From: Coprinellus micaceus
Taxonomy: Eukaryota > Basidiomycota > Agaricomycetes > Agaricales > Psathyrellaceae
NCBI GenBank assembly: GCA_951394405.1
Contig: OX596341.1
Location: forward strand, 3,126,650 to 3,190,649
Length of the DNA stretch: 64,000 bases
Reading direction: 5' to 3'
Under the pieces are notes generated by a model that worked only from the letters and a program-made list of their open reading frames with translations, was not told where the DNA came from and did not search any database. The position numbers and the translations under genes are program-made. Positions 1 through 64,000 of the stretch are shown here, in pieces (position 1 is the first letter of the stretch; the number at the start of each line of letters is the position of its first letter).

Positions 1-1638
1 TGCCGCTCCATACAGAATGCGTCAGTCACCATCGTGTTCTAAACCAATTCCCGAAACTGAATACACTCCCCAGATTCGACCTCTCAATGGACCCGAGCGT
101 CGACATTTCGAAAACAGCCACTTGCACTTCCTGCCGATTCGTTGAGGACAAGTCGAACTACTGGACTGCCGTCCTTTACTTCAAGCATCCCAATGGATCA
201 TATATCCGAGTACGCGGTATCTTGAATCGCCTCTCAGGATATCACTAAACCGTACTCTCGACGTATAGGTGCCTCAAATGGCGAATCACAACACTGGTCC
301 GGGGCTCCAGTCAGGCGGCATGACGGTTTACTACTTCCAGCCCTCGCCGCCGACAAAGAACCTGAGCCTCACTATCTTCCCTCCCGTACGCCTTTGTCCT
401 TTGTTCACTCTCCCCCAGTACCAGTTCCTTCGCGTCTCTGAACGATGGCTCCACACAACTAGGGCTTCCGCATGATCCTCGGAGACCCCATGCGTCGCAC
501 CGACAACATCCCCGCCGACAAGACGGCGTCGAAGGCGGTCACCTTTAGGTGCTTCCACGGTGACGACCCTGGCCCATTCGGTAGCCCTGGAAATGGACCT
601 GAGGATTCAGTTGGCTTCCCGCAGAAGATGTGCTCGGGGGGTATTAGGAGCAATTTCTTCTTCCCTCAGTACGTCTTCCCATGTTTCATTCCCCCGCCGA
701 AATGTTGAACCTGACGATACGCGGTCTTTAGGTGCTGGAACGGCGTCGACCTCGACCCTCCTAACCACGCTGTATGTCGCCTCTCCGTGTTACCCGGTCG
801 TGCACTCGCTGAAGCGCTTTCTTTCCGTAGAGCCACATGGCACAGCCTGAGGGCACACCCGGCTCAGACGGCCTTCAGTTCTTCGGTACGGACTGCCCAG
901 CGTCACATCCCGTTCGGGTTCCCCTTCTCTTCATGGAAATCGTCTGGGACACGAGGCCTTTCAACGACCCCGAGCTCTGGCCCAAGGACGGTTCGCAGCC
1001 CTTCGTCTTCAGTATGGGCGATCCGTGAGTCCCATTTACACCCACGCTCTCTCCGTTTGAACAGCGGAAACTGATACTCGTGTCGTAGGACTGGGTTTGG
1101 ACAACATGCCGACTACGTCTTCGGGTGGGAAGGGGACTCCCTCAAACGCGCGATGGATACATGCCTGACGGGGAGCGGTATCCCTGCTGACTGCCCCGTC
1201 CTGACTTGGCAGAGTACGGAGGAGATGAACCAGTGCCGCCAGTCCATCAAGGTGGACGAAGTCACCGAACGTCAATGTACGTTTTGGCTCCTCCCTCCCT
1301 CCCTTCGCAAGACACGATCTCTCACTCACTCGTGATTCGTCACAGACCTCGACAAGCTCCCAGGATGCAATCCTATCCAAGCCGGACCCGGGCCTGCAAC
1401 GATGGTCGAGGACTGTAACGCCATCTCGACGACACTGACGGATGCGCCGCATCCGACCGAGGCCCCAGAGTTGATTATGCCACCGTGGAGTGTGTGCTAC
1501 GATGGCCCGGGGACCCATACGTTGGCGCCGAATTGCGATGCGACGAGCAGTGCGGCACCGACTGTTACGACACTTCCGGCGATGGTGACGGCTGCGCCTG
1601 AGAGGAGGTGGGGTGCGGCGATTGGTAGAGACGTTTGA
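1..1638 (+). CDS. DUF1996 domain secreted protein, 5' end off the window
   Basis: Partial gene; the N-terminus lies left of base 1. Exons by GT-AG and frame: <1-20, 74-209, 269-385, 463-668, 732-771, 831-1024, 1089-1276, 1346-1638 (TGA). All phases agree. The product shows the DUF1996 hallmarks: a region ending QNAF then LSMDPS, a CTSC cysteine pair followed by KSNYWTAVLYF, SGGMTVYYFQP, FPPGFRMILGDP, FRCF, and NFFFPQCWNG with PPNHASHMAQP. DUF1996 proteins are fungal secreted or wall-associated proteins of unknown biochemical role, sometimes joined to WSC or carbohydrate-binding modules. The last ~60 residues are a Pro/Thr-rich tail with no recognisable extra domain and no clear GPI signal. 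Domain identity is from family knowledge; function is not known. Confidence 0.88.
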
Positions 1639-2014
1639 AGGTGTGGGGTGTTGGACGTGTTACCACTGTTCGATATTCATGATTGTATTGCGTCTATTAC
1701 GTCGAATAGCACGGGTGGAATGGCTTGTCGTGCTCTGGTATATTTCTGTTCCAATAATGACGAACGTTGTCTGAATACGATCCACTCGTTTCAGTTTCGA
1801 TATGTCCCTTCTAAGTTGGCTTTCGCCAACTCCCCTGCGTGGGACTTCCGATAGCTTCCGATACGGGGCAGGAAGGTATGCCTGAATGCCGCACCTCGGT
1901 CACAATCTCGAAGGCAAATCTCTACCAAGGTCCAAGGGAAGGAGGTTCCCGTTCACCGTTCGGGAAAAAAAAGACATGGTCAAGGGTCAGTCTGAGGGGT
2001 CATTAAAAACACAT
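1639..2014. other. 3' flank, no gene seen
   Basis: Downstream of the DUF1996 stop. I see no open frame with gene-like features. A short T5 run on the minus strand (2005-2009) lies just past the tRNA 3' end and would serve as its Pol III terminator. Confidence 0.5.
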
Positions 2015-2086
2015 TGACCATCGCAGGGGTCGAACCTGCAATCTCCTGATTCGTAGTCAGACGCGATGCCATTTCGCCAGACGGCC
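2015..2086 (-). tRNA. tRNA-Arg (anticodon ACG)
   Basis: A 72-nt cloverleaf reads on the minus strand. The acceptor stem GGCCGTC/GATGGTC closes with two G-U pairs, the D stem is GCG/CGC, and the anticodon loop is CTACGAA, giving ACG at positions 34-36. The B box is GGTTCGACC. A T-rich run follows the 3' end. There is no intron. The sequence is identical to the copy at 19403-19474, although the flanks have diverged. Both copies lie in the 3' flank of a charged secreted-protein gene on the same strand. Confidence 0.93.
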
Positions 2087-2393
2087 TGGTGACGCTACTG
2101 CTGGTTGTATGGAATATGTAAGGCTGGCAGTCGTCGAACGGCGACTAAGCGAAGCGTCGAACTCACGTTATGAAGTCAAACAAGAACCATTACATGCGAA
2201 CACACACAGACTAGATAAACACAAGCGAACGAATATGACAAATCGTAGGCGACGTCGATCCAAACCAAGAGACCGTAAGATATTACTCGATTCGAACACG
2301 AAGACCACAAAGACCCCACGAGAACAAGGCGAAATGTTGGGACCCAGAACCGGCGATAGAGGCAGAGCGCGAGGTTTCTAAACGTCGACCAGG

Positions 2394-2957
2394 TCAGCCG
2401 TGCAGTCGTCGAAGTGAGAGTGAGAAAGACTCACATTTCCTCTCCCACCCAGAGGACTTATCGCCCCTATGCTCGCGCTCAACCTCAACCTCATCCTCCT
2501 TCTTGTACGCCTTCTTATCCTCCTTCTTATCCTCCTCCTCCTCCTCGTTACGATAACGGCCGCTGTCGCTCTTGTAACCTTCTTCCTTCTCACCGCTCTC
2601 CTTCTTATGGCTCCGCTTCTTGCACTCATCCCTGTCCTTGTTATTCCAGTCGCCGTCCGACCTGGAGCCGCAGTCGATGACCTTGTGGTACGAAGTCGCC
2701 ATCTCGCTGGATTTGTGTTCCTGCTCGCCGTCGTACGCGTTGGATGTCGAGTGCTTCTTGTGTTTGAAATCGTAGTCCTCGTCGTAGTGCTTAACGTCCT
2801 TGGATGAGGCGTAACTACCGTCTTGGCCGTGGGACGAGCCATAGTGTCCGACGGAGTCCGATGAAGAGGAGTCGCTGCGAGGAAGGACGAGCATGGGGGA
2901 GGCAATGGCCATGGGGAGCGCGACAGCAAGCAGAGCGAGAGTTCCGGTGAGCTTCAT
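2394..2957 (-). CDS. Small secreted Lys/Glu-rich protein, two-cysteine family member 1
   Basis: 187 residues. The N-terminus MKLTGTLALLAVALPMAIA is a strong signal peptide, nearly the same as those of the genes at 20121, 23499, 29609 and 56702. The mature part is Ser/Asp/His-rich, has a Cys pair (IDC ... DEC) and then a long Lys/Glu/Asp-rich tail with no globular domain. No function is recognised; this looks like a disordered, secreted, highly charged protein. Near the 3' end a perfect GTGAGT donor (after codon bases AAA T), a CTGAC branch site and a TTTAG acceptor could remove the last ~15 codons and make a stop across the junction. The C-terminus is therefore uncertain. A TATAAATA box sits about 110 bp upstream. 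Confidence 0.8.
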   Translation of the reverse strand: MKLTGTLALLAVALPMAIASPMLVLPRSDSSSSDSVGHYGSSHGQDGSYASSKDVKHYDEDYDFKHKKHSTSNAYDGEQEHKSSEMATSYHKVIDCGSRSDGDWNNKDRDECKKRSHKKESGEKEEGYKSDSGRYRNEEEEEDKKEDKKAYKKEDEVEVEREHRGDKSSGWERKCESFSLSLRRLHG

Positions 2958-3065
2958 GCTTGAGAGACGACGAGAGACGTAGTGAGGCGTTTTTGGTGCT
3001 GGTGTGAAGGTTGAGCTGGTAAGCGATTGGAGGGGAGATGGGGAGAGGGAGACAACCAGAAGCTG

Positions 3066-3073
3066 TATTTATA
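3066..3073 (-). promoter_or_regulatory. TATA box of gene 2394-2957
   Basis: TATAAATA on the minus strand, 109 bp before the ATG. The same spacing (about 95-125 bp) recurs upstream of the other secreted-protein genes in this window. Confidence 0.6.
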
Positions 3074-3509
3074 CCCTGGGTGTGAGGCAGACGCCATGGT
3101 GGCTGCCATACTGCACCAGTTCGAACCGTACTAACTGACCAGGCTACGCCGCCGGTCTGCGCGTTTGGGTCTGGCAGGATTTCGCCGTTTGGGCCATGCC
3201 TATGTTGTCAGCCTTTAGTCCAGGAAGCGTGGGGCGTGGTCGTTTCTGAAACGATGCCCCTCTGTCAACGGTCTCTGAGGAGCAGCACAGTAGATACGAA
3301 GAGGATAGAGTGCCTTGCAACCGATTAAAGCATACAGGTCCCAAGATATAGTCCACATAGCAGAACAGCAGTCCGAACCGTTGTCCGTACACACCCAAGA
3401 TCCAGTTGTTCGCTACTCATACCGTATCGAACTATTTGTGTCGTGTTTACGTTCTCATAACTATCAGTCCACCTTCGGCAAAACATGGCTCAGCCCACTT
3501 GAATAGCCC

Positions 3510-5037
3510 TCACGATTTCCAAACCTGATTCTGATTCCCCGCAGCGCACGCCCACGTCTGGGCCCTATTTCCGTTCGCGAGGCTCCCATCTGTGAGATCA
3601 AGGCATTGGCCTACGTGAAGTCGATTCGTCACATTCAATTCCAAAGCCGAAGGCCGTCAATCGAATTCGTAACCCAAGCGAGAAGGGGAGAGGGGGAGAT
3701 TCAGTGGGAAGCTAAGAGAGAGGTGGATAATGAACTTTGAACGTACCGGTTCCAGTAAGCACGATCGTATCGTCCGACGTATAAGTCCACTGTTGAGCAG
3801 GAAGGTTGTCGTAGCACGTCCAGATCTTCATCTTTGCACCGCTAGAGGTGGCTGTAAAACCATAGCATAAGGTTGATCTTTCTCGGAGATGACCTTTCTT
3901 TGGGAGGGAAATGTTAGCGATACGTACCTGAACCAGCATCGAGACAAAACGTTGTCCCCGAAAGCTTGATCTGTTGTCCTCCGCGCTTGATGACCTACTT
4001 CTGGTCTCCGGTACCGTTGCAGTCGTATCTACCACCTTGTGTTAACTCTGGGTCCCGAAACGGAGGGTTTGGTAGAACGAGGACGAACTGTAGGGTATGG
4101 AAGAGGGAATGACATGAAGAGAGGTCGATACGAGGTGATGGAAAGATCAAGGAGGGTATGGTCGAGAGATAGGGAGGTAGAAAGCTAGATACGAAAGGAG
4201 GAGAAGAACATACATCTGAACAGGGGTCCCATCGGCAAGCAACCCGCCTTGGACGTCGAGACACTTATTGACGGGGTCGCGTTGCGGAGCAATGTTGCGA
4301 GGTCGGGTTTGGCAGTTCGGAATCGTGCCGTCAGGGCAAAACCTGTGAACAATTAAACAATTCTCAGTACCCCGCGACGCCCCCTGGACTGTGTGCCATC
4401 TCGCCCTCCGGATTTGAAGTAATGGGTATGGGAAGTACTCACGTCACGCGATACCCCGCAGGGAGCGTTCCGGTCTGCGGACACTGGTACAGCGGATCTT
4501 GTGGAGGAACCCCGGCGTTTGAGGGTGGGAAAGAGGTTGGGGGCGAGGTGAAGGCCCTGGGGCAATCGCCTGAAGTTACTTTGCATTCAAGGTTGGGGCA
4601 GAAGCCTCCTCTCTGCATTCACAGCTCGTTAGTGAGTCCAGACTCAAATATATGTAGGCGAGCAAGATTAGAATGTCTGTTAACGCACGGAAGCACGGTC
4701 AATCGGCGCCACACCCATCCCGACGTTCAACCATTTTGGGTCCTTCACGAAATAATAGTATGAGTTCCGCCCTTCGAACCCCGCACGAATCGTCCCAGCA
4801 CCGTCGACATTGCCTTGGTTAAAGTCGCTGTAGATCAGCCCGCTCCATATGTCAGGGAAGTCGCGCGTAGTATTGCCACCAGAGGGGAGGGTCTCAAACG
4901 TGGCGCCGTTGATTCCGAGGTTGGCGGGAAGGGGACAGTTGTTGATTATGTCGAAGTGGCGGTTGGCGGAGACGAGAGTGAGGAGTGGGAGGAGGGAGAG
5001 GGCGGAGAAGAGGAGGAGGAAGCAGGCAGGCAGGCAT
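3510..5037 (-). pseudogene. Secreted protein with C-terminal ricin-B-type (R-type) lectin domain, two lesions
   Basis: Six exons are traceable on the minus strand: 4689-5037, 4443-4612, 4214-4342, 3928-4028, 3747-3851, 3510-3610. All splice sites and phases are good. The first two exons encode a hydrophobic leader and an unrecognised secreted domain beginning with an INNCP motif. The last four encode a beta-trefoil lectin domain with KCLDVQGG, FCLDAGSG, MKIWTCYD...PAQQW and QCLDLTDGS repeats. Two lesions break it. First, the only nearby ATG (5035-5037) is one base out of frame with the leader, across a (CCTG)3 tract. Second, a TAG replaces the Trp codon of one QxW motif (near 3994). Intact splice sites and conserved motifs suggest recent loss or sequence error. 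It is a lectin-type binding module; no toxin catalytic chain is present. Confidence 0.8.
5023..5034. repeat. (CAGG)3 / (CCTG)3 microsatellite at the start of the lectin-like gene
   Basis: Three tandem copies of a 4-nt unit lie immediately after the ATG. Two copies would put the ATG in frame with the hydrophobic leader; three copies do not. Confidence 0.75.
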
Positions 5038-5903
5038 TGTGCAGTTGCGATCCGATGGGACGGATGGGATGGCGAGGGGTAACTGGAGAGGGACTTTGGG
5101 GTGGAATTTAAGGGAAATACGTGAACAGACAGTACGTCATGAATTTGAAAATGTGAATGGAATTGGGCCCAAACCCTAACGAAATGACATGCATCTATCC
5201 AGGACCCGTCGATAGACGGCCAGGAACACCGCCCCCTATTGAATACGAGCGTCTATCAGAGTCTGGAGAAGCCTCCCCGAGAAAACTGGAGGGGTTTGGC
5301 AGGAGTTAGAAACGAGGATCAGAACGTGGACGAGTGACGTAGATCGATACCACTGAGTGTGAACTGTTGTTGAGAATATCCAGGCATTGTCGATATGTCG
5401 GAGTGCCTTGGGAGAGACAGGAGCATGAGGATAGATCCGCTATCAATGGGAGTGGAAGGCAGGAGCATATTCTTTGCCAGCTAAAGCGAACCACATTGGA
5501 GCAACCTTCCGAACGTGGAGCTTCCCCTATCGCCATCTTCGTAAGTCGACTCAGAGGAAATCCAATGCTGGAGTCAAGGGCCGTATGTCTTTGATACACA
5601 TCGGCCCGAGCAGAGTCGCCATTCCTGCGAAGGGCCGGCGACGGAGACGCTTGAGAGGGTGATGCATTGAACTCTGCGCGACGATTCACGGAGTGCGCCG
5701 CGGCGACACGTCTGTGTTCACCAAGGGGACGAGAAGTCGCCTTCCTTGGGCACTGCTGTTTTCCTCAGTCCCTGCGGTATTGACACAAGCCCATTCCACA
5801 CCGCGCGGACACCTCGATATATAGGGACGGTTGGCGGTGTAATGGAAGGTCCTGTTATACAGCGTCAATGTACTGAGCCTCTAATGATTATATGATCTGG
5901 ATA
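5038..5903. other. Intergenic, nothing recognised
   Basis: Short open frames on both strands lack signal peptides, domains or plausible splice structure. I see no repeat or RNA gene. Confidence 0.45.
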
Positions 5904-7871
5904 CTACTCGAAGTGCGCTGATTTACTTCCTGGCGTGGGTACTCTGGCATCGATCCGCGAGGTGCCATTCCCAGGTGGGACCAGCGCAGCTCGCGACGAC
6001 GAACTTACTGAGGGGTCATCTGTCGCTTCTACTAGAGCTTTGGGCTTGCTCCGTCGACTGAGATTACCGTTCGCGCTGAATAATGCTGAAGCGGGGCTAC
6101 GGGATTTCATGGCATGTTAGAGAGCGCATTGCAGGTCGGGGATGCGCATCAGACTCACCCCTCGGTTTGGACAGACCATGTCTCAATAGCTTCATCGTCC
6201 CGCGATTCCCTTGCCTTTCCCTTCTTCAACGTCTGCTGCTGCTCCCCGTCGACTTCCACGATTTCATCTTCCTCCACATCCTCCATTAACGACTCCATCG
6301 ACCTCGGCCTCGGCCCAATATCCCTCCCCAACTCCTGTATCACTGACGTCCCCGTGATCCCTCCGGACCTTTGAGGTGGAACGGTGGGGCCGTTGGGTCC
6401 ATTCGTGAAGTAGATGTTCGCAGATACCGTTGGGTCGTAAGATGGAAGCGCGTTCTGGGAGTCGAAGTGGGTTCGACTTCGTTCCCATTTTCGAAGTTCA
6501 ATCAGGAAGCGGGCCGTGAGGACACCGGAGAGCCTATAGGAAGGGAGGGAGGTAAAAGGCGAACGATACGAATGAGGAGAAGGACGTACGGGACTTTTAT
6601 GCTGTTCAGCAACCTCGAGAAGATCAGATTGACCTCCTAAGTCGTGATAGGTCGTTACACACGCAGTAATCGACGCGGAAAGGGAATGAAGGCACTCACA
6701 AAATTTAGAGCGAGGGTACACACGGAAAGCAAGAGGACGGCGCTAATGTAGATCAAACCTTACAGAAGGCCATCAGGCTTCTCCCTCTTTCGATTCTAGC
6801 GGAACGCACCTTGGGAGAAGATGATATAGTCCAATGATTGTTTTGGGTTGTCCCAGAACTTCACGCCTTCTCGAACAGTTCGCCAAGCGCGTAAAACGGC
6901 GAGAAGCCAGGCTGAGACTTCGTAGAACAGCATAGTGGCTGCCAACGCCCCTCGGACTGCCGTCCTGTCAGAGGCACCGAGGAGGATGTGTGAACTTTGG
7001 ACTCACGCCTTCAGAAGAGGGTCAGCGCCTGGAGAGACGGTCGGGCAGTACTTCGACGTACCATTGAAATTTGACTGGACCATGGCACTGGTTGAAAGGA
7101 GCTCGTACCTGTCGGCATTCGCTCGTTAGTTCGCCGATTATTCCCCTGCTGTCGGGGTACCTGGAGTCGACTCACGATCAAGAGGACGATTACAGAGGTT
7201 CCCAGTAGGCCGAGAAATACGGACACAATCCTGTGCCTATCGTATATTGCTGAAGTGCGGAGACCCCAAACCGCTGTGGATGTTCACGTTTATCATTCAG
7301 CGCCTGAAAGGAAACTATTAGGGACACACCTATGATTCCGATATGGCCAAAGATACTCAGAATACCCGACAGGAGGTACCCTGTATTGCAGCTGCCATAG
7401 AAACTCAGCACCGGATTCTCTCGTCGGGGAAGTAAGATAGAAGCGACTAACTGAGACGGATGCATGAGCTATACAGGGTCAGGTTTGTGAAAAGATATCG
7501 CGTACCTCCAGGAACTTTGTGGATACGGATAAAAGGTAGATCGGATTGGCGATCAATGCATACCGACAGAATATGTAGAACAGCGTCGTGAGTTTGCGCG
7601 GTTGGGCCCAAATGTACTCCACTTCGTCGAGAAATGTGAGCAGGTAGTCGTAATACAGCCAAGCTTTTCGAGGCGTCAGTCGGATGTCCGCCATTCCAAG
7701 ATGGTGGCGACTGACTGATGCTAATGAGCTGGACGCTCATGTTCAATCTACGAGGGGATCATAGCTTCAGTCAACCATTTTTTCAGGGATGGGGTTAGGG
7801 ACGCACCGTTCATAGCTCGCCTGATGCCGCGCGGTCTGCAACCTCTCGCTCCATTCCTTCATATCCAACAT
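5904..7871 (-). CDS. DUF6533 seven-transmembrane protein, 13 exons
   Basis: Exons on the minus strand: 7807-7871, 7716-7747, 7506-7663, 7452-7468, 7330-7391, 7176-7249, 7062-7108, 7007-7028, 6810-6964, 6700-6758, 6590-6636, 6159-6533, 5904-6096. The N-terminal ITWLYYDYLLTFLDEVEYIW motif is the DUF6533 signature. It is followed by several hydrophobic segments, including one ending IYDRHRIVSVFLGLLGTSVI and one starting FYEVSAWLLAVLRAW. The Ser/Glu-rich cytosolic tail is about 180 residues. DUF6533 proteins are basidiomycete-expanded, GPCR-like membrane proteins of unknown ligand. Two micro-exons (17 and 22 nt) are needed to keep the frame. One junction (7109-7175) does not keep phase between the neighbouring exons as drawn, so an exon edge there is wrong or the gene is damaged. 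The last intron has a CTAAC branch site and a GTGAGT donor. Confidence 0.75.
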
Positions 7872-9108
7872 CGTGTCTGGTGAATTGGTGAGAATAACCG
7901 CTGCGGAAGCAAGGAAAGGAAGACAGAACTCAGGCCCCGGGCTCGTCTTCTTATAAGCACAACCGTAAACGTTCCTGATCGGCGTCTTGCATGGCTTGAA
8001 GCACGCGCCTTAACAGCATCACCGCCCACGACGTTCGCAAGGCCATGTACATGATGTACCTATCACCTTTCGAAGGCCCTTCCTCGTCTAGGCATCATGG
8101 AATTGGTTGAAATCGACTGGGAATAGACGATCAGGAGATCCAAGGCTACTTGGGTTCACATCCTGAAACACTCCTACTAAGCGGAGGCGCAGCACAGACG
8201 GTGCACAGCAGGAATGAGTGGGCGCTCTCACAGACACCTTGGTGACCAAAAATATCTGGAAGACACTGGGAACGAGAGCGGCTGTAAGCGATGGAGACCA
8301 TATGTGTTCTACCATTGGGCACACGTACGGTAGCTTTTAAGTCTCATCAGGTACGAATCTGTACGAATCTACGTTGGAAAGCGGAAGCTGAGGGTGAGCA
8401 GGAGTGACCGATGGGAGGATCAGGAACTAGAAGACGCTCACTTGGAATGTATTGCCCACAATCCACGAGGCACTTCGGTGAATAGAGATGGATATCACCC
8501 GATGAAAGAAATATTACCATATGAATTAATCGTGGAGGAAAGGCGGTGTCCGATAAGGATCCGAATAGAGTCGGCATCATTGCAGAAGACGAAGTAGGCT
8601 TGTTGAGTCAGGCAGTCGTCCACGAAGGGTGGTCGGCGGGCTCCTGCGTCTGTAAAGCGGAAGGGGGTCAACAGCACGGTGCGAGACAGCGGAGGGACTG
8701 TAGGAAGTGAAGTCGGTGAGCATATGTCCCAACGTTTGAGAAGTTTAAAAACGACGACCATCGATCGATTACCAGAATGGCATCATAAGCAGAAACGCTG
8801 CGATAGTAGAGAGTAACGAATACCGAATAGCTAAGATATAATATGACCGGTCGAGGCGGAGGAGTGCAAAACGAGAGACGTGCACGAGTGATATAGGGTA
8901 GCGGAGCAATTGAGAGAGCAAGTCGGGGAAAGAGGAAAGGGAAGAAAACAAAAAGCCCAAGAGTGAGAGCGACGAAAGTATGTACGACAAACCAAAGTAA
9001 GATGTAAAGCAGAAATTGAATCGAATAAGTCAGTATCATAAGCGGGCGAGAAGTTAAAATTGTAATGCGTCCATGCGAAAGAAACTCCAGCAACGCGCCA
9101 TGCGCCAG
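7872..9108. other. Intergenic, AT-rich; no gene supported
   Basis: The minus strand holds hydrophobic open frames (8668-9093, 8088-8324). They are compositional, have no start or splice logic I can defend, and match no family I know. The 3' flank of the Set3-like gene and the promoter of the DUF6533 gene must lie here. Confidence 0.4.
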
Positions 9109-12100
9109 CTACCTCTCCCACCCCCTCCCACTCTGACCCTGCGCCTCCCTCTGCATCTGCTCCCTCCTCATCCTCTCCGCCCTTGGCATCGTCGGGGGCG
9201 CTCCCCTCGCGACATAACTCTGCGGCTGCGGCGGTGGTCCGCGATCCCTGTCGTCGGGGTCCCTCCGGTAGGGAGCCGGCTCGTCTCTCCGGTACGATTG
9301 CGAAGACGAAGACTGTTGACGATCACCCCACTCCCTCGGCGGACTCCTCCAAGCTCCAGAGCCAGCGGGTCCGTACCCATCTCTCCTGTCGTCGTACGTA
9401 CTCGAAGTCGGTAATGGAGGCGTACTCGTGCTGCCCCTTCTCGGTTGACCCTGGGTATCATTTAACTGCTGAGAATACGAGCCGTTGTAGACATTGGAAC
9501 GTGGGCCGACTGGGATCGGTCGATTGGGTGGGTTCGAGGCAGTAGAGGTCGAGTTGACATTCCACATGGACGACATGCTCGGCGAACGGGGATTCGAGGG
9601 AGCTGCAACCGGGCTAGGCTTCCTTGGAGCAGGGTCTGCGTTCCCTCCTGCACTTACGCCGGCGGAGGGAGGAGCTCGACCATAGAGAAGCGATGCCGGC
9701 CCTGTGGGAAGCTTCTTCGGTTGTCCAGGCGTGGGGGTCGTGGAGGCGGTAGAACTTGACGGTGGAGGAATGGTGGACGGGACCTTAGTATACGCCGCGT
9801 ACGGAACACTAGCGGTACTTCTGGGCTGCATGGGCGGCTGCCCAGCATTGGCATTAGGCTGGGATTGATGCGCTTGAGGACCATGGAACGACCCTCTCCT
9901 GGGCCCATCGGGGATCTGCGCGGGGCGCATCGACGCTGGACCCGTCGGTATCGGTGCCCTGTACGTCGCTGAGCTGCCGAACGAGGCACTGCTCGCGCTG
10001 GACGCGAACGATCCAGCCGTGGAGGGCGGAGGAGACGCAGCTTGCTGAGTCCTGAACGAAGTGGTGGATGATGCAGACTGAGGCCCACCTGACTGGGGTG
10101 GTGGTATAGGTAAAGAGATGGACGAAGGGGTGGATCCGTCCTCGGAGTCCCCGAGAGAGACGGCGTCGTCTTCTATCGCGTTCGTATTAGCCCTGGAGGC
10201 AGGAACGTAGGGACGTGAGGGCCATAGTAAGCCAATCGAGGTTTGAGGAGGTGGATGCCATTTGTGGGACGCTGGTGCAGGCGAATGGGAGGGTATCACA
10301 GGTGAACGTGATGAAGGAAGAGGAGGCTTGGGTGGGTTCGATGCAGCCTTGACGTTCGAGAAAGACATCGACGGAGAGGCGGAAGGTGGAGAAGGTGGGC
10401 GCAGCACCGACGAAATAGAGGTGGCTCTCGCAGGGATCGAACGCGGAACCGTCGGAGATGTCGGCGTCGGGATTATCGGATTCACCTCAGCCTTCCCGCC
10501 GAACCCTCTCGGCGCCATCGAGGTCGGCTTCTGGGTAGGAGGGATGGACGTAGTTGGAGTCGAAGGCGCAAACGACAGAGCCATGGCCATAGCCGCAACA
10601 CTGGGTGGAGGGGCGGCACTCGACATGCTAGGGCTCTTCGAGTCCATGATCGATCTGAAAGGAGGAGACTTGGTCGGGCCTTGGTTCACGACCGACGAAA
10701 TACTCGCACTCCTCGCCTTACTCGCAGCCAACGCAGCCTTCGTCTTCGGACTCATCGTCAACCCCGGCACACCAAACTCGTCTCCCGACGTTGTGGGCGT
10801 CTCAGGGCGCATCATGACGTCCTGGATCTGCTCCAGCTTCACCTCCTTCGTCATCCCTGGCCCTAGCGTTGCTCCTCCGTTCATTGCAGATGACGATCCA
10901 CCAGCGAACGACGGACCCAAAGTCGCGGAAGGGGTCACAGGCGAATCCGTGGGTTGACCGGGGGTAGGGTTGAGCTTCCCCTCCTCCTTCAGCTTCTTCC
11001 TCCTCGCCGCAAAGTCCTTCAGCGAAAGCTTCACTTTGGTTGGAGGAGGTGGAGGCGGCGTAGGGGCTTTGGGCGGGGGAGGTGTAGGCGACTTCGCTTT
11101 CTCTTGAGGAGTCGGCTCCCTGACAGGCTCCGGCTGCGTTTCCTGAGGTGCTGGTGGTGGCTCGGCTTTGTCCTCGGGTAGACTAGGTTCCTCCTTCTCC
11201 GCCGCCCTCTCGTCGGTCTCGACGACCTCGCCCATCTCGACATCCCTATCCTCTACGACACGCTCCTTCGCTTCCGAATCGGTTTCCCCTTCCTCCCTCT
11301 CGCTCTCCACCGGCAAGGCCTTCTTGTCCTCGATGTTCGGCGTTGACGCTTCAGAGTTGACGAGGGAGTGAACGTCCATCTTCTTCGGCACGAGCCTCAC
11401 CCTAGGGAGGGGCTTCGACGATCCCTTCTTCTTAGTTTTACCCGGGGCAGCTTTAGTCGAAGACGTAGCCGTGGGCTGGGACTTTGCCGACGTTGCTTTC
11501 GTCTTTGAAGTCGCCTTCGCCTTCAGCACGGTAAGAGAGGGAAGTGGAGGTGGTGTACTCCCCGCCGTAGATGGTTTATCTGACGGGGACGCAGGTGAAG
11601 GCGACGGCGAAGCGGGCGTATCGGGGACGGGTGACGCTCCCCTGACTTGGATTTCCACGTCTCCGTCTACATCCATCCGAGTCTCCTCCTCGTCCTGCGT
11701 CTCGATTTGACCTTCCTCTTCCGAAGACTCCTCCGACTCGATGACTTTCCTACCCCGCCCCCTCACCTTCGCCTTCGATGCAGGTTTCTTCGGTGGAGGA
11801 GGCTTCGCCGGTTCTGCCTTCTTAGCCGCCTTCGATGGTGGTGCCTTGGCTTTCGCGAATTTGGATTTCGTGGGCGTCGTCGGAGTCCCCGTTCTCTCCC
11901 TCTCCTTCTCCTTGACCACCACTGATGGGGGTGGTGGCGGCGGAGGTTCGTCACGAACGTCGCTGACGGGTATCCGCGAGACGTCCTTCAACGGGCTCGG
12001 GGTCGGGCACGGACTAGGACTCTCAGCTTGCGTTGGGGGAGAGAAGAGCATCGAGATCGGAGCTGGTATCGGGACGGGTGTGACGAGCGAGAGCTTGGCG

Positions 12101-15100
12101 AAGGATGTCGAAGGCGAGGCAGATGGTGGAGGGTTGAAGGCGGCCTGGGTCGAGTCTACTAGCCATCAGCATTGATACGATAAGAAAGGACGTTAGGAAC
12201 GTACCAGGTACTGGAATACCATCTCCATCGATAACGATGACCGGAGTCTCCTCTCTCCCAGTCGCCCGTAGGTCTTCCAACAGCCGACTCCTGAGCTTCT
12301 TCCGCATCTTGGGAGGCATATACTCCTCCACGACGGGTTTACCCAGCGGCGTCGACTCCCGTTCATCCGAGAGATCGACGTCCATCCCATCTGGAGGATC
12401 TGGCGGCCGAAGGTCACGATCGTCCGATATTGGAATATGTGGGTGTCGATTCGATTGTATTCGCGAGGCGTCGTCTTCGTTATACGCATCTGTAGAAGAA
12501 AGCAAGCGTTAGCATCCGTCGAGACTATCAAAACCCAGTGAAACACGAAGAACGAGGAGAGAATGTCAAGGAACATGAAAGACGAATAGGAAGAGAGAGT
12601 CCAAGGACGACACCCCGATCCCCGGCCCCGTTACACCCCACATCCGTACTGATCAGTACGGATTTGGGATGTGACGGCGTCGGAGTTGGGGGTTGTCAGC
12701 CCGCCAGTATCGCCTCCCTCAATAAGAGGCAAAAATACGAAGACAGGAAACGAACATGGGCAAGAAAAGGTAAAGAAGGACGGCAGGGATTCGACCACGA
12801 TCACCGACCCCGTCGTGCCCTACATCCGCACTCATCAATCCGGATGTGGGGCACGAGGGTATCGGTGTCCGGGTAGTACAGTCCGTCCTAGCGCCGTCTC
12901 AACCCTGGCGCAAAAAGAAATAAGAACGAAAGAGAGAACAAGAGGACGAAGAGGAAGAACGACAACCCCCGAACACCGACCCCGTTACATCATATACTCG
13001 CACCAATATGTGCGGGTATGGGATGTGACGCTGTCGGCGTCAGGGGCGTGCATTCTCAAAGTGAATCCAGCCGGCGGGCTGGAGTCTCGAACGAAATGAC
13101 GACCTCAAGAGGGGGAACGTGAACGAAAGGTCGAGGAACGAAGGCGCCGAGGTCGGGGAATACGAAACGACTCGTTCGAAGACAGTAAGACCCCGAGATC
13201 GACTCGCACGAAAACGAGAGAAACACAAACGAAAGAAGGGAACGAGCAAGAGGTGAAACGAAAGCACGAACTAAGGAAAGAAAACGACACCAAAACAAAA
13301 AAGAAAAGCATACTCACCATCCACATCCACATCCACATCGCCATCCACACCCCCACTTCTCCCTCTCCCTCTCCCTCTCCCCCTTCCCTCCATATCCCCT
13401 TCCTCCTCCTCCTCACCCCCCACCCCATCCTCCCTCGCCCTCTCCTTCCCCTTCCCCTTCCCCCTCGCCCTCGCCCTCGCCCTCCCACTCCCAACAACCT
13501 CAACCCCACCCAACCCCCCACTAAACGGCACCCTCTCCCTCGCCTCAAACCCCCTCCTCTCCTTCAACCCCTCCAACCCTCCCAACCCCACGCCCTTCCT
13601 CCTCAACGAAAACGGCACAACACTCTCCCCCTCCTCGTCCGTCGTACCCTCACTCCCCCCATGCACCGTCATCCCATAGGGCATTGAACTCGAGCCTGCA
13701 TGGTACGAGCCTTCATGGTACGCCGACCCCGACCCCAACCCCGACCCCGACCCAGCCGGCACCGGCAAACTCCCATCCACAAACGCCGAAAACACGCTAA
13801 ACGCACAATCCTGCGCCCTCGCCCCGCACGCACACGTGCTGAACGTACTCCCCAGCGTATGCACGATATTCGCGATTTGGCGCCGGGCGTGGGCGATCTG
13901 CTCTTCGCTGTATTGTTGCGAAGCGCCAGCAGAGTAAGCAGGGGAGGAAGAGGAAGAGGAGAGGCGGGAACTAGGTGATCGGTAAGTCTGTCTTTTATCG
14001 TGGAGGGGAGAGAAGAGAATAAGAATAAGAAAGAAAGAAGAAGAGGGGAAGAAGACGAAAAGACACGAAACCGACGGAGAAAGAGAAACGCACCTAAACA
14101 TCCCAGGACACTCCACCATCGCCGGCAGAGTCCTCACGACGTTCCCGTCGTCCCACTCCCAAGCCAAAACTACCTCCTCGCCCTCTTTCAGGTCCCTCGT
14201 CGCGAAAATTCCAAACTTCAGAGTCTCGCTGTCTTCCTCCCCCTTCCCATCTCCTTCTCGGTCTCTACACCCCTTCGGGTTCCCTTTGGACGACGAAGAG
14301 CTCGTGGGGTAGTTAGACGACGTCGACGCTCGAGGAGACCCAGAGGATGTCGAACCCCCAGGGTGACAAAGTAACGGCCGAATAACAGCATTCGGCCTAC
14401 ACCCACTCCTCACAAACCTCGCCTCATTCCCCGCCATCCGCGCATCAAGCGCCCACCCCTCCTCCTCCTCCTCCTCTCCCTCTCCCTCATCCTCCGCCTC
14501 CTCCCCATCCCCACTCTCTCGTTCCCCACTATAAGACGCACCCCTCCTCCTCGGAACCGTAACCAACCGCACAAACGGCTTCGGCACCCCCATCCCCGCA
14601 TACCCATTCAGCCGGTCCCCCACATACACACTGCTCGGCGTGATCACGCTCGCATACCTCTCCACCAGCTCGCCCCTTCCCACCTCCCTCCTTGTATGCG
14701 CGCCGAACAAGGGCGGGCGGGAGTCCAGGGACGGCGTGGAGGGTGAGAGTGAGGGGTGTACGGCGGTGGATGGGGAGAGGAGGGATATTCGCAGATTGGA
14801 CTCTTTCCCTGGACTCGAATTTGTCGGGGGATACCCATGCTGAGCGGGCGTCGAAGTCGAAGTCGAGTTCGAGTTCGAGTTGGAAGGCGGGTCATGACGA
14901 GACCCCCCCGGGGCGGGACCCCCAAACGCCGACACACCCCTCCACATCGCAGCCTGCCTACACAACCTCCTCCGCGCCTCCTCACTCCCCACAACATCCT
15001 CCCGAATATGCACATAACTCCCCGCCCAGCTCTCCTCAATATCCACCATCTCCTCCGCGTTCTCTTTATCGCTCATCACCCCCGAGCCCGGGGGGTCTTT

Positions 15101-16234
15101 CGCAGCGGAAGTGGACGCGGAGGAGGAGGTATGGGGAGGGGGCCCGGTTGCTGTTATCGAGTTCGAGGTTGGGCGGGGATGGGAGTGGGATGTCGACGCG
15201 GTAGAGTTTGGGGCGTGAACCGCTGTCGAAGACGAAGTGGAGTTGGGAGGTGGAGGGACAGCCCCACTAGGCCTCCTCCTCTTCTTCCCCCCCGCATCCC
15301 CCGTCTTCCTCCGTTTATCCCCTCCTCCATGCGCAGGACTCGCCTTCCTCTTCCCCCTCCCTGTCCCCCCTCCCCCTCCTCCTCCTGCCCCCTCTCCCCC
15401 AACACCCACCCCATCCCTCGCCGCCTCCCTCTCCCTCAACCGCACCACCATCCTCTCCCTCGCGCCCAGCCAATCCACGTCCCCCTCCCTCTCCTCCCTG
15501 CACACCCAGCACTTCCACGGGTCGTTGGGACCGACGAAGGTCAGCCCGAAGCAGAAGCCGTGGCACCACCGGTCGCACTCGTCGCACGCCACCGCGATGC
15601 CGCCGTCGTCGCCCGTGTGCCCGCAGATGCAGCTGTAGCCCGCGGAGGCGTCGGAGGACGCCGAGGCTGTGGTTGTGGTTGTGGTAGTTTCCTTGGTGGC
15701 GTTGGGGTGAGTCGAGGTAAAGGAGGAGGGAGGGGGTATAGAGGACGGGTGCGGAGGGTGGGCGCCGTTGAGATTGGTGGTGGTGGAAGAGGTGGTGGAA
15801 GAGAAGGTTCGACCATTCGACTGAGCGATCGGCGTCGAAGGGGTACTCAGAGCTCCGTTACTCGCAGATCCATTCGGGGAGGTACTCATCGACACCGCCC
15901 TCCCCTTCCCCTTGCCTCTCCCCCCTCCCCCTGCCACTCCCACTCCTGCAGTTGACCCCCCCGCCACTCGGTCCTCCCACTCGACGTTCTGCGCCTGCTT
16001 CCCCCTCCGCCCCCCGGTGACGATGTTCGGGATGGAGGGGCTCGGGAGGAGGATAGATTGTAAAGAAGTGGGTGTATGCGTGTTCGAGGAGGTCCCGGGC
16101 GTCGGGGGGTCGATCGTCATCGTATATTCGTCCTGTTGTCGTCGAGCAAATGAAGTGGATATGGCTGTGGTTGTGGATGTGGATATGGCGGGCAAGGAAG
16201 CGTGCTGCTGTGACCCATCGTCGTCGTCGTCCAT
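9109..16234 (-). CDS. PHD-finger and SET-domain chromatin protein (Set3-like)
   Basis: Four exons on the minus strand: 14094-16234, 13318-13991, 12205-12489, 9109-12158, with phases consistent throughout, giving about 2049 residues. The start is the ATG of MDDDDDG at 16234. A PHD finger lies near residues 200-250 (CIC..., CDECDRWCHGFC, WKCWVC). A SET domain spans roughly 510-695 (AHTRREVGRGELVERY; NEARFVRSGCRPNA; GIFATRDLKEGEEVVLAWEW). This order and the RSGCRPN variant of the NHxCxPN motif fit Set3, scaffold of the Set3 histone deacetylase complex, whose SET domain is usually thought catalytically inactive. A MPPKMRKK motif follows. The last exon encodes ~1000 residues of Pro/Ser/Lys-rich disordered sequence. 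Introns are 102, 828 and 46 nt; the 828-nt one holds three hairpins. It could be two genes, but the phase match argues for one. Confidence 0.8.
12608..13050. repeat. Three tandem ~90-nt hairpin elements inside the long Set3-like intron
   Basis: Units are at 12608-12697, 12793-12882 and 12961-13050, separated by purine-rich spacers. Each has an outer ACCGACCCCGT-like arm and a long inner stem: unit 1 is CCGTTACA/TGTGACGG plus a palindrome CCGTACTGATCAGTACGG, unit 2 is CGTGCCCTACATCCG/CGGATGTGGGGCACG, and unit 3 pairs over about 21 positions with one mismatch. Stem sequences differ between units but pairing is kept. They lie in intron 12490-13317 of the Set3-like gene. Function unknown. Confidence 0.75.
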
Positions 16235-17334
16235 CCGCCGGCTCAATCTCGATTCTTAGCTCGGCGTCGTTGTGGCTTTCCTAATGCTTTGTTTGGTGTT
16301 GGAATCCTGTGTCCCGACGACGACGGTAAATCGAAAGCTCTCCGACACCCAGGGGTGAGTGCGCTCGTACCGTACGCCCGATACCAGTTCAGCTTCGTAT
16401 ATGCGACCCCAAACCACGCAATTGGAATCGTTATCGCCCCGTCCTCCTCCGTCCTTGCACTTGATTCCCCCAGCCTTGGTTCTGTGAGAGGTGTAACGTG
16501 TATCCTCTCCCTTTCAATATCAATGTATATCTCTGTCTGTCTCCACGCGACGGTCCGTGCGCTTGAATGTGCGTCGAAAGAAAGGAGGACGGAAAGAAGG
16601 TTGGGAGGGGGGAGAGGAGAAATGAGGAACACGGAGGAGAGAATGTGAAAGTTGAATCCTAACCCCTACGCCCCCGAGTCTCACACCGCCCGCCCAGGGG
16701 TTGTTTGGCGACAGCTTTCGGGCTAAGCACCGGAACGATGCCGTCTCCGCCGTCCGACGGTTCGGCATTTCCCGAGCCGGAGGGCGGGCGTTCGAGTCGG
16801 GGAGGAAGCGAGTCGTTTCGTTCGTTGCTGTTCTGTTGGGTGCGGGGCATAGTAGGGGAAACCCAGCGGTGAGGTCGTGGTGATCGCCTGGGTCTGAAAT
16901 ATTCATGCTTGGTGCGTCTGGGAGTCCGACTCTAGGGGTCTTCAACGCAGGTGCAAACCTCACTGGGTTTGGTCAGACCCCGGTGCGACTCTCAGGTTCG
17001 TCCTCTCGGCGAACCGTCGACACACCCGAGTAACGCCCATCTCGTACACACAGTACGTTACCCGTAATGATAGAAAAGCCACACACATCAATTAGAATAG
17101 ACGCGATTTTAGAATCCTCTCGAGACTTTGTAAACCAGGATCATACTTCCCAACTAGACATTGTGCACCGCAGAACCTACCCCCCTTCACACAGAACCTC
17201 GCTCGGCCCTACATGTATACGACCGCTGAATTGAGTCTGGCGCATAAAACGAGCCAGGCCATTATCTCGGATACGCGGCTTATATCGATGCCTGTGGATT
17301 ATACGCCACGGGCGCTTAGCCTCCCCATCCTCTT
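16235..17334. other. 5' flank of the Set3-like gene, nothing else recognised
   Basis: No gene with a supporting domain or splice structure. The promoter and leader of the minus-strand Set3-like gene must be here. No clear TATA box. Confidence 0.45.
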
Positions 17335-17733
17335 TCAAGTTTCTACAGACCCTGCATCGTCACCCCAAGCGCATACCTCCATGGCCTTGACGTCCACCTC
17401 CTTCAGATTATATTCCCGACGTACAAGTCCAATTCGCATGGAATACACAAGTAACCGGCGTTCTTCGACGAAGATATCTAGCACATCCCCACAATCACCG
17501 AGACCATCTTCCCAATACCTTCTCACCACTTTCGATGTCACCCACCCACGCGATCCTACATCTCTCCACATACGACACCTTTGTTCTTCCGCAAACGCCT
17601 CTCCAGCGCACACGACTTCCCTTAACATCGCACCACAAAAGTCGTCGGTCGAGAACCGGACGAGTGCAAGAACCGGGACGCCAGCCGTAAGTGGGAGAGT
17701 GGCCAGTGCGAAGGAGAAAAGGTCGACGACATG
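17335..17733 (-). CDS. Possible hypothetical protein fragment
   Basis: An open minus-strand frame of about 130 codons without its own start. It has a hydrophobic N-terminal stretch (FSFALATLPLTAGVPVLALV) followed by a charged, globular-looking sequence. A further in-frame hydrophobic segment lies upstream (near 17850), but no acceptor joins them, and a GCTT tetranucleotide run lies between. I do not recognise the family. It may be a decayed gene. Confidence 0.2.
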   Translation of the reverse strand, partial: HVVDLFSFALATLPLTAGVPVLALVRFSTDDFCGAMLREVVCAGEAFAEEQRCRMWRDVGSRGWVTSKVVRRYWEDGLGDCGDVLDIFVEERRLLVYSMRIGLVRREYNLKEVDVKAMEVCAWGDDAGSVET

Positions 17734-18539
17734 TAGAGGGCATTACCATACCGATCCATATCAGGAGGAGCAGGACATCAAGCAAGCAAGCAACCTACCA
17801 ATGATACGTGGAAGGCCTCGATCGAAGTCGCCAGCGTTGAGCGCAAGCACAAGCACAAGGCCGACAAATCCCTCTCTCACTTCGACAACTGCAAACCCAA
17901 CCTAAGTTCTAACCAACGCCCCGACCTCGAATGGACTTCGCGCTCTACCCCTTCCCCCGATCCCGATTCCGCGCCCTACCCCATCCCCCCGATTCCGCGC
18001 CCCAACGTCCCGCTTCTGAATCGCCCCCACAAAGCCTTCGAATTCGTTATCCCCAATTCCGAATCGCGTACACAATTTTCTCGCCGTCTCCTAATTCGAA
18101 CTTTGGCTTGGACGTCCCCAGCCTAATACGATTTCGGATCCTCGTTCGCGTGCATCATGATCAACCTCTCTTTCTTCGAACACGACACTTCCCGTTCAGC
18201 TCGCCACCCCTCCCTCTCCTTCTCGCCCTCCTCCGATGCCCACGACGCCGTGGGTGCGCGAGGACCGCTCAAGTTCGAGGGGACCCAATCTCTAGGGCGC
18301 TTCGGCACAGGAAGAGGGAGTGAGCTCGGACGAGAACGAGCAGGGGAGTGCCGGTGCCGGTGCGCACATTGAGTTTTACTACCTCGGAAGGGAGACTTCC
18401 CAGTACTTATCCGCTCCGCACCATGCGGCGAGACTGGAAATGTGAGGGGAGGGAGATGATATTTAGGAGAACGGATAGATATATCGAGGGTGCCCGTACG
18501 CGGCGGGACACCCTCCCCACACTCTACTTATCCTTAGGA
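17734..18539. other. Intergenic, low complexity
   Basis: C-rich, short open frames on both strands with no supporting evidence. Confidence 0.4.
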
Positions 18540-19402
18540 CGGACGAACCGCGGTCACCGAGGTGAAACTCTCCTTCGAAGTTCATCTGTTTCGATGAAGG
18601 AACATTGACTAACGTTCAGCCGCTCGACGTAACTCGGGCTTCACTCGGACGTTGCGCGAGTACCCCCCGGGTAACCCTCGAGGATGAGACACTAGACGAT
18701 CCACCGGTACATACCCCCGTCCTGCGCACATCACCTCGAGACGCGAGGACGCCATCGCTGGAATCCACATGCGTTCCCAAGTTTCCGCGAATGGGGTGAA
18801 ACTGGGCGAAGTTCGCCCAGAGACGAGCCCCACAGCTCAAGGTAGGGAGCTATCCCCTCGTGTCAATGCTCTGGGCCCCAAGCCCACGGTCTTGCGGTAC
18901 GCGCGAATCAGTGGACTCAGCGAGGAAGCTGGAACGTGATAAGACTCTGCAAGGAAGGGGTCCTCGGGGCCTCTACGCCGCCGGATTGAGGAGGTCCTTC
19001 ACGCCGGTCAGCCTAGACTCGATGCATATTCGAGGTGGGGGTTTGGAGAACGGCGACTCACGTTCGATCGACCTCGGAGGCGATAGCCACGTCCTATTGC
19101 ACAGCTCCATCGTACCACACAAGGCGTAGGGAGTCGGGAGCGGTGTCAGTCGACTCACTCGTTCCATCCCAAGTGAACTGCGACACGGACGTGATACACT
19201 GGGAGAGACAGCCATCCACAGTTAGCCGACCGACGCCCCAGCATGAACGAACCCGGGGAACCAACAATGGGGAGACGTGAGGAGAAAGACGAGTAGCGAG
19301 TACGGCGAGAAAACGAAGAAGACGAACCGTGAACGGACGTCCCAGCCTCGAAAATGAAATCCCAAGTCTCGAGTCTCGAAGAGGGGAGGAAAAAAGAATA
19401 GA

Positions 19403-19474
19403 TGACCATCGCAGGGGTCGAACCTGCAATCTCCTGATTCGTAGTCAGACGCGATGCCATTTCGCCAGACGGCC
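19403..19474 (-). tRNA. tRNA-Arg (anticodon ACG), second copy
   Basis: The 72-nt sequence is identical to 2015-2086, including the anticodon loop CTACGAA and a B box GGTTCGACC. A T6 run on the minus strand at 19390-19395 is the likely Pol III terminator. It sits inside duplication unit A, 3' of the secreted-protein gene at 20121, at a point where unit B has no tRNA. Confidence 0.93.
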
Positions 19475-20120
19475 GCTGGGTCTGGCTACGAAAGACGAGA
19501 AATCGACCTGACCGCCGCATGAGCAGGGAAGAACGAACCGGGAGGGAAGCAGAGCACAGAGGAACAGACCCAGAAACAAAGGGGAGGGAGAGACAGAGAA
19601 CGAAATGGAGAGCGGAGAAGAAGATAGGGAGACAAAGAGACCGGGAGAAAGGAAGGCGAAGCTAAAGCCCCGGAAACGAAGACAACCATGAGGCTTGTCG
19701 ACTGCGCTCAAAGTGAAATGAGAATCGGCGAGGAGGGAACACGAAAGAGACGCGCAAGGAACAAACGAAACCAACGAGACCATCGATAGAACGAAGTATT
19801 ACGAACAACAAACGAAAAGTCAACAAGAGAGGGAGTTCAGAACACAAAAGGGTACAACGTAGAAATCGATGGGATATATGAGGCAGCGAGACCCAAAGTA
19901 AACCAAAGGAAAATCGAACGACGAAGAATGGCGAAAGGTCAAAGACGCGAACAAACAACATGGGGGTCGGAGCTACCGAAGGAGAATAGACACGGGGTGG
20001 TTTGGGAACAGGACGATATCGCTCAGCAGTGAACCAAATCTAAAGTGAGACAATCGTCAGGGAACTAGAGACATCAGCATGAAGTCGAATCGGCGTACCG
20101 TCAGAGCGAGAGTCGCCAGA

Positions 20121-21101
20121 TTACATCACGTTTACCGGCGCGAGGAGGTTGGAGGTAAGGCCGTTGGAACCACCCAAAATTAGGCCGGAGAGGGGTCCCC
20201 GAGCCGATGCACCGTCAACGGCCGAGTTGTCAGCGAGTTCTTCGGCCGCACCTTCCGCCTCGGCGCTCCCATCGAAGGCACTCCCATCGAAGGCGCTCAA
20301 CCCACCCTTGCCGCCCTTCCAGCCCGTGCCCTTGCCCTTGCCCTTCCTGTACCCCTCCTCGCGCAACTTTTCTGACTCCTTCTTGAGCTCGAACGCCTTG
20401 GCCTTCGCTGCAATCTTCGTTTTATCCTTCGTCTCCATATCAGTCTCGTAGTCGGTCTTCGACTTGTCCTTCGTCTTTTCCTTCATCCTCGTCTCGGTTT
20501 TCGTCTTGCACGCCTTCTTCCCCCAGAACCCCCAGCCCTTTTGATAGGGGCACTCCTCCTTCTTGTACATCTCGGTCTCGGTCTCCTTGTCATACAGCGT
20601 TTTTCCAGAGTTCTTCACCGAGTCGTCGGTGGAGTACTTCTGGGCGTACTTGAAGCTCAGCGAATCGCCGGCGACGTACTTGTCCTTCTCGACAAATTCT
20701 TCTTCAGGCTTATAAGAGCCTTTGCGGTCGTAGGAGTCCTTGTTGTCGTAGGAGTCCTTGCGATCGTGGAAGTCCTTGTCGTCGAAGGAGTCTTTGCGAT
20801 CTTGGAAGTCTTTGTTGTCGTAGGAGTCCTTGCGATCTTTATTGTCGTAGGAATCCTTGCGATCTTTGTTGTCGTAGGAGTCCTTGCGGTCGTGGAAGTC
20901 CTTGTCGTCGTAGGAGTCCTTGCGGTCGTGGAAGTCCTTGTTGTCGTAGGAGCCCTTGCCGCCGTAGGAGCCCTTGCCGCCGTAGGAGTCCTTGTTGTCG
21001 TAGGTAGAGACGGAAGATTCGCGAGCATGAATGCCGGTGGGGGCGGCGATGACCACGGGGAGAGCGATGGCGAGCAAAGCGAAGACTCCGGTGAAATGCA
21101 T
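20121..21101 (-). CDS. Secreted Asp/Lys-repeat protein, two-cysteine family member 2
   Basis: 326 residues, single exon. The signal peptide MHFTGVFALLAIALPVVIA is followed by a tandem array of near-identical short repeats built from DNKDSYD, DRKDSYD and DKDFHD (about residues 33-130). Then comes a block shared with the 23499 gene (GSY.PEE..EK.K...GDS.S..YA), the conserved EECPY...C pair, and a Lys/Thr/Asp-rich helix-prone stretch. The C-terminal segment (SARGPLSGLILGGSNG) is also shared with 23499. No catalytic domain is visible; it is probably disordered and extracellular. It is the paralog in unit A of the segmental duplication. Its TATA box is 117 bp upstream. Confidence 0.82.
   Translation of the reverse strand: MHFTGVFALLAIALPVVIAAPTGIHARESSVSTYDNKDSYGGKGSYGGKGSYDNKDFHDRKDSYDDKDFHDRKDSYDNKDRKDSYDNKDRKDSYDNKDFQDRKDSFDDKDFHDRKDSYDNKDSYDRKGSYKPEEEFVEKDKYVAGDSLSFKYAQKYSTDDSVKNSGKTLYDKETETEMYKKEECPYQKGWGFWGKKACKTKTETRMKEKTKDKSKTDYETDMETKDKTKIAAKAKAFELKKESEKLREEGYRKGKGKGTGWKGGKGGLSAFDGSAFDGSAEAEGAAEELADNSAVDGASARGPLSGLILGGSNGLTSNLLAPVNVM
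20711..21002 (-). repeat. Intragenic tandem repeat coding for DNKD/DRKDSY units
   Basis: Degenerate 15-33 nt coding repeats (YDNKDRKDS, FHDRKDSYDD and variants), about a dozen units, absent from the paralog at 23499. Such an array is prone to length change. Confidence 0.8.
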
Positions 21102-21217
21102 GGTTGGTATGAATAGATATAACGAGAGGTGTCGTTGAAAGGATTGTAAGAGGTTTGAGGAGGGAAGTGAAAGCTGAGAAAGCGACGATAGAGAAGAGAA
21201 GACCCATCCCGCCGCCC

Positions 21218-21223
21218 TTTATA
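21218..21223 (-). promoter_or_regulatory. TATA box of gene 20121-21101
   Basis: TATAAA on the minus strand in the context GGGGATATAAAGG. The paralogous promoter of gene 23499 keeps GGGGATATAG at 24441-24450. Confidence 0.6.
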
Positions 21224-21545
21224 TCCCCAGCTCAAGGTGGCTGCCATCTATCGTCGAGGTCAACGCCCAGACTAGACGAAGGGCAACTTCCGAACTCACC
21301 TCACCCACCAGCTCTGGCTAGGGACTGGATTGGACTGAAGCGGCGAGCAGTCCATTAGGCGCCCGCCAGCACATATCGAGATTGAGGTCGGCCCCCAGGC
21401 GTAATTCGCAGCATAGGCTACTCCGAACCCATAATGAATGGATTAATCTTGGAGATTGAGGCTTATACGCAGAATAACGGACTTCGGAAGGGGGACATGG
21501 ACAGGCCTTGGTGGTGGTCACAGAACAACCAGGGCAACCATCGAA

Positions 21546-21602
21546 CCGCCGCCAAATCCGCCGTGGTCGGCATTTGCCGGCCTGTTCACACGCCCCTATC
21601 TT
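21546..21602 (-). repeat. Dispersed stem-loop element, minus-strand copy 1
   Basis: On the minus strand it reads GATAGGGGC, a short spacer, then CCGGCAAATGCCGACC, a 5-bp hairpin. It is the same motif order as the copies at 47433, 49595 and 55137. It lies far upstream of the 20121 gene. Confidence 0.45.
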
Positions 21603-21803
21603 AAACTCGCGAATCAGCTTGAAGCTTAGTCCGAACGTCCCATATCGCGAATCACCCGGGAGAAGGGATTCAAACTGATTCAGCGATGTAAAAAGACAGT
21701 CTACAGCCCCGAGGGTTGACCAGGGTGTGACCGCGAAGTATTAAGTATTCGACGATGTCGAAAACGTACGGGATCGATGTCATGGTCTACCCGCCGAGAA
21801 GGC

Positions 21804-21860
21804 ATGCTATTGAAGTTCGTTCCACCCATTGCGCGAGCCCGCACGGTACATGTTATACAG
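21804..21860 (+). other. Possible decayed start of a second CBM1-peptide gene
   Basis: Just past the end of duplication unit A, ATGCTATTGAAGTTCGTT aligns with ATGATATTGAAACTCGCT, the start of the CBM1 gene that follows unit B at the same relative place. Downstream no CBM1 can be read. It is probably a relic showing that the duplicated block once reached into that gene. Confidence 0.3.
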
Positions 21861-23498
21861 CTCTATACTACATCCTCTGTATGGAGATATCTCTCACCTC
21901 GTATTAATACCACGGGCCCATCGATCACGGCTCCTAGTTGGACGACGATTTGGATCACGGGAAGCGGGACGGGTGCAAGAACCGGAGCCATAAGAAGTGA
22001 AAAGAAGGAGGGTATCAGAGCAATAGAGGTCGCTACCATACTGACGACGAGGGGGAGGTGGTACTCAGGATAATAAGGCAGACGAGGAGGATCCCAGCGT
22101 GAAGGTTCCAGCCAGGGTGCGAAATCGTTTGAGAGGTAGTTGGAAGGAATGTACCTCTCTCTTTCTCTCTGAGTGTGTGTTTGTCGATTCTACCAACCTG
22201 TCGAGTTTCAAAAACTTCGCCCTCTGCCTCCATTGCCGGTCTCAGATCCCGAGAATTCACTGCCTTTTGATGGGGTCTTCGTCGTCTCCGCTTTCGAACC
22301 GAGTTTGTCGCGGCCTCTCCCTTTGGATGGGACGTGGTCTAGGATCTCCGCTCCTCGTTGGCCTACCGTGACCCAATCTGCCTCGTTTTCCACCCGACGG
22401 TGCTCGTGTGGCTTCGCTCCCCGGACACTGTTTCACCGTCCACTTCTCCGTCTCCTCGAAGTGGACGGTCACCAAGGTGAAGCGCTCCTTGAAAGACCGC
22501 GCTTTCGATGGAAAGACTTGGACTAACATCCGGCCTCTTGAGACGGCTCGGGACTTACTCGAACGTGGAGGAAGTACTCCTCCGTTACATCTCGAGGATG
22601 AGGGACTAGACGATCCGCGGTTACTCCCGTCCCACGTACAGCGTCTCGATACGTGAGGACGCTATCGCTGGGTCTCGCCTCACGAATGCGTTCCCCAGTC
22701 CCCACGAAGGAGGTGAAACCGGGAAAACGGGGGACGAACTCCGCAGGGCGAGGCAGGGAGCTGCCTCGCTCGGGCTCCGCGCTCTGGGGACACGTCGTTG
22801 AGGCATGAGCGAATTGGTGACCTAAGCGAAGCGCCGTGGAAGCTCGAACATGCTGAGACTCAGCGAGGATAGCGTCCTCGGAGCCTCTTCGCCCCCCGAT
22901 GGAGGAGGTTCGACGCACCGGTAAGCTTAGACTCGATACGCGAACCAGTGTATGAGGAACGAGATGAAGGAGGAACTTAGAAGCGGATAGCGAGAGGGAG
23001 GAACGGAGAGCGGAGAACAACATAGGTGGACGAGGAGACGCGGATAAGAGAAATCGAAGCTGAAATCTTGGAGACGAAGACAGCCACAAGGCTTGCTGAA
23101 TGGGCTCAAGGTACGATGCTCGTCAAAGACGTTCAACGAAGAAACGCTCAAGGAACAGAATGGAACGACCGAGACTATCGATAAAATGAATTATGACGAA
23201 AGACAGACGATAGCTAGACGAAGTGGTGAACCCGAGAACGCAAACAGGTACGAGGTTGAAATCGAAGGGGAGAACGAAGTAAACCAAAGGCGTGGGGTAA
23301 GTTGAATGACGAAGTATGGGGAACGCCTAAAGAGGAACACGGGGGGTCAAAAAGGTGTAGGAAGAGCAGACGCGAGGCGGCCTGGAAATAGAAGGACAGC
23401 GTTCAGCGGCGGGGTAAATCTAAAGGGACAACCGTCAGATTGAAGACATCATCGTGAAGATGGAAAATGGGCGTACCGTCGCAGCAAGAGTCATCCGA

Positions 23499-24332
23499 CT
23501 ATGTCATGCCTACCGCCGGGATGATTCTAGAGGGAAGGCCATTGGGATCAGCCAGAAGGAGGGAGTTTGAGAGTGGTCCTTGAGCCGACGTACCGTCGAT
23601 GGAAGAGTCGGACGAGTCGTCGACGAAGTCTTCGGTCGCATCTTCTGCGTCCGCGTCCATGGTGCCCTTCTTCCCCTTGCCCTTGGCCTCCTTCCCTCCC
23701 TTCCCGTATTTCCCCTTCCCCTTCCGTTCCTTCCCGTCGCCCTTGCCCTCCTCCTTGCCCTCCTTATCCTTATCCTTATCCTTATCCTTCCCCTCCCCGT
23801 CCTTCCCCTTCTTGTGCTCCTCGCCCCTAGTCTTCTGAACCTCGGCCTTCTGAACCTCAAACTCCTTACTCTTCCCCGACGCTTCCTCCACATCCGTCGC
23901 CTCCGAATCACTCCCCGACTCCTTATCAGCCTCCGACTTCGTCACGTCCTTCACACTCTCCGAGGTACTCTTCTTGCACCCCTTCCCCTTCTTCCCGTTG
24001 CCTTTCCCCCTTTTCCCGCCCTTACCCCCTTCATAGTACGGGCACTCCTCCGTCGAAGTCGTCTCCGCTTCATAGTCCTCGGAATTTAAGCTGTGTTCAG
24101 CGTTATAAGTTGACGCAGCGTTGTGCTGGGTGTGGGCGTAGTCGTAGCTCTGCGAGTCGCCGTAGACGAGCTTTTCCTTCTCGATTACGTCTTCTTTAGG
24201 CTCGTAGGATCCTTTGTGGCCGTAGGTGGGGGTGGTAGTTACGGAGGGTTCACGAGCGTGAATGCCACTGGGAGCGGCGATGACCGCGGGGAGAGCGATG
24301 GCGAGAAGAGCGAAGACACCGGTGAAATGCAT
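23499..24332 (-). CDS. Secreted Lys/Gly/Glu-rich protein, two-cysteine family member 3
   Basis: 277 residues, single exon. The signal peptide MHFTGVFALLAIALPAVIA differs by two residues from the 20121 paralog. The mature part keeps KGSYEPKEDVIEKEKLVYGD, the EECPY...GKGC pair and the C-terminal TSAQGPLSNS segment. It lacks the DNKD repeat array and instead has KGKDGEGKDKDKDKD and GKGK runs. No enzymatic domain; probably a disordered secreted polycation. The long open frame on the opposite strand (23580-24089) is a composition shadow of the Lys/Gly codons. Confidence 0.82.
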   Translation of the reverse strand: MHFTGVFALLAIALPAVIAAPSGIHAREPSVTTTPTYGHKGSYEPKEDVIEKEKLVYGDSQSYDYAHTQHNAASTYNAEHSLNSEDYEAETTSTEECPYYEGGKGGKRGKGNGKKGKGCKKSTSESVKDVTKSEADKESGSDSEATDVEEASGKSKEFEVQKAEVQKTRGEEHKKGKDGEGKDKDKDKDKEGKEEGKGDGKERKGKGKYGKGGKEAKGKGKKGTMDADAEDATEDFVDDSSDSSIDGTSAQGPLSNSLLLADPNGLPSRIIPAVGMT

Positions 24333-24798
24333 GCTTGCTGCGGATATAGGAAGAATGAGAGGGGTTATCGAAATTTGTTCGATGAGCGGAAAAAGCTGGG
24401 ATAGCGACGATAGGAAGAGAAGTCCCTGTCCCGCCGCACTCTATATCCCCAGCTCATGGTGGTTGTCAGCCATCTGCATCGTCGAGGTTAACGGCCAGAC
24501 TAGACGAAGGGTCACATCTGAACTGACCCTCGTCCACCAGCTCTGGCTAGGTGCCAGATTAGACTGAGGCGGCGAGCAGTCCGCCTTCGAAGTCTCAATC
24601 CCGGGATTAGACGCCCACCAGCAGTTGTCGCAATCGAGGTTGGTCGTCAAGCGTAGTTTGCAGCATTAGATGTCCAGAAGCCATCCTGAATGCAGTGAGA
24701 TTAGAAGTTGAAGTTCAGAACCAGACTTTCAGAGGGGGAACATAGACGGGCCAGCCTTGGTGGTGGCTGCAGAACAACCATACAACCGCACCGAGCGG

Positions 24799-24846
24799 GC
24801 AAATCCGCCGGGTCGGCATTTGCCGGATTGGTCACACGCCCCTATC
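24799..24846 (-). repeat. Dispersed stem-loop element, minus-strand copy 2
   Basis: On the minus strand it reads ATAGGGGC, a spacer, then CCGGCAAATGCCGACCCG. It is the unit-B counterpart of the element at 21546-21602. Confidence 0.45.
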
Positions 24847-25056
24847 CGAGCCAAGCGCTATGCCCGGGAAATCAGCTCGAAGCTCCGTCTGAACGTTTCT
24901 TATCGCGATTAAAGCGGGAGAAGGAACAGAGGTTGATGAAGTGAGGTACCAAGGCACTCCTTAGTCCCGATGACCAGCCAGGGTATCGCCGCGAGGCGTT
25001 TAAGTGTTAGATCAAGTCGAGGTGGGGATCAACCAAGATCCACCCTCCAAACAGCT

Positions 25057-25379
25057 ATGATATTGAAACTCGCTACAGCCATAGCGCTCATCGTGGCCCT
25101 TCCACAGGTCACCCTTGCCGCTCAGCCCGTCTACGCTCAGTGTGGTGTAGGCAGACATTCCCTCCCAAACCTGTTGCAAAATCTCTGACTGTCGCGTTTG
25201 AATAGGGGAAACTATGGACGGGCGATACCAATTGTGTTGAGGGTGCGCAGTGCAATGTAATCAGCGAATGTGCGTCACATTCTTCACGATATAATGGTAC
25301 CTGAAGCGTACATCTACTGACCAACATCCTACCCACAGATTACTCTCAGTGCCATGTTACGAGTTGGGGGCCTCCATAG
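25057..25379 (+). CDS. CBM1-only small secreted peptide (fungal cellulose-binding module)
   Basis: Three exons: 25057-25146, 25206-25269, 25339-25379 (TAG), 64 residues. The signal peptide starts MILKLATAIALIVALPQV. The rest is a single family-1 carbohydrate-binding module (QCGG, W, TNC, QCNV, EYYSQC) with the four conserved cysteines and the aromatic residues of the flat binding face. There is no catalytic domain. CBM1 binds cellulose or chitin surfaces, and stand-alone CBM1 peptides occur as secreted effectors or elicitors in fungi. The gene lies directly after duplication unit B. The start is chosen because it gives the signal peptide; an upstream in-frame ATG (24970) would bury it. Confidence 0.85.
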
Positions 25380-25784
25380 AGTCGCGTCGACCGTTATCGA
25401 GTCTGCTGGAAGCGAGGCCGGCCTAAGTATAGACGAGTCAATCGTGCGGGAAAGCCAGCCGGGTGTGAGTATCAGCGTAGAAATCTTGTACATCAGCACC
25501 ATATTTGAATTATCTTCAAGGTCCGAGGAGCGAGAGGGCATTGGAATTGAGAGCATCGGAGACAGCTAAAACCCCAAAACACCACGGTTCGATTCGTCAG
25601 ATCATCTACTCGCCAATTTAGGAAGGTATGACTGGCTGACTCGCCCCGAGCTACCCGGCCGTGCTATCGCTGTGGAAACCCATTGTCCTCGGCCATTGTC
25701 TCCCCGCAATGACGATCACGTGCAATTGATAGCTGAACTTGAACAATGAGATCACGGATCGTCAGTTGAACTGCACGTCGCCTC
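25380..25784. other. Intergenic
   Basis: No gene or repeat seen; spacer between two co-oriented genes. Confidence 0.45.
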
Positions 25785-27901
25785 TTGAACCCATTCCACT
25801 ACCTTCTTCTCCTGCTCCCCTGTAGTCTCACCTCTCCAATGGAAATTGGAATGAGCGAAACGCTTCTCGATCTTATAGACCAGATCGCATTCAAACGCAC
25901 AGCCGTATGGACGCGAAGTGGCACGCTCGGATTCCCCGACATCAAGGAAGAAGAAATGACCGCCTCCTACAAGCCCCTCATCCTACCCGGAATACTCGGC
26001 CGTCCAGTCAGAAGCACGCACACCTACCCAGCACGGATTGTCCCTGGCGTCCCCGATACAGCGAAAGAACACGCTGGGTTGGCTCTGTGTAACGCCATCG
26101 TTCGCGCGGAAGACCGGGACGTGGCGATGATGAAGATTGTCGGAGCCTTCGGAAACAGGGTTTGTGGAGGAGGAAAGCTTGATTCGACGGCTCTGGCTGA
26201 GATTATCGCGGAGACGTATGAGCACCTGATGCAGAAAGAGGACCTCAGCAAACGGGAAGAGCACGCGGATGGTCTGCATCTTATCACGCATCACTTCAGG
26301 ACAATGGTCGCTTCGGCTTACAAAGAGCTGGTACTAGATGAATGGGAGGTGAGAAAGTCACATTCTGTTACATTTGAACATCGCAGTAACGATACAAATA
26401 GGCTATACTCAATAAACCGGCCTCCCTCACTAGTCTCATCAACACATCTTCCTTCTACGGGTACCTCCACTCATGTGGCATGGTTCGCAGCTGGGAATTC
26501 CTCGAAACGCTGGATGTCATTCTGGACGAATACACCTCCGGATCGCTCGACCTCCTCATGGTGGCCGTCATCTACCTGATGTCTCGAGCAACGCTGAATC
26601 TGCACGCGAGGCGTGTCATCCCGAGGAAGTATTGGAACACAGTGCTGGGCCAGCTCAATGATATCGAGGGTAGGCACCAGAAGGGTCGACGGGTGGTAGG
26701 CGATAGGATGGACGAGGACGTTGTGGAGATGCTCTGCGGAAATCCTCCCAGTACTTCAACGCATGAGGCACCTCTTCCGCAAGCGAAGTTCGGTGCGCCA
26801 CTTAGTGTACTAGCCGAAGCGCATCGAGCTGCAGAGGCGGAGTGGGACGGGTTCCGACGTCTAGAATGCCGGAAGACATCCAGCAGCGCGACTGCGATAG
26901 GGAGACCCCCTGATCCGACCGCCTCCCACCCAACCGGCGATCTCCACAGCAAATCCCACTCCCGCTCGGGGTCGGATAGTGACATGACGGTCGTCGAAGG
27001 TCAATCGAAGAACGGCACAACGGACCTCAGCTCAAAAGGCCGTTCAACCATGATGATCCCGGAAAACTTCGACTCCGACATGCCTGAACCCATCGACCCC
27101 AACGATCCCAACGAAGTCTACGTCGCCGCAATCGACACCCTGCGCGACTTCATATCCGAGTTTCTCGACGCCGACACCGCAGCTTGTATATTCAGAGCCC
27201 CTTGGTGGCGCACAGGGTTCGTCGAGTTTTGTCTCGATCCTCCGAGCCTGAGGTCCAATAAAGCGAAATATATGATCAAGTTGTGCGAGAGGATTAAGAA
27301 ATGGGCGAATGTGAAGGGGGTTGAGACGGAGATGAGTTGGGGGATTATTTTGGAGGAGCTTGGGGACGGGTATTGGAATTTCGAGCAGGATGATGAGCAG
27401 GAGAAGAATGGATGGCGTAGAGAGGTCGGGGCAAAGAGGGATGGTTTGGCAGTTGGAGGTGGACGTAAACACCCTCCCACTATCAAGGAAGAAGGCGACG
27501 ATAAATGGCTGGTTATTCCGGTTGGACGCATTTGGGCAGAGTCCACTTCACCAACGCCGGCACACGAAATCGGAGAATCTCTAATTCGCGAGAGAAGGGG
27601 CGTTAACGTGACCAAAGGCCCCTTGCGGGTCGACACCACCCTTAAGGAGGAGAAACACCGACAGACGCCACACATCGGGCCGACCATCCAATTCATCGAT
27701 CCACGCATTGCCGGAAATAGATTCGAGCGTGAACTCTTGAAGACTCACCAAGTTATCTGGAGACTCAATCCCGTTGACAACTTCTTTCACCCCTACGGTG
27801 TGAAGCGGGCAGAGATGGGAGGCGTGGAGGGGAGGACGGCGGAGGAATGGGCTGCGTTGTGTGATGAGACCGTAATCGATCCGTTGACTTGTGTAGGGTA
27901 A
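25785..27901 (+). CDS. Hypothetical 687-aa protein
   Basis: Two exons, 25785-26348 and 26402-27901, joined in phase 0 (GTGAGA donor, AATAG acceptor). I do not recognise a domain. The first ~330 residues look globular and helical (HAGLALCNAIVRAEDRDVAM, YLMSRATLNLHARRVIP). A Ser/Thr/Pro linker follows around residues 330-400. A second globular part is rich in Trp and charged residues (APWWRTGFVEFCLDPPSLRS). The most upstream ATG gives a hydrophobic MNPFHYLLLLLPCSL leader; the ATG at 25839 would give a cytosolic protein, and I cannot choose. Codon use looks normal for the window. The reading is open and well spliced, so the gene is probably real. Confidence 0.65.
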
Positions 27902-29486
27902 GACGTCGCCTTTTGGGATGCGGTAGTATTCCCGCACGGAGTGCGCCTGAACATCCAAATACATACCGTGTTAAGAGTTCGACTGGCTGGAGGGTATCGT
28001 ATCTCGTCAGTCAAATAGGCCAACCTAGACAATGCGAATAGATCTGTGGGTGCCTTCGTTGCACCGATTTGAATTCCCTCGTGCTGGAGGTTTCCCGGAG
28101 ACTATCTGTTGACATCCAAACCCGTTCCTTGGCCGCGGAAGGGAACGAATAGCATGGGTCTAGGTGTATACCTCGCAATAGCCTCTAGGTGGAGCACATG
28201 CACATTGAACACTTGCCCCTACATATCTCGGTGGTCTCAAACTCGTTGGCTGTCGGCCTTCAGTTTACCCTCCTCCTCCAAAGTGTGGCTTCACATAATG
28301 TGACGTTTGACAGCGGGGTGGTGGTTAGGTGCGTAACGGCGTCAGTGTATATATTTAAGCGCCCTTCACTTCAAGCTCCGCCCGAATTACTCAGGGGCGT
28401 TCCTGATGACGTAGCACTTCTTCCTCATTCCCGCCATCTCCTAGCCAGCGCTTCCTCCTATTTCCTGGAGAAGTCGCTCAGTTTCTGCGCTCTGCCCTAC
28501 TCACATCCGGAATACCCGAACCCAACCTCGGAACTGGGCGCACCTAGACGATGGTCTACTGGGTCAAGTCAGTAGGCGATGTGCTATTGGAGTGACGGAT
28601 CCCGCTCGAGGGTACAATGCGCTCGACGTTGACTCGCCTTGGATGGAATGCTGGAGGAGCCCATTGAGCCTCGCGAAGTTCACTGCGACAAGAGGACGTA
28701 GGAGGGATACGGTGGATACGGTAGTAGTGGCCGGGAGGTTCCGCCGGGCTTGGTCTTCTGCAATCTGTGCCAACCTGTGAGTTTCGATTCGTTTTACCTC
28801 GCCGGTCACTAGAGCTCATGGATATCTGTTCTGAACCATACTTTCTACGTGCAAGACCGCGTTTACCACAAGCAATTCCGGCGTCTTCTTGACATGAGCC
28901 CTGGCTTCAACGTAATCCAAGATTTCGACATCGTTCCTTGTCACTAGAAGTCTTCTCGAATTGCCAGTCGGGAATATTTGGCCCGCACGCCTTACCGCCG
29001 CCCCTCTCCATTAGGTTGCCACGCGCTCATGCGGGAGGCGGAGAAGCTCGATCCAGTGAGCGACGCGGAGGACCAACAGCCGTATCCACAAGAAGACGGA
29101 GTGTCAAAGGCCGGACGGCGGGAATGTTGTGCTTGGAGCCGCGACCAGAACCCACCCCGTGAGTATCTATCGAGCCATACCTCTCTGGATGTCGAGCTAA
29201 TTCAGACATAGATGGTTCGGCTGCCTCGAATAGAAACAAGCGGTACCATTCCCGATGTGCGTACTTCTCATGGTTATTGAATCTATTCAAGCTTCTGACC
29301 TGTCTCGACTTAGTATATGGTGGCCCATCAGGAAGGCCACAAGAGTTCTCGCTCCCAAGTCCACTCCGATCGTCCGGCTGACCACGGTCCCCGCCCACCC
29401 CAAATCGATCCGCCCGCCCTGGCTGAGGGAGGCTGACGATCAGTCCGAGCCCAGGCACCTCAGGACGGGGCAGCCACCTCAACTCC
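27902..29486. other. Intergenic, no gene supported
   Basis: Several 60-150 codon open frames on both strands, none with domain, signal peptide or splice support. The right end is the promoter of gene 29609. Confidence 0.4.
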
Positions 29487-29493
29487 GTATATA
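29487..29493 (+). promoter_or_regulatory. TATA box of gene 29609-30811
   Basis: TATATAA, 116 bp before the ATG, followed by a CT-rich leader ending in a C/T tract. Confidence 0.6.
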
Positions 29494-29608
29494 ACCGCCC
29501 GGAAGTCGTCTCTATCCTTCACCGTCAGCTCAGTTTCAGCTTCCAACTTCCCTTCGGTTTCACTCTACTCTTTGCTTTCTTCTCTCTATCTACAGTACGA
29601 ATCGCATT

Positions 29609-30811
29609 ATGCAGCTCACGGGTATCTTCGCTCTGCTCGCCATCGCCCTCCCCGCCGCCTTGGCCCACCCCGCCATTCTCCGCCGTGACGATGCCCCCAC
29701 CGACTCCTCCTCCACCTCATCGTCCGGTCCCGAACACCCGGAGATGGAGCACCACGACTTCCACCCCGGTTCTATCTCTGGACACGGCAAGGCCTACGAC
29801 CACACATACTCCTCCCACAAGCTCGACTCCACCTGGGCCGGGTCGGAGGGGAAGAAGTACGAGCAGTCCCAGGCCGCGTACAAGTCCGTGAACAAGTGCG
29901 AAGGGCATACCGGGCAGGGCGAGAAGTGCGATACCTGGAACGCCAACGAGGCGAGTGGGGAGGCGCATGCCGAGAGCCAGAGCGTTGCGGGCGAGGTGCA
30001 TGAGAGTACACAGAAGGATGACGTCGATTGGGAGGTCAAAGCGTTCGAGAAGGAGAAGGAGAAGAAGGAGGACGAGAAAAAGGAAGACGAGAAAAAGGAG
30101 AACGAGAAAAAGGAGAACGAGAAGGAGGATGAGAAGAAGGACGGCGTGAAGAAGGAGGATGAGAAGAAGGAGGATAAGAAGAAGGAGGGTGAGCGGAAGA
30201 CCTGGACCTTTTGGAGCCGCCAGGAGGATGGTATCACTGAGGTCGTCTCGGACACCGAAGGTTAGCCCTGTCCCAGTTCGTCGTATTGGTTCATACTCTG
30301 ACGAATATTATTCTCCCCTTCTCGATCCCATCTCCACCGCTCCCCATCCCGGACGCTAACACAGGTCCCTTCACCGAGGGCGATGATACCCCGGACGCCG
30401 ACGTGTCCACGGACGACTCTGGTGACCTCTCCCGCCGTGGCGATTGGGGCGGTAGCGGTATGACCTTTGGAGGTATGAGCAAGTCTTTCGGGACGAGCAA
30501 GTCTGCTGGTATCAACAAGTCTGGAGACGTGAGCAAGTCTAGCGGGATAAACAGCTCTGGCGACGTGAGCAAGGCTAGCACCGACTCTACCTCCGACGTT
30601 TCTTCGATTTTCCAGGGCTTCGATACTTCTTCTCTCCTTGAGGGTGGCCTTGTGGATGACGGTGATAGTAAGTCCCCCATTCCCTCCGCTTGATCGAGTT
30701 GGAATGCATGTTAATTGTGGCTCGAACTTCATAGCTGCCGCCGGTGTTCAGAGGACCGGCGAGTTCGGTCTGGGTGGTTCTGTTCTCAAGGGGTTTGGCC
30801 TCATGGGCTGA
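29609..30811 (+). CDS. Secreted Lys/Glu-repeat protein, two-cysteine family member 4
   Basis: Three exons: 29609-30260, 30365-30667, 30735-30811 (TGA), 343 residues. The signal peptide MQLTGIFALLAIALPAALA matches the minus-strand family members. A His/Tyr/Ser-rich section is followed by the NKCEGHTGQGEKC two-cysteine motif. Then come about 60 residues of KKEDEKK/KKENEKK repeats, predicted to form a charged helix. Exon 2 adds a Ser/Asp section with the repeats MSKSFGTSKSAGINKSGDVS, and exon 3 a hydrophobic Gly-rich C-terminus. Unlike the other members, it has two introns near the 3' end. No enzymatic domain; probably extracellular and disordered. Confidence 0.82.
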
Positions 30812-31484
30812 GCAATCATTTCCACCCACCCCTCCTTTCACGCCCCTTTCTTCGGCGGCTCCACTCCTCTTCGCTTTCTAGTTGTCCTACCTCCTTCCCG
30901 CGCCTTTCGCCTTCTCCCCATCCGTGTTGAACGCTCGTTCTCTATATACCCATCACTTCTTCACCCTTCATCCATTCGTTCGGTCACTTCCCTTGTTTTA
31001 GCTGTTGTCTGTTCTGATGGTCCGTGGCGTACTCCTTCGTTTATGTGCGCTTCGTTTTGCTTTCGAGTTTCTCTGTTACGCGGGGATGTATTGTATGAGG
31101 GGTCTGAGGATGAAGACCTGTAATGGGGAGGTTGCGGTGTTAAATATTAGGCTCAATATTAGGCTCGATTTGAACTTCCACCTTTCCCTTCGTTCGAACG
31201 TATCCTTCGTCTGAGGGCTCCCTCGTACGTGAGTGATCTGAAGCCGCTTCACCGATTCACACACTGATCGTCCGTCTAACTTGATAGTTCGCGGCGTTGA
31301 CATGGCCACCCTGCTAAACCTCCTCACCTCGAACTATCGTAGCTCGGGCTGAACCAGTTTCTCCCCTTGCTCATGCCTCTGATCTGGCCGGTCGACTGGG
31401 CCGGACTGGCGCTACGCAGCTGTCACGTCCTGAATACCCCTTGTCCTGGTCGACGTTGAGTTCCCCCTGTCTGTTTACACTTCT

Positions 31485-31490
31485 TATAAG
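31485..31490 (+). promoter_or_regulatory. TATA box of gene 31631-32975
   Basis: TATAAG in context TTCTTATAAGG, about 145 bp before the ATG. Confidence 0.5.
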
Positions 31491-31630
31491 GCTGGCTCGG
31501 GGCGCCAATGACTTTATCATCCTCTTCTCCGCCCCGTCCAACAGCTCCTCACTGACACTTTTCGCCAATCTACCCTTCACCCAGCCATAGGAACCTCTCG
31601 CTCGGCGATCTCATATCGTCAATCGGCAAC

Positions 31631-32975
31631 ATGAAGTTCCTCGGGATTCTCTCTACCCTGGCAGCCGTGCTCCCCGCTGTGCTCGCCCGTCCCGGGAGGC
31701 TTGTTGGACGTCAAGATGCCACTGCAACCGACGATGCTCCTACCTACAACACGGATAGCGGTACGTCGTTCCTCGTCTTCATCTCCGGCCTGTATCTGAC
31801 ACACTGTCCCCTCCTTCGCCGATCTCACACATCCTCGATTTCACACCTAACCTTCCATCATCGCTCTCTCGTCGATCCCCTACCTACCCACTGGCTCTTC
31901 ATCAGACATGCGTCTGCTCAACCTCGCCCTCGTTCTTGAGCATGTCATGCAAGGAATGTACGATCAGTCTTTCGCGAACTACACCGCCGAGGACTGGACC
32001 GCAGCTGGATACTCTCTCGCTACACGAGACCGGTACCTCCAGATGCAGGCGTACGAGAATACGCATGCCCAGATCTTGACGGATGTCGTCGTGAACGGTG
32101 GTGGGGACATCATCGGGGCTTGTTCGTACAAGTTGTGAGTGGATCTTCTCTTCACTAGCCTGGGATGAGACGCCGATGAGTTCTCTTAACTTTAAGTGCC
32201 TCGACGAATGTGGATGAGTTCGTCGCCGTTAGCGAGATCGTCGAGACCATGGCTGTCGATACCTACAATGGTATGCTGGAGTATATCGAGGATAAGGTTC
32301 GTTTCTACCCCGGTCTTTCCGATGGAGCCTGACTTTGGCGTACCTGCCTACAGGATACGCTTACCTTGATCTCCTCCATCATGAACACCAAGGCTCGCCA
32401 TGCCGCCTGGATCGGCTCGATTAGGGGAGTCAACCCATGGAGTACCGCATACGAGGTACGTGCTTCGCCCAAGATCCAACTGTCCCTCAGATAACAACTC
32501 AATGCTACGACGCATTTAGATCCCACTTTCCATCAACGGCTCCTTCAATATCGTCGGGACCCACATCATCCGCGGAACCTGCCCTAAAACCAACAGCCTC
32601 ATAACCATGCTCCCCATTGGCGTCTACGACTACGCCAACATCAACTTCGGCTCCACCCCTACTCCCGGGGGCTCCGTCTCCATGACCCTCCAATACCTTC
32701 CTTACGATCTCCCCGACGTCCTTGTCGCTACGTTCCTCACTGGAACCGATACCTACTACGCGCCTGTCGTCGAGTCCGTCTTGGGCGACGGGACTACGGG
32801 CTTGAGTGTGACGGTTCCTTGGGAGGTGGCTGGGATGGGCGCGGTGTATGTCATGCTTGTGGAGCCTGATGCAGATGGGAATGTGAGTGGGGATGTGAAT
32901 ACGGAGACTATCTATGCTGGTCCCGCGATGGCGATGTTCCCTTTCGATGCAGAGGGTCATAGCCTGTGGGCTTAG
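31631..32975 (+). CDS. Secreted ferritin-like (Rds1-type) protein, paralog A
   Basis: Five exons: 31631-31760, 31906-32134, 32197-32296, 32354-32455, 32520-32975 (TAG), 338 residues. The signal peptide starts MKFLGILSTLAAVLPAVLA; only about 20 residues of linker follow before the ferritin-like domain. That domain begins DMRLLNLALVLEHVMQ and contains YENTHAQIL and the Cys-Ser-Tyr-Lys end of helix 4. It fits the Rds1/Ferritin_2 (PF13668) family of fungal secreted stress-response proteins. The candidate metal ligands, Glu of LEH and Glu/His of ExxH, are present here. The C-terminal half is beta-rich and ends YAGPAMAMFPFDAEG. The intron phases (1, 2, 0, 0) are identical in paralogs B and C. Biochemical role unknown. 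Confidence 0.87.
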
Positions 32976-33975
32976 GACGCGTTAGACGCTCAGTGGGAGT
33001 CGTAAACTCGCGTGGTTTTGGGATATTTTGTCACCTCATATACCTTCCTTTTGTCATTAATTCCATCTATATACCTCGATACATTTCTCTTCAGTGTCAC
33101 TCTAACGACGGTTACCTACATCGTCGATGCCTACTAGTGACCCTCATCGACAGTAGGTCTCTCTTCCTCCTCGTTCTCATGATCCTGATCCCTTGAGATC
33201 ACCCCACCGCACAACGAACTCACATATATCAAGACCTACTCCCTATTCAGGCCCGAGGAAGGGACGGCCGCGGCCATTTCTGTCGATGCAAGGCCAGTGT
33301 CGACGGCACTGGGGAGCGATCGAATTGCTTGGTGCCTCCTCGACCTTCAGCTGAAAGGATAATGCCGTACCATCTATAGTCAGGTATGGCACCGTACGTC
33401 AGTCTCAGATATTCTCAATGCGTCTACGACTGTGAAATAAAACAGTCGAAAGAGACACAAACCCCAAACACGTCGAGTCCGTCGTAGACCATCCATGTTC
33501 ATCGAACGCGTTCGCCCTGATCTCACTGTGTTCCCTGGGAACGTCAACAGCGGGATATTACCACGTACAGCACGTCACCGAAGTCTCATGGTCTCACCAG
33601 TGTCCTACCACTTCACCACGAGGCTTTCTCCCGATACCCCTGAGGTTCCGTTGTGACTACGAAACGGTGCAACAATTTACACTTGGGATACGACGATACT
33701 CCAGGAGACTGCAGAGGGATGGCCAGTTACTAATGTACAACGAGACTGATACGCGTAGTGCGAGACACGAGTCAGAGACACGACGGATAAAGGGGAGACA
33801 ATAGTTTAAGACCTTGTCTAAGAAAGCATGGGGCAGGGAAAGCGAATAAGGGCGCATGGGAGATGAAAGGGTACGCCATATGTACACAGGTCAAGGATAT
33901 CGACGCATAGAGAAAACAGAAGGTTTTTTTTGAAGCATAAAATTCTCCGTGAGGAGGCCGATGGGCCTTCAGCGT
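32976..33975. other. Intergenic
   Basis: 3' flank of paralog A, then no supported gene. A tRNA-like 5' half on the minus strand near 33597-33637 lacks a B box and is not called. Confidence 0.4.
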
Positions 33976-34512
33976 TCACGCCGGGTAATCGAGGCTGGTG
34001 TCGTCGACGTTGTACCTGAGAACAAGGCGTTGGAGTCTGGACTGGCTTTCTTCGTCGAATATGGCCGACACCTCCTGGAGTGACGAACGGAGGTCGGTGT
34101 GCACCACCAACGACTTCAGACGACGCAAGGCCATCTCAGTGGTGAGGAGCTTCAACACCGAGTGGAGGAGGATGTCCTCGGGCACCCCGATACCTGACTG
34201 GCTGGTCCGTGTGCTGACGATTTTGACAGCGAGTGGTTGGTTCCCCGTCGAGTCGAGGACGGCGTAAAGACGAGGGAGAATGCGAGACAGGGCCGCCTTT
34301 CGGAGGTTGATGTTGATAGTCGCCCAGCCAGACGAGTCGCTCAGCGCGAAGCGGGAGAGGTACGTCGTGGACATGGTGGTGCGTGGTTGAGAGCGTTGAT
34401 GGCAGAATTCCCTGTGAACCATCTGATCAGAGTGATCCAGTATGACTTCGATGTACATTGCGTACTGAGGAGAGTCTAGCGCCCAGGCAAGGGGAACGGT
34501 AAGGATAAGCAA
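33976..34512 (-). CDS. Hypothetical protein, possibly a truncated relic
   Basis: 178 codons in one open frame. The second half (from the Met of MSTTYLSRFALSDSSGW) has the mixed Leu-rich, charged composition of the C-terminal part of basidiomycete F-box/LRR proteins (EMALRRLKSLVVHTDLRSSL, SRLQRLVLRYN), but I see no F-box and no repeat register. A T-rich tract lies downstream. It could be a real small protein or a remnant. Confidence 0.35.
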   Translation of the reverse strand: MLILTVPLAWALDSPQYAMYIEVILDHSDQMVHREFCHQRSQPRTTMSTTYLSRFALSDSSGWATININLRKAALSRILPRLYAVLDSTGNQPLAVKIVSTRTSQSGIGVPEDILLHSVLKLLTTEMALRRLKSLVVHTDLRSSLQEVSAIFDEESQSRLQRLVLRYNVDDTSLDYPA

Positions 34513-37187
34513 CGAGAAAACACGCTGGAGGATGCTGATGGGGGAGGACGTCGCAGTCCGTAGTCAGGCAGGTTGGGGAAGAAAGGAAAGGTTGATACAC
34601 TCATTTGACCCCATTCATCGCCTACGCATCCCCCTTCAAATTCCCACACCCTTCACACGGGCCTCGTTCCTGGCTCTTCACAGCCTCAAGTTTTCCATTT
34701 CCGTACTCCGAGGCGTACAGGGGAGATGGGGCTTGGTACGGGTAGGACTCTCCCTAACCCGCCTGGAGCGCTCAGGGAGCTATGGAATATTTTTTTGTCT
34801 GAGCGCCTATCACAAGATGAGGTGATTTGTTCTTTGAATCTTCCGGGATCATCAGTGATATGTTTTATTTCACAGATTCGAGCTGCTGCCTGCAGGCGCT
34901 TGGGGCTTTTACCCGGAGTCCGATAAGCTCTTATCATATCGTCATTGCACCCCGTGAGGGGTCCTCGTGCCACAGGTAGTGATCAACCCAGCCCCCTTGG
35001 TGCCTGCCTTCCTTCAGGAGCAGGGTTCGCCGTTTTGAGACGTCACATCCCTCCGGATTGGCGCCCCAATTGCTCGATTGGTGCACGAACGTCGAAAATT
35101 AGGCATCTCCTCGACTGATCATGGCCGTTTTAATACGCCAACATCCGGGAGATACATCTGTCATATACGATCTGGGTATGCATGAGGTCCCAAGGCGCAG
35201 TGGTTCCCTCTTTGAACTCAGCTCACTCGACGGGGACCACTTTAGTTTCCGATCTGAGACGAAGGGCTCGATGCATCTGAACTCGAGATCGAAGCCTACA
35301 TAGTCAGGAGACCGTAAAAACCGGCGTTTGGGATGGAGGTGCTGCGTTTCTGGCAATTGAGTCGGAGCCCTTTATTGGATTAAGATAGGTTGAGTGCGTG
35401 ATGCAGAGCAGCGCGAATAGACAGAGAATTCGACCCAGGGGCTATAACTCGTACTCCTGCACCTCTGTAGCCTCAAGGTTTACCCCGTGTTTCCTCACCT
35501 CCAGTACTCGACTGCTGTCTAGCCCGTTTCACTCGGCCACAGAGTATCCTATGATACGATCCTTTCTTCGGTCCCACTTCCAGCCCTCCGCCGAACCTCA
35601 CTAGATTGTCAAATGGCGTGATTGGCGCCCCATTGGCAATAGTCCCAAATATCATTCTTTTTGGACTACGTGCTTTTCCTCTCGTCCAATAGCAAAGTTA
35701 GCTCAAGGGGAGATGGAGAGGAAACGGGGGCCGGGGATCATCCGGCCAATTCGCTCCTGGTCTGTGCGCCTCAAAGTTCAAACATCCTGTCATCGCTCCC
35801 AATTCAATTGCTCGTCGTTGCTTTCGAACTCTCGTCTTCCTTCCGCTCAACCATCGACATATTTACCCTGCCCATGCTCAATCGACCATAGACGTTCCTT
35901 GAGCGTCAATTTCGCACCCTCTGAGCAAGCTTTCGGGGCCTCCCGTGAGGTGACGCATCGACGCCCGACCCCTCAACGCCCCCCGGGCGGCCACGTAGTC
36001 GACAGCCACGCTTCTTTCTCAGCGCTATAAAGCGCGACAACAGCCCAGAGAGGGATGTATCGGGTTCTCAATGGGCTTCTGACGTCCTTCAAGAATACCA
36101 ACTTCACTAGTCACTGCAGCTATCCTGCGGACTGAACCTCATCTTCACCTCCCTCCTCCCTTAGTCGCTTGCGTCTCCTCTCGCACATTGGGATGGAGAG
36201 ACGGGTGTGGTGGGATTGATTGTAGAGGCACCTCTACCACCATCGATAGCCTATGCTGTTCCTTCTTCTGTGTCCTAGGGCGTCAGGGCAAGCGACGCCG
36301 TGGTCGCCAATGCAGTCTACCATATCTAATGGTACGCATCCCTATCCCGACAGATTTTTCGCATTCTAACCCAACGACATCTCTCTCGCTTCCTCATATC
36401 GCCATTCATCTCCGCCTACTATAAATATCCGCCTCGTTCTCCTGGGCGCACTCGCCGCTGCAGTACCCAGCTTCTCTCGGAAGCGGGATCATCCAGAGTT
36501 TATCCTCAGTGGACGGGCATTTTAGGTCTTTGGAAGGCGCGGTCGCGTCAGAGGGGCGACGGCGGTCGGGGCCCGTGGGTAGAGCTTGTGATTTTCTCTT
36601 AACGATGAAGCTGATAGTCACTTATTAGTGGCGCGAAGGCTGGAATCAGGCCCAGACGTCGTTACAACATCCACGATGATGGATCGGATACCATCCAGTC
36701 TATCTCGTCCAACCCACCTCCCGAATCCGAGATTGTGGACACACTCGAGGACTGGCCACCTACAATCGTCGTGCCCTTCTTGTCCGCTTCACCTATCCAT
36801 CTCGTAACACCGAACAATATTTCAAATTCCCGGTGCTGTGTGTACCCGAGAATCCCGCCCTGTGTGTCCCGCCTCAGTGCTCGTGCTCACGGTCAGCCCC
36901 CATACGGGGAGCTACCCTTGTACTCTTCGCGCTTTGGCTTATCCCTCACTCCCAGCCCCGCCTCGAGTCTCGTCATCGCCGTTGTTCCTGTTGGGGAGAA
37001 CGCGTAATCCACGACAATTCAAGTCGTTTTCGGATGTCTCTTTGTGCGACGGCCATGAGCGACAATCCCACTGAGTATCGCTATGCCTGGCCGTGCTGGG
37101 CATAAATTGGTACGGCCTCGTTTGTTCGGCCACGCAGCTCAGCCTTCATCCGCTCCAACCGACTGAACCACTCTCCCCGCAACGAAA
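34513..37187. other. Long gene-poor stretch
   Basis: Only short open frames. It contains a weak copy of the dispersed stem-loop element near 35726. A CATAAAT box at 37101 precedes the next gene. Confidence 0.4.
35726..35775 (+). repeat. Weak copy of the dispersed stem-loop element
   Basis: GGGGGCCGGGGATCATCCGGCC forms a GGCCGG/CCGGCC stem and is followed by TGGTCTGTGCGCCTCA, matching the copy at 49595 over that second block. Confidence 0.35.
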
Positions 37188-37409
37188 ATGCAGTTCTCCC
37201 CACCCTTCGTCTCCCTCATTGCCCTTTGCTGTGAGTCTTCGGTACCTCTTGCAACATTGAGCTCTCACTCACTCAACGTTCTTCCATCCTCTTTCTTCTC
37301 AGTGGTCACCTTGGTCGCTTCATCACCCGTCCCCGCGCCCGTAACACACTTCTCTCCGGAACCCACGCTTGACGCTCGACGATGTGGACCACAAAAGATG
37401 TGTATATGA
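37188..37409 (+). CDS. Putative 49-aa small secreted peptide
   Basis: Two exons, 37188-37230 and 37303-37409 (TGA), with a clean GTGAGT donor and a CTCAG acceptor. The N-terminus MQFSPPFVSLIALCLVTLVA is a good signal peptide, leaving a mature peptide of about 27 residues ending ARRCGPQKMCI with two cysteines. A dibasic Arg-Arg site precedes the Cys segment. Very short, so the call rests on signal peptide plus intron. A GTAAGA at the stop could indicate an alternative longer transcript in another frame. No family recognised. Confidence 0.4.
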   Translation: MQFSPPFVSLIALCCESSVPLATLSSHSLNVLPSSFFSVVTLVASSPVPAPVTHFSPEPTLDARRCGPQKMCI

Positions 37410-37948
37410 GGTAAGAGTATTTCAACGGGATCATGCTTTTCCTTGTTCTCAGTTGAAAATTCCTGAACGTTTGCCACAGGGATATCAGCGCGTCCACAAG
37501 TATCTAGCACTCAATCGTCGCTACGCCCCATTGTGGCCCGTCTCCGACCAAACCCTTCGACTATCCAAACTCTGACTCGCCACCAGCCCCTCACACAGAA
37601 TGAATGTCTTCGTGGGCCGTAGCCAGCCCCGCATTCCACGTTGTACCAGCTCCTTCGCCGTTCCGCTGGCCTGGTTTCGAACACTCTCCGTGTAGCTTTA
37701 CTTCGTTTCTCACATGTATAACTCTCTACCCCGCTCTACCCTTCCCTCACTCACTATCGTTCGTGTAGTTCATCCCGTATATCATCCTCATTATCGCTTG
37801 TATCATAATTCTAATCGCATTCTGGCACGGCACAGGAGAAGAGCCGGAACCTAACTAGTACTATAGTACTCGCCACGCGTGCAGACCCGGGGAAGTTGAC
37901 TAGCGACATCGCAAACCTGCACCCAGGTCTCGGGGGAAGAAGCGTCGC
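37410..37948. other. Convergent intergenic spacer
   Basis: 3' flanks of the 37188 gene (plus) and the 37949 gene (minus). Nothing else seen. Confidence 0.4.
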
Positions 37949-38464
37949 TCAACAGACGACGTTGTTTATGGCCCAACTCTCAACACCGACTTGGCCCGCT
38001 CCTGCGAACGACCTCCCCGTCCAAGCGCGCATGACATCACGCGTCTGGTCTGCCGTGAGAGGTGGCGAGCCGAGGCTTTTGGTAACGGTGTAGGGACCCT
38101 CTCCAGAGCCAGTGAAGGAGGTGGTGCCGGTCTATCGAAAGGGGAGGGTTAAAACGTTGGGTTGACGAATGGGAGGAGCACGCACGATGACACCAGAGCC
38201 CGGGGGGATGTCGTTTTGGAATTCATTATTGAAGACTGCCGTGTAAGTTAGTACATGTCCTCTAGCCAAATTGCAAGTGTACGGGATGCGCGTACTGAGA
38301 ATAAATTCTTCAAGGAGAGCGCTCTCGGGGTTGGGGAGGTTCGAGGGCGTAGTGGTGATGGTACAGAACGCGATTTGGTCACTCTGACGCCCTTCGAGGT
38401 TGATAGCTGCACCGTTGACGATGGAAGCGAAGGCGGCTGCGAGGGTGATGTACTTGAAGAGCAT
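37949..38464 (-). CDS. Small secreted protein, paralog of 40118-40629
   Basis: Three exons on the minus strand: 38296-38464, 38186-38235, 37949-38131 (TGA), 133 residues with a complete frame. The signal peptide MLFKYITLAAAFASIVNGA is followed by INLEGRQSDQIAFCTITTTPSN, then FNNEFQNDIPPGSGVI, TSFTG, and a conserved C-terminus LTADQTRDVMRAW...GAGQV...NNVVC. Cysteines near both ends are shared with the paralog. No domain I can name. Intron positions and phases match the paralog exactly. Reading only the longest open frame would miss exon 3 and wrongly suggest truncation. A TATAAAA box lies 107 bp upstream. Confidence 0.8.
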
Positions 38465-38570
38465 TGTGATTGAGAGTGAGAATGAGGCGGGTTTGATTTG
38501 GTCTGAGTTGTAGTAGATTAGTGAGTTGGTATCCGGTTGTTTGTGCTCAACGCCTTTGAAGCTTCTGGGC

Positions 38571-38577
38571 TTTTATA
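38571..38577 (-). promoter_or_regulatory. TATA box of gene 37949-38464
   Basis: TATAAAA on the minus strand, 107 bp before the ATG. Confidence 0.55.
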
Positions 38578-39997
38578 CTCCTTCCTCTGGTCACAGTACT
38601 ATTATGAGGGTCTGGAAGCAGGCCGCGCTAAAGGTGAAGGTCTCCAGGTTCCCCACCCAAAGTCGACGAAACACATCTCTCAGAACGAATTACCTACTGT
38701 AGCTCTCTATTCAAGTTACCAATGTCTCATCTCCACTTCCGCTGGTAATACCCGGCGCATAAATTCACGAATGCACAAGATCTCTATGGAGACGTTCAGT
38801 CCGTCGGATAGCGTACAACCGATATACTGTATGGGTGTAGCTTCAGAAAGCGAGGGCATACCCAACGAGTTGAGGTCAATTCGCATAATTGGGGCAGTTC
38901 CAGTGCTCCGAATGTTTCGGCGTTTTGGCAGCGAGGGTCGGCTTGAATGACTGTGTTTCATAGGTTTCATTCTACGGCCTCCAGTCGTCATGGGCTCGAG
39001 GAATCAATTGGTTCAGCGGGAATGGGTAGGCCGTCGAAGTGCGATGCGGTCTCAAACTCTCTTCGCGATGGACGGCGAGGATGCAACGCACACTGCCCTC
39101 ACCATTCTTTGATCGCTTCTGGGCGTCTGAATTCGGAGAAGAGCGTAGGTTAGCGACGTCTGGGACATTGTATCACACCCTCTATCCATTTTGTCGAGGA
39201 TACCTACATCGTTACTTGCTCGTTACATGCAACCCAAATGGGCGAGGTGCGGCGATAACACGTACGGGAGAGTCGGTGAGATCGCTATGGTGGCCTGCGC
39301 GTAACCGCGCGCCAAAACGTGGAGACCCCACGTTTCCATATATACTGAACTTCTAATAGGGACTGAAACGAAAGTAACGGGAGTTGTCCTTGGTCTGTCG
39401 TATTTCCTCCGGAGGCGCTAAGGTCTAGCCGGCTCTCGGTACTTTGTCACTGGGATGGGGACTCACGTACAGCTCTCTCTAGTGCTCTGGCGTTCACAAC
39501 AGCCACTGGGCAATGGCCGTTGTCTGTATAGTAGGCTGTATCCTCGATACGGATTTGGGGCTTGGTGTACGAAGAGCAGGAAAGTACAAGATCGTGTACA
39601 ATTGCCGGATGTGTGATTGTAAACGAGCTTCCCTGCTCTCATTTCCTCGACCTCCCCTGGTTGGTTCTTAGCTCGGTGAGATACGCTACACGCCTTAGGT
39701 TACAGTGCATTTCCTGGATTCTTATTACTGTAATATAGGAAGAGGCGGGGCGTTTCTCCGCGTACTTGTCGAGGACTACAAGTAGCCATAGCGATCCCCC
39801 GCATTTCCTGATAAGCGCCGTCTCTATTGCCACCGCCCTTGGCGATGAAACGAAATGTTGCCCATCCACATATCCAAATATAGACGAGTGGGAGGGAGAA
39901 CCTCTCCTGTATGCGTTTCATGATGTACTGTACTGAGAGCCTCGTCGAGTTCAGGTCGAACTCTACATAGGTATGGAATTAGGGTGATGGGCAAATG
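38578..39997. other. Shared upstream region of two divergent paralogs
   Basis: No gene supported. It separates two diverging members of the same small secreted family. Confidence 0.4.
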
Positions 39998-40004
39998 TAT
40001 AAAG
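39998..40004 (+). promoter_or_regulatory. TATA box of gene 40118-40629
   Basis: TATAAAG, 114 bp before the ATG. Confidence 0.6.
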
Positions 40005-40117
40005 GGAGGGCCTTCTCGACGATGTTCAGCACAATCAACTTCATCCAGACTTACCTTACCAATTCACCGCACTTACAAGCAACATCACTACCACTTTCAA
40101 CCTCAATCCCAGTCGCA

Positions 40118-40629
40118 ATGCTCTTCAAGTTCATCACCCTCGCAGCTGCCTTGGCATCCGTCGTGAACGGTGCCGCCGTCAACCTCGAAGCTCGCCAGGC
40201 CGACCAACTCGCTACCTGCGTTATCAATACGACGCCTTCGAACACTCCCAGCGGGGGCGATCCTAATGAGGAGTTCATCCTCAGTTAGTTCCCTTCTCAA
40301 GGGATACTCGATTAGTTCTAACTCACCTTTACCCAGTTTTCAACCGCAAGTTCAGCGACGACATCCGCGGCGGCGCCATCATCGTACGTCCCCCTTCTCT
40401 CCATCCATTCGTTTCAACCTTCTCATCACTTGGCACTTGACAGACGGGCTCCACCTCCTTCACCGGACCCGACGCCGCCGGTGCCTTCACCGTCGTCAAG
40501 AGCATCGGAGCTCTTGCTTTGACTGCGGACCAGACTCGCGATGTTCTGCGCAGTTGGGCGGGGCAGACCTTGGCCGGAGCTGGTCAGGTTAATGTGATTA
40601 GCTGGTTCATCAATAGTGTCGCTTGTTAA
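40118..40629 (+). CDS. Small secreted protein, paralog of 37949-38464
   Basis: Three exons: 40118-40283, 40337-40383, 40444-40629 (TAA), 132 residues. The signal peptide MLFKFITLAAALASVVNGA is followed by VNLEARQADQLATCVINTTPSN. Then come FNRKFSDDIRGGAII, TSFTG and the C-terminal ADQTRDVLRSW...GAGQVNVI...NSVAC. By eye roughly half the residues match the divergent paralog. LEARQ near the signal cleavage site resembles a Kex2-like processing context. Function unknown; probably extracellular and monomeric in size. Confidence 0.82.
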
Positions 40630-42267
40630 GTGCGATTTGGATGTGTGTAGGCTAGAGGATGGATAGCTAGTTAGTTCGTTGTGTCATGCTCGAGAATCTC
40701 GGCGTTCGCTTTCGCAGTCACTTCGGTTGTTCGTTCATGTACTATCCGGGCATAGTCTTTAGGGTGATAGGCGTTTAATCAAGTCCTACTTTCGCTGGTT
40801 GCGTACTAGGCCTCGATACTTGCGCCGTGATGAAAGCATAGCGGCATCCAAGCAGCGAGTAGAACACGGGAGATTTAGCAATCCAATGACCATCTCTCCC
40901 ATCGCTACTGACATGGATCTGGAGAAGTTCTCAGCATCGCGCCTTCCATTACGGCCGAATATAAGTTCCAGGAAGGAGGGAGGGAGGAGGTGTAGACGAA
41001 GACTGTGCTGAGATGGATTCTATCACAATGGGTTCGAATGTGGTTGTTTTATGTGCCTGCATCGCTTTCCTCGTGTTCTGAGTACTCTGGCCTTCTGTTG
41101 ATACCACCTGTATACCGCTTCATTTAATACACATTTACATTTAACCATGGCAATATCCTCAGCGCCATTCAGAAGGCCTTGGTCACTGAACTTGGGACAG
41201 GGATAGGGGCGTGCGACTGCGGCCGGGAAATGCCGAAGCGGCTTCAAACGGTCTGTGCGCTTGATGCACCTCTTGCTTCCCGACCACTATCATCCATGAT
41301 CCTCGCCGAATTTTGGTTCTACAGGAGCTTGCGGCCTCAGCTCAGGTTCCGTCTCCCGGTGGTCAACCTGCCCATCTGCACTCACAAACTCGGTTCTCCA
41401 CCAGACCGACCTTGGGCTGGCACGCCTATGCTGTAGACCGGCACTGGGCGTATTTGGCGTGGATCGGGGGTTGGGGGCTCGAAGCATATTTACAGGGTCG
41501 CAGCAGCAGTCTGTTGGACTCCATTGTCGACGGAGCATCACCGTAGCTTCCAATGACTTGATTCTTCTCTGGGTCTCATCGTTTGATTCAACGTCGCTTG
41601 ATGCCTCGTTTTCAATGCCGATTCACGGTATATTCCGACATACTTCCTCAATGTCGTTATTCGCTGTATCTACTTCATGTGGTCGAGGGGATACCTCTTT
41701 CGACATCGCGTCCCGTACGTGACGCATGCAGTAGAATGTAAGCGATCTGAGGCTATTGGACTTAGAGGGTGACAGATAGCCCAGGCTGTCGGCGAGAAGC
41801 GTTTTACGACTGAAGCGCTTTTTGTCCCAACTTTATGTCAATGTACGCTCCTTCTCCTCCTCATGCATAGCTGGAAACTCACCATTTCATTGTAGAGAAT
41901 ACCTGGCACTGTGACTCGTCTCTTAGGACTTTGGGTTAGGACCCGTTTCGGGCATTTGTTCACCACTCATGCACTCCGCAGCATAACGCCTCGCGTCCAT
42001 CGATGCATTCCCGCCCGACCGTCGCTGTCGACGCAGAGTTCAGCCCAACTGGGGTTCGGGTAAGGTGGCTGGAACGCGGCTTCAAAACCGCCCGCCTACG
42101 AACTGAACATGACAGCCGCCGTGCTGTCGAATAAAAGAGGTCGCCGAGTGTCGTAGGAAAGGAGTTTGGGATCGCCTTCCATTCGCTTTCGATTCGCTCT
42201 TGGCTTTCGTCTTTCGTTATTCGTCGTTGTCGTTCTTTTAGTCCGGCTTTCATCGTTACCCAGTACC
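40630..42267. other. Intergenic
   Basis: No supported gene. The right end holds the promoter of ferritin-like paralog B; AATAAAAG near 42129 is a weak TATA candidate. Confidence 0.4.
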
Positions 42268-44122
42268 ATGCATCTCAATAACATCCTCTCAACTCTTGTC
42301 ATCCTCCTCCCTCTCCCTCTCACTCTCTCCTCACCCCTGACCGCCCGAAACGGCGACAGCTCTCTTACCCCCGAGGATACGAACGAAGCGCTCACCTCCG
42401 AAGGCGCCCTCAGCCCCGACAACACTGCCGACATCCTCGGGGAACTCGACATCTCTGGCCTGGCATTAGGTCGTGCGGGTGAAATACCGAACCCCGCTGG
42501 GGGTTACGGTGGTTATGGTGCTGGGAGGAATGCGTGGGGATATCATGGGTATTCGTATGAGAGCAATCCCTGGGCGGCTGCAGCGAGTCCTGCTGTGACT
42601 CCGGAGGTCGCGCCCAAGACAGAGTGGTGGGAGGGTGCCGCTCCTGACTCGAATGCTCAGGTCAGCGCCACCTCTGCTGCTGCTCCACCTCCGAGACCGT
42701 ACGATAGCCCAACTGTTGCAGGTACGGCCTACCTTCCTCGTTCGAATTGATTAACATCTAAGATCAACCTCTTGATCAGGAGTCTACTCTCCCGCCAAAC
42801 CGACGGGTTGGTCAGCCCCGTCGGTTGCCCCCGCCGGCTCGAGGCCCTCGCGTTCGACCTCTAGCTGGACTCCCCCGTCTAACTCCTACACTGGTACGTA
42901 CTTCTTCCGATTACGGAACGCATGGTTGAATTTGTTTAACCCCCCGATAGATATCCAACTGCTCAACCTCGCCCTCGACCTTCAACACCTCCTCCAGAGC
43001 TTTTACGCCCACCTCGCCTTCAAGTATGATGTTCAAGCGTTTATTGATGTAGGATACCCAGCTTGGGTCCGAAATCGGTTCCTCCAGATTCAGGTCTTCG
43101 CGGATGTGCACGTCGACGCCTTGGTGAGCGTGATCCTCCAAGCCGGAGGGCAGGCCGTGTCGGGTGGATGCGGGTATAACTTGTGAGTGAATCGGATGCG
43201 AATTCGGTAACGTTCGATCGGCTGAAAATGAGATGGACTCGATAGTGATGATAAGACGATCCTCGAGCTCACGGCTATGGCCGAGCTTCTGGAGACGGTC
43301 GCAGTTTCGACGTATGCGAGTATCCTCCCTCTCCTCGAGAGCAAGGTATGTTCGCCTTCGCTTCGCACTGGCGAACTGGGGCTCTTCTTTATGGTAGCCG
43401 CATGCTCAGCAGTAAACTTCGCTAGGTCTACATCAAGATTATTGGCCAGCTCATGTCTACCCACGCTCGCGAGACTGCTTGGATCAACGCCGCGGTGAGG
43501 AGTGGCAGCCCGTGGAACACCGCGTTTGAGGTACGACTTACTTCCATTCCCATATCCTCGATGTCGTACTCATATTCATGTCTGTTCATTCTCCAAATAG
43601 ACCTCCCTATCCATCGACCTTGTTCTCAGCCTCATCAGCTCTTTCGCCATTCCCGGAACATGTCCCGCCTCGAACTCCAGACTCCTCCCTCTCCCAATCT
43701 CCGCATCCGCCTCAGCGCAGCTCACCCTGCCTGGGGCCCTCACTGCTGGGCTCAGCGCCTCCGTATCTGTCTCGCTGTTTAACCCTCTCATCTCTGCATC
43801 CATCGATTTGGGCAACCTCTACGTGGCATTCATGGTCGGGGCGGACATCTACTACCAGCCTCTGCTCAACGTCGGTTGCGCTCGGAGCAGGTCGCAGTGC
43901 GCTGGAAGTGTGGTGGTTCCGTTGGAGTTGTCTGCGACGGGGTATGTGTTTGTGACGGTTGTTCAAGCACAGGTTGGGGTGGATATCGCCAGTGTGAGTA
44001 TCGATGCGCAGGTGGTTGTTGCGGGTCCGGCGCTGATTGAGTTCCGGTTTGATTCAACTGGGGCAAGCGTGCAGGTGGGAGCGGAGGTGGACGCTTCGCT
44101 GGGTCTTCAGGTCGTGGCGTAA
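42268..44122 (+). CDS. Secreted ferritin-like (Rds1-type) protein, paralog B
   Basis: Six exons: 42268-42721, 42780-42893, 42951-43182, 43246-43345, 43426-43530, 43601-44122 (TAA), 508 residues. The start is the ATG giving MHLNNILSTLVILLPLPLTL; an upstream in-frame ATG (42166) would precede a second hydrophobic stretch. The linker of about 170 residues is Gly/Tyr/Ala/Pro-rich (GGYGGYGAGRNAWGYHGYSY) and spans two exons joined by phase-1 introns. The ferritin-like domain starts DIQLLNLALDLQHLL. The positions that are Glu in paralog A are Gln (LQH) and Ala (ADVH) here, so the metal-ligand pattern looks lost. The C-terminal beta-rich half is kept (VAGPALIEFRFDSTG). Confidence 0.86.
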
Positions 44123-44601
44123 AGGGGCGGTGTTGGTTGTCGGGTGTCCTGATTTTTCCTTGGCATATCGTTTAACCGTCCGGTTTCTGGATAGAGAGGC
44201 CTTCGACCTTCTTTCTCCTCTCCTGCTGTGAATATATTGATATTGTCCTTGAACATGAATTCAACGCCTTGTTAACATGTTCTCTCCGTCACTGAAGGCC
44301 CACCATTCACTGATCACGTTACGATCGAAGTTGCCTCGGTGCGACATGTTCGCGCTCTCTGAGACCTCCACCTTCAGGGCTTTCGATGACGAAACCCTTA
44401 GCTCAAGCGCGTGAAGGGTAAGTAAAATGGTGGTGTAGATGACGGTGATTGTAGCCCAGCTGGCTCAGGACAAAATACTTGTCATGTTTCCTCCCATTCA
44501 AGCTCACTCGAGCGTACGCATGGTCGAGGTAAGTGGGCAGGAGTGACAGTGAGATATATATGCCAAGGCGGGATGGAGGATATCATGTACTAAAGGCAAG
44601 G
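44123..44601. other. Convergent intergenic spacer
   Basis: 3' flanks of paralog B (plus) and the F-box/LRR-like gene (minus). Nothing else seen. Confidence 0.4.
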
Positions 44602-46393
44602 TCAGTATAAATCTAAGAAGTATTTATCCTTGGGCTTGGGGTTCACGCGAAACAGGTCCCCACATGTGAACTTCCTATCATCTCGAACGTCAGAAAGTGT
44701 CCACGTCCGACCAGCAGAGTACCTTTTGTCATGCTCCACGACTTCGGCAAAATATGGATTCTTGTCGACCAGAGGCCTGTAAAGGGTGTACGTCCCGACG
44801 TTCCCTAAGATCGGTTCCTCTCCAAACCAAGGGAGAACCTCGAGATAGTCGGACCACCCCTGAGTCTTGTGGGTATATTCTAAGATTTCAACCTTCGGTA
44901 CCCCCCTCCACTGACCAAGGAGGGTGCGCAAGACCTTGGGGTACTGGTAGTTCTCTTCGACGCCGGGGAGCTCCGGAGGGATCTTCACTCGGATTTTCAA
45001 CTCGGTCTCGCCACCCATCCTTGGAGGTGGGCCCAAGTTAATGAAGTCAGCGAAGAACCTCGCGACGAGAGGAGTGCAGCCGCTGAAAATATCAGCGAAC
45101 CTCACATCGATTCTCCTTTCGGAGGTGAGATGGGATACCCCGAGGTAGGTGTGGAGGTACTCCTGCTTTCTCTTTACCTTCTCGAGCACTAGGTCTAATG
45201 TTTGACAGAGCACGGATCCCGAGTCGGTGAGCCAGAGTTGGGCACACGCCTTGGCGCACTCTTGGACTACGTCTTCAGGTGGACGTGGGTAGTCCCCACC
45301 CTAACAGGAGGCCCCAACGAGGCCACGGATGCTACAGGTGGGAGGTACGACTGCACTCTTCATGACGATTGTGCACGCTTCCGCCTTCCCACCGATGGTG
45401 AGCTTCCGCATGGTTGGTGGGAGGGTGAAGCTCTTGAGCTCGGAGTGGGCCGTGATGTCATCGCTGTTCGTTATCCCCTTGAACGAGAGCCTCCGGAGAG
45501 CCTTGAGGGTCTCGCCGAGTTCGAGCCACCGCAAAACAATGTCCACAGTAAGGGGGGGGGGGTGGCGATGTCTCCGCCTTGACAGTGGCGAGGTTGGTAA
45601 ATGCGGGGTTGGTGAGAGACGGTATGACGAGGTTATCCTCGAGAATGAGATGTTGAAGGTTAGAAAGAGCGTTTCCAAGGAAAGGGTCTGCGTCGCAGAT
45701 GGTGTATGGTTCGGACATTCGCAGCCAATCCGTCGTATCGCTCTCCGTCATGAGAGTGCGAAGTACGAGAACCTCGAGCTGGGGTGACGGGTAGCACAAA
45801 GCATCCAAGAGGGGGGAACGGTCTGACGAAGTTGAGACCCTTGACGCGGTGCAAATTATCGAGTAGGGTGTAGTAATTATCCCCCGGGACGTCGTCCACC
45901 CCCGTGAGGTAATCCTCAAGGTCGACGACGAGGCCGGCTATCTTCGACAGATAGAGAAAACGTTCGAAGGTCTCCCAGCCCGCCCCGGGGTCTATCACCT
46001 TGGATGCGAAAGTCCCAGTGGAGTATGCGACCCCCTTCCACTGCTCGCCGGCCTCTGCGAGAGCCGTAAGTTGCGTCATAACTTCGGGTTCGTAGCTGTA
46101 TCCGTAATTGAAGAGACTTGATTCGGCCAGCCGATTATCGTAGGGAGTCCTCGACGGGGGCGCTGAATGTCCGGGACAGAGAAATATCGCTTGACGTCCG
46201 ACAGAACATAACCGAAGATGAGCCTGAGAATGGCGTCATTGAGAATTTGACGTTCTGTCCTGGCCCTTTCCTGGGCCGACGTTGAAGGGAGATCCGGATC
46301 GTCCGTAATACGAGGTCGTTTTGCGACATGGATATCGCTGTAGAGGATGGTCGGAGCACTATGACGGCGTTTGTGAGAGTTGTTGCCCTCCAT
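44602..46393 (-). pseudogene. F-box/LRR-like hypothetical protein, frame broken at three places
   Basis: A continuous coding signal of about 590 codons on the minus strand, from MEGNNSHKRRHS (46393) to a stop at 44602, in Leu-rich, F-box-protein-like sequence (RQILNDAILRLIFGYVLSDV near the N-terminus). Three one-base shifts break it: near 46079 (NPK/VMTQL), at a C6 run near 45811-45816, and at a C11 run near 45552-45562. A further in-frame TAG near 45300 is removed if a 48-nt GTACCT...TTAG intron is spliced. Two of three shifts sit in C homopolymers, which fits base-calling error as well as gene decay. Family assignment is tentative. Confidence 0.5.
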
Positions 46394-47432
46394 AGTTGTA
46401 TGGTACGGAGTAATGCAGTCGGCCTACGACTTATCGACCCTCTTATACCTTCACGGGCTCCTCGTTACTTGGACAATAGATGCGGTTGCTTGGAGGACGC
46501 ACAATTGACGAGTGACTTCCCGGTCGCGTCCAGCTGGACACGAGCTCGACCACTGGCGGCCAACGTTGTCGCGGGTCTAAGTAACCCTCCAATTGTTACA
46601 GGCTCATTTACATTGCTGGTCAAAATACCACGTTACTCGGTGAGAGTACCTGGGGATCGCTCAGACCACCCCGACGCGGTTCATAGCGCATTTCCGATTG
46701 GCCAGAACAAGAACCAAGGGCAACCGCAGTAAGCGCGAGAGGCCTTCAGACCCTCCCCCAATCCCTAGTTTTTATTCCACCGGCCTGACCTTGACTGCAG
46801 GACTCAGATACGTACAGTATCTTTGACCGTAGAAGACCTCTGCGTACTCTTTAGGTATGTTTCTGGAACTCCCGCCGTTACGATGGTATTGCATTTTGAA
46901 ACTTCGCCGTCCTGAAATTGAGGACTTCCATGCACCGCTGAGCAAGTAACTACAGTCTCGAGCGTGTAGGAGGAGGGAGGGGGGATATACCGATTCCTCA
47001 CGAGGTCTACCATCTGTCTGTCGTTTCACCTATCTCTCCCTCAGACGCGCTTGCTTGTGCCATGTTCCCCTCTCGCGAATCTGAATTCATTGGCAGGGAC
47101 GATGATATTTCCTAGGCCCTGAACGAAAATGTGACTATGGACGCTTCTGAAATTGCCTAGTAACCTTCGTACCAGAACTATTAGTATGTTCATTGCGAGG
47201 GGATAAAGAATGTGGTGTGACAAAGGGGGAACTTAGGTGACGAGGAGGGATTCAATCACTCGCGTCGGCTCCAAGAGCGAAACGAGTCCCTTGGTGTTAA
47301 GTTGCGTTTCTCAGGAGACGACAACATCCACTGCGTATCCTGAGAAAGCGGCCACCGGGGTATGTCCTCGCCTAACCGCCGCAAGACGCCGCCCGACATC
47401 CCTGGCTGGAACTCAGGGCAATTTGCTTGGGG

Positions 47433-47553
47433 CGATAGGGGCTTCGGCATCTGCCGAACCAAGCGGCACGGTCGGGAGTCCGCTTGATAGCCATCGTTCC
47501 TGCTCGATCCTCTTGACCACCACCATCTCCCGCTCAAGAACGCTTATCGCCCC
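47433..47553 (+). repeat. Dispersed stem-loop element, copy 3
   Basis: GCGATAGGGGC then TTCGGCATCTGCCGAA, a hairpin, with TTGACCACCACCATCTCC and a terminal CGCTTATCGCC block. The block order is the same as in copies 49595 and 55137. Confidence 0.6.
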
Positions 47554-48959
47554 TCTTCTGTGGTTTTCCAAGTGTCTCTGGGATTATACCTCGTTGAATC
47601 TCAGGGGAAAAACAAGGACAGATTCAGGATCTCGAAGATTTCGCGAATCTGTTATGCCTACCGAGCGAGAGGTCGGGAGGTACGATACTTCTTAGGGTCA
47701 AGATGCCTAGCGTCCCTTACTCCTTGGCTCTTACTCGCTCGCCTGCGACTGTACCTCTCGCTCAGCATCAGCATTGTCGATGGTCCCGACCCGCAAACCC
47801 CCCAATACGGCCAAGCGCTCGGGCCCACCTCGCGAACGTAGTGACTACGTCCGGACTCCTGAAGAAGTTGTGAGGTCGTCGAATCGTCCTGTTCTGTGGA
47901 ATGGTATCATGATGACCTCAATCCAGCTGCAGAGCAATTACTGTACCATTCTCCGTACTGAAAGGGCTGTATCCGTTGGCTTCTGGGTACGGGGTAGATC
48001 TCTTCCACTGGAGCGTACCGCGAATTCTTGCAGCTATGCTTCCCGAAGGCATCTGCGATGAAGACAGAACCAACGGCCCGGTCTTGCAGACGAGTTGTAC
48101 GTCTTCGTCTTCCCCAATCTCGTTTCGCTACACGTTTCGGCCCACTTTCAAGGTTGTTACCATAGAACTCGAGCTGCCGTGCCTGACACTAGGGGTCAGC
48201 CGACTGATGTGTCGGGCAGACAATGGCAGAAGTGCGGTGGATGGATTATGGCGAGCCGCGCTCCTGCATTCCTAACTCTCCTCGAGCTTACGTTTATGAT
48301 CCAGTAACCCCATCCCGCGTCTGTAACCCTTAAGTTCAATACTTCCTATGTGTCTCCATCCTCCGGCCCTTTGAACATAGCGAGTTGGCCAGGATGTCTC
48401 ACTAGCCCCTTTCGACGACGTCGCGCGTTTCGTGTCGAGCTTTTCAAATATCAGCCTGCTGATGGAGCTTTGAACGCTATGGTGATCATGATGCCGGATG
48501 TCCTGAGGTTCTGGAGCGGGTCTTTCGTTGGAGTTGCCATAGCTCGACCCTCCTTTTGCGGCCGGTACTACAACTTGAACGTGTCGATGGGTGTGGATCG
48601 GTGTACCACGAGTCTGCGGCCATTACACTTGTACGCGCAAGTATGAACATCGTTACGTGGAACCCCTTCTTGAACCCTTTCTTTGCACATAGAGGTTCGT
48701 CTCTCGTTCCATCCTTCGGCCATTCATGAAGTTGACGCGTAAACTCACCAAACATCAATAGATCAATGCTTTATTCCCTACGCCGACGATGATCCTTCTC
48801 GTGGTGCGCTTCCGCCCCCTTCTCAGCCACGGGTAGACGAAAGTGGGTTCAAACCGGACGACCGGCTCACTCGTTGGCGTTCAACTCAGGGGGGATCACA
48901 CTCCAAGTCACTCAAGCACACATAGTCGCGTTGGGCACTCGAACGTCGGAGTATCCGAT

Positions 48960-49240
48960 AGTACGCTGTGCTAAAGCGGGCTCTCGTCTGCCTGTGCGGT
49001 TCAGAAATCTGTGCAGGTGATAGTGGCGAGAAACAGGGCCGTTTAGCGATCACAACGAGCGGGGACATTCCCTGTGTCGGCTCCCCACTGACTCGGGAGT
49101 ACTTTCCCTGGTTTCCTGATTGCACTCTTCAGCTAGTTTGTGCCGCATGCCGTGCTCTATTATGCGCTCCTAGAAAGATCTGGGCTGGGAACCGTGCCTT
49201 TTTAGCGACCAGAATGGCCGGGGAGCAGATAGTCCAAGAA
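48960..49240 (+). repeat. Diverged repeat, partner of 54660-54940
   Basis: Shares GTTTAGCG..CA.AACGAGCGG.GA and, further on, AGCGACCAGAATGG..CGGAGC with 54660-54940, in the same order. Each copy is followed, a few hundred bases later, by a stem-loop element. Confidence 0.45.
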
Positions 49241-49594
49241 GGGGTCTCCAACGGGCGCCTTAGGGTCAGAATTCTTCGGGGTGAACGCCGGGATGGAGCA
49301 CGGTGTAAAGTACCCTGGTTGTAGGATAGCCGACGTTCATTTATGAAAATAGCGTATGTCTTCCTTTGTCCTCAATATAGTATCTTCAAGAACCCCGTAC
49401 TCAAAGTGGCGGGCGGTCCAGCTTTCAAAGGCCGTTTCGTCTACTGCACTTAAGGGCTTGCTGGATCGGTTGAATTAAGGCCCAGGGAGAACTAATATCT
49501 CTCAATAGTAGCTCAAAATCACGGCAAACACCCATCCACAGAGTTTAGAGGCTCCAATGAGCCTATTTGACGAGGGGAACGGCGCACGGGCCAG

Positions 49595-49730
49595 AGATAG
49601 GGGCTTCCGGCATGTACGGAACCGAGCCGGATGGTCTGTGCGCCTCAGTGATGAATGTCGTCCACGCTGGCAACGTTCGTCTTGACCATCATGTTCTCCT
49701 CAATCCAAGCGCTTAGCGCATCTTCATCCT
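49595..49730 (+). repeat. Dispersed stem-loop element, copy 4
   Basis: GATAGGGGC then TTCCGGCATGTACGGAA (TTCCG/CGGAA stem), GAGCC.GATGGTCTGTGCG, CTTGACCATCATG.TCTCC and a terminal GCGCTTAGCGCATC palindrome. Confidence 0.65.
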
Positions 49731-51431
49731 CATTTAAGTGGCCGTTGGTCCTTGGTTTCAGAAAGGGGGAATGCACCCGGACGACGACAAGCTCTTCGAC
49801 GACTTCAATGGTCGGCGGGTCTCGAATTGGGTGGAGGATATCTCGGGGGACAGAGGCTCGCTGCTGCGTTGAGAGGACTGTTGCAGGGTGGGCGGGCTTC
49901 ACGCCGTTCAGCTGTTTCGATTCCTTGTCCTCGTTCAACTCAGATCGCTCTCCCCGCTAGTCACTACTCAATTCTAACCTCCCTCCCTCGTTTAGAACGC
50001 AGGAACGTTCAAGCCCTCCCAACAGTCATCAGACTACTCGACATGGCCTAAAGGGAGGGGTGGAAGATGATGGCGATTACCGGCAGTTGAGTATTGGAGC
50101 TCGGGCGGTGAGTAGATACATTCTAGTAGGCAATGTAAATCCTGAATTCTACCACGAAGATCGCCAGCCTGCTAGCGCAGTCACCTACGTGGTTAAGCAC
50201 TACCGCGTACGTTGAGGAGATGGTCTCTCGAATCCTCTCCCTGGGTCAGCGCCTGGATCGGTTGGTTCAACCCTGTAGCGAGGGTTTGTTGATCCTATCC
50301 CCACATATAGGACGGTTGTGCTCTGTGACCTTCTATTCACGACTCCGGGTCTACGAGTACCCGCGGGTTATCCACATCGCACTCGGGGTGACGCCGTGGT
50401 TTCTCTCTCTTCGCCCCGCTTGGTTATCCCCGCCTCTTTGGCTACATTACTGGGACACTAAATTGCCTTGGGGGGTGTTAACGCGACTTCGCTAAAGGGC
50501 CTACGTGTGCCGTGTCAAAGGGACATACCTCTGGGGGCCGATTCACTCGGTCGATCTCGCGAATCGAGTGGCCCTACAGCCGGAGGATGGTAACTGTGAG
50601 TCAACTCGACCAGGGTATGGTAGGCTTTCGTGCTGCTCGTACGAGCTTCCACTCCGACGTCGTGGTTTCCACAGCGCGAAAATCCCTGGATTTCGAACCG
50701 ACGGGGTTGGTTGAACGCACAGGTTGCCCCTTTGGTTCCGTGTATTTAAACTCACCCCATCGAATCTCGATGGTGTGCCGCACATGGCGCTCAGCTAGTG
50801 ATTCTTCCGACCACAGACACTCTCCGACGTCTCCGTTGATCTCTCTCTCTCTCTCTTTCGAGTACTGACTGATAGTGATACGAATCTTAGCTCTGGTCAT
50901 GCGGGGGAGGTCGAGAAATTCTAAAATTAGATTTAGGCGCCTATCGCCGCCTTCGTCAGATGGCACTGCCCAATGACGACACTCTTCTCCGTGGATCCGG
51001 ACGAGGAACGAAACGGACGGCCAAGACCCACTCTCGCTGCTTCCAAACGGCTTCTTCCACACTTCGTGACGGTCTCTTCCTTCCATCTATGGTTGCCCTC
51101 CTTCCCTACTGGATGTTCTGACGCGCCCAAGCCTCACCCGAACCCACTCGGCTCTGGTGCCGACACTGCCTTCGAGCTAGCCTCGGCCATCAATGAACAA
51201 TGGACTGGGATCGTACACTTGGATGATCTCTACCACTCGCCGCTCCGTGCTGTCACCCTCGGACCAAAGGTACGTAACTCCCCGACCTTCCGGGAAACGT
51301 GGAACTTTGTACTAACAAGCGCCGCGAATCAGTCGCCGACGGGCTAGAGTCCCCTTCATCAGCTGCTCTAGATTAAATTGGGGCATGCGCTCCTTCGCGT
51401 TTCATGTTGTAAATACCCATTTCCTCCACTG

Positions 51432-51438
51432 TATATAA
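51432..51438 (+). promoter_or_regulatory. TATA box of gene 51528-53403
   Basis: TATATAA, 96 bp before the ATG. Confidence 0.55.
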
Positions 51439-51527
51439 TTGGGACTGACCGACCTTTCCCAGATTCCCAGATTCCCTCATCCCTTCTACCATCCATCCCC
51501 ATCCCTAGGAAATCGGTCGTACTCGAT

Positions 51528-53403
51528 ATGTGGTTTGGGTCTAAATTCCCCTCTCTTCTCGTTTTATGCTACACTCTGGGCGTCGCAAATGCGGATCTCA
51601 TCAGCAGTTTGAAGGGCGTCTCTGGGAGGTTCACGTTTACCTATCCAGGGCTGGCGAACTATTCTGCTGCGGTTTCCCCATGTACGTTTGTCGCCCCGCC
51701 ATGCCTTCAAGTAAAAGTACGCTGACCAGAGGATTCTGATACCCAGTCAACCTTCGCTACTCGTACCAACCTGCTGCTGTCGCCTATGTAAACAGCGTCC
51801 AGCAAGTATCTGAGGTAGTGAAAATCGGGTATGACCTCGGGTACAACGTCGTCGCTCGTGCCGGTGGGGTGCGTATTCGTCTCTTTTGTCCCCCGCCACT
51901 TCGCTGACATCCGTATAGCATAGCTATGCCGCCGGAGGTCTTGGTGGGAAGAACGGGTCCATCGTTGTTGACCTCTACAGTCTTCAGACCATGGTGACGA
52001 CGGGGGATGGCGCCGTCGCCGATGTTACGACCGGGTTCAAACTCGGAACGATCGCGGGAAATCTGTGGGACCAGAGGCGAGCGTTGCCGCACGGGACGTG
52101 CCCCTATGTTGGATGGGGCGGCCACGTAGGTGAGTTACTTGAATACGATTCCCCCACAATAAACAGACGCTGACAGAAGTGCCACACTCGAATAGCGACG
52201 GGAGGATACGGATTCACATCTCGGCTTTGGGGTATGGCGCTCGATAGAGTGACTTCGGCGCAGATTGTCCTGGCAAACGGAACTATTGCGACCGCGTCGA
52301 AGGATGTGAATCCTGACTTGTTCTTCGTGCGTTCCCTCGTCCCATAGATTCTGGGGTTTCCACTTACGAAGTCATTCGTAGGCTGTTCGAGGAGCCGCAT
52401 CTTCGTTCGGTATCGTCACGAAGACTACAATGTCAACGCTCCCCTCTCCAAACAGCACCACAACGTACGAATACGGGTGGAACCTCAACATAAACGACGC
52501 TACGACCGCGTTCCAGTCGTACCAATCGTTCTCGCTCTCCAATCCCACCCCCCCTGAATTCGGGATCGAACTCCTCCTCGCCAAGGGTTCGTCGAGAGGT
52601 ACCGTTACCTTCATGTTCTCCGGAGCCTGGTATGGGGCGGCAGGGGGACTCGACGCCGCGATCAAGCCCCTTCTGGACATCATACCCCAGAAGCCGGCCT
52701 GGAGTAACAAGAAGGTGGGTACGTACCTCGATAGCTTGAATACACTTGCCGGGGGAAGTCTCAGCGTAACCGCGCCCGATACACACGATACATTCTACGC
52801 CAAGAGCTTAATTACACCGAACGACAGCAAGAAACAGGTGCTCGCTCCCGCGCAGAAGGAGTTTATGACGTACCTCGCAAACACAGGGTTCGACTCGAAG
52901 CTGGTGAATCTTTCTTGTCTATCTATCCTTCGTTTAGAGGTTCCTTGCTGACTCGACGTCCTCGGTCAACAGGAATGGTTCATTCAAATTGGATTGATGG
53001 GAGGCAAGAACTCGGCGGTGAACTCAGTCCCTGCAGCGGACACCGCCTTCCCCCATCGGAACGTCCTACATCTCTGGCAGCTCTACGCCTACACACCGAA
53101 TAGCGCACCACCATTCCCCGCGAACGGCTTCACATTCGTTGATGGTACGTCCTTGTTACTCATTCCACAACTCGATTGCTTTTCTTATTCAAGTACTTTA
53201 CGTGTTGAAAAGGGATGACCGACGCAATCCTCCGGAATCAGCCCGCTGACTGGGACTATGGCGCGTACACGAATTATATCGACGACCGACTCCCGAACGC
53301 CGAGCAGCTGTACTTCAAGCAAAATCTCCCGAGGCTGAAGCAGCTAAAGGCAAAGTACGATCCCAAGGGCGTGTTCAATGTACCGGGTGGGGTGAAGGCT
53401 TGA
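51528..53403 (+). CDS. Secreted FAD-linked oxidase (AA7/berberine-bridge-like), bicovalent FAD
   Basis: Seven exons: 51528-51681, 51747-51868, 51919-52129, 52196-52326, 52382-52903, 52973-53144, 53213-53403 (TGA), 500 residues with all phases agreeing. The signal peptide is MWFGSKFPSLLVLCYTLGVANA. The N-terminal FAD-binding (PCMH) fold carries RAGGHSYAAGG, with His93, and LPHGTCPYVGWGGH, with Cys153. These match the histidyl and cysteinyl flavin attachment sites of glucooligosaccharide and chitooligosaccharide oxidases; the 60-residue spacing is the same. A C-terminal BBE motif (YTNYIDDRLPNAEQLYF, KYDPKGVFNVPGGV) closes the protein. It probably oxidises an oligosaccharide or other alcohol extracellularly, making H2O2. 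The exact substrate cannot be read from sequence. Confidence 0.88.
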
Positions 53404-54659
53404 GACGTTGCATGATGGGGGTCACGGACATGAGTACGAACACGGACTGACTGCGGGGACTTTTTTATTCTAAAGCTTGGACTACGCTTGGACCAAGGAC
53501 GATATGTAGTACAATGAAGGATGGATACTGGAGGATTGATCGTATTGGCGTGGCGTCTATCCCGAACGGCCACGCCATAATCACACCAGGTTTAATGCCC
53601 GGAGCGATTCAGACTACTAACCTCCCATGGCTCAACGCAGTGGTACAAGTCGTCGAGCCCCACGCATAGTCAAAATGCACGTCATAACATCACCCTTGCG
53701 GGTGTACGTATCCTTCCGATGGTGCCCCCAGGGATTTTGTCCAGGAGGAAATCTGACCAGTGGCCGGTACCCAGAGATCATCCACTCCTTCGACACGACG
53801 TGCGTCTGTGATCCGCTTGCGTGACTTGCTTTCCGAGGGTGAGATGTTTCGTCCGACAGGAGAGCGAGCTTGGGGAGGCCAAGTCGAAGAAAAAGTTGCA
53901 ATTTAGCAACGACGGCGCCTACTCAACGGCGTGGTCGAGCGTCAAACGTAGTTATTGGGAATGACCTTGGTTAAACGCAAGACTACTAGGGTGGAGGAAC
54001 TGGTACACCCCGGAGCGGGATAGCTGCGGGACCCGACACGTTGAGGACATTTGCCAGAGTCATGCGTGGGTTCAGCGTAAGGCGGTTCCGAGAGTCGAGA
54101 CCTGTGGAGTCAGGAGGGTAGCGTATAGAGGTCTTTCTGCAGGGTTATGGCCAGACCACGGCGAAGACCCTCGTCCCCGGTGAGTTCTCAATCTGTATAA
54201 CGATCGAGAGGAATATTTACCGCGACCATAGGCGGAAGGAAGAAAGTACGGTGAAGAGTAAGTTATACAGGGGGCCATGGAAAAAAGACCTGCGCGCTAC
54301 GCCGGGTTCTCGTAGTGGTACACTATAGTTACTAGGTGGAATCACATGGGTTCCAGGCTATCCTCTCTCGACCTCGGTGGGATTCTATCCTGGGTCTCGC
54401 CTCAGTTGTGCGTTCGTGAACGGATTGATTCCTCAGGGGCTGAATATTCGGTTCCAGCTCGCTCTTAGTGCTTGCATGTTGGACGTTCAGCGTTTTCCAC
54501 AGAGCTCGGGGTTCACCTTTTCCACTTATTTGACTCACTGATAGGCGCCAGACTCAGCGGGATTATACCCCCAACACACAGAGTCGTCATCCCCGGAGTT
54601 CGACCGCCGTTAGGACCAAGGTATAGGATCACGCCCTTATCGCACTGGTTTGTGCTGAG

Positions 54660-54940
54660 AGGCACCGCGATCGATTGAGTGGGCCTTAATCTGCTTGTGG
54701 AGGTCGAAGGTCTGTGTAGGCACTACTGCGTGCAACGCGACAGTAGTTTAGCGCCCATAACGAGCGGAGATATCAGTCCGTGGAGTGGTCAACTTCAAGA
54801 CGAATATCTTGATTCGGGAATATTTCTAATGTTTCCGTTATGCTGAACTTCGGCCACTGGTGCTGTATGCACCCTTCTCACATTTAATCCAGAGCTGCGG
54901 GTATGCAGTACCGTTCCAGCGACCAGAATGGTTCGGAGCC
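54660..54940 (+). repeat. Diverged repeat, partner of 48960-49240
   Basis: Same ordered blocks as 48960-49240 (GTTTAGCGCCCATAACGAGCGG; AGCGACCAGAATGGTTCGGAGC). Probably a relic of a dispersed element. Confidence 0.45.
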
Positions 54941-55136
54941 ACACAACAGTTGAGCGCGTTGGATTGGAGTCCCCAACGCTGCTTCCCCGGCAATCGCACA
55001 CAAGGATCCGCTTTCTTAGGTATATGGAGGGCACAGAACGCCCAATCATGCCGAGTATGACTCGCAAGTATAATAAACCCCCCATTCACAGGGACGAATG
55101 AACTCGTTTGGGCGGGAGAACGCCGTGAGTGCCATG

Positions 55137-55273
55137 GATAGGGGCTCCGGCAATTGCCGACCCGAGCCAGATGGTCTGTGCGTAGCAGTGATGGCCGCCG
55201 CGCATGGCGCGACAACCTTCCTCCTTACCACCATGATCTCCGCGTTCGGGCGCTTAGCGCATCCTCAGCCTCG
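55137..55273 (+). repeat. Dispersed stem-loop element, copy 5
   Basis: GATAGGGGC then TCCGGCAATTGCCGA, GAGCCAGATGGTCTGTGCG, CCACCATGATCTCCGCG and a terminal GCGCTTAGCGCATCCTCAGCCTC. Best match is to copy 49595. Confidence 0.65.
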
Positions 55274-56484
55274 TTCTATCGCGTAGCCCAGGCGGTTACC
55301 TTGCAAATTCGACGAGAAGGAACGAAACAGACAACGGGAAACACTTCGCTGATTGAGTTGAATGGGGGTCGGCTTGGATGAAGTCGAGAGAGTTGGAACG
55401 ACGTTGAGACCATGGTTAGACTCTGGAAGGATGGAAGTTGGTTTCTGGTATGCTCCCGTCCCTTCGTTTTCTGGCTAGGTTCAGTCAAACGCATCCTGCT
55501 TCCCGGACGGAATCGCCGTATCATCGCGACTTCCTCCCGCTCGGGCCACCCCGGCCAACGCCACCCTCGCTGGGGCCGTACCATGTCTTTCAGGTGCCAG
55601 ATGCCGGACGCCTACGCGAGCTCGTATCCATACGAATTCAGCGATGACGAGGGGTGCATGTCCTGATCTTCGATTCCCAGAGACTGTTTCAGACCTGGAT
55701 GCACCCCAAAGTCGGAGAGCACGACATCTTGTTCGCTAGTCCAGGGGCCTGTAGCTCTGGCATGACTGTAGCTCTCGAGGCGACCTCTCCCCGTTCCTGC
55801 GAACCGACGATGCCGTCCGTCGATTTTGCTTACGATTCGGACGGTAGCAAGTCGCTGGTCTCACCGATGTGCGGCTATTCGTCATTCCGTCCCACAAATC
55901 ACCGTGCACGCGTTGGGCGTTCCGCAGGCTCTTTCTCGTTTGAGTATCGCCCAGGTCTGCGTCCAACGCCCACATAACTCCAGGGGATACCTCGATGCAC
56001 TGCCGAATACCTTGCGCGTGCCGCCCTTCGCTACTTGATATCCGCGCACCCAAGACCTCGTGTCGACGTCTTTGACACCCTCTTCTCTGTCGTCTCCAGC
56101 GGATCGACGTCTGCGTTCGAATTCCACAGCGCATGTCCATCACGCGCTGAATGTTATCAGCTTTTGGATCGACCACCGGCGGGCGACGAGCGTGGATTCT
56201 GTGAGCAAAGCACAGTGACTTCTCGTCGAACGGGACTGTGCGATTCTCTCAGGCTGAAGATAGGCCTGACGGCTAGCTGCGCCCAACGAACGCAATCGGC
56301 ACTGACTCGAGCGAGATGCACGGTCGAGGCGCCCAGTTGGGCTTGAAATTCGGTCCTGGCCAAGTCCCCGATGTCGGTCTCCCCGTCAGCCCGACCCCGT
56401 CACTTTTGAAGTCGAGGACCAGGCGCTGGTTCCCAATCGCCAACCGCCAGCCAGCTCTCTACGCGCCAGCCACTGCGTTCGAAG

Positions 56485-56490
56485 TATAAA
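56485..56490 (+). promoter_or_regulatory. TATA box of gene 56702-61617
   Basis: TATAAA in the context GAAGTATAAAGACC, 212 bp before the ATG. A long CT-rich leader follows, typical of strongly expressed fungal genes. Confidence 0.55.
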
Positions 56491-56701
56491 GACCGCCCCG
56501 AGACGGTTCTCGTTCCCTCGTCTCCCATCCGTTCTTTGCTTTCAATTTCCTTTCGAAGTCGCTAGTCGACTCTCACACTCCCTATATACCACACACATCT
56601 ACTCTACTATCTATACCACAACCTACTCCCACTCTCCTTCCTCGCTACACTCTTTAAACTTCTTTATTCTATACATCCCCCTCCTCCCTTCGTCGATCGA
56701 A

Positions 56702-59700
56702 ATGAAGCTCACTGGTGTCTTCTCCTTCCTCGCCATCGTTCTCCCTATCATCCTCACCTCTCCCGCGCTCGCCTCTCCCACTCAAGCTCGCCGTGACGAC
56801 TCTTCCGACGGGTCTGGCTCTGGGGACTACGATTCTGGCAACTCTGGCTCTTCGGACTCCTCCAACAACGGCTACGATTCCAACGGTTCTGGATCCTCCG
56901 GCGATTCGGGCTCGTACGACAACAATAGTGGCAATAACTACGACAACGGCTCCGGCGCGCAGACCGCTGGATATGGAGGGTACGGCGGAGGCTACGATAA
57001 CTCCAATTCCGCGGGATACGGATACTCGACCACCACCTCGACGTACTACGCTTACCAGACCGGGAACGCTGGGAACGGCGGGAATGGGTATGATAACAAT
57101 GGCGGCGCGTACGGCGACTATGCTGAAGGTGCTGTCGACGAGAACTCCTCGAACGGCTATGGTGGAGATTCTGGGTCTTCTGGGTACGGCGGTGATTCTA
57201 GTTCTGGGTACTCCGGGGATGGGAACAGCGGTTCTGGAGGCTATGGTGGCGGGGATGGGGGGTATGGGGGTCAGGGCAACGGAAACGGTGGTGGATCCTG
57301 GAGCACGTCCACCACTCACTATCCCACTGCTACCTCTACTCGTACTCGCACTTCCACTCGTACCTCGACTCGGTACTCGACGATTACCTCAACCTCCACC
57401 CGTACTCGCGATCATCACGATACGGTGACGCGTACTCGCACCTCTACGCGTAACAACTACTTCACTTCGACGATCTACCCGACTGCTACTGGAGGCCCTG
57501 GAGGTTCTAGCGCGGCGGCTGCTTCGATCGCTAGGTGCGAGTTCAACCCGAATACCGAGGAGGTCGTTTGTGAGGCGGGGTCTGCGGCGTCGGGCGGCGC
57601 TGGAGATGGGAACGGCAATGGGAACCACGATAATCTCCAGAATTGGAGCGGGAATCGGGGAGGGAACAATGGTACGTATACTCGTTCACATAGGCGAAGG
57701 ACTTTGACTGATTTTCTCTTCGATTCGCTATAGGCAACAACGGGTATGGCGGGAACAACTCGAACGGCTGGAACGGGAACAGGGGAGGGAATAACGGTAC
57801 GCACCTCTTCGACATGTCGAATCCGAGCATCCTTACTGACTCAACTTCGTCCCGAATCCAGGAGGAAACAACGGAAATGGGAACTACGGAGGAGGGAACG
57901 GTACGTATCTCACCTTTTCTTTCCTTTCGAATTCGGGAGCTCATTCAACGTTCAACAGGGAACTATGGAGGGAACGGCGGGAACGGGAACTATGGCGGGA
58001 ACGGCGGCTATGGCGGTAATCACGGTGCGTCGCTTCTATCTCCCCCCTACGCTCGGATGTCGTGCTGATGAGGAGGGCGTCTATTAGGCAACGAGGGTGG
58101 TTACGGCCAAAACCGGGGAAACGGCGGCTATGGTCAGAACGGCAATGGGGGAGGGAACCGTGGTACGTTTCCTCATCGTACCTTCCATCGCCACTTCGAA
58201 GCTGACGTGGAATCTTTGAATATTAGGCGATAACGGCGGTTACGGCCACAACGGCAACTCTGAAGGCGATTACGGTTAGTCTTCCGATTTTTCAGCTCAC
58301 TCGGGATCCGTGCTCACGAATACCTTGACGCGTATTAGACAACAACGGCGATGATCGCGACCACGGGGGAAATGGAGGATACGGTCAGAATGGCAATAAC
58401 GGTGGCAATCACGGTACGTCTCTTCGTCGTACCTTCCCTCTGTCGCTCCTCACACGAACAACTATATCTTCTTCATAGGTAATAACGGTGATTACGGTCA
58501 GAATGGTAACAACGGAGGGAACAACGGTATGCCCTAGCGCCCTCTTCGTCCTCGGAGCTCGTACTAACTGGCGTTCATACCGATCAGGGAATAACAGGAA
58601 CGGAAACGGCGGTGCTGCCGCTTCCTCCTCGTCTTCTTCCAGCGCTGCTTCCGGGAACGGGAACAACGGGAACAACGGGAACTTCGAAAACAACCGGAAT
58701 GGCCAGGGCGTTTCTGCATCCTCTTCCTCCTCATCCGCCGCCGCCGCTGGTGGCTCGAACAACGGGGGTAATCGTCAGAACGGTAACTACCGGGGGAACA
58801 ACGGTACACATCTTTTCATCTCCGTACCTTACGCGTCGAGCCATCGCTGACGGGTCTCGCATCGTGCAGGGGACAACGACTATAATCAAGGTGGTAACGA
58901 CCGAGGGGACTACGGTGCGTACTTTCTTGAGGTCCCGACGATTTTGTCTCATACTAATGTGCCCCTCTACATCGACTAGACGACAACAACGGACGAAATC
59001 GCAATGGGAACGGCGGAGCCTCGTCCTCCTCGTCCTCTTCGAGCGCCGCCGCTGGTGGATCTGGGAACGGAAACTTTGGGAACAACGGCAATGATCGCGG
59101 CGTTTCCGCTTCGTCATCCTCCTCCTCCTCTGCTGCTGGTTCGAACAACGGTGGGAATGGCCAGAACGGCAACTACGGTGCGTTACTCGCTATACTCTCT
59201 GCATCGTGACATCGCTGACTGGAATACTTCGTATCTCAGGTAACAATGGCGAATACAACCATGACGGCAACAATGGTGGCGGCTATGGTTAGTATTTCGT
59301 TTGCTCCTACTTTCACAATACGATTCTAATTGTCGTTCGTGCTCACTAGGGGATGACGGCGGTAATGGGTACGGAAATGACCGGAACGGCGACTACGGAG
59401 ACAACGACAGTACGCTTCACCCTTACAACTTGATTTCTTGATTTCGGGCACTCTCTGACGCGAGACCTTCTCAGGGAACAACGGCGGGTATGACCAGAAT
59501 GGAAACTACGGAGACAACTACGGTGCGTCACCTCTCGGTACGCGATGCGCTCGACTTCGTATTGACGAACCCCTTCGTCGATTAGGAAACTACGGAAACG
59601 GGAACGGCGTCTCCTGGTCCTACGGGAACGCAAACGGAAACAGCGACTGGGGTGCGTCCAAACTTTTCTTTCCTTCTCCCACCTTCGCTGACTGATCTTC

Positions 59701-61617
59701 GCCTCTATTCTCTGTAGATATCCGTCTCCTCAACCTCGCCCTCACCGTTTCCCACATGTCCCAGGCCTTCTACAACCAGTCGATGTGCGCATACGATCAG
59801 CACGCCTTCCGAGACCGTGGGTACCCCGAGTGGGTCCGCAACCGCTACGAGCAGATCAAGCAGCATGAGGACGACCATACCTGGTACCTCTACGACGCGA
59901 TCACTTCTGCTGGTGGCAACGCTATTCGCGAGTGCGAGTACAAGTTGTGAGTGTCTTATTATCGTTCTCAGAGAATGAGGCACACCTAACGAGCTTCGAT
60001 TTCGCTAGCCCCGAAGTCAACAACGCCGACGATTTCGTTGAACTCAGCGAAGCCATCGAGACCCTTTCTGCCTCGGCGTTCAACGCCATCGTCAAGTACC
60101 TGCAGAACGATGTACGTATCTCATTCCAGAGCTTCTTAGTACCCCGCTGAGTCAGTTTTCTAGAACTACCGCACTGTTGTGGCATCGATCTTGGGCACCC
60201 AGTCCCGCCACGCAGCCTGGATCAATTCTGCCGTCCGTATGCAAAACCCCTGGAACACTGCCTTCGAGGTACGCTCCTACCTATTTCCTATCCGCGTTGG
60301 CTCAGTTCTAATTCCAATGTTCTCTCCCCGTTTGCCTAGACTCCTATCTCGCTCGAAATGATCTTCAACCTCGTCGGAGATTTCATCATTGGTGGCTCCT
60401 GCCCCACCTCCAATAACAAGGCCCTCATGCTCCCCCGAGGCCTTGTCGACTTCGCTTCCCTTGAGCTCCCCGAACGTATCAAGGCCGGCCACAAAGTTCA
60501 GATCCAGTTCGACAACTCCGATTCGTACGGCAACAACAACGACCTCTACGCGGCGTTCCTCGTCGGTAGCGCCACCTACTACGAGTCTGTCTGGCAGGAG
60601 GATGGGTGCTTCTTTGTCAAGGTTCCCAGGGAGTTGAAGGCGAAGGGCGCGGTGTACATCGTCATCCTGCGGAACAACGGCAACAACTTCGGCGCCTCTT
60701 CCAGCTCTTCGTCATCGGCTTCTGCTTCTGGGCTCGGAAGTGCCTCTAGCTCCTCTTCATCCGCCGCTGCAGCTGGAAACGGGGCCTCTGCTTCGTCGTC
60801 CTCTTCGAGCGCCGCGAGTAACGGAAACGGAAGGTCTTCGAACTATCGTCAGAACGGGAATGGCGGAAACGGCAACTACGGGAACAACGACAATTGGGGC
60901 TCTAACTCGAACCGCTGGAACAACGGGAACTCTGGCGATTCTGGCTCTGGGAACGGGGGCTGGAACAACGGGAACAACAGGAACAACGGTCAGGGTGACT
61001 CGGACTGGGACTCGAACCAGTACGGCGATGGTAACAGCGACAACTATGGCTCCGGCGACTCTGGCCGTTCGTCGTCGTATCGCTCTGGATCCGGAAACGG
61101 CGACGACGGCTACGACTCCCGAAACTCGGGCGATTCCTCCTCCTATGGCTCCGACTCGTCGTACGGCAATGGCAACAATGGTGGAGGCTGGGGTCAGAAC
61201 TCGGATAACGGTGACAGTGGTTACGGGTCGAACGATGGCTGGGGCAGTGGAAACGGCGATCAGGGCTTGGACAACGGGAACCGCGGAAGTGGGAGCTGGA
61301 GCAAGCGGGGCAATAGCGATGACTCTGGCGACTACGGAAACGGGAACAGAGGAAACGGTGATTCGAACGACTACTCACGGAACGGTTCCAACGGTCAGGA
61401 CGACAACGAAAATGGGAACCGTGGCAGTGGGAGTGGGTACAGCAGTAACGGCAACTACGACTCGGGTAGCAACGATGGCGGTGAGGTAGATTGCGACCTT
61501 GGCAATATCTCCATCTCGTACCAGAACATCATCGCTGGGCCCGCTCTCATCATGTTCCCCTTCAACTCGGGGGGCGAGCCCGTCGCTGAGGGTCAGGATG
61601 TGTGGAAGTGGTACTAA
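56702..61617 (+). CDS. Giant secreted ferritin-like (Rds1-type) protein, paralog C, with Gly/Asn/Tyr mini-exon array
   Basis: Nineteen exons: 56702-57671, 57734-57796, 57862-57900, 57959-58024, 58088-58162, 58227-58274, 58339-58413, 58479-58526, 58588-58803, 58870-58914, 58980-59177, 59240-59287, 59350-59409, 59475-59522, 59586-59651, 59718-59946, 60009-60111, 60164-60268, 60340-61617; 3780 nt, 1259 residues. The signal peptide starts MKLTGVFSFLAIVLPIIL. Exon 1 encodes Ser/Gly/Asn/Tyr repeats and a Thr/Arg tract. Exons 2-15 encode Gly/Asn/Tyr repeats with some Ser/Ala runs (residues 324-688). Exons 16-18 encode the ferritin-like domain (DIRLLNLALTVSHMSQAFYN; QIKQHEDDHTWYL). Exon 19 has the beta-rich half, interrupted by ~270 disordered residues before NIIAGPALIMFPFNSGG. 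The Glu of LEH is Ser here. It is probably extracellular; wall or matrix function is a guess. Confidence 0.85.
57734..59651 (+). repeat. Array of 14 symmetric phase-1 mini-exons (exons 2-15 of paralog C)
   Basis: Lengths are 63, 39, 66, 75, 48, 75, 48, 216, 45, 198, 48, 60, 48 and 66 nt, all multiples of 3. Every flanking intron interrupts a codon after its first base, almost always a Gly codon (G|GN). Encoded peptides are variants of GNNGGYGQNGNNGG. Two longer ones carry Ala/Ser runs (ASSSSSSSAA). The pattern indicates repeated exon duplication. Confidence 0.85.
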
Positions 61618-62825
61618 GTTCGATCCACTTCTCCTCGCCACTCCCCCTCCGGTTTCTTCCCCCAGTATCGTATTTCCTTGGCTCACGTACTCCCCAGTGT
61701 AGTTCGCAGTCCCCCTTCGTTCATTGACCCTTGGCTGTGAGGTTACGACTGGCTCGCTATACCTACCCGCCTTGTTTCTGCGTCTCCCCTCTACTTCAAT
61801 ACATTTCGTTTGGGAATCCAATCCTCGCTCGTCATGAACATTATCTCGGTCAGCCTTAGAGAAGAATGAGTGAATACTCTCGGAGGGGGTAAGATTCAAG
61901 AATTCGCTTTGGTGTTACTGACCTCAAGTGCGCGGTTGGACTTTGGTAGAGAATCGTCGCCTTTGCCGTACCCGTTGCGGATAGTGCAATCTCGGAGGGA
62001 ATATAAACGAAGATTTGAACTTGGAAACGGGGTATGTCAAACTGAGCGTTTCGTGCTACACCAACTTCATTTATCGCTAGCCCGTCTAGGCGCGGCACCG
62101 CTTCTACGACGTAGTCGACGACTCAGAGCCGGTAGTAGGACCAAGGTTCGAGTTCTACATGCAATCGAAGGGGATCGTTCATTCAAGTTTTCGAAAACGT
62201 GGGGTATTTGGAATGAGGAGAAGTTGATCCGGTGTTCCATTGTACGACTCGTACAAGGGGAGGTAAGGTTCGATCACATCCCAGGGTTGAGACCCTATCC
62301 TTATTGCTTAGGCCTTAAGGGGTCTTCTGGGATTCGTTTTAAGGTTTACGTGCCTCGATTAAGGTTCACACAACAAATTAACGGGGGCTTCCCTGTTTTC
62401 GTAGACTTAGGGAAATTTCTTGGTATTTTTTTGAAGTTTCATGTGTTCTGATTTCACGGATCCACCTTTTCGATTGACTACGGGCGCTTGTTTCGACGGA
62501 TTAACCTGCCCGCATTTTTTCCCTCTCAATTTTCCATATTTTCGCGACCTCAACACGCCGGTGCACGTCCATTTCGCGCTTGGGCGCTTATTTTCCTTAG
62601 CACGTATGCCCACCCACCCAATGGAATTTTTTCACCATTTATTTCGCGAGAATCCGTCCACGCAAACACCCACAACGTTTGGTAACAGCACCGGGCACTT
62701 AACATTCTGGCAACCCACAAGCGCCCACAGAACGGAAAGATCAGGGAACTCGAAACAAATGTGTCTTCATTCAATATATACATCTTAAACTAACCGCCAC
62801 GGCAACCCAACGCGCCATTTCGGAC
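61618..62825. other. Subtelomeric gene-free DNA
   Basis: 3' flank of paralog C, then AT-richer sequence. A 193-codon open frame (61870-62451) has no supporting features and is not called. GGGCGCTTATTTT at 62579-62591 repeats part of the hairpin at 62826. Confidence 0.45.
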
Positions 62826-62868
62826 GGGCGCTTATTTAGGCCCCCACTGGGGGCTTCAATAAGCGCCC
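62826..62868. repeat. 43-nt near-perfect subtelomeric hairpin
   Basis: Arms GGGCGCTTATT and AATAAGCGCCC flank an inner GCCCCC/GGGGGC stem. The arm sequence GGGCGCTTATT also occurs singly near 62580, and GGGCGCTT near 63070. Confidence 0.8.
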
Positions 62869-62930
62869 ACCCCTCGACCCCCGGCAACCGCCCCAGCGGC
62901 CCCAGAGTCAAACGGGAAACAAAATGGACA

Positions 62931-63003
62931 TGTCTTTCGCTGGATTCGAACCCGCGAACGACTGCAAAGACCCAGGGCACACAACCGCTGGGCCATAGCG
63001 CCC
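62931..63003 (-). pseudogene. tRNA-like sequence (A and B boxes, no closed acceptor stem)
   Basis: The minus strand has a TGGCCCAGCGGTT A box and a GGTTCGAATCC B box at tRNA spacing, but the ends do not pair as an acceptor stem and the anticodon stem is poor. It is either a decayed tRNA or the head of a tRNA-derived SINE in the subtelomere. No anticodon is assigned. Confidence 0.4.
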
Positions 63004-63008
63004 TTGGG

Positions 63009-63830
63009 AGCCGAGCGCCTATAGTGCTATATATAGCCACAGGCGCTAGGACGGCCGGCGCTCGTGTGCGGGCGCTTCTAGGCGGTTTGGGTGGGTGATT
63101 TCTGGAGTGTGGGTGGATGTTAGGCCTCGGTGGGTGTCTTATGGATGTGTTTGAGGGTTCGAACATGTGGTATGGTGTACCGTGGTTTCAGCACGGCGCG
63201 GTGCAAACACGAACGGTATTCAGGGGCCGTAGGGCGTCAATGACATATTGAAACATTTTGATCTATATTCAGACTAAAGTTTCGAATATACTAAGTCAAT
63301 GTGACGGACAGGAGAAATAAGATCGCGCGGAGGATGGATAGGGACGAGGAGGAAAAGGAACAGAGGGAATGCGCGGAATGAGTAGGAAACGAGACAGGAA
63401 AGGGGGAGGCGAATGAAAGGGAAGAACAGTTTCGGTTGAGGGTGCGACCCGACAAGGGAGGGGATCAGAGGCTACGGCACGAAGGCACAGAAGAGGGTGC
63501 GCGGAAGGAGTGGCAAGAAAACGCATCCATCGGAGATTTCCGAGGATCGTTTTCACTGTTGATTGCGCAGATTGGCGAGGAATCAACGCCGTGTATCTGC
63601 GTGAATATATTCATCATGGTTCTCGAGAATAGTGGATATGATCTTGTCGTTAGGGATCCAGCATTCGAGGGACTGGGAGAAGGGGTATTCGTGTTGGACG
63701 CAAAACGCGACCCGCGTTGTGACTTCTGGCCAAGGGAATATCAGTTCAGCAGGTGTAAGCGTATTCTCCACATTTAAGCAAGTATTATCATGTATTCTCT
63801 ATGCTCCTCGCACCCCCGTACCCCGTAATC
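63009..63830. other. Subtelomere proper
   Basis: No gene supported. A 113-codon frame (63436-63777) has no recognisable features. Confidence 0.45.
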
Positions 63831-64000
63831 TTAGGGTTAGGGTTAGGGTTAGGGTTAGGGTTAGGGTTAGGGTTAGGGTTAGGGTTAGGGTTAGGGTTAG
63901 GGTTAGGGTTAGGGTTAGGGTTAGGGTTAGGGTTAGGGTTAGGGTTAGGGTTAGGGTTAGGGTTAGGGTTAGGGTTAGGGTTAGGGTTAGGGTTAGGGTT
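63831..64000 (+). repeat. Telomere, (TTAGGG)n
   Basis: About 28 perfect TTAGGG units run to the last base, with the G-rich strand 5' to 3' toward the end, as expected for a right chromosome end. The boundary with unique DNA (CCCCGTAATC) is sharp, with no degenerate repeats. Confidence 0.98.

Follow-up and report, generated by a model that had tools for sequence, protein, structure and literature searches.

Can a fungal gene with fourteen consecutive mini-exons, any of which could be lost without a frameshift, use them to produce a family of proteins, or is this architecture the trace of how the gene was lengthened? The question is raised by a gene near the end of a Coprinellus micaceus chromosome, at the right-hand side of the 64,000-nucleotide stretch of DNA that we analysed (the window). 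The coding region (56702..61617; this and all other features are on the + strand unless stated otherwise) consists of 19 exons and 18 introns, and the joined exons form a single open frame of 1259 residues with one terminal stop. Exon 1 (56702..57671) is intronless and encodes a hydrophobic leader, which by eye reads as a probable signal peptide, followed by Gly/Ser/Asn/Tyr- and Thr/Arg-rich low-complexity sequence. Intron 1 (57672..57733, phase 1) separates it from the array, exons 2-15 with introns 2-14 (57734..59651), which is made up of symmetric phase-1 mini-exons. Intron 15 (59652..59717, phase 1) precedes exons 16-18 and introns 16-17 (59718..60268), the part encoding a ferritin-like four-helix domain, which matches the Ferritin_2 profile (PF13668) with 114.2 bits against a cut-off of 24.7 (E 6.8e-33). 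Exon 19 (60340..61617) encodes a beta-domain, an intronless Gly/Asn/Ser low-complexity stretch and a conserved C-terminal strand. The gene ends 2.2 kb before an array of 28.3 telomere-type TTAGGG repeats (63831..64000) that closes the contig. Elsewhere, on the - strand, the window carries two predicted tRNA-Arg (ACG) genes 17 kb apart (2015-2086 and 19403-19474) and a 991-codon frame (13271-16246) with a PHD-finger match of 23.8 bits, below the Pfam cut-off of 24.

The first-pass annotation described the exons of the array as multiples of three and the introns bounding them as phase 1, and both statements held throughout, for 14/14 exons (39-216 nt) and 15/15 introns, respectively. Most of the exons are short: exon 2 (57734-57796, 63 nt), exon 3 (57862-57900, 39 nt), exon 4 (57959-58024, 66 nt), exon 5 (58088-58162, 75 nt), exon 6 (58227-58274, 48 nt), exon 7 (58339-58413, 75 nt), exon 8 (58479-58526, 48 nt, a 16-codon repeat exon), exon 10 (58870-58914, 45 nt), exon 12 (59240-59287, 48 nt), exon 13 (59350-59409, 60 nt), exon 14 (59475-59522, 48 nt) and exon 15 (59586-59651, 66 nt). 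Exons 9 (58588-58803, 216 nt) and 11 (58980-59177, 198 nt) are longer, each with a Ser/Ala insert. The split codon was said to be nearly always Gly; it is Gly in 11 of the 15 introns, Asp in three (introns 6, 10 and 15) and Arg in one (intron 13). All 15 bounding introns are 58-66 nt long, begin with GT and end with AG, and each has a match to the branch-site consensus YTNAY no more than 45 nt from its end. The run is open in another frame too, and it is the flanking exons that fix phase 1. The junctions listed here are those of predicted splicing.

We then asked how unusual such a run is. A coordinate-free scan for GT-branch-YAG introns of 48-85 nt linked by symmetric open exons of 24-250 nt was applied to both strands of 30 segments (272,505 bp). 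These came from the window, cut at 8 kb, from five ferritin-like loci and from the opening 10 kb of 17 contigs, so that the sample is biased to chromosome ends. The scan recovered exactly the 14 array exons and their introns, although its rules for donor, branch and length were set after the array introns had been read, so that it is not fully independent of them. The longest run in the other 29 of the 30 segments was 2, and in 20 shuffles of the array gene it never exceeded 2. Genome-wide, a pattern of intron, short exon and next donor gave 70 matches versus 28 for the reversed pattern, and the array gene was the only place with more than one match within 5 kb (three matches); these three are all that the pattern catches of the array, so weaker arrays elsewhere could escape it. 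A stricter pattern gave two matches, both in the array gene, and one match for its control. Four repeat units in a row, used as a query, matched the array gene alone, at two places. At E 0.001 the array DNA matched nothing else across the 50.3 Mb genome, by a search that passes over very common words, and on that result a mobile, introner-like nature of the array introns is unsupported. The architecture is, thus, real and rare, with one instance in the genome by these scans.

Most of the array exons share a motif of 16 codons, approximately N-N-G-G-Y-G-Q-N-G-N-N-G-G-N-N-G, and the array is richer in Gly (33%) than the low-complexity parts of exon 1 (24%) and exon 19 (24%), as well as in Asn (28% versus 11% and 20%, respectively). 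To see if the motif is in register with the splice sites, we took the 13 exons that are 45 nt or longer and scored the final 43 nt of each with a leave-one-out profile, against a background of 527 in-frame windows from the low complexity of exons 1 and 19. In 11 of the 13 exons the motif stands in a fixed register to the donor and outscores at least 99.8% of the 527 windows; exons 11 and 15 are off register, and exon 3, at 39 nt, is too short for the test. A 48-nt exon and a 63-nt intron together make a unit of 111 nt. The exact 48-nt length is found in 4 of the 14 exons, and in a family detected by a repeat finder (D2) 6 of 11 spacings were 98-113 nt and the remainder larger; near 111 nt, Tandem Repeats Finder reported no period. 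Exons 19 and 11 share a Ser/Ala module (60780-60815 and 59014-59049, respectively) with 86% identity over 36 nt, so pieces may have moved between the intronless and the intron-rich parts of the gene.

Similarity among the exons points to duplication. Exons 9 and 11 are plainly copies of each other (z 10.0), and exons 5 and 7 are also alike (z 4.5). By lag, mean z was 2.85 at lag 2 (12 pairs, the 9/11 pair included), versus 1.40 at lag 1 and 0.9-1.6 at lags 3-8; an even-odd test gave p 0.014 for introns and, not significantly, p 0.079 for exons. The first-pass annotation had suggested self-alignment of the introns as a check on whether exon and intron were copied together, and two pairs did align. 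Introns 5 and 7, anchored at the donor, are identical at 17 of 22 positions (p 0.0005 versus column shuffles), which extends the similarity of exons 5 and 7 across the donor, from exon 5 with intron 5 (58088..58226) to exon 7 with intron 7 (58339..58478). The outermost two introns, 1 and 15, anchored at the acceptor, are identical at 20 of 27 positions, in the 3' half of intron 1, a value reached in 0 of 4000 shuffles. Most of the array introns no longer align, likely because the copies are old; basidiomycete introns are reported, in the part of that study available to us, to diverge too quickly to align even between close species (PMC3584928). As a group, the array introns had a mean z of 1.00, versus 0.61 between them and others and 0.65 among others, the controls being 16 introns, three from the array gene and 13 from its paralogs A, B and C. 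The donor-side test over all intron pairs gave p 0.07. Similarity between exons showed a weak link with that of the introns downstream of them (Mantel p 0.053) and none with that of the introns upstream. From these comparisons it is likely that the array grew through duplication of exons and that some intron sequence was copied as well.

We next considered the age of the copies. The 11 in-register exons agree at 7.0 of 14 residues, versus 3.4 (sd 0.17) in codon shuffles. Their pN is 0.30, versus 0.56 in the shuffles, and their pS is 0.79, versus 0.80 expected at full saturation. With exons 11 and 15 included, agreement among the 13 exons falls to 5.7 of 14 residues, and 69 of 78 pairs have a pN lower than their pS; as codon shuffles show this ordering too, it is the extent of the drop in pN alone that argues for selection. 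Since silent sites are saturated between copies, no recent growth of the array is seen, and convergence on one motif is not fully separable from descent. The proposal that the gene could lengthen by exon duplication is, thus, supported as old history and not as continuing growth, and recent slippage of the array as a whole is rejected by the saturated silent sites. A 9-nt unit repeated three times within exon 9 (58656-58682) looks fresh. We consider it likely, on the substitution pattern, that the copies are old and that selection has maintained their amino-acid pattern.

The ferritin-like family suggests where this growth took place. The genome has at least eight ferritin-like loci, six of which we modelled, four in full with the array gene included (C6 and C4 were left out). 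Paralog models were placed by eye, those of D and E extending only from the leader exon through the intron to the first domain exon. A phase-1 intron just before the domain, the counterpart of intron 15, is present in 6/6 of the modelled members including the array gene, and the number of symmetric phase-1 exons is 0, 0, 0, 1, 1 and 14. Paralog A (31631..32975) has the same pre-domain intron and no mini-exon; paralog B (42268..44122) has one symmetric phase-1 mini-exon of 114 nt (42780-42893), and the single mini-exon of the other member is 84 nt long. Paralogs A and B lie on the strand of the array gene within the last 33 kb of the chromosome. Comparison by eye gave no support to the mini-exons of paralogs B and C being copies of the array repeat. 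A shared phase-1 intron accompanied by 0, 1 or 14 symmetric exons indicates that the array is growth at an old phase-1 intron.

The domain connects the gene to relatives outside this genome. A domain profile search with a 263-residue piece (residues 689-951 of the spliced protein) found 20 relatives among 7996 scored candidates. The best match, P0001, is a partial Coprinellus micaceus protein, 90% identical over 99% of the query, whose database model begins inside the domain. Like the array protein, fungal Ferritin_2/Rds1-like proteins combine the PF13668 domain with a conserved C-terminal strand and Gly/Asn- or Ser-rich insertions, the latter seen in Agrocybe (P0007, P0008) and Ephemerocybe (P0004) relatives. 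They differ from it in the spacer: no Gly/Asn repeat region like that of the array precedes the domain in any of the 16 relatives compared (of 20 found), several of these models being without an N-terminus. A whole-protein search scored on residues 722-984 (most of the domain and some low complexity) found nothing, and the distinctive part of exon 1, used as a query, gave no match either.

The reading that we regard as probable is that the 14 frame-neutral phase-1 exons form a Gly/Asn spacer before the ferritin-like domain of a secreted protein, that they arose by old duplication of exon together with intron, and that they are constitutively spliced. An ancestral phase-1 intron would have allowed the insertion of a 48-nt exon (some 111 nt including its intron) and its repeated copying, with the frame unharmed. 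Silent sites and introns would then have diverged to saturation under selection that held the amino-acid pattern. Recognition is likely intron by intron, by intron definition; skipping of exons would be tolerated arithmetically, yet seldom used, and in 14 of 15 cases a retained intron would cut the product short. The array would, thus, be spliced into one long spacer of a secreted protein that is likely a scaffold or an adhesive at the cell surface or in the matrix.

Alternatively, introns may have invaded, independently of each other, a long intronless Gly/Asn-rich region at G|G sites, in phase 1 within Gly codons. Basidiomycete genes can gain introns quickly, with a slight preference for G|G that is clearer in phase 1, as far as the accessible part of the same study goes (PMC3584928). 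In addition, 68% of the GG sites of the array are in phase 1, and the array introns are mostly dissimilar. Independent gain, however, requires all 14 new introns to have fallen in phase 1 (0.0047) and 13 of them to have all fallen in the array (3.6e-5), although exons 1 and 19 hold 134 of the 252 phase-1 GG sites; both values assume an equal chance per site, and the regions were chosen after seeing the gene. Nor does it predict the register of the motif to the donor or the likeness of introns 5/7 and 1/15. We, therefore, regard independent gain as unlikely.

The possibility from which the first-pass annotation started is a cassette for splice diversity, in which regulated skipping of mini-exons yields secreted proteins with spacers of varied length, as in the micro-exon genes (MEGs) of schistosomes. 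Its arithmetic is correct: exons can be lost without a frameshift, as anticipated, since skipping any one of the short, symmetric exons retains the full frame (14/14). MEGs, too, have small exons, mostly multiples of three, and are described in the sections of that report available to us as giving spliced isoforms (PMC10526429), and a junction count in Schizophyllum commune lists 1,527 exon skips in coding regions, versus 7,851 alternative 5'/3' sites (PMC5034255). Against this, the available part of the S. commune study puts exon skipping at 1% of called coding-region events, with intron retention the commonest (PMC5034255). The array introns are uniformly short (58-66 nt) and carry branch-site matches, whereas skipping one exon would require an intron of 162-343 nt. 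Retention of a single intron, for its part, brings an early stop at residue 343 to 862 in 14/15 cases, intron 14 alone reading through. Moreover, duplication by itself accounts for frame neutrality, and symmetry that comes from copying is not evidence of regulated skipping. We saw no sign in the sequence of the large isoform family that had been envisaged: isoform diversity from the array is unlikely, a cassette of this kind is a rather improbable explanation of it, and we predict constitutive inclusion of the exons.

A more specific form of this idea, which we hold improbable but not fanciful, is a fungal micro-exon system in which skipping of subsets (16,384 combinations) tunes the spacer of a cell-surface scaffold by stage or surface, an ancestral phase-1 intron of this subtelomeric gene for a secreted protein serving as the slot for frame-neutral repeat exons; if true, the fungus would have arrived independently at what schistosomes do with their micro-exon genes. 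Finally, the run may be an artefact of the gene model, a decayed or non-coding repeat in which introns were over-read, as the partial database model of the C. micaceus protein might suggest, but this is highly implausible given a donor, branch-site match and acceptor in 15/15 introns, 19 exons in one frame, recovery of the run by the coordinate-free scan, and the low pN of the in-register exons against their codon shuffles while silent sites are saturated.

What the protein does may be approached through its domain. P0001 is predicted to fold into a four-helix bundle with a beta-domain after it (mean pLDDT 83.9), and by this prediction on a close relative the array protein is also expected to have the four-helix ferritin-like fold. 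The closest PDB match of the P0001 model is RvY_06210, presumably a tardigrade protein, and the sequence agrees with this match. The low complexity of exon 19 maps to the loop before the last strand. The ligands of a ferritin-like di-iron site, which we take to be E / ExxH / E / ExxH, are not all present: in both the array protein and P0001, the Glu of helix 1 is replaced by Ser and that of helix 4 by Gln, so that two positions of this pattern are changed. Glu stands at all four ligand positions in 7 of 13 aligned rows, and the other 6 have a different residue at one or more of them, so changed sites are no special feature of the array gene; in paralog A, the helix-4 ligand is Lys. Judged from these residues, the ferritin-like core is likely structural, bearing long flexible and possibly glycosylated spacers, and our best guess for the protein is a matrix or adhesion scaffold.

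A leader resembling MxLTGxFALLAIALP opens several predicted secreted proteins. With a consensus of our own making as the query, a search gave seven genome matches at E no higher than 1 (best 1.1e-5), five of them in the window: 2883-2957 (-), 21021-21101 (-), 24252-24332 (-), 29609-29689 (+) and at 56702 (+), the start of the array gene. The other two, C10:18620 and C12:2615927, are 19 kb and 76 kb from contig ends. By eye, the leader of the array gene is closer to these than to the leaders of the ferritin-like paralogs, a hint that the gene may be chimeric. A predicted secreted protein of the window (20121-21101, -), of 326 residues, has DSYDNKDFHDRK-type repeats in tandem units of 18/36 nt.

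We compared the array gene with systems of similar layout, each as described in the available portion of its source. The leucine-rich repeat (LRR) genes of Tetrahymena have tandem 90-bp phase-2 exons, attributed to successive exon duplication and unequal crossing over, and the youngest of the 90-bp-exon genes are enriched in subtelomeric and pericentromeric regions (PMC6564038). Like the array, they have tandem symmetric exons and one intron phase throughout (PMC6564038), and by this analogy the array gene likely arose in the same way. The array differs in exon length (39-216 nt versus 90 bp), phase (1 versus 2) and product (Gly/Asn-rich versus LRR), as well as in scale: Tetrahymena has thousands of such genes, whereas here one gene was found, with old copies, in a fungal host. 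Schistosome MEGs resemble the array gene in their secreted products (predicted, in the case of the array) and in their many short exons mostly divisible by three (PMC10526429). MEG exons are 3-81 bp, a range that includes 12 of the 14 array exons and excludes exons 9 and 11, and MEG introns, in contrast to those of the array, extend from 100 to almost 5000 bp; MEGs are 35 genes with reported isoforms, and here there is one array (PMC10526429). The bicycle genes of aphids also combine many small internal exons of one shared phase with putative secreted proteins; in contrast to the array, the phase is 2, the family is large and the protein motifs are different (PMC9168663). The fungal SP7-like effectors of Rhizophagus are secreted, with hydrophilic imperfect repeats and a conserved intron before them; their sequence differs from that of the array gene, this is the one conserved intron, and the accessible text describes neither one exon per repeat nor a ferritin-like domain (PMC11333574).

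The array has exons divisible by three, one phase, and one repeat per exon in register (11/13), which are features of a tandem symmetric-exon array, and lacks the full defining feature set of Tetrahymena LRR, MEG or bicycle genes. Among the matches listed in a search of the open-licence literature by title and start of abstract, none described such an array in a fungus. The gene shows in a fungus, with tiny introns, the one-exon-one-repeat layout of ciliate LRR genes, itself reminiscent of animal micro-exon genes. Its sister genes, with 0 or 1 exon at the same intron, provide a before-and-after series for the growth of a low-complexity spacer by exon copying, and the intronless low-complexity stretches within the same protein are a built-in control. 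The array also offers a natural setting in which to ask if fungal splicing by intron definition handles 14 mini-exons in a row accurately.
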